From positions 1-25,661 of the IMG/VR virus record IMGVR_UViG_3300025120_000487: a stretch of DNA of 25,661 bases; one strand, given 5' to 3'. Position numbers and translations under genes: made by a program. The notes beneath the pieces are model-generated. The model saw only the letters and a program-made list of their open reading frames with translations, was not told where the DNA came from and ran no database searches. This DNA is from a virus. Of the stretch, positions 1-25,661 are shown in pieces; positions within the stretch are counted from its first letter, which is position 1, and each line of letters starts with the position of its first letter.

Positions 1-104
1 CAAGTTCCTTCAGCTAAAAGAGGAATTAAAACTTCACATTCTTCTCCATTAAGTAATACTTTAGGAGCTTGTGCTTGCTTTCTTAGTGATTTTTGATCTG
101 ACAT
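1..104 (-). CDS. Unknown protein, N-terminal 34 residues only
   Basis: This is the start of a gene that runs off the left edge of the window. The ATG at 104 opens a frame beginning MSDQKSLRKQAQAPKVLL and staying open to base 1. The visible part has a basic N-terminus (KSLRKQ) followed by a short hydrophobic and acidic stretch; no family is recognised. An ATATTTAT motif lies 14 bases upstream and the gene follows the 165-residue fiber-like gene after a 30-base gap, so it probably begins a new transcript. There is no Shine-Dalgarno sequence. It is likely a real gene because its spacing and leader match the other units here, but its function cannot be given. Confidence 0.6.
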   Translation of the reverse strand, partial: MSDQKSLRKQAQAPKVLLNGEECEVLIPLLAEGT

Positions 105-118
105 AACGATGTTTTTAT

Positions 119-126
119 ATAAATAT
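119..126 (-). promoter_or_regulatory. ATATTTAT motif before the gene starting at 104
   Basis: Exact ATATTTAT on the minus strand, 14 bases before the ATG, followed by an A-rich leader (ATAAAAACATCGTT). Probably a phage promoter element; see the finding on this motif. Confidence 0.5.
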
Positions 127-134
127 TGTAATTA

Positions 135-632
135 TTAAATTCCTGCATAAAAATTAGATGATGAATACATAAGACCCCCCACACGAGCGGTAGGGTTTGC
201 ACCTGATATTGGCTCAAAAACAAACCCTGAACCTGAAACCATGATAGAATCATCAGTAGCGTGCTTTTTAAGTTTGATAGGAATTACTGAAGATCCTATA
301 AATGATACTTCATCTACGTGAGCAAAACTAGCAGTTAATCCTAAACTTGCTGAGTTGCCTCCTTCTAATGTTCCTTGTAAACCTAATCCGGAGCCACTAA
401 TGTTTATGTCTATTCTAGTCCAGGCTGCTAAACTACCAGCATCTCCTTGAGTATAAAGGGATTTACTTGTAAGTATAAAATACTCTTGGGATTCACTAAC
501 ATAAGCTGTTAAACCATCAAATACATTATTTGCACTAAAAGCAAATAAATCCGAAGATGAGGTAACTACAAACCTCTGATCTACTGGATCGATATTACCT
601 ATTACTAGGCCCGCTGTGAATGGAAATGCCAT
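135..632 (-). CDS. Probable tail fiber or virion surface protein (165 aa)
   Basis: The protein is rich in Ser, Gly, Thr and hydrophobic beta-formers and has no signal peptide or membrane segment. It contains short glycine-serine runs such as ISGSGLGLQGTLEGG and SGSGFVFEPISG, as in phage fiber and decoration proteins. No catalytic motif is visible and I do not recognise a named family. It starts 3 bases after the stop of the 620-residue fiber-like gene, so the two are co-transcribed and probably work in the same structure. The leader (TATCTACATAACAC) has no Shine-Dalgarno sequence. The virion role is inferred from composition and position at the end of the baseplate block; an accessory or chaperone role is possible. 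Confidence 0.5.
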   Translation of the reverse strand: MAFPFTAGLVIGNIDPVDQRFVVTSSSDLFAFSANNVFDGLTAYVSESQEYFILTSKSLYTQGDAGSLAAWTRIDINISGSGLGLQGTLEGGNSASLGLTASFAHVDEVSFIGSSVIPIKLKKHATDDSIMVSGSGFVFEPISGANPTARVGGLMYSSSNFYAGI

Positions 633-635
633 GTG

Positions 636-2498
636 TTATGTAGATAATGTTATATTAAAGGGACTTGCAGCCTGAGCTTGGATATCTGTAGTTACATAAA
701 ATCTGTAATTTGTAGTAGTACCAGTAGTAAATGATCCGATTTGATTTAAAACGCCTATGTTAATCTCGTCTAAGGTAAATGCATCATCCATAATAATATA
801 GATAAATTTATCTCCAGTCCAAGATACTGTGAAATTATCATTATTTGGATTAGTATTTTGAAAATCAACAGTACCTCCACTATTAGTCCAATTTAATATA
901 TCTAATAACTCAGCTTCAGTAGGAGATATATTGTTTGAAAAGGTACCTGCAGCTAATGCTCCATATCTTAAACTAGCTATCCTACTCACGTTTTTATCAG
1001 ATGTCATTACTACTGTAGTTGCTCCTGTACCTGTGTCAGTTCCTTTATTATTTGAATTATAATTTGCTACAGCATTATTAAAGTCTGTTGTGCTTGTAGT
1101 TGTAATACCTAAAATAGCACTTGAGGGGGAGATTGAAGTTCTAGTCCATCCATTATCAATAGCTCCATATGTTCCATCATAGTTTGCGGATCCTGTAGCT
1201 CCTAATTCTATAATAATATCAGTAGTATTACTTCCATTATTGCTTATATAGGCACTTCCTCCTAATAAGTTATAGCTTATACTATAACCAGGGAGAGAGG
1301 GGTTGCCCTTATTAATGGTTGCTGCAGTAGCCGCTGAAGATGTGGTAAATAAACTGCCATCTTCTAACACAACGGTAACCTTTCCTTTAAAACTATGAGA
1401 TCCCGAGTGGAAGTAATTTAGATGGGTAGAACTTGCATTGCTTATATTAAATATTTGGGCTGATCCTTCTCCGTAACTAGTTGTGGATAAAATTTCAGTT
1501 TCAACACCATTTACATCTGCTAATATTGAAGCTGATTTGAAAGTATTAGAAGAAGCTGTAGTATATGTAAATTCCATCCTATAGTTTTGGTCAATTACAA
1601 AAGTGCTATCATGTGGGGTACCGTCAAGATCAGGACCACTAAATCTATTTGTATTAAATGTAGTATTACCTGTACCGTCAGAAGTTGAGGTTGGAATAGA
1701 TAGTAAACTTAATATAGGTGTTGCGGGGGTGCCAAATTGTAATGTAAGTTCACCCGTTATTGGGTCTGAAATAACTGATACATTTGAGTCAAAATCAATG
1801 ATTTTTAAATTAGTTAATTGAGTTAGGATTTCAGAAGATCCAGTTTGGTATGTAGTAGATGATCCACCTCCACCAGAACCAAGTATTTCAACACAAACTC
1901 TTTCTCCATTAATAAAAGGAATATCGCTAGTTTGAGTGAATACAGTAAAAGAAGATGACGCAAAATCAGGGTTATTATTGGTATTACCTAAAATAACTTT
2001 ATTATTCCCAGTACTTCCAGTTATTGATTGTGCAGTATAATTTATTTGAACTGCTTCAGTTGTGGTACTTAATTTTATAGACCCTGATTCCGGTCTTTGG
2101 ATCAGGTAATTTAATAAATCACCAGCGTTAACTGAAGAGCTATCAAACATAAGAAATTTAGTATCTGTTAAACTTTCTTTAGGAGCACTTAAATTTGGGG
2201 GATTACCGAATTCAACAAATTCACCATCACCTACAAATTGGAAACTTTGAATAGGTGGTAAAGCTTGGAAAACGGCGGCGCCACCTTTACCTATAAGTTC
2301 TGTAGCTTCATTATTAAAGAAAAACTCATAACAAAAGTCAGTAGATGCTGTTATGTAACAGACAGTACCAGTATCTAAATCATAAAATAAAGAGGCATAC
2401 TCATCAGGGTTATTACTAGGGCATGCTACGGCATTAAGGCTTACACCGCCTACGAAACTTTGGGTAAAATTCCCATCTATTGCAAATCTTTGTGCCAT
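636..2498 (-). CDS. Probable tail fiber / virion structural protein (620 aa)
   Basis: A long protein dominated by Ser, Thr, Asn and Gly with many short beta-type segments, typical of phage fibers. Residues 1-120 form a distinct start with several Cys (ACPSNN, VCYITAS, DFCYEFF), which may be the virion-attachment domain. Around residue 205 a Gly run (GSGGGGSS) separates this from the rest and looks like a hinge. The remainder is repetitive, low-complexity and Asn/Thr-rich (for example TNPNNDNFTVSW near the C-terminus), without transmembrane segments or catalytic motifs. It lies directly downstream of the 277-residue baseplate-associated gene and upstream of the 165-residue gene, in one operon. 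A fiber or baseplate-appendage role is inferred from composition and place; no named family is recognised. Confidence 0.55.
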   Translation of the reverse strand: MAQRFAIDGNFTQSFVGGVSLNAVACPSNNPDEYASLFYDLDTGTVCYITASTDFCYEFFFNNEATELIGKGGAAVFQALPPIQSFQFVGDGEFVEFGNPPNLSAPKESLTDTKFLMFDSSSVNAGDLLNYLIQRPESGSIKLSTTTEAVQINYTAQSITGSTGNNKVILGNTNNNPDFASSSFTVFTQTSDIPFINGERVCVEILGSGGGGSSTTYQTGSSEILTQLTNLKIIDFDSNVSVISDPITGELTLQFGTPATPILSLLSIPTSTSDGTGNTTFNTNRFSGPDLDGTPHDSTFVIDQNYRMEFTYTTASSNTFKSASILADVNGVETEILSTTSYGEGSAQIFNISNASSTHLNYFHSGSHSFKGKVTVVLEDGSLFTTSSAATAATINKGNPSLPGYSISYNLLGGSAYISNNGSNTTDIIIELGATGSANYDGTYGAIDNGWTRTSISPSSAILGITTTSTTDFNNAVANYNSNNKGTDTGTGATTVVMTSDKNVSRIASLRYGALAAGTFSNNISPTEAELLDILNWTNSGGTVDFQNTNPNNDNFTVSWTGDKFIYIIMDDAFTLDEINIGVLNQIGSFTTGTTTNYRFYVTTDIQAQAASPFNITLST

Positions 2499-2504
2499 AT
2501 TCTT

Positions 2505-3338
2505 TTAGTAACCTGAGCCATTATTTGTGGATCCGTTATAAATATTTGGAGATGATGGAGCAGGTTGGGAAGGATTTGAGGGAGTTTGACCTATAGGAGT
2601 AAGAGGACTATGTGGGGTAGAAACATGAGTGCGTCCTACCATAGGTCCTTTATCAGGGTGGATGTGATATAATCCTACATAATTCTTTCCATTAGGTAGT
2701 AAATATTCTCCACCGTTAGTAAATAACCCATAAAGTTGAGAGTAATTAAATTTTAAATAATTTCCTAATCCTATAAATCCTTCAGTATTTTCTAAATACT
2801 CAACTTCAATTCGATTTTCATTAGTAACCGAAAAAGTATCTCCAGTAATAACCCAATTTAATTTAAAAGGTTTATATAATTTAAATAATAAATTTTTATC
2901 TTTGTTTATTAATTTTATATATTCATCGCTACTGATTTCTATAAATAAAGATTCATTTATTTTTTTACATAAAAACCTCGTAAAAGCTCCTGTTTGATAA
3001 TCTTTATTAATTGGTTTAGGAGGACTGTAAGTTGGGACTCTTGAATTTCTGGTGAAATTATCTCCTATAAGTTCAGTATATTTTAAAGTGTCTGTTGAAG
3101 CTGCTATGTATGAAGTAGAGGGTTGAGCACCTGGCTCTGCTAAAGGTGCAAATAACCCATCGTTTACAGTTTTCCCTAATTCTAAGGGAGTTTTTAAACT
3201 ACTAGGAGTTTTGCCTGAGTATGATCTACCCCCAGATGTTGTCCAGTAATATCCCGTGTAAATTTCTTTAGTAGATAATACTATAAGATCCCCATTACTA
3301 TATAAATTAGTTTGTATTTGAGATTTAGGATAATACAT
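2505..3338 (-). CDS. Unknown baseplate-associated protein with C-terminal Gly/Pro-rich region (277 aa)
   Basis: I do not recognise a characterised family. Residues 1-110 are Tyr/Ser/Gly-rich, 110-205 are Lys/Asn-rich, and a compact motif follows at about 213-243 with the core NYVGLYHIHPDKGPMVG (His225, His227, Pro228) and two further His (THVSTPH). The last 35 residues are Pro/Ser/Asn/Gly-rich and probably disordered. The HIHP cluster could bind a metal, but the spacing does not match a JAMM protease. The start ATG overlaps the stop of the hub gene by one base (TAATG), implying translational coupling with the hub and a role in baseplate assembly or as a baseplate spike or wedge part. The 620-residue fiber gene follows after 6 bases. 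A virion role is likely from context only. Confidence 0.5.
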   Translation of the reverse strand: MYYPKSQIQTNLYSNGDLIVLSTKEIYTGYYWTTSGGRSYSGKTPSSLKTPLELGKTVNDGLFAPLAEPGAQPSTSYIAASTDTLKYTELIGDNFTRNSRVPTYSPPKPINKDYQTGAFTRFLCKKINESLFIEISSDEYIKLINKDKNLLFKLYKPFKLNWVITGDTFSVTNENRIEVEYLENTEGFIGLGNYLKFNYSQLYGLFTNGGEYLLPNGKNYVGLYHIHPDKGPMVGRTHVSTPHSPLTPIGQTPSNPSQPAPSSPNIYNGSTNNGSGY

Positions 3339-6300
3339 TATGTTGTTACTATATCTATGTCAAATATTTCTAGTCCTATATCTTTATAATTTATTCCTTG
3401 GGCAGCGGCGTATTCCTTAGCTTTTTCAAGAGAAGCATCAACATTAACATTCGTACCAAAGTGAACTGGGTCGAAGTAGTTAGTAAAATTACCTCCCCAT
3501 GTGTCAACACCTGATATGGTTGCTATTTCGGGGATACCTAATTGGGTCCAAGTTGATTTTATATTTTCTTTATCTCCTACTTTAGTTTTACCAGCTACTA
3601 CAACCCCTGTTTTTTGATCGAAAATATTTATATCAAAAGCACATCCATAATTATGTTTTGATCTCCCTGCTTTAGCATTTTTAGAATTTTTGTTATGGAG
3701 TCGTTGTTGTTGAGCAAATGTTCTTAAACTTGAAGTAAGTGCTATTTTAGATCCCTTTAGTCTACTATCTTTAAGAAGATTTTCTAAAAATACTTTAAGT
3801 GAAGGTCTAGCTTTAGGATGGATAAACTGTATAGCCTGGTCGGGGGTTAATTGGGTACCTTTAGCTACATTAAAATTAGTAGCTATAGAAGTTGATTCAG
3901 TTACCAATATAGGTTCTAAAGTAGTATCCGCAAAGCCCTTAAATTCCGAAGCTGAGTTGTTAGATGATTCTCCTGTTGGTTTTTCAGATGAGCCTCCCGC
4001 AAATACTTCTCCATCAAAAATAAATCCTGATTCTTCAGCGGACCATGATAAAGCTTGTAATTGAGTAGTCCAATTACCATTATTTAGTGTATGGGATACT
4101 CCTTGTATTATAAAATTAAGATTATTAGGATAAGAAGTTGGTAAAATGTATTCAGGAGTAATATCAAATTGTTCATAAAGTTTAAACCCAGAAATTCCAT
4201 CTAAGTCTAAAGACAATTCTACTGGGATGAAGTAAGGGGATGAAATTTGTCCTAAATTTGATCTAAAAGCTAAATCATATTCTAATACCGTTTTTAAAAG
4301 AGCCCCCATGTTTTCAATTACATCTTGTTTTATAGTAAAAACTCGTTGGTTATATACATTAAGGAAATATTCAGTTAAATCATAAATTTCCTTATTATAT
4401 TTTTGCATGGGGGTTTGGACCTCATTTCCGGGATCGTACTCATAGTAACCCCTTGCTCCTTTAGCAGTTCTATCGTTAATTCCTCTATTTAATCTTTGAA
4501 AAGAACTAACTTTTTCACCTACAGACTCATCACTTGGGTTTTGAGCGGCGATAGCTACAGCATTTTGCATTTTAGGGAAAATTTTACTGCTAAAATTTAA
4601 ATTAGTAACAAAACTTCCTAAACCTTTTGAGGTTGATTTTGAAGAATTTTTAGAAGCTAAATCGTAAACATGAAGAGGGGTTCTTTTTCCACCACTTCCT
4701 CCTTTTTGGGGAATAGTATTATCATCATATATTACGACTTCATTTTTTTCTTCAGAGTATGAAACATTAAAGGAATTTATAGATCCTGTTACATTAGAAA
4801 TTTCATTTAAGATAGAAGTTAAAAATTCTTTTAAATTTACAGTACCGGTTTCTTTATCTATTAATTCCTTTAATTTTTTAACTATAAAAACCATATTTAC
4901 CATAATTCCCATTATGTCTCCAGCATAGGGGTTAATTTGGGATGAAGTAGTTGTATTAGCTCTTTTAAAAAGATCACTACTTGCTAAAGGAGTTTTATTA
5001 GCATTATAACCATAAGATGGTAATTCTTCCCCAGGAAAAAGAGGACCTGTAAAATTAGTATCTGCTGTAAATACTGAAGGGGTAGAATTAGTTAATTTAC
5101 AAATTCGGGGGTCAGTAGATTGTTGAAAAGGGTGGGATAACATCCAATGTTTTCCGTACTCACTGTTAATACTAACTATTGGAGTTTCTTGATCTTCTTC
5201 ATACACTAAACATTTTTTACTAATAATTTTTAAAAGCAAACCCATACTTATATAATAAAAATCATTTTCTTCTCCCATTGAAGTACTTATTTTATGAGAG
5301 TTAAAGAGCATTTGAAATCTTTCAATTTCTCCTTGTTCTTTTAATGGGGAAAAATTAAATAATTCTTCTGATTCGTTGTCTCCAGATGATTGAAAAGAAA
5401 CTACGGTTTTACCTTGTTGGGTTTTAGCATCATCATCATAAACAGCGTCAGAAGCAGGGGATCCCGAAGGTAATTTTGCGGTGGGGTTTGATGTGGCTAT
5501 TTTAAATCTTTTATAGAATAATTTTGAAAATTCACTAAGGATAGTTCCACTTCCCCCAACTCCTGTGGGGATTTCTTTACTAGCTCCTGCTTTGTTAGTA
5601 GTTAAAGAGTCTATTAAGCCTCCTCTTGAAATAACATCCAAAGTTATGTCATAAGAACCATCGGGGTTAAAAGACCAATTAAAATTGCTTATATAACCCA
5701 AAAATCCATCATAATTATAATCTTTTTTCTTTCTTTCTTTTACAAGTGATTCATTAATAGCATTAAAGTTAGAAGAACCACCCATAAATTTACTAAATGG
5801 GGTTGTAGCAAAGTCGTTATATTGTTGGAGGATACCGTCATTATCATAATATATAGTATGACCCCACTCAACTAATATAGTAAATCCTAAACGTAAATAT
5901 AAAACCTCTAATAACCTAAATTGGTCTGGGTTGTGGGCTTTGATTTTAATTTGACCCTTACGGATAGCTCCTCTATTTAAGGCTTTTATATTTACTGATT
6001 CTACTCCTGGGGGAGGGGTAAGACCCCACTTAGAAGTGTTTCCCCCAACACCTAATAAGGATTTAGCAGCATTAGTTGTTCCCAACCCATTAGGAAATAT
6101 TGAATTGGGAACATCCCCATCTGAGTTTATAGCGGGGCCAAATAAAACTAAATTTTTAGCTAATTGGTCACCTTTTGATATACCTAAATCTCCTATTCCC
6201 GCTAATTCAGGATTATTTACATCTACACTAGATGCTACTCTTAACCAAGAAGTTTTACTATTAGTGTAAATAATATCCTCCGTAGAAGGGATTGGGGCTC

Positions 6301-6370
6301 CTAATTTTTCTTGTCTAATCTTAATTTGATTAGAAAGATCAATTTCTATTTTTTCTCCTATAATACCCAT
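3338..6370 (-). CDS. Baseplate hub protein with C-terminal M15 (VanY-like) peptidase
   Basis: A 1010-residue protein that appears to combine a tail hub with a cell-wall-cutting domain. Residues about 115-260 hold a hub-type segment (GLTPPPGVESVNIKALNRG, then LGFTILVEWG and FNWSFNPDGSYDITLD), and about 715-785 resemble the late-control/gp27-like hub end (FIIQGVSHTLNNGNWTTQLQ). A Ser/Gly linker follows near 790-815. Residues about 825-985 look like an M15 D,D- or L,D-peptidase: SSLRT, then SKHNYGCAFDIN with zinc ligands His906 and Asp913, and later WGGNF and DPVHF with His970. By analogy with T4 gp5 lysozyme on the hub, this domain would cut peptide cross-links of peptidoglycan during injection. 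Its ends overlap both neighbours by one base. The peptidase call is firm, the hub call moderately so. Confidence 0.75.
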   Translation of the reverse strand: MGIIGEKIEIDLSNQIKIRQEKLGAPIPSTEDIIYTNSKTSWLRVASSVDVNNPELAGIGDLGISKGDQLAKNLVLFGPAINSDGDVPNSIFPNGLGTTNAAKSLLGVGGNTSKWGLTPPPGVESVNIKALNRGAIRKGQIKIKAHNPDQFRLLEVLYLRLGFTILVEWGHTIYYDNDGILQQYNDFATTPFSKFMGGSSNFNAINESLVKERKKKDYNYDGFLGYISNFNWSFNPDGSYDITLDVISRGGLIDSLTTNKAGASKEIPTGVGGSGTILSEFSKLFYKRFKIATSNPTAKLPSGSPASDAVYDDDAKTQQGKTVVSFQSSGDNESEELFNFSPLKEQGEIERFQMLFNSHKISTSMGEENDFYYISMGLLLKIISKKCLVYEEDQETPIVSINSEYGKHWMLSHPFQQSTDPRICKLTNSTPSVFTADTNFTGPLFPGEELPSYGYNANKTPLASSDLFKRANTTTSSQINPYAGDIMGIMVNMVFIVKKLKELIDKETGTVNLKEFLTSILNEISNVTGSINSFNVSYSEEKNEVVIYDDNTIPQKGGSGGKRTPLHVYDLASKNSSKSTSKGLGSFVTNLNFSSKIFPKMQNAVAIAAQNPSDESVGEKVSSFQRLNRGINDRTAKGARGYYEYDPGNEVQTPMQKYNKEIYDLTEYFLNVYNQRVFTIKQDVIENMGALLKTVLEYDLAFRSNLGQISSPYFIPVELSLDLDGISGFKLYEQFDITPEYILPTSYPNNLNFIIQGVSHTLNNGNWTTQLQALSWSAEESGFIFDGEVFAGGSSEKPTGESSNNSASEFKGFADTTLEPILVTESTSIATNFNVAKGTQLTPDQAIQFIHPKARPSLKVFLENLLKDSRLKGSKIALTSSLRTFAQQQRLHNKNSKNAKAGRSKHNYGCAFDINIFDQKTGVVVAGKTKVGDKENIKSTWTQLGIPEIATISGVDTWGGNFTNYFDPVHFGTNVNVDASLEKAKEYAAAQGINYKDIGLEIFDIDIVTT

Positions 6371-6678
6371 TATGAATTTAACTGACTTAAAAGATTTATA
6401 GCTTGACCCGGATTAGAAGGGATTCTAAGTTGGGTGCCAAGAGGAATATTTAAAGAATCTTTAGGAATTTCCCCATTTGCTGAGGATATTACCCACCATA
6501 AATTAGGGTCCCCATAAAATTGATTGGCTAACAAGTCTAATCTATCTCCTTTTCCAGTTAAAACATAAATATCGTTTTCCGATAGTGGGATTTTAGGATA
6601 AATCGTAGTAGAGTAAAACCTAGCCCCATTATTTTCTTGGGGATCTTGTATTTTTGGTATGTTTGAGTATCTTGACAT
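6370..6678 (-). CDS. LysM-domain baseplate wedge protein, gp53-like
   Basis: A 102-residue protein whose residues about 37-88 form a LysM-type fold: YVLTGKGDRLDLLANQFYGD, then NLWWVISSANG, then a Leu-Gly-Thr-Gln-Leu-Arg-Ile-Pro end. This is the pattern of the small LysM proteins found in contractile tails (T4 gp53, P2/Mu gpX family), where they clamp the baseplate together rather than bind free peptidoglycan. The 36-residue N-terminus is Pro/Asn-rich. It sits between the tube-initiator-like gene (12-base gap) and the hub gene (1-base TAATG overlap), the position expected for this protein. No Shine-Dalgarno sequence is present. Confidence 0.7.
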   Translation of the reverse strand: MSRYSNIPKIQDPQENNGARFYSTTIYPKIPLSENDIYVLTGKGDRLDLLANQFYGDPNLWWVISSANGEIPKDSLNIPLGTQLRIPSNPGQAINLLSQLNS

Positions 6679-6690
6679 TAACTTTATTGT

Positions 6691-8604
6691 TTAAATCCCA
6701 AAATTATCGAGTGTGCTTAATAAATTTTCAACTTTAACTTCGTTTTCTATATTCCTTATTTTTTGACCAATAGCATAACCTTTACCATCTGCTCCTAAAC
6801 TTATATATCTTTGATCAGGTTTAGCTTTTCCTTTCGAAATATAATCATTTGAAACTGTTTTGTCAATAAAGTTATGGATAGGAGTAAAGCTAAATCCTCC
6901 TACATCTACTATAAAGGGCATTTGTAAAGAATTATCATCTTGTTTTCCCTCAGAATTTCTACCTATGTCCCAAGGAGACTCTGGGGGTATAGAATAGCTT
7001 AACCCATTAAGAATACCTACAGTGTTATTTAAATAATCTCCTACAGTTACCTTTATAAGATTTCCTCTCATAAATCCTCCAGCTGCGTAATTAGGTGCTG
7101 TAACTGAGGCTAGATAGTTTAGTTTATCATATATAATAGATTGTTCATACTTAGAGTGAACTACAACTCTAAAATCCATATTAATAGCTCTAGTATAACC
7201 ATCATATTTGTAAAAGCTATTTCCCCTTCCCATATATTTTACAGGATTCCAAGTAGATTGGTAAGCATCACTAAAACCGTTAATGTAAGCTCTAAAATGA
7301 ATCCAAGTAGTATCACGATTTTCAGAATTACCGTCTAAATCAATTACTCCTATATTAAATTTAACTATGTCATCATATCCTTCTCCTGCCTTTGCACTTT
7401 CTTCTCCTGTAATATATAAGGGTTTGGCATTAATTTCATCAGGACGGTAGATTTTATCTCTTTCGGTACCTGTTAGGATATTATTTTTTAAATCTGTATC
7501 ATAGTATACTGATCTATCTCTAGTGTTGGCTTCATTACCCACATCAGGTTCACCGTACGTTTTAACTCTATTAAAGTCGTTATAATTAGTAGGTTTTCCT
7601 ATTAATTGATTCTTTCTTTCTTCACTAACATTAGTTTCAGTTCTTCCTGAAGGGGTTGAAAATTCTCTTGTAAAGTTAGTAACCCCAGTTCCCCCAAATC
7701 CGGTATTGCGAGTGTTTCCTACTAATCTAAAAACTCCAGTTGTTGAACTTCTTTTAATAATTAAATTAGGAGTATATAGTAAAAATTTATTTCTATCAAC
7801 TGTTACATTTTTATTAGCAATTAATCCTTCTTGGGTATTAAATACTCTTCTAATAATAGTTTTATTACCTATTATTGAATTAGGTCCTCCTCTATAATTT
7901 TGTAATAAAGTAGGATTTTGAGATATACCAAATGTACTTAGATTAGTACCAAATGCCGTTATTTCATCCGTTCCTGTTTTTAAATCTTTTAAAGCAGAAT
8001 CAAAAGCAGAAAAATCATTAGTTAATGAAGCAATTTGAAGAGCTTGATCTATTTCACCTGCTGGGGGAATGTCAGTTCCCGCTGTAGGGGAAATAATATT
8101 TGTTTCGTATAAAAGGAGTAGTTTATTTTTGTTGCCCTTTCCGAAAGTATTAGTATTATAAACTTCCTTGGTTAACTTAAAATATTTTTCGTCATCATCA
8201 AGTTTAAGTTTTTTACCTTGTTTAGTAAAATGAACCCCTATAGGATTAACAGCCGCTTGAGCTAAAGTGCTTGTAGGTAAATAAAATCTACCAGGACCTG
8301 CTCCTGTTAAGGGTTCTTGTTGAGATAATAACTGTTGTTTAGCAGTAAAAAGTAACCCATTAGGGGATTTAAAACTACTAAGAAATTTAGTTAACCGGAG
8401 TTCATCTTGTAAAATAGATACTCCAGAAGCAACCCCACCTCTAACTAGAAAATCGTTTCCTAAAAAGCTATTAGCAAAATTAATAGACTGTAGCCTTCCA
8501 GGGATGTCTTTGGTGAAGTAGGGCTGGCCACTATCACCTCCACCCCTTCTATCCCTCCCAAATTTTAGGGAGGTTAGATCGGAAGTCATTTCTATTAAAG
8601 GCAT
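6691..8604 (-). CDS. Baseplate / tail-tube initiator-like protein (637 aa)
   Basis: Residues about 430-600 carry a pattern I associate with the tube-initiator or inner-tube proteins of contractile tails: FRAYINGFSDAYQSTWNPV, GRGNSFYKYDGYTRAINMDF, a KLNYLASVTAPNY helix, and VGDYLNNTVGILNGLSYSI. The N-terminal 400 residues are less typical, with Gly-rich and Lys/Asn-rich segments and no catalytic motif. In other contractile systems this type of protein sits on the hub and starts tube polymerisation (T4 gp48/gp54 role). Position agrees: tape measure and a 66-residue protein upstream, LysM wedge protein and hub downstream. The start is preceded by AGGAAG, one of the few Shine-Dalgarno-like sites here, and overlaps the previous stop as TAATG. 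The exact T4 counterpart is uncertain. Confidence 0.55.
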   Translation of the reverse strand: MPLIEMTSDLTSLKFGRDRRGGGDSGQPYFTKDIPGRLQSINFANSFLGNDFLVRGGVASGVSILQDELRLTKFLSSFKSPNGLLFTAKQQLLSQQEPLTGAGPGRFYLPTSTLAQAAVNPIGVHFTKQGKKLKLDDDEKYFKLTKEVYNTNTFGKGNKNKLLLLYETNIISPTAGTDIPPAGEIDQALQIASLTNDFSAFDSALKDLKTGTDEITAFGTNLSTFGISQNPTLLQNYRGGPNSIIGNKTIIRRVFNTQEGLIANKNVTVDRNKFLLYTPNLIIKRSSTTGVFRLVGNTRNTGFGGTGVTNFTREFSTPSGRTETNVSEERKNQLIGKPTNYNDFNRVKTYGEPDVGNEANTRDRSVYYDTDLKNNILTGTERDKIYRPDEINAKPLYITGEESAKAGEGYDDIVKFNIGVIDLDGNSENRDTTWIHFRAYINGFSDAYQSTWNPVKYMGRGNSFYKYDGYTRAINMDFRVVVHSKYEQSIIYDKLNYLASVTAPNYAAGGFMRGNLIKVTVGDYLNNTVGILNGLSYSIPPESPWDIGRNSEGKQDDNSLQMPFIVDVGGFSFTPIHNFIDKTVSNDYISKGKAKPDQRYISLGADGKGYAIGQKIRNIENEVKVENLLSTLDNFGI

Positions 8605-8804
8605 TAAATTCTTCCTGCTTGTCCTTCTGGTGCTGTTTCAGCGTAAGTAGTTGGTCTTTGCCCGTCTAAATCTAATGTAGAAGAATCTAATAAAGATTCT
8701 ACACCGTTTTCTCCGGCTACAGTGTTAATAGGGGGTGTTGTTCCGTTAGTACTAATGGTAGATTCACCACTAAGTAGTTTGTCTAAGAGTCCTGGTCCTG
8801 CCAT
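8604..8804 (-). CDS. Small unknown protein between tape measure and baseplate genes (66 aa)
   Basis: A 66-residue acidic, Gly/Thr/Ser-rich protein (begins MAGPGLLDKLLSGES and ends APEGQAGRI). It has no membrane segment, Cys or known motif and looks largely disordered apart from a short N-terminal helix. It has its own ATATTTAT motif 37 bases upstream, the longest leader in the window, and its stop overlaps the start of the next baseplate gene by one base. It is therefore the first gene of the baseplate operon and is probably a real small virion or assembly protein. No function can be assigned. Confidence 0.5.
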   Translation of the reverse strand: MAGPGLLDKLLSGESTISTNGTTPPINTVAGENGVESLLDSSTLDLDGQRPTTYAETAPEGQAGRI

Positions 8805-8841
8805 GATGTTTTAATTTTTAAATTTATTAATGAATTCTATT

Positions 8842-8849
8842 ATAAATAT
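8842..8849 (-). promoter_or_regulatory. ATATTTAT motif at the head of the baseplate operon
   Basis: Exact ATATTTAT on the minus strand between the tape measure stop and the 66-residue gene, 37 bases before its ATG. The genes from 8804 down to 135 are packed with overlaps or gaps of 12 bases or less, so this may drive all of them. Confidence 0.45.
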
Positions 8850-8855
8850 TGTAAA

Positions 8856-11672
8856 TTATTGGGTCTTATAAGAAACTAATCCTAAAGCTGTTCCAACTTT
8901 GTTACCATCTAATTCTACTACTCCTCCTCTTTCAACTGCCGCTACTAAACGTTCTAATAATTGAACTGTTTTTTCATTTCCTCCACCAAATCCTAATGAT
9001 GATGCTCTACTTAAAGGTACTACAGCTTCAGGTTCTCCACCTTCACCAATTAATGCTGTAGTTGGGCTTGTTACGATACCACCTGTAGCAAGTCCAATTT
9101 CTGGGGGAGCACTTTCAGATTCTCCTGTTCCAAATTCTGTACCTAAAGCGTCAACGTCTGTTCCTTCTTCTAAGCCTAAAGCATCCTCAACCATACCTTT
9201 TATGTCAAGCTCTAATCCTGTGTCAAATCCTAAGAAACCAGCTATACCATTAATTGCTCCTAAAATAAGATCTATACCTGCTTGAATTGGGGATAATATT
9301 ATTCTTATAAGACCTGCACCTATTTTTTTAAACCCTCCACCTATTTTTTCAAATGCTGATTCAAAATTGCCTGAAAAGATATCACCAATGCCACTAGCTA
9401 TGTCAGCAACACCACTAAACATATCTAAAAGACCACCTAAACTACCCATAACCGACTCTACCCCAGCAGTAAGAATAGATATTGAAGGAATTATCAAAAA
9501 TTCTATTACTGAACCTATTGCCCCAAATATATCTATTCCTTCACTAGCCTCACCAAATATTTCTCCTAGTTGTGCTTTTACATTATCAAAAGCATTCATT
9601 AACTTTTCTATAGGAGGATTTAAAGCATTCATAATAGGTTCTATTATTGCTGTAAGGATATTTGCGGTCCATTTAAGAGAAGCCATTATGGGAGTTAAAG
9701 CTAACATTAATATATTCATAAAAATATCTAAAATGGGATTTAGTATTTGAAATATAGCATTTAATGCTGGTTCTAAAATATCTATAAGCACATTTACTAT
9801 GGGCATTAAAGCACTAGCAATTTGCATAAATAGATCTTGAATTTTATCTTGTACCGCTGTAAATTTTTCAGCAACTGAGGCAGATTCTAATTGGTTTAAA
9901 AGACCTTTTTCAGCAAGTTCTTGTTGCTTTTCTTCTGTTAATAAACCTTTTTCTTTTAATCTGTTATATTCTGCTTGGGCCTCTGACATAGATTTAATGT
10001 TAGTACCAAATGCTTCTTGTACAGATGCTAGTTTTTCTTGCTCAACTAAGGCATTTGCTAACTCATCTTTAGTCATGCCAACGGCAGCTGCAATTGCTTC
10101 TTGTTCTATGCGATTCATATCACCAAACTCAGCAGCAGATCCTACTTGTTTTGTAATTTCTTTAGCAACTGTGGCTAAATCATTATCTAAAGCCGCTTGT
10201 CTAGCCTTTTCAAGATTAAGATCTTTACCTAATAACAATTCAGCTTCTAATTCTTTAGCTATTGAGCCTTCAAAATCTAGTAAACTATCAGCAATGCTTT
10301 CTACTTTACTTTGTTCAACACCTAATAATTTAGCTTGATAAACTTGATTAGCTAATTCTTTAGTATTTCTACCCGCAGATAATAGTTGAGAAGCTGATGC
10401 TTTGCCTAATCCTTCTTGAATTTCTTTTACACTTAAAGCAATACCATTTTGGTTATTTAACTCCATAGTAACTTCTGTTACATCTGCTAATTGATCCTTA
10501 ATGGTAGTTCCAGTAATCATAGCATTAGAAGCAAACATACCCATTGCTTCAGCAGATAATCCTGTTCTTTCTGAAATTGAAGCAAATTCGGCTGCAAATT
10601 TACCTGAGAATTGGACTGCTGTACCAAATTCTTTATTTAACGACTGTTGAGCTGCTACAACATCTTTAGTACTTACTAATAAGTCACCTGATAGCCCCGC
10701 TGCGTCATTAGCTCGTTCTACTAATTTTTGTCCTTCGGCTGCGGATACTCCAAATTCTTTTGCTAACTCTCCAGATGATTTATCTAGTTGAGTAAATGCT
10801 GAAACTAAACTTTCGACTGCAAATGCTAATAGGGCGGCAGGACCTAAAGCTTTAGTTAAATTTTTACCTAAATTCCCAGCAAGGTTTTTTGCAACTTTAA
10901 ATTTATCACCTAAACCTGAGGTGATGTCTCCTGATTCTGTTAGTTTTGAGGCAAATGATCTTGAATCTGCTACAGCATCCTTAATACCTAGTTTTTCTTC
11001 TAGGCCTCCCAGCCCAAGGTTATTTAAAACTGATCCAAGATTATCTGCTACATCTCCAAGTCCTATACCAGACTCTCCTAAATTTAAAGCACTTTCTATA
11101 TTCCCGGCTCGACGTTCGATTTCGGCCATATTCTCAGCTTCAGCGTCTAATTCAGCATTAATTCCTGCAAATATGTTTCCTAAATCTAAAGCAGCTTGTA
11201 AATCATCTTCTGAGATGAGTCCTTTTTCGGCTGAATCTACTAGTGCATCTTCTAATTTTATTCTACCTGCTAAGGTATCATTAATAGCTTCTTCACTTCC
11301 TAAGGTAGCTTGAAGAAATTGTTCATATTCAGTTTGTAAACTATTTGTAGCATCCGCAAGTTTAAGTTTACTTTTTTGAATACTCTCAAGAGTTTTTTCT
11401 CCTGAAATAACGTCGGAATAACTGTCTGTTATCCCTTTTGCTGCACTTGCTACATCTTCAAACGCTTTAGCAGTTTCTGAAGCTGTAATAGAGTTTATAT
11501 TTAGTGCTTTAGATGCTTTTTTAACTTCACTAGTATAATCCCTAGAAAAGAATAAAACATCTCTTTGGGCATCTGCTAGACTTAAAAGTCTTTTTAAATT
11601 ATCCTCCTGAGCACGGCCTGCCTTTTCAGTTTCCTCTCTATACTCTTTTGCTTTTTTAGGATCTAAAGACAT
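8856..11672 (-). CDS. Tail tape measure protein
   Basis: A 938-residue, Ala/Leu/Glu-rich, mainly helical protein that should set tail length and travel down the tube at injection. Residues 1-200 are charged helices likely to form coiled coil. A hydrophobic stretch lies near 277-292 and a long hydrophobic region at about 615-690 (for example IFQILNPILDIFMNILMLAL), followed by further apolar segments to about 815, as in tape measures that insert into the host membrane. The C-terminus (864-888) has the widespread tape-measure ending GGIVTSPTTALIGEGGEPEA, then VVPLS. It lies directly downstream of the tube and gp26-like genes, the expected position. An ATATTTAT motif stands 16 bases before the ATG. 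T4 uses gp29 for this role; similarity to gp29 itself is not obvious. Confidence 0.85.
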   Translation of the reverse strand: MSLDPKKAKEYREETEKAGRAQEDNLKRLLSLADAQRDVLFFSRDYTSEVKKASKALNINSITASETAKAFEDVASAAKGITDSYSDVISGEKTLESIQKSKLKLADATNSLQTEYEQFLQATLGSEEAINDTLAGRIKLEDALVDSAEKGLISEDDLQAALDLGNIFAGINAELDAEAENMAEIERRAGNIESALNLGESGIGLGDVADNLGSVLNNLGLGGLEEKLGIKDAVADSRSFASKLTESGDITSGLGDKFKVAKNLAGNLGKNLTKALGPAALLAFAVESLVSAFTQLDKSSGELAKEFGVSAAEGQKLVERANDAAGLSGDLLVSTKDVVAAQQSLNKEFGTAVQFSGKFAAEFASISERTGLSAEAMGMFASNAMITGTTIKDQLADVTEVTMELNNQNGIALSVKEIQEGLGKASASQLLSAGRNTKELANQVYQAKLLGVEQSKVESIADSLLDFEGSIAKELEAELLLGKDLNLEKARQAALDNDLATVAKEITKQVGSAAEFGDMNRIEQEAIAAAVGMTKDELANALVEQEKLASVQEAFGTNIKSMSEAQAEYNRLKEKGLLTEEKQQELAEKGLLNQLESASVAEKFTAVQDKIQDLFMQIASALMPIVNVLIDILEPALNAIFQILNPILDIFMNILMLALTPIMASLKWTANILTAIIEPIMNALNPPIEKLMNAFDNVKAQLGEIFGEASEGIDIFGAIGSVIEFLIIPSISILTAGVESVMGSLGGLLDMFSGVADIASGIGDIFSGNFESAFEKIGGGFKKIGAGLIRIILSPIQAGIDLILGAINGIAGFLGFDTGLELDIKGMVEDALGLEEGTDVDALGTEFGTGESESAPPEIGLATGGIVTSPTTALIGEGGEPEAVVPLSRASSLGFGGGNEKTVQLLERLVAAVERGGVVELDGNKVGTALGLVSYKTQ

Positions 11673-11688
11673 ATTAATTGTTTTGGCA

Positions 11689-11696
11689 ATAAATAT
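11689..11696 (-). promoter_or_regulatory. ATATTTAT motif before the tape measure gene
   Basis: Exact ATATTTAT on the minus strand, 16 bases before the tape measure ATG, in the 33-base gap after the preceding small frame. Confidence 0.5.
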
Positions 11697-11705
11697 GCAA
11701 GGGTA

Positions 11706-12020
11706 TTATTTTTTAGATGTCTTTGTATTAAAAGTAGAAGATTTAGACGATTTAGCATAATCCGGTAAATTGGATCTATCGGGGTTAGCTAAATCTACAT
11801 TAGTTTTACCAGATTTAGATCCTTTTGAAGATTTTTTATAAGCATCTGACTGTTGTTTTCTAGCTTCTGCTATCTGTTGATACGTAAATTTACGTAACCA
11901 AATAGGCATATCATATATCGTAAAGTAATCATAACCCCCATTACCGTAGTAAACGATTTCGTGAATTTGAGTAAATAAGGCTTTTCGATACTTAGGCGTC
12001 AGGCCAAAAAAAGTTAACGG
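11706..12020 (-). CDS. Frameshift-accessed extension of the gp26-like protein (gp51-like position)
   Basis: This frame is open from just after a TGA at 12021-12023 to the TAA at 11706. Its first ATG is at 11909 (MPIWLRKFTYQQIAEARKQQ), giving only 67 residues. The 33 codons before that ATG look coding (TQIHEIVYYGNGGYDYFTIY) and lack any ATG, GTG or TTG. The frame overlaps the end of the gp26-like gene and is +1 (or -2) to it, meeting it at a run of seven T. I infer it is read mainly by ribosomal frameshifting, adding 99 residues to the gp26-like protein. The last 50 residues are Lys/Ser-rich and probably disordered. Frameshifted chaperone extensions directly before the tape measure gene are classic in tailed phages. 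The alternative is re-initiation at 11909. Confidence 0.7.
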   Translation of the reverse strand, partial: PLTFFGLTPKYRKALFTQIHEIVYYGNGGYDYFTIYDMPIWLRKFTYQQIAEARKQQSDAYKKSSKGSKSGKTNVDLANPDRSNLPDYAKSSKSSTFNTKTSKK

Positions 12021-12735
12021 TCACTGGAAGAGATGCTTCTTCCAAGGTGCCGTTACTACTCTCAAATGTAAATGTTAAATCAATGTCTGGTTGGAAACTT
12101 TTAATATATTCCCTTAATGCTCTAGAGTCTCTGGCAAGCATGTAATTATCTACAAACTCCCTAACAGCGGATTTTTCTTCATTTCCGTCTATTGAGGTAA
12201 TCATATGCTTTAATCTAGTAGATAATTCAAATGATCCAGTTTTATCAAGTCTTTTAAGCCCTTTAATTTCTTGCTTAATTGCTTTATCGTCTTTATTATT
12301 AAGTAATTTAAACTCAATAGTAGCTTTAGTAGTAGGTAATGTAAAAGAAAATTTATTTATACCTTTTTCTAATTTAGACTCGTCTAAATATCTAGGTTCT
12401 AAAGTTGACAGATCTACTGTAACTTCTTCTTCTTTATGAATAAATGTATAGTCTTTACCATAACCTAAAATACGTGATGCCACCATTACTGCGTTTTTAT
12501 CGCCTACTATAAGGTCATCATAATTGATTTTTGATACAATCAATGACTTCATCAAACGATCTAAGACCGTGCCATCTTTAATGTAATTTTGGTTGGTAAG
12601 AATGTCTTCTTCTTTAGCGGTCATGTACTTCATTTCGATAGTACCGCTAGATAAGGGATTATCTTCGGGATAGATTAAACCTTTTGAGGGTAGTTCTACT
12701 ACCTCTGTTGGGAACTTAAATTTTTCGTCACTCAT
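11992..12735 (-). CDS. gp26-like baseplate / tail assembly protein, likely tail chaperone
   Basis: A 247-residue soluble protein beginning MSDEKFKFPTEVVELPSKGL and continuing with MKYMTAKEEDILTNQNYIKD. This is the T4-type base plate protein pattern (gp26 family). Members are usually called baseplate hub subunits, but the place between tube and tape measure fits a tail assembly chaperone. I chose the ATG at 12735 rather than one at 12795: the longer start would add a hydrophobic 20-residue leader (SFFLYIYI) encoded by the terminator T-run and the ATATTTAT motif, and MSDEKF matches the family start. The C-terminus ends FFWPDA across a seven-T run where a +1 or -2 shift would join it to the downstream frame. 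No Shine-Dalgarno sequence is present. Confidence 0.75.
   Translation of the reverse strand: MSDEKFKFPTEVVELPSKGLIYPEDNPLSSGTIEMKYMTAKEEDILTNQNYIKDGTVLDRLMKSLIVSKINYDDLIVGDKNAVMVASRILGYGKDYTFIHKEEEVTVDLSTLEPRYLDESKLEKGINKFSFTLPTTKATIEFKLLNNKDDKAIKQEIKGLKRLDKTGSFELSTRLKHMITSIDGNEEKSAVREFVDNYMLARDSRALREYIKSFQPDIDLTFTFESSNGTLEEASLPVTVNFFWPDA
12006..12012 (-). other. Putative frameshift site (seven T) near the end of the gp26-like gene
   Basis: On the minus strand the gene reads AAC TTT TTT TGG CCT GAC GCC TAA. Slipping +1 (or -2) on the T run gives TTT GGC CTG ACG CCT AAG, entering the open frame that ends at 11706. A -1 slip hits TGA after two codons. All slipped positions keep TTT pairing with tRNA-Phe. 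Confidence 0.55.
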
Positions 12736-12756
12736 TTTAATAACATTTTGTTTGAT

Positions 12757-12764
12757 ATAAATAT
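12757..12764 (-). promoter_or_regulatory. ATATTTAT motif before the gp26-like gene
   Basis: Exact ATATTTAT on the minus strand, 21 bases before the ATG chosen for the gp26-like gene and just after the terminator of the tube gene. It supports the 12735 start, because the longer start would place the motif inside coding sequence. Confidence 0.5.
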
Positions 12765-12766
12765 AT

Positions 12767-12801
12767 AAAAAAAATGAAGGAGCGCATTTCTGCACTCCTT
12801 C
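12767..12801 (-). terminator. Rho-independent terminator after the tail tube gene
   Basis: On the minus strand GAAGGAGTGC, loop AGAAAT, GCGCTCCTTC gives a 10-pair stem with one G-U pair, then A and eight T. It starts 25 bases after the tube stop and is the strongest terminator in the window. The run of A on the other side of the stem is short, so it acts mainly on minus-strand transcripts. Confidence 0.85.
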
Positions 12802-12826
12802 TTTTTATATAATATTTTGGCTTATA

Positions 12827-13315
12827 TTAGAAGTTCAATACTGCGTAGTCAATCGCAAGTGTAAGTGAAATTTCTTGAACGGCATCAACATTTTCGTAGT
12901 TATAATCTCCGAATTGAGCTGCAGTAATAAGAGCGCCTTTAAGCACCCACTCAGAAACAACATCACCTACAGGACCCAGTACATTCAGTGTTAAATCCTT
13001 TTTGTAGAAATCGGAATACCCGTCTCTACCTGTTACAGATTCGTGTCCTAAACGTACCCACTCCATGACTGCTTGAGCACCAGAAGGTGTAATTGGATCA
13101 TAAAGTGTTAAGGTTACATCATCCCAAGTAGTTTTACCTTTTATATTACGCAGAACGTTAATATAATTTAAGGTAATCTTATTTTGGGTAAGACCTATTG
13201 ATGATAATCCTCTTACCATGTAAGTAGGCATTCCATCCATATATAGTATGAACCGATTTTGTTGTTTGGGTTCAAATGCTGTGAAAAAAATTTCGTTTGA
13301 ATCTAATACTGCCAT
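12827..13315 (-). CDS. Tail tube protein, gp19-like
   Basis: A 162-residue protein matching the T4 gp19 tail tube family in length (T4 gp19 is 163 residues) and layout. It begins MAVLDSNEIFFTAFEPKQQN and shows the tube-protein strands RFILYMDGMPTYMVRGL, TWDDVTLTLYDPI and a C-terminal EISLTLAIDYAVLNF. It polymerises as stacked hexameric rings inside the sheath and forms the DNA channel. It follows the sheath gene, as expected, is preceded by an ATATTTAT motif at 13333, and is closed by a strong terminator, so it can be made as a single-gene transcript, fitting a high-copy protein. The leader (AGATAAACACAACAACA) has no Shine-Dalgarno sequence. Confidence 0.9.
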   Translation of the reverse strand: MAVLDSNEIFFTAFEPKQQNRFILYMDGMPTYMVRGLSSIGLTQNKITLNYINVLRNIKGKTTWDDVTLTLYDPITPSGAQAVMEWVRLGHESVTGRDGYSDFYKKDLTLNVLGPVGDVVSEWVLKGALITAAQFGDYNYENVDAVQEISLTLAIDYAVLNF

Positions 13316-13332
13316 TGTTGTTGTGTTTATCT

Positions 13333-13340
13333 ATAAATAT
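13333..13340 (-). promoter_or_regulatory. ATATTTAT motif before the tail tube gene
   Basis: Exact ATATTTAT on the minus strand, 17 bases before the tube ATG. Confidence 0.5.
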
Positions 13341-13369
13341 CAGAAATATTTGCCTTTTATTATTTTTTA

Positions 13370-15151
13370 TTAATATCCTCCTGCTGATGCTCCGGCTTCA
13401 GGGAATGAAGCTCCAGTTGGTTGAACATTGAAGTTAAGAATTATAAATTCAGCTGTCTTAGTTGGTTGTAAGTACACCTGTCCTACTAATTCATTCCTAT
13501 CAATTACTGCAGGAGTATTGATTGTTTCATCCATTACTACCTTAAATGCGTACAAACCTTGTCTTTGTTGTACTGATTCGAGGTATGGGTTTACAATTGC
13601 TAAGAAGTTATTTCTAGTAGCTACTGTGTTTTGTTCGAAAACAATATTACCTGCTTGCTGGTCTAAGAATTGCTTAACAGTAATTAATAATCTTCTAACA
13701 TTGATACGATCTAATGCTGACGCTTTAGTTTGTAATGTTTTCTGACCAAATACTACAACTCCTGATCTGGGGAATGCTGTGATTGGATTAACCTTATCAG
13801 CATATAATGTGTCTCTTGATGCTTTTGGTAAGCTTAAAGATGTTTTAAGTACCGTTGGTAATGCACCTCTATTTAGACCCGCCGGAGCGAACCAAGGCTC
13901 ACCTACCTTGTCATTAAACGCATATACTCCAGGAATAAACGTTGATGCTGGCGCCCACTTTAACCTTCCAGTGAGTGGATCACTGCAGTATAACCATGGG
14001 AAGTAAGCTGTTGCATAAGAATTATTAATATTTTTAGCTTCAGCAACTGCGTTTGCAACTGTTGCATCACCATAATCAGTTAAGTCAAGTACTGCTAAAG
14101 CATCTGCTCTTGCTTCAGTATTAGTTAATAGTATATTTAATTCTGCTGAATCGTCTTTATAATTTAATCCAGGAGCAGCTATTGAAGTGTAATTAAATTG
14201 TGGGTCATTTAATAAGTAGAAAGACTGGGTGTAATCAAATGCTTGAATACCCTGTATGTTAGTAGCTGAGGCTATGTCTTTACCAAAGAGAGCATTTGCT
14301 GCAATTATACCTGTAGCTCCCCCAAATCCTTCTGAAAGTGCTCCCGCTGATGTATTATGAGGGATACTTCCTGTAGGGCTAACTAGAGGTAAATCATTTC
14401 TAACATTTCCTGCACTATCTAAGTAATTTGGAGTTTCTTTAATGTCTGAAACATAAACATATTTACTAATATTTGGGAAATCTCCATCTTGTACTACTTG
14501 AGCTGATGTAGTTCCGGTATTAGCAATAGTTTGGAATTGGGTACCAATTGCTTTACCAATAAAGTTAGTGTCAAATGGGTCTAACGTTAGGTTATCATAC
14601 TGTTCAAGAACAATCTTATTATTGTCATCATCGTCTCCTCTTCTAATAACAAGTGTAAATGTACCAGATGCAGTAGAGGAATTTCTTATTTCAAATCTAA
14701 TATTTTCTTTACTACCTGAGGGAAATAAACCATTTGCATCGGCTGCAGTAGTAGAACTATTTTGGTCATTACCTTGGGCGATTGTTTTTAAAATAAAAGA
14801 AGTGGTTGAAGCCGCACTACCAGAAACGCTAGCGGTTGCAGAAGTATAAGTTCCATTTACTGCCCTACTAACTAAAAGAGTACTACCACCGTTGTTAAAA
14901 TAAGTGTAAGCAGCAGTGCTGTTAAAGAAAGAGTATTGACTTTGACCTTGTGCTACGGTTCCACTTGTAATTGTAGTACCAAATTTTGCTACGTAATCGT
15001 TATACGACGTAACTACTGTAGGGACTTGTACAGGACCTTTAGATGTGGGGCCTACAATAGCAGCTCCAGCTTCAATAACCCCTTGTGGGATAAATGACTG
15101 GTCTGTTTCATTAATATAAATGCCGGGAGAGACGATGTTGTTGTTTGCCAT
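13370..15151 (-). CDS. Tail sheath protein, gp18-like
   Basis: A 593-residue contractile sheath subunit. The N-terminus (SPGIYINETDQSF, then GAAIVGPTSKGPVQVPTVVT) is the standard sheath opening. The C-terminal domain carries NVRRLLITVKQFLDQQAG, a long helix, and the closing strand region (QVYLQPTKTAEFIILNFNV) used to link neighbouring subunits. The middle (about 90-260) is Ser/Thr/Asn-rich and corresponds to the variable surface-exposed insertion of T4-like sheaths. The protein ends in Ala/Gly (PEAGASAGGY), slightly unusual. It lies just before the tube gene with its own ATATTTAT motif, 25 bases before the ATG. T4 gp18 is 659 residues, so this one is of normal size. Confidence 0.92.
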   Translation of the reverse strand: MANNNIVSPGIYINETDQSFIPQGVIEAGAAIVGPTSKGPVQVPTVVTSYNDYVAKFGTTITSGTVAQGQSQYSFFNSTAAYTYFNNGGSTLLVSRAVNGTYTSATASVSGSAASTTSFILKTIAQGNDQNSSTTAADANGLFPSGSKENIRFEIRNSSTASGTFTLVIRRGDDDDNNKIVLEQYDNLTLDPFDTNFIGKAIGTQFQTIANTGTTSAQVVQDGDFPNISKYVYVSDIKETPNYLDSAGNVRNDLPLVSPTGSIPHNTSAGALSEGFGGATGIIAANALFGKDIASATNIQGIQAFDYTQSFYLLNDPQFNYTSIAAPGLNYKDDSAELNILLTNTEARADALAVLDLTDYGDATVANAVAEAKNINNSYATAYFPWLYCSDPLTGRLKWAPASTFIPGVYAFNDKVGEPWFAPAGLNRGALPTVLKTSLSLPKASRDTLYADKVNPITAFPRSGVVVFGQKTLQTKASALDRINVRRLLITVKQFLDQQAGNIVFEQNTVATRNNFLAIVNPYLESVQQRQGLYAFKVVMDETINTPAVIDRNELVGQVYLQPTKTAEFIILNFNVQPTGASFPEAGASAGGY

Positions 15152-15176
15152 GAGTTGTTCTTATTTATATTTTGTT

Positions 15177-15184
15177 ATAAATAT
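15177..15184 (-). promoter_or_regulatory. ATATTTAT motif before the tail sheath gene
   Basis: Exact ATATTTAT on the minus strand, 25 bases before the sheath ATG. A TATAAATA (T4 late-promoter consensus) also occurs at 15162-15169, only 10 bases before the ATG. Confidence 0.5.
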
Positions 15185-15202
15185 TTAATTTTTTATCAAA
15201 AT

Positions 15203-15454
15203 TTAATCAGTTTTAGTAAAAACTCCAGAATTTAAATCTATCGAGCCATTACCGTATTTTTCTGTTAAATCTTGTCCAGCTTTATTTTCAGCTTTTTTTA
15301 ATTCTTCAATTTGTTCTGTTAAACTTTCTTTTTGTAACTCTAACAATTGAATGTTATATTCTAATTGACCTAAACTATTAATAATATTAGATTGGGTTTC
15401 TTGTAACTGTGTAAGAGTGGTTAACTCTTCTTGTGATAACTTAATTTGTTCCAT
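15203..15454 (-). CDS. Small coiled-coil protein (83 aa)
   Basis: An 83-residue protein with heptad-like Leu/Ile spacing from about 5 to 60 (LTTLTQLQETQSNIINSLG, then LLELQKESLTEQIEELKKAE), so a coiled coil is very likely. The C-terminus has a compact motif, EKYGNGSIDLNSGVFTK, which I have seen in small uncharacterised proteins of T4-like phages, although I cannot name a family. It lies between the fiber insert and the sheath gene, with its own ATATTTAT motif and a terminator upstream of it, so it is separate from the fibers. It may be an assembly factor or minor virion protein. Confidence 0.65.
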   Translation of the reverse strand: MEQIKLSQEELTTLTQLQETQSNIINSLGQLEYNIQLLELQKESLTEQIEELKKAENKAGQDLTEKYGNGSIDLNSGVFTKTD

Positions 15455-15465
15455 AATTTTTATTG

Positions 15466-15473
15466 ATAAATAT
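15466..15473 (-). promoter_or_regulatory. ATATTTAT motif before the coiled-coil gene
   Basis: Exact ATATTTAT on the minus strand, 11 bases before the ATG. It lies within the duplicated intergenic block described at 15461-15537. Confidence 0.5.
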
Positions 15474-15484
15474 GTAAAAAGAGG

Positions 15485-15516
15485 TAAAAAAAAGCCCTTA
15501 CCTAGAGTAAGAGCTT
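15485..15516 (-). terminator. Rho-independent terminator after the SHAEG-repeat fiber gene
   Basis: On the minus strand AAGCTCTTAC, a 5-base loop, then GTAAGGGCTT and a T run make a 10-pair stem with one U-G pair. It begins about 20 bases after the fiber stop. Confidence 0.8.
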
Positions 15517-15537
15517 CTTTTATAAAAATTTATTTTA

Positions 15538-16368
15538 TTAAAGATAAATCTTAAGTTCATCAAAATTAGAACCAGTTCTATATAATTGGCCAAATGTTAA
15601 ACCTGCTGAAGAGGTTGGGATTGAACCTGTATCGAACATAAATTTATTAGAATGGAATTCTACTAAGTTTTTTCTTTGAATATTGGAGACTCCAGTTCCA
15701 TTACCAATAACCACCATCGCTCCCGATCCTGATAGATTATATTGGCCTTGAACATGTTGGTAATCGGCATCTGCTATAGTATCTCTACCTTCAGCATGTG
15801 AATACTCACCCTTTGCTACAGTTCGGTAACCTTCAGTGTGAGAAGCAGAGCCAGATGCTTCAGTACTGTAACCTTCAGCATGAGCCCAAGTCCCAAAAGT
15901 TTGTGATGCAAATCCTTCAGCATGTGAGTATTGACCTTTTGCTATAGCCATTATCCCCTCAGCATGTGACTGATCACCTGAGGCTGACGTTATAGATCCT
16001 TCAGCGTGGGATTCTGCACCTAGTGCCTTAGTATTATAACCTTCGGCATGTGAGTATCCACCTTCTGCAAGAGTCTGTCTACCCTCAGCGTGGGATGATA
16101 CACCTGCAGCTTTAGTGAAAACTCCTTCAGTATGGGAATAATCTCCTGAGGAAGTTGTATTATATCCTTCGGCATGTGAATAAGTACCAGCTGCCACTGT
16201 AAGTGCACCGTGAGAAAAAGATTTATTACCTGTTGCGGAAGTACCTACCCCGAATGCTACTGATTTATCTCCAGATGCGGTAGATCCTGTCATTTGTAAC
16301 TCATCATTTACATTTAGGGGGTTTCCTGGTGTATATGATTCAAGATTATTTACTTTAAGGGTGCTCAT
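15538..16368 (-). CDS. Tail fiber with YadA-like SHAEG repeats (276 aa)
   Basis: Residues 1-40 (MSTLKVNNLESYTPGNPLNV and on) are almost identical to those of the next fiber upstream and probably form the attachment end. From 63 to 202 there are ten 14-residue repeats with the core Ser-His-Ala-Glu-Gly (at 64, 78, 92 and so on), preceded by degenerate copies from 34. Such repeats form a trimeric left-handed beta-roll, as in YadA-type adhesin heads. The C-terminus (SNKFMFDTGSIPTSSAGLTF, then LYRTGS and DELKIYL) matches the other fiber ends. It is probably a receptor-binding or whisker-type fiber. It has an upstream ATATTTAT motif and its own terminator, so it is a single-gene unit. The exact location on the virion is not shown by the sequence. 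Confidence 0.75.
   Translation of the reverse strand: MSTLKVNNLESYTPGNPLNVNDELQMTGSTASGDKSVAFGVGTSATGNKSFSHGALTVAAGTYSHAEGYNTTSSGDYSHTEGVFTKAAGVSSHAEGRQTLAEGGYSHAEGYNTKALGAESHAEGSITSASGDQSHAEGIMAIAKGQYSHAEGFASQTFGTWAHAEGYSTEASGSASHTEGYRTVAKGEYSHAEGRDTIADADYQHVQGQYNLSGSGAMVVIGNGTGVSNIQRKNLVEFHSNKFMFDTGSIPTSSAGLTFGQLYRTGSNFDELKIYL
15763..16182 (-). repeat. Tandem 42-base repeats encoding SHAEG units
   Basis: Ten in-frame units of 42 bases (14 residues) each encoding a variant of Tyr-Ser-His-Ala-Glu-Gly. The His-Ala-Glu-Gly positions are well kept and the others vary. Copy number could change by recombination between units. Confidence 0.85.
16255..16368 (-). repeat. Duplicated 5' fiber segment, copy A
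   Basis: 114 bases encoding residues 1-38 of the 276-residue fiber. They differ at only four positions from 17087-17200, mostly synonymous changes, pointing to a recent duplication or gene conversion. Confidence 0.9.
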
Positions 16369-16383
16369 ATTTTTTATTTATTG

Positions 16384-16391
16384 ATAAATAT
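16384..16391 (-). promoter_or_regulatory. ATATTTAT motif before the SHAEG fiber gene
   Basis: Exact ATATTTAT on the minus strand, 15 bases before the ATG, inside the second copy of the duplicated intergenic block. Confidence 0.5.
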
Positions 16392-16403
16392 AGGAAAAGA
16401 GGT

Positions 16404-16434
16404 AAAAAAAAGCCCTTACCTTTGGTAAGAGCTT
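16404..16434 (-). terminator. Rho-independent terminator after the 247-residue fiber gene
   Basis: On the minus strand AAGCTCTTACC, a 3-base loop, then GGTAAGGGCTT and a T run. The stem is one pair longer than its twin at 15485-15516, with the same U-G pair. Confidence 0.8.
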
Positions 16435-16456
16435 CTTTTATAAAAATTTATTTTTA

Positions 16457-17200
16457 TTATCCAAGTGAAATTTTAATTTCATCACGGAGAGATCCTGTCC
16501 TATATAAGGCTCCTATTACTCCTGGATCAGAAGTTGGTATAGATCCAGTGTCAAATACAAATCCTACTGATCCCGAACGGAAGTCAGCAAGGTTGCGGCG
16601 ATTTGGGAAAGCACCATTTCCAATTACAAATACACTGCCATGGTTTTGGTTCCCGATTTCGTTATATTTTCCAATACCTACTTGATATGGACGAGACAGT
16701 TGGATGTGATCTCCTAAAGCAAAACCGTATGTTGCACTTTCACTTATTTCACAAGTAAAACCATGGGCTGAGCCGTATTCGCCACGTACTCTGTTCAAAT
16801 ATCCATGGGTCCAACCGTAGTTTGCTTCTATTCTATTTGACGCACCTGCAGCAATACTATACTGAGAGCCAGATTGTATTTTGTTCAACCTTCCTCCAAT
16901 AATTGTTGAGCTAGATCCTGAAATTATCTGATTTGATGACCCTCCAAGAATAACGGATTGGGGGGAAAGGAATGCTACTTCATTAGAAGATCCTCCTACT
17001 ACAACGGTCTCTATACCTTTACATTCATTATAAACTCCTCCAACAACCGTAGAGTATGAACTGGATGCTATGTTTTGATTTCCAAATGCTACTGATTTAT
17101 CTCCAGATGCGGTAGATCCTGTCATTTGTAACTCATCATTTACATTTAGGGGATTTCCTGGTGTATATGATTCAAGATTGTTTACTCTAAGGGTACTCAT
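16457..17200 (-). CDS. Tail fiber with beta-roll repeats (247 aa)
   Basis: Residues 1-40 match the 276-residue fiber almost exactly. The middle (about 40-185) has irregular repeats of about 15-20 residues centred on Gly-Gly and Asn, such as STVVGGVYNE, SVILGGSSNQ, STIIGGRLNK and SIAAGASNR, again a YadA-head-like beta-roll but a different repeat class. The C-terminus (GFVFDTGSIPTSDPGVIGAL, then YRTGS and DEIKISLG) follows the shared fiber-end theme. It looks like a paralogue of the downstream fiber with a swapped middle, a common way to change receptor range. It lies between the dockerin-containing fiber (30-base gap) and a terminator. The upstream motif reads ACATTTAT, one mismatch from ATATTTAT. 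Confidence 0.72.
   Translation of the reverse strand: MSTLRVNNLESYTPGNPLNVNDELQMTGSTASGDKSVAFGNQNIASSSYSTVVGGVYNECKGIETVVVGGSSNEVAFLSPQSVILGGSSNQIISGSSSTIIGGRLNKIQSGSQYSIAAGASNRIEANYGWTHGYLNRVRGEYGSAHGFTCEISESATYGFALGDHIQLSRPYQVGIGKYNEIGNQNHGSVFVIGNGAFPNRRNLADFRSGSVGFVFDTGSIPTSDPGVIGALYRTGSLRDEIKISLG
17087..17200 (-). repeat. Duplicated 5' fiber segment, copy B
   Basis: Partner of 16255-16368, encoding the first 38 residues of the 247-residue fiber. Confidence 0.9.
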
Positions 17201-17214
17201 GTTTTTATTTATTA

Positions 17215-17222
17215 ATAAATGT
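17215..17222 (-). promoter_or_regulatory. ACATTTAT motif (one mismatch) before the 247-residue fiber gene
   Basis: ACATTTAT on the minus strand, 14 bases before the ATG, the same spacing as exact copies elsewhere. Confidence 0.35.
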
Positions 17223-17230
17223 TAAAAAAA

Positions 17231-18691
17231 TTAAGGAGTTATTCCACTGAAAGATCCTTCTGCTATAATGTAAAAGTTCCCATCACAAACCTCAATAACA
17301 GGTCCTACAAATTGGTGATTAGATCCTTGGGGAATCATTACATCATTACATAGAACATTAGAATTACCAAATCCAGCAAGCACTAACAATAAATCTGACA
17401 TGTTTACAGATCCATCAAAGTTAAAATCACCAATAGATCCTATGGGAATATTAGTGCTACCAAATGCTGAAAGTAAATTCAATAAATCGCCGGCTGCCCA
17501 CCCCCCCGTAGGTTGATCTGCTTCTGGGAGGGGAATAGTAAATTTAAATCTAGAGTTAGACTCTGAAGTGAAAGCAACTATATTAGGAGGGGTTGGGCTA
17601 GAAATATCTCCTGAGCTACTATTAATAAAGTCAACATTAAGTTTATAAAAAGATCCACTATTTATTACATTTGTAACTTGATAATTGTATGTATGAAGAC
17701 TAGAATTTAAAAGCCCATCAAATTCAGGAGTCCATGCTATGGTAGCAAATTGGTTATTTGAAGCTGAGGTTGCTATTCCCTCAAAAAATACGCTAGCAGA
17801 GGGGTTTGGAGTTAAATTACTGTATCCTGTTTGGGATGATGTGCTAAAATTAAGGAAAGTAACACTATTAGGATTATAAGTAAGAAGCGAAGATGAAATT
17901 ACAGGAGATATATCATTAACTTTAACTTTTATGCTTTGGGGAATTGGGCTTGAGGTTCCATCAAATGAGTATCCATATAATAAAGTATCAGTAATAGGAG
18001 GAAGAGGGGCACTTAATGGTGGGGGTATAGTATTAGTAGAGCCCTGGTGAGTTATAGATCCTGTAGAAGTTTGGGAACCCGAAATTTCAAATGATCCTGT
18101 AAATGAACTCGAGCCTTCATTATCGAATGATCCAGAATTACCGAATGATCCTGTATTTGAAGTAGATCCTGTTATAGAAAGAGCAGATCCTTGTATAACC
18201 ATAGGAACTATAGAGGCTCCAATTTGAAAAGAGCTTGTTGTCATATCAAATAAAGCGACATTTGAAACTAAGTGTCTAACCCTACCAGGGGCAGAAGATT
18301 TCATTTGTACAAATGTAGAATCATCAGATTCGTGTACAATTTGTTTAGAATCACTTGTACGGAGACTTTTACCTGCCTTAAGGTTTACTACATCAGATTT
18401 AGTAAATTTAGTAATAGCACCCGAGGAGTCTACGAAATTAATGGAAGCTGTAGATACGTAAAGTTCTTTCCAAGCTGAAGTTGCTGAACCTAATTCAAAT
18501 GAAGAAGTAGTTTCAGTATCCGATGAGGATGGGATTAAGTTTCCCTTAATAGAAGTACCAGCAGCTGTAATAAAATTATTAACAGTTATTTTTTTAGTAG
18601 TACTACCATCATTAATTATTATTACATCAGAAGATCCCGTAATTTCTCCTGAGCTAGCGGCGGTTAATTCTGATATTTTTACTGTACTCAT
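17231..18691 (-). CDS. Tail fiber with a dockerin-type calcium loop (486 aa)
   Basis: The N-terminus (MSTVKISELTAASSGEITGS) is of the fiber type seen in related genes. Residues about 175-215 contain short Gly-Ser-Phe repeats (GSFGNSGSFDNEG). Residues about 225-400 look like beta-sandwich domains. Residues 422-442 read DFNFDGSVNMSDLLLVLAGF and match a dockerin type I repeat with calcium ligands Asp422, Asn424, Asp426, Ser428, Asn430 and Asp433. An earlier AGDLLNLLSAFG near 402-413 looks like a first half without the loop. Cys448 and Cys469 may pair. Dockerin-like ends are familiar from secreted bacterial proteins, so this is an unusual fiber tail. A calcium-stabilised fold or host-derived adhesion module is the inference. 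Confidence 0.68.
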   Translation of the reverse strand: MSTVKISELTAASSGEITGSSDVIIINDGSTTKKITVNNFITAAGTSIKGNLIPSSSDTETTSSFELGSATSAWKELYVSTASINFVDSSGAITKFTKSDVVNLKAGKSLRTSDSKQIVHESDDSTFVQMKSSAPGRVRHLVSNVALFDMTTSSFQIGASIVPMVIQGSALSITGSTSNTGSFGNSGSFDNEGSSSFTGSFEISGSQTSTGSITHQGSTNTIPPPLSAPLPPITDTLLYGYSFDGTSSPIPQSIKVKVNDISPVISSSLLTYNPNSVTFLNFSTSSQTGYSNLTPNPSASVFFEGIATSASNNQFATIAWTPEFDGLLNSSLHTYNYQVTNVINSGSFYKLNVDFINSSSGDISSPTPPNIVAFTSESNSRFKFTIPLPEADQPTGGWAAGDLLNLLSAFGSTNIPIGSIGDFNFDGSVNMSDLLLVLAGFGNSNVLCNDVMIPQGSNHQFVGPVIEVCDGNFYIIAEGSFSGITP

Positions 18692-18705
18692 GGGGTTATT
18701 TAGAT

Positions 18706-18713
18706 ATAAATAT
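18706..18713 (-). promoter_or_regulatory. ATATTTAT motif before the dockerin-containing fiber gene
   Basis: Exact ATATTTAT on the minus strand, 14 bases before the ATG; its first base is the last base of the preceding gp15-like stop codon. Confidence 0.5.
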
Positions 18714-19690
18714 TAAAATTGTAATTCAGTTGTTAAAACTAAGCCATCTTCAGTAGTAAGAGTATTACCATCCTCCCCTAATAATTGTCTAGCTAATAAG
18801 GGATCAATTATTTCTGGTGGGAGAGGTAGAGGTGGTAGAACTCGAGGGACAGAACTAACAACTTCAACATCAAAATTAATTTTAGAAGGGCTTAATACCT
18901 TTTTAGGAGCAACCATGTCTCTTTGTATAACATTAGGAATAAGATATCCCTTAAGAGTTAAATCAAATGTTGCTCTTACATTTCTATACTCACCAGTATT
19001 TACTTCATTTATAGTAGCAAAAGAGTCAATAAGAGCTTTAAATTTAAATCTTTCGGGGTCGCCCCAGTAGCTATTAGCTGCAAAATTAATAGCTTCAATA
19101 ATGTTATTTAATTGTTCTACATAATAAGTGTATGCTATACAACTATAAGTTAAAGTAATATAATCCGGTACAACTATAGCGTATGATTCCCTTTGGGGAA
19201 GAGTACCATTTAAAATATTAAATTTACTATATGCGTTTCTTTGAGAATAGGATTTTTGAAAGTATTGAAATTGATGTGGATTATTAGCATCTATTTTACT
19301 AGTAATATTTTCATTTTTAATATTGTTTCTTTTAAAAACAATAAGAGGAGCCATAATTTTACCTTTGCTATCTCTAAAAAATCCATCACGTTGGGCGTCT
19401 TTCCATCTTTCGGGATCGCCATATTTAATAGGAACAGCAATTCGTTGGCCATTTTGAAATACAGAAGGTTTAATTACATTTGCAAAATAGTAGGCAATTG
19501 CTTCATCTATGTCTTTAATACCTAAACTAAAGGGTTTTGTAGTGTCATCCTTAAAAGAAGTTTGTTCTCCTCTATTTAAATCACCACTAGCATTAGGATT
19601 CCCCCTACCTAATTTATCATAAGGCTCAATTAAATTGTTACTTATCTCTTTTTGAGATTTAGGGATTGGTATTCTTCCTTTTGTTGCCAT
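18713..19690 (-). CDS. Tail completion / sheath stabiliser protein, gp15-like
   Basis: A 325-residue protein with the signatures of the T4 gp15 family: a core with IDEAIAYYFANVIKP, VPIKYGDPERW, FRDSKGKIMAPLIVFKR, YYVEQLNNIIEAINF, and SYWGDPERFKFKALIDSF followed by a TLKGYLIPN strand. T4 gp15 (272 residues) forms the ring that caps the sheath and tube at the neck. The extra length here is in a 40-residue N-terminus and a Pro/Leu-rich, probably extended C-terminus (PRVLPPLPLPPEIIDP). Its start overlaps the gp14-like stop by one base (TAATG), and it ends the neck gene cluster, the right position for this role. There is no terminator between it and the next fiber gene. Confidence 0.78.
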   Translation of the reverse strand: MATKGRIPIPKSQKEISNNLIEPYDKLGRGNPNASGDLNRGEQTSFKDDTTKPFSLGIKDIDEAIAYYFANVIKPSVFQNGQRIAVPIKYGDPERWKDAQRDGFFRDSKGKIMAPLIVFKRNNIKNENITSKIDANNPHQFQYFQKSYSQRNAYSKFNILNGTLPQRESYAIVVPDYITLTYSCIAYTYYVEQLNNIIEAINFAANSYWGDPERFKFKALIDSFATINEVNTGEYRNVRATFDLTLKGYLIPNVIQRDMVAPKKVLSPSKINFDVEVVSSVPRVLPPLPLPPEIIDPLLARQLLGEDGNTLTTEDGLVLTTELQF

Positions 19691-20199
19691 TATAATCTTT
19701 CTTTAGTAATTCCTAACTGGTCACCTGGCACGTATATTGTAGAGCAAATAACTGATAGATTAGCTCCAAATTTTTCTAATCCTGGGTTTAGGGGGTTTTC
19801 TGAGTTGGGGTAATCAGGATTTTTTCCAAAGAAATATTGGTTTGAATTTGTATTAGTTACTTCATAGTAACCATTTTGATATAAAATTATGTCCCCTATT
19901 TCAGCTACTACGTTAGCATCTACTAAATCCTGTCTTAAAAATCTAAATTCAACCCCCCATTGGAAATCTACACCTAAATCACTTTCTGGGTAGCTTTGGT
20001 CTTGGCGAGATATTAGGGCATTAAATAATGTAGGACCTTCAAAATATTTACCCCCAGCTGCTTCACCATAGATGTTAATAGTAGTTTCTTCTAATCTATA
20101 TTTGTAGAAAGAACATTGTTGGGTAATAATATTCCCCATTAACTCTCGGTTAATTTTCTTTATCAAGCTTGTATCACGTACTCCTCCAAATAATGCCAT
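19690..20199 (-). CDS. Neck protein, gp14-like
   Basis: A 169-residue protein with a layout I recognise from gp14-type neck proteins of T4-like phages: an N-terminal helix (INRELMGNIITQQCSFYKYR), then NIYGEAAGGKYF, ALISRQDQSYPESDLG, VEFRFLRQDLVDANVVAEIG, DIILYQNGYYEVTNTNSNQY, and a closing NPLNPGLEKFGANLSVICST. These proteins gate the neck and connect the portal ring to the tail. T4 gp14 is 256 residues, so this is a shortened version, as in many marine relatives. It overlaps both neighbours by one base in TAATG junctions, so the three neck genes are coupled. Confidence 0.72.
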   Translation of the reverse strand: MALFGGVRDTSLIKKINRELMGNIITQQCSFYKYRLEETTINIYGEAAGGKYFEGPTLFNALISRQDQSYPESDLGVDFQWGVEFRFLRQDLVDANVVAEIGDIILYQNGYYEVTNTNSNQYFFGKNPDYPNSENPLNPGLEKFGANLSVICSTIYVPGDQLGITKERL

Positions 20200-21350
20200 T
20201 ATGCAATGTATATAGTATAAGGTACTGCTGCTAAATCTTTTTGTAAATACTCAGATTCTTGAGCCTTTTTTTCTAATAACTTAGTTCTAGAGGTTTCTCC
20301 TAAATAAGTTCTTAGCCTTTCTACTAAAGCATTTTTTTCGGCAGTAGCGGCAGAGATTAGGTCTCCATGATTTAAGGTAGTATCAGCACCCGGAATTGGG
20401 ACTACTGTGTATTTTCCTCTTACATAACCTAACATTTCTTTAGCTAAAGCTAAAGTGTATTCAAACACCCATTGTCTTCCTATAGAATTAATATTAGAGT
20501 AGGTAGGATTTGTGTAAGGTACAGTTGAAATGTCTGTTACTACACCCACTCCTAAACTACCCGTAACATAAGGATCATTTCTATCAGATTTTAAAATATA
20601 TTTAAAATATAACTTTTCACTTCTTTGAGGAATAGGAAAGATTCTAATATTGTTATTTACCAATTCAAAGCTATAATTTGATTTTCTAATTTGATCATTA
20701 AAATCTATTGCCTGGATTTTAGCTAAATCATAATTAATAGGCATCATTAAAAAATTAATACCAGGAGAGTAACTACCAAATCCAAATACATCTAATAGAC
20801 CTTGTACATCAGTTCCAGTACCAGCATAAGGGTCAAAGTATCTTATAATTGCGGGGTCTGATTGGTAGAATATTTCTTTAACTTCAATATTATTTTTTTC
20901 AGTACTTTGAGAAACCGCAAATTCTGTTAAGTCGTAAACTTGCTTACCTGCAGTCATTTGAATACTTCCTGTTCTATATTCAACTGTTCCTCCTACACCA
21001 GCCTCAGAACCATACTCATCTGCTAATCTTATAATAGCTCCTAGATTAGGTTTTTGTAATTTATAATTAGCTTGGGATCCGGTTTTTGAACCTTCAAAGT
21101 CTAAATAATTTTCACTTGCTTGGTATGCAAATACTTCATTACCATAAGTAGTTACTGCTTCCTCGAATGCAGTATAAAAATTAATGTCTTGTAATTCTAC
21201 ATCAGTAAGAGGATATCCTAAACGACGAGCACAAAATACGGATACCTTATCGGCGTCAGTTTGAAAATCTGTATCGTTATCATAAAACCCAAAAGGTGTA
21301 TTCCCCGGAAAAAATGAACTAGAGCCGGGCCATATTAAGGGATTTGCCAT
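20199..21350 (-). CDS. Neck protein, gp13-like
   Basis: A 383-residue protein at the start of the neck cluster. Near residues 30-75 it has the gp13-type opening (FCARRLGYPLTDVELQDINF, followed by an acidic helix with EEAVTTYGNEVFAYQ). The C-terminal half holds a helix-rich end (QWVFEYTLALAKEMLGYVRG, then LVERLRTYLGETSRTKLLEK) typical of neck or head-completion proteins. The middle (about 95-260) is beta-rich with Gly/Ser segments. With the gp14-like and gp15-like genes directly after it, a gp13-type role (head-tail joining) is the best reading. T4 gp13 is 309 residues. The TATAAATA-rich leader carries ATATTTAT at 21363 and no Shine-Dalgarno sequence. Confidence 0.65.
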   Translation of the reverse strand: MANPLIWPGSSSFFPGNTPFGFYDNDTDFQTDADKVSVFCARRLGYPLTDVELQDINFYTAFEEAVTTYGNEVFAYQASENYLDFEGSKTGSQANYKLQKPNLGAIIRLADEYGSEAGVGGTVEYRTGSIQMTAGKQVYDLTEFAVSQSTEKNNIEVKEIFYQSDPAIIRYFDPYAGTGTDVQGLLDVFGFGSYSPGINFLMMPINYDLAKIQAIDFNDQIRKSNYSFELVNNNIRIFPIPQRSEKLYFKYILKSDRNDPYVTGSLGVGVVTDISTVPYTNPTYSNINSIGRQWVFEYTLALAKEMLGYVRGKYTVVPIPGADTTLNHGDLISAATAEKNALVERLRTYLGETSRTKLLEKKAQESEYLQKDLAAVPYTIYIA

Positions 21351-21362
21351 GTTGTTTTATTT

Positions 21363-21370
21363 ATAAATAT
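21363..21370 (-). promoter_or_regulatory. ATATTTAT motif at the head of the neck operon
   Basis: Exact ATATTTAT on the minus strand, 12 bases before the gp13-like ATG. It follows a short inverted repeat (AGGAT/ATCCT) and a five-T run at the end of the preceding fiber gene, which could be a weak terminator. Confidence 0.5.
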
Positions 21371-21381
21371 CAAAAAGGATA

Positions 21382-23481
21382 TTATCCTGCTGATACTAAA
21401 AGTATCTTTTGACCATCTAAATTACCCCCAGTTCCTGTGCTTTGGGTGGTAAATAGTCTTCCAGCTATCCCTGGGTCAGATGTAGGCAAATCAGGGAGGG
21501 ATATTTGAGCAAATGAACTAGTACCACTTGAACTTACGGCTGATGCTGTTACATGACCCCCTCCAATAACCTGAAACATATCACCTTTAGCAATAGATCT
21601 TACAGCTGCGGGTGTGCTATTAGGGTCAGAGAAAAAACTGTTAAAATGAGTAGCAGTTGTAGAGTTTGGGGCTCTAAATGAAGCACCATTTGAAGCATCA
21701 AGCAGAATGTCGTTGTTACTAACTGTAATTCTTGCTTCATTGCCTGAGTAGATTATGAAGTTAGCCCCATCGTGCTCCATTAACCTATTTTGTGTGGTTA
21801 TATCCCCTCCATCACTTCCTGAAGAAATTTTGAATGATTTAGCATTATGGATCAGGAATTGGTTTGGTGTTGTAAGGGTGTTTACATCTACTAATTCTAT
21901 ATCACCTATTTTTAAGAAATTATGGTGATTTTGATCGGCCATATTTCCTGAAATAATAAGTCCTGAGCCTGTAATTTGGGTTTCAACAGCTGGGTTGTTG
22001 AGTGTATCAAAGCCAACGTTATATGTTCCTACTTCAACATGAGAATTTGAAGAACCATTAATATTAAGGCCTCCCCCTAATAAATTACTACTTGCACTTA
22101 TATTGCCACTAACCGTTAGTCTTTCTGTAGGGTTAGGGTCATTGATTCCAATAAATCCATTTGAACCTGTAATAGTAAAGTCATTATTTTCAGCAAATCC
22201 TTCGTCTCTAGCTATAATAAATGAACCTGAGTCTTGGCATACCCCTACTGAAACATTTTGGGGTCCTGGGGTTGTAGCATGTTCAAAATGTATATACGTG
22301 TCATTATTAGAACCATTTTGAGAACGTATTTCAAATATAGCGTCTCCATTAGTTCTCCATTGTAGTGTATTATTTCCTGTATTTTCTAAATATTTAAGAC
22401 CTGTGTAGCCACTTACTCTAAATCCAGTATTGCTATTAACGATATTTTTAGTAGTTCCTTCAATATATAAGCTACTTCCAGATAAATTACCACTTGCGCT
22501 TATATTATTTGAAGCTGTTATATTTCCACTTGCATTTATATCATCAATGTAAATATTATTCCATCTTCTACTAGTAGATCCTAAATCATATGATTTATTA
22601 CCATTAGGTTGTAGTGCATTTGCGAATACAATTTCTGCACCATTTGCTTGTATGTGGGGAGTGTTATTACCTGTAGAACCAAATCCACTTAATAATAGGG
22701 TGCCAGCGTCTCCGGGGGTAGTTATACTTCGTTTAAGCATTATTTCCCCACCACCATCCCAAGTTCCTACTCTAGGACCATCAACCGTTAAACGAGTACG
22801 ATAATCATCACTTTGATTATATTCTACTTGTATAAATTGGCTAGAGGTTTCTGGGTTAGATATTCTAAGACTACTAGCACTAATATCACCACTTGCACTT
22901 ATATTGCCTGAGGCTGTTATGTTAGCAAAGATAACATTGCTTCCTGTAATGGCAAATGATGCCGTAGAAGCATTTGATACTTTAGCATCTATATTTGTTT
23001 GAAGCGTAGAGCTAGATGCGTTTAACTGAGTAATGCTAGCTAATGAAGATAAATCTTGGTCTCCTGTATTATTACCCGATAGGTTAGAAGATGTTATGGC
23101 TCCACTTGCACTTATTATTGAAGCGGTAATAGCAGTTGTAGTAGAAGATCCTTGGGATGTTACTTCAGCAAGAGTAGGAGTTGTAGTAGAAATTCCTACA
23201 TTAAAAGTGCTCCCATCACCCTTAGTTAGTGTTAAATTAGGATTAGAATATGAAGCAGTTGTTAAAAGTGAACCCGTGTCTTGAGTCGGACCTTGGGGAC
23301 CTATTGGTCCTGTTGGTCCTGCATTTCCTTTAACACCTGGTGCTTGGATCTGAACTACACTAGTAGATCCCTGATTAACCGTAATAGGGGTATTAGTAGT
23401 TCCTATACTTACCCCAGTATTTTGTTGTGGGGTAATAGTAACCGTATTGGTTGTAGTAGAAACTGTGACCTTATTAGACAT
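21382..23481 (-). CDS. Large tail fiber with short collagen-like segment (699 aa)
   Basis: A 699-residue fiber. Residues 1-48 are Thr/Asn/Val-rich. Residues 49-67 read GVKGNAGPTGPIGPQGPTQ, a short Gly-X-Y collagen-like run that suggests a trimer. The middle carries many short repeats of the kind ISASGN/ISASGD (for example near 190-205 and 320-335). The C-terminus (PDLPTSDPGIAGRLF, ending QKILLVSAG) has the Pro-Thr-Ser-Asp-Pro-Gly end shared with the two duplicated fibers. It starts 8 bases inside the end of the 134-residue gene, so the two are translationally coupled. A weak AGGAAA precedes the ATG. A side fiber role is likely; whether it is on the tail or the neck is unknown. Confidence 0.72.
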   Translation of the reverse strand: MSNKVTVSTTTNTVTITPQQNTGVSIGTTNTPITVNQGSTSVVQIQAPGVKGNAGPTGPIGPQGPTQDTGSLLTTASYSNPNLTLTKGDGSTFNVGISTTTPTLAEVTSQGSSTTTAITASIISASGAITSSNLSGNNTGDQDLSSLASITQLNASSSTLQTNIDAKVSNASTASFAITGSNVIFANITASGNISASGDISASSLRISNPETSSQFIQVEYNQSDDYRTRLTVDGPRVGTWDGGGEIMLKRSITTPGDAGTLLLSGFGSTGNNTPHIQANGAEIVFANALQPNGNKSYDLGSTSRRWNNIYIDDINASGNITASNNISASGNLSGSSLYIEGTTKNIVNSNTGFRVSGYTGLKYLENTGNNTLQWRTNGDAIFEIRSQNGSNNDTYIHFEHATTPGPQNVSVGVCQDSGSFIIARDEGFAENNDFTITGSNGFIGINDPNPTERLTVSGNISASSNLLGGGLNINGSSNSHVEVGTYNVGFDTLNNPAVETQITGSGLIISGNMADQNHHNFLKIGDIELVDVNTLTTPNQFLIHNAKSFKISSGSDGGDITTQNRLMEHDGANFIIYSGNEARITVSNNDILLDASNGASFRAPNSTTATHFNSFFSDPNSTPAAVRSIAKGDMFQVIGGGHVTASAVSSSGTSSFAQISLPDLPTSDPGIAGRLFTTQSTGTGGNLDGQKILLVSAG

Positions 23482-23878
23482 AATTTCCTATGGTTACTTC
23501 TTTTATTAACTTAACATTACCTTCAATTAATCTAGTTACTACGGCACAATCACCGCTTCCACTAGCTATTTCTAAATCATATGAGGCCTGATCGAAACTT
23601 AAAAGAGATGAAGTTGCAGATGAAATAACTACTCCTATAGTTCCTGAGGTTGGGGGAAGTAATCCTGTAGATCCACTAAAATTTAGTCCTGAGCCACAAG
23701 GTCCTAAACTACTAGATAAGGTAAGATATGTTACACTACCCCCAGCAGTATCTTTAATTTGCATTCTTCCTTGATATCCCGTTAAATCTATAGGATTATT
23801 ATTGGAATCTTTATAAGCTACATCAAACTTAACAGTAGATCCTTGCTCAACATTAAATGAATATTTTCCAGCAGCCAT
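23474..23878 (-). CDS. Small beta-rich virion protein, BppU-N-like (134 aa)
   Basis: A 134-residue protein opening MAAGKYSFNVEQGSTVKFDV, followed by KDSNNNPIDLTGYQGRMQIK. This pattern (a short strand, then an N-P-I-D-L-T-G-Y turn and a strand) resembles the N-terminal domain of lower-baseplate or fiber-attachment proteins (BppU-type) that link fibers to the tail. Three Cys are present. It is the first gene of a two-gene unit with the 699-residue fiber (8-base overlap), so it probably attaches or helps fold that fiber. An ATATTTAT motif at 23889 stands 10 bases before the ATG. The family assignment is tentative. Confidence 0.55.
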   Translation of the reverse strand: MAAGKYSFNVEQGSTVKFDVAYKDSNNNPIDLTGYQGRMQIKDTAGGSVTYLTLSSSLGPCGSGLNFSGSTGLLPPTSGTIGVVISSATSSLLSFDQASYDLEIASGSGDCAVVTRLIEGNVKLIKEVTIGNYV

Positions 23879-23888
23879 GGTTTTTTAT

Positions 23889-23896
23889 ATAAATAT
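23889..23896 (-). promoter_or_regulatory. ATATTTAT motif before the fiber-attachment gene
   Basis: Exact ATATTTAT on the minus strand, 10 bases before the ATG, overlapping the PhoH stop by one base. The leader ATAAAAAACC is A-rich with no Shine-Dalgarno sequence. Confidence 0.5.
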
Positions 23897-24594
23897 TAAT
23901 AAATGGGATTATCCACATAATAGTCTCTTAAATCTTCGACAATTTCATTACGGTGGTTAGATGTAAGTGTAATTGCTTCAAGATTTTTAACTTTATAGGA
24001 TGCCTTATATAAATATTTAAAACCTGAGTCTGCTTTCTTTTTTAAATCAATTTGGTAGTCATCACCACATACCATCATTTTAGATCGTAAACCTAAACGA
24101 GTAGTAATCATTTCCATTTGATCGTGGGTTACATTTTGTGCTTCATCTACGATAACACATGAATCTAAAAATGTTCTACCTCTCATAAATGATACAGGAA
24201 CAATTTCTATTTTACCATCCGCTATAAGTTTTTCAACTTTAGCTTTATCGTACAACATATATAAGTTTTGATAAATAGGTTGGACCCAAGGATCCATTTT
24301 TTCCCTTAAATCCCCTGGTAAGAATCCTATTTCTTCTTTACTTACTGTAGGTCGAGTAATAATAATTTTAGTATAGACTCTTCTAAGTAGCCCATCTAGT
24401 GCTACTTGACACGCTAATAAGGTTTTTCCTGATCCTGCTTGACCTGCTAATAATGTTATAGTGTTATCTAAAATTAGCTGTTTAGCTTCTTTTTGTTCTT
24501 CATTAAGTGGAATTTTAAATTTTATAGGGTTTTTCACTACTTTTTTTTCTCTGAAGATGTCTTCAGCTTTTGGGGTATTGTTGAAATGGGTCAT
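23896..24594 (-). CDS. phoH: PhoH-like ATPase
   Basis: A 232-residue P-loop ATPase of the PhoH family, which many marine phages carry. The Walker A loop is GQAGSGKT (51-58), followed by TRPTVSKEEIGFLPGDLREK (80-99), the family's own signature, and Walker B VIVDEAQN (147-154). A sensor-like CGDDYQIDL and the closing SNHRNEIVEDLRDYYV are also present. Its role is unclear; in bacteria PhoH-type proteins are linked with RNA handling and phosphate stress, and in phages the gene is often used as a marker. It overlaps the decarboxylase gene by 32 bases and is the last of the three non-structural genes. The first 30 residues are basic and probably unstructured. Confidence 0.93.
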   Translation of the reverse strand: MTHFNNTPKAEDIFREKKVVKNPIKFKIPLNEEQKEAKQLILDNTITLLAGQAGSGKTLLACQVALDGLLRRVYTKIIITRPTVSKEEIGFLPGDLREKMDPWVQPIYQNLYMLYDKAKVEKLIADGKIEIVPVSFMRGRTFLDSCVIVDEAQNVTHDQMEMITTRLGLRSKMMVCGDDYQIDLKKKADSGFKYLYKASYKVKNLEAITLTSNHRNEIVEDLRDYYVDNPIY

Positions 24595-25312
24595 TTCTAA
24601 AATTAATTTTAACTAATTTGTCTAATCCAGCATTTATATGCATTTCATCATCTAAGACAAGGTCAAAATCGTATCTTTCATCTAATGGAAGAACTAAATC
24701 AACTTGTGAACCCCATCTTATCAGTGAAAAGCGTTCGTTTTGAGAAACAGGTGCGTTTTGGTCGTTTATAAAAGGAGCAATTACATTTACATCTTCATCA
24801 GCAATCTGTACTAAATAGTAAGTATAATCTAATTGAGGTGAGTATATTTTATTTAACATCCTTTCATTATACTTAAGATAATCCATATTATTAGGATTAA
24901 TAGCAGCATTAAGAATGTCTTTTTCTACAGCAAGCATAGGTTTGTTAGTAGATTCAATTGGATCCAATCCTTTATACTGTAATATACCTGGGTAGGGTAT
25001 TCTATTTACATGAACATCATAAAATGACATAAATATACCAATTACAAGAGAAGGTTGATTATACTGTTTATTACCTAAAACATCTTGTAATGTATAATCT
25101 ATACCTTTAATTTCTACTATAGGGTCGGTAGCATCTTTTACATATTTTTGATATAAAATAGTACCATCTGCGGGAGCATAAAAGTGTTTATGATCTACAT
25201 AGTTAGGACGCATTGGGTCTCTAAAGAAAAAAGTATTGGATAATTCACCTACTTCTAATTTAGAGAGTTCTGCAACTTCTCCCTCTAACCAATCTTCTAA
25301 ATGTTGAGCCAT
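24563..25312 (-). CDS. psd: Phosphatidylserine decarboxylase
   Basis: A 249-residue proenzyme that should turn phosphatidylserine into phosphatidylethanolamine. The family motifs are all present: FYAPADG (Asp49), EIKGIDYTLQDVLG (67-80), FMSFYDVHVNRIPYPG (His101) and the self-cleavage site IRWGSQVDLVLP (Gly201-Ser202). Asp49, His101 and Ser202 match the known self-processing triad in order and roughly in spacing. Cleavage at Ser202 would give a beta chain of about 201 residues and an alpha chain of about 48 with a pyruvoyl end. The G-S-x-V-D form resembles the shorter bacterial type (LGST in E. coli Psd is WGSQ here). No transmembrane segment is visible. It shares a TAATG with the upstream gene, so the two are coupled. 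Psd is rare in phages. Confidence 0.88.
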   Translation of the reverse strand: MAQHLEDWLEGEVAELSKLEVGELSNTFFFRDPMRPNYVDHKHFYAPADGTILYQKYVKDATDPIVEIKGIDYTLQDVLGNKQYNQPSLVIGIFMSFYDVHVNRIPYPGILQYKGLDPIESTNKPMLAVEKDILNAAINPNNMDYLKYNERMLNKIYSPQLDYTYYLVQIADEDVNVIAPFINDQNAPVSQNERFSLIRWGSQVDLVLPLDERYDFDLVLDDEMHINAGLDKLVKINFRNDPFQQYPKS

Positions 25313-25661
25313 TAAAGAAGAGATTTAGTTTGGTCAACATAATTCAAGTGCATCATCATACAGCTTAACATAGCTCCTGATTTCATAAATTCTGAAATGT
25401 TGAAAAAAACTGGCTCTAATCCCTCATTAAAGCATATTTTTTCTAATGTGTTAATTTTAGCTTTTTCGGCTTCATAATTTTCATCTGCTCTAGTAAGTTC
25501 AGAAATATTTGAGGCACATAAAATCATATTGCCTAATCTAACAGAATTAGCAATACCGTTGTAAGTGTCATCAACACTTATGTCTATTATGTTAGTATAT
25601 TGTGATATTTGAGCTAACTCCTCAGGGGTGAACAGCTCGGTACAAATTAACGTTTTATCTT
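25312..25661 (-). CDS. Amidinotransferase / arginine deiminase-like enzyme, C-terminal part
   Basis: Only the last 115 residues are in the window; the gene continues past the right edge, so a start at 25527 (the first internal ATG) would be wrong. The frame stays open upstream of it and encodes ISVDDTYNGIANSVRLGN, the conserved stretch before the end of guanidino-modifying enzymes. The C-terminus reads VFFNISEFMKSGAMLSCMMM, matching the family's Ser-Glu-Phe-x-Lys-x-Gly...Cys pattern with the likely nucleophile Cys encoded at 25360-25362. The family covers amidinotransferases, arginine deiminases and dimethylarginine hydrolases; the substrate cannot be told from this part. The usual GG near the Cys is Gly-Ala here. 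It shares a TAATG overlap with the decarboxylase gene. Confidence 0.72.
   Translation of the reverse strand, partial: DKTLICTELFTPEELAQISQYTNIIDISVDDTYNGIANSVRLGNMILCASNISELTRADENYEAEKAKINTLEKICFNEGLEPVFFNISEFMKSGAMLSCMMMHLNYVDQTKSLL

Follow-up and report, generated by a model that had tools for sequence, protein, structure and literature searches.

A predicted one-calcium, dockerin-like module beside the tip of a T4-like phage fibre

This analysis concerns a virus record of 25,661 bases (the window), whose T4-like cassette encodes PhoH, neck proteins, fibres, sheath, tube and tape measure. One ORF (17231..18691, on the minus strand, as are all window features given below) encodes a 486-residue fibre protein with orthologues in the same phage cassette of other IMG/VR contigs, and its residues ~391-445 are predicted to form a one-calcium module of dockerin fold between the shaft or variable domain and the tip. 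We put at about 0.55 the probability of this reading as a whole, in which bound calcium would make the module a rigid structural connection from shaft to tip. Dockerins are the protein-pairing modules of cellulosomes; the module described here works like half a dockerin, and where it recurs in other phage proteins it resembles a structural component for repeated use rather than a genuine dockerin of cellulosomes. It offers a concrete explanation for a possible calcium requirement of some marine phages in adsorption or stability, and it raises a testable question about host cohesins.

Fibre architecture and gene neighbourhood

Neighbouring the fibre gene are two genes for other fibre proteins, a YadA-head protein with SHAEG repeats (15538..16368; Pfam PF05658 above cut-off, phrog_25468) and a YadA-head-like or beta-roll protein (16457..17200; sub-threshold in Pfam). 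The virion cassette is marked by a head-tail adaptor (neck) homologue (20199..21350; phrog_211 head-tail adaptor) and by the tail sheath (13370..15151; phrog_23, E 2.8e-74). The sheath is closest to that of Flavobacterium phage immuto (49% identity over 94%), and the nearest cultured phages by tail sheath have Flavobacterium hosts; the neck adaptor is 46% identical to that of immuto and 51% to that of a phage recorded from Microcystis elabens. Judged from these sheath and adaptor relatives, the host of the phage is likely to belong to the Bacteroidota.

Within the fibre protein, orthologue conservation delimits an N-terminal or shaft-base region at residues 48-158 (18218..18550; ..SSFxLGSxxxAWxELYVSTASINFV..GKSL..). 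The first ~30-100 residues are common to other phage fibres with different C-terminal modules, and proteins sharing only this stretch carry other modules, YadA-like repeats or endosialidase-type chaperones. Residues 229-392 (17516..18007) constitute an extra region found in the alignment only in the window and in one orthologue, L003; AlphaFold2 gives it a mean pLDDT of 41, hence no confident model, and its dN/dS against L003 is 0.30. An X-module-like domain accompanying the dockerin, as in X-dockerins, was considered as a conceivable identity for this region. The module follows, composed of a degenerate first half and a complete second half, and the chain ends in a C-terminal beta tip at residues 446-486 (17234..17356; IPQGSNHQFVGPVIEVCDGNFYIIAEGSFSGIT).

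This tip was recognized through structural matches in BFVD, through phrog_18671 and through alignment with phage proteins. Its BFVD matches reach a probability of ~1 over approximately the tip length in many phage fibre proteins, including the Pantoea phage LIMEzero tail fibre; it can be aligned with the C-termini of Salinivibrio phage CW02 and Pseudomonas phage proteins (IPxxxNxxxxGP..), and a Synechococcus phage fibre has the same kind of ending. The last ~40 residues are a separate, widespread phage fibre-tip fold, shared with Salinivibrio CW02 gp55, Pseudomonas PP21 and Synechococcus ACG-2014h (phrog_18671); unlike the window fibre, those inspected lack the calcium module. Since the tip is a distinct generic fold, the module does not form the tip but lies immediately behind it. 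The original prediction assigned the dockerin-type loop to the C-terminal part of a phage fibre, and the identity as a fibre is upheld by the tip fold, by tail-fibre PHROG matches of the orthologues and by the gene neighbourhood: the protein combines a generic beta tip with a virion cassette running from neck to sheath. The span originally proposed, 17231-17570 (residues 375-486), does include the loop, but it also takes in the separate tip at 446-486.

The calcium loop and its relationship to dockerins

The complete loop occupies residues 422-433 (17393..17428; DFNFDGSVNMSD). It reads D422-x-N424-x-D426-G427-S428-V429-N430-x-x-D433, so that dockerin loop positions 1, 3, 5, 7, 9 and 12 are all occupied, as originally claimed for a repeat with six filled ligand positions, and LLLVLAGFGN follows directly. 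The exit helix DLLLVLAGFGN (residues 433-443; 17363..17395) is conserved and coincides with a modelled helix at 431-440. When the fibre protein was shuffled 200,000 times, the strict pattern D.N.DG.V...D appeared in 4 shuffles, and with LL appended in none. No further loop of dockerin type occurs in any other ORF of the window, all of which were checked.

The degenerate half that had been predicted about 20 residues upstream is likewise recognizable, at residues 391-412 (17456..17521). The helix repeat DLLNLLSAFGS (402-412) resembles DLLLVLAGFGN (433-443) with a BLOSUM62 score of 30, against 11 for the next best segment, a score reached in 24 of 20,000 shuffles. This half has no intact loop: ligand positions 391, 393, 395 and 402 read A, Q, T and D, leaving only D402 together with glycine 396, and its helix (DLLNLLSAFG) is modelled at 400-409.

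Profile comparisons point to dockerins, at a level below formal annotation. Pfam Dockerin_1 (PF00404) matches residues 421-437 with 14.7 bits in the whole protein and 17.0 bits in the C-terminal 102 residues, both under the gathering score of 22.9 bits, and it matches at E<=0.1 in seven of eight orthologues including the window (best E 0.0057). A profile built from the eight orthologues alone, with no canonical dockerin in it, returns cellulosomal dockerin chains as its top five PDB matches (best E 0.001). A profile of 24 phage modules matches 2y3n_B with an E-value of 2.8e-11, in a set that was enriched by the search motif and includes some canonical two-loop members.

The AlphaFold2 model of the module region (mb21ab4828c71; mean pLDDT 75.7) is a monomer of moderate confidence whose input alignment contained canonical dockerins. 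Its helices span 400-409 and 431-440, and the loop is preceded by coil, so that the segment is modelled as loop and helix and not within a beta fold. With moderate confidence, this geometry indicates an F-hand and not an EF-hand; an EF-hand or EF-hand pair is ruled out on the model by the coil at 410-430, which leaves no helix before the loop. A fold search with the model gives an X-dockerin as best PDB match, at a weak E-value of 2.9 that is only a hint. Taken from sequence, profiles and model, the calcium loop of dockerin type stands as originally described, with calcium binding as a prediction.

Type I dockerins consist of two duplicated F-hand loop-helix motifs, both of which bind calcium (PMC4728124, PMC5141474), and their canonical cohesin contacts are S-T at positions 11-12 and K-R at positions 18-19 (PMC4728124). 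As in the Dockerin type I domains (PF00404) of cellulosomal enzymes and scaffoldins, the window module has an F-hand loop with all ligand positions, an exit helix, tandem halves and a location near the C-terminus. At least one complete calcium loop with its ligands kept in relatives is present, and in the model, at moderate confidence, it is followed directly by a helix that forms one of a pair. Unlike Dockerin type I, the module has one intact loop, the first half retaining its helix and glycine with three ligands replaced, and M431-S432 and L438-A439 take the place of the S-T and K-R contacts; it resides in a phage fibre, is followed by a fibre tip and has no known cohesin partner. With a single intact loop, a score under the Pfam cut-off and no canonical cohesin contacts, it does not belong among the full type I dockerins. 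Reduced dockerins also exist in Ruminococcus flavefaciens, whose group 2 truncated dockerins are proposed to have one binding mode (PMC2930009); those are bacterial and cellulosomal, unlike the phage module, and the likeness concerns reduction in general.

Conservation and recurrence of the module

Orthologues of the fibre occur on seven further IMG/VR contigs (L003, L129, L130, L131, L132, L133 and L134), and in six cases the cassette around the gene is clearly the same; in addition, L002/L008 duplicates the window region without any difference. Across the eight orthologues, window included, G421, D422, N424, D426, G427, V429, D433, L434, L438, G440 and G442 are invariant, so that the ligands D422, N424, D426 and D433, whose conservation was proposed as a check on the original prediction, are kept throughout; L403, L404, L406 and L407 of the first-half helix are also invariant. 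Since some orthologues had been found by the loop motif, a separate search used the N-terminal region alone, and the module was present in all six near-full-length orthologues recovered, the window's own sequence being counted. Compared with L003, dN/dS is 0.12 in the module region (393-447) and 0.11 in the loop-helix (421-443), against 0.33 for the whole gene. The module is under strong purifying selection and is retained where adjacent domains vary. One orthologue carries a second, mid-shaft module (L129:6144-6476) whose two halves are split by a fibre repeat (TGSFGVSGSSTFQ), and the L003 shaft contains additional loop-less helices of the module type.

Beyond the orthologues, a degenerate codon pattern covering loop and helix gave 112 matches in viral contigs and none in reversed codon order. 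Compared outside the module, 115 motif ORFs fall into 51 clusters, namely 29 free small ORFs (49-61 aa), scored as singletons because they were completely masked, and 22 otherwise unrelated proteins. Some of these 22 holders are secreted and host-like, and others are virion proteins by PHROG or Pfam: the module follows collagen repeats in a tail fibre (L093), and is also present in L086, which resembles a tail fibre, and in L029, a tail-terminator fusion. Ligand conservation among these holders is not independent, as many of the non-orthologous ones were found by the loop motif itself. Occurrence of the reduced one-calcium form in many unrelated marine phage-contig proteins suggests that phage appendages draw on it as a mobile building block.

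The free proteins of ~49 residues have the same layout as the window fibre, a degenerate half followed by a complete half. They are represented by L053:5588-5734 and about 28 further IMG/VR loci such as L049, L050, L060 and L107 (MTIDIYYLLSWLAYFG...DLNGDGYVTIADLLEFLTLFGTTI), and several contigs have another small ORF with one loop nearby. The L060 pair is located among tail genes, which suggests that the unit can stand alone. Proteins with canonical two-loop dockerin-like modules also occur in viral contigs (L024, L048, L062, L067, L106 and L118), and the two-loop dockerins of other phage proteins align with the window module across both halves. Tblastn with five queries found no cultured phage with the module; the L133 C-terminus gave only weak matches (E 0.09 and above), and those inspected correspond to the fibre tip and not to the calcium loop.

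The open-access literature searched yielded no account of phage fibres with dockerin modules; single remarks in it concern a dockerin homologue in gene 40 of Vibrio phage VvAW1 (PMC3558961) and, in an E. coli phage, resemblance to a different "dockerin carbohydrate binding module" (PMC5967307). Judged from that literature, the phage-fibre setting of a reduced dockerin appears to be new; scores under the Pfam cut-off account for its being overlooked by annotation pipelines.

Proposed role, rival explanations and cellular counterparts

A structural link is favoured over docking to a host cohesin because the module is conserved, lies between shaft and tip, recurs in fibres and is distinct from the tip, and among the roles originally proposed, calcium stabilisation of the distal fibre fits best. 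In such a link, the first half would contribute only its retained helix and the second half the complete F-hand calcium loop and exit helix; the helices of both halves would pack against each other in a short hairpin, one calcium ion would be bound at the module by every chain of the fibre, presumed to be a trimer, and the resulting compact knob would stiffen and properly space the joint between shaft and tip. Phages may have inserted this reusable part into many fibre proteins. Consistent with a structural role, the module is kept next to differing domains, recurs mid-shaft in L129, in the collagen fibre and as free proteins, and adjoins a protein end already taken up by a generic phage tip. 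Against it, strong conservation would also be expected of a module that binds a conserved receptor, and a site beside the fibre tip is a frequent place of adhesins.

A rival reading is an adhesin that docks onto a cohesin-like or other host surface protein, so that adsorption would exploit the host's own dockerin-docking system. In its favour, the module adjoins the tip, Flavobacterium is the host of the cultured phages closest in sheath sequence, dockerin-like C-termini abound in genomes of marine Flavobacteriales, and truncated dockerins with a presumed single binding mode are proposed for R. flavefaciens (PMC2930009). Nevertheless, we consider an adhesin unlikely: the type I cohesin contacts are replaced, the module is conserved, not diversified, and is also found in the middle of a shaft and in virion proteins of other kinds, and no cohesin domain was found in the window or in six orthologue contigs, which are fragments, although 2 of 15 dockerin-bearing MAGs have cohesin matches. 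The specific proposal that marine Bacteroidota phages use a captured half-dockerin beside the tip to dock onto host-surface cohesin-like proteins is quite improbable; if true, it would represent a phage receptor-binding system derived from the host's dockerin-docking machinery. Docking might instead occur within the virion, where the module would join the fibre to a neck or tail protein or to a second fibre in the manner of a dockerin and its cohesin. Dockerins are pairing modules, several fibre genes are adjacent in the cassette, and immuto, the closest cultured relative, encodes a cohesin-domain protein; but that protein is probably on the cell surface, immuto has no dockerin match and the window no cohesin domain, which makes such pairing similarly improbable.

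Two further explanations concern the origin of the loop. Calcium loops of this form are found in many folds and the Pfam score lies under the dockerin cut-off, so the loop could be EF-hand-like and of independent origin; this is very doubtful given the internal repeat, the G-D-x-N-x-D-G start, the exit helix and the F-G end, all dockerin-like, the first rank of dockerins in the orthologue-only profile, the alignment of two-loop phage dockerins over both halves and, in the model, the missing preceding helix. A chance match in a low-complexity fibre, conceivable given the high content of D, N, G and S in such proteins, was rejected as negligibly probable on the shuffles, ligand conservation in eight orthologues, purifying selection (dN/dS) and the codon-reversed control (112 against 0 viral matches).

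Cohesin-domain proteins were noted in two MAGs and in immuto. The two MAGs, those behind L152 and L203, have cohesin matches above the Pfam cut-off (loci L306 and L307) and also encode dockerin-like proteins; at L306, cohesin and dockerin-like protein lie ~1.5 kb apart on one contig, and these cohesins are candidate docking partners. In immuto, the cohesin-domain protein (L312:3692-4423; MW353175.1 12691-13422) is encoded two genes after a C-type lectin protein. Its type 9 secretion C-terminal tail and position outside the virion cassette suggest a location at the cell surface, and both proteins are probably phage-encoded cell-surface proteins; a literature search turned up no proteomic study of immuto.

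The motif is common at protein C-termini in Flavobacteriales and Fimbriimonadales genomes, and these dockerin-like tails are a plausible cellular source of the module. Their one- or two-loop forms, including the NCBIfam "GC-type dockerin" NF041540, share a very similar loop-helix (D-[LF]-N-x-D-G-x-[VI]-x3-D-L-L-x2-L-x2-F-G) but, unlike the phage module, occupy the extreme C-terminus of secreted cellular proteins and are often cysteine-bracketed. Secreted-looking proteins at Flavobacteriales loci such as L137, L145, L152, L161, L165, L172, L192 and L214 end in one dockerin loop with a cysteine on either side, C-P-A-D-L-N-x-D-G-x-[VI]-x-T-x-D-L-L-x-F-L-x-x-F-G-x-x-C, which is possibly an anchoring or sorting tail.
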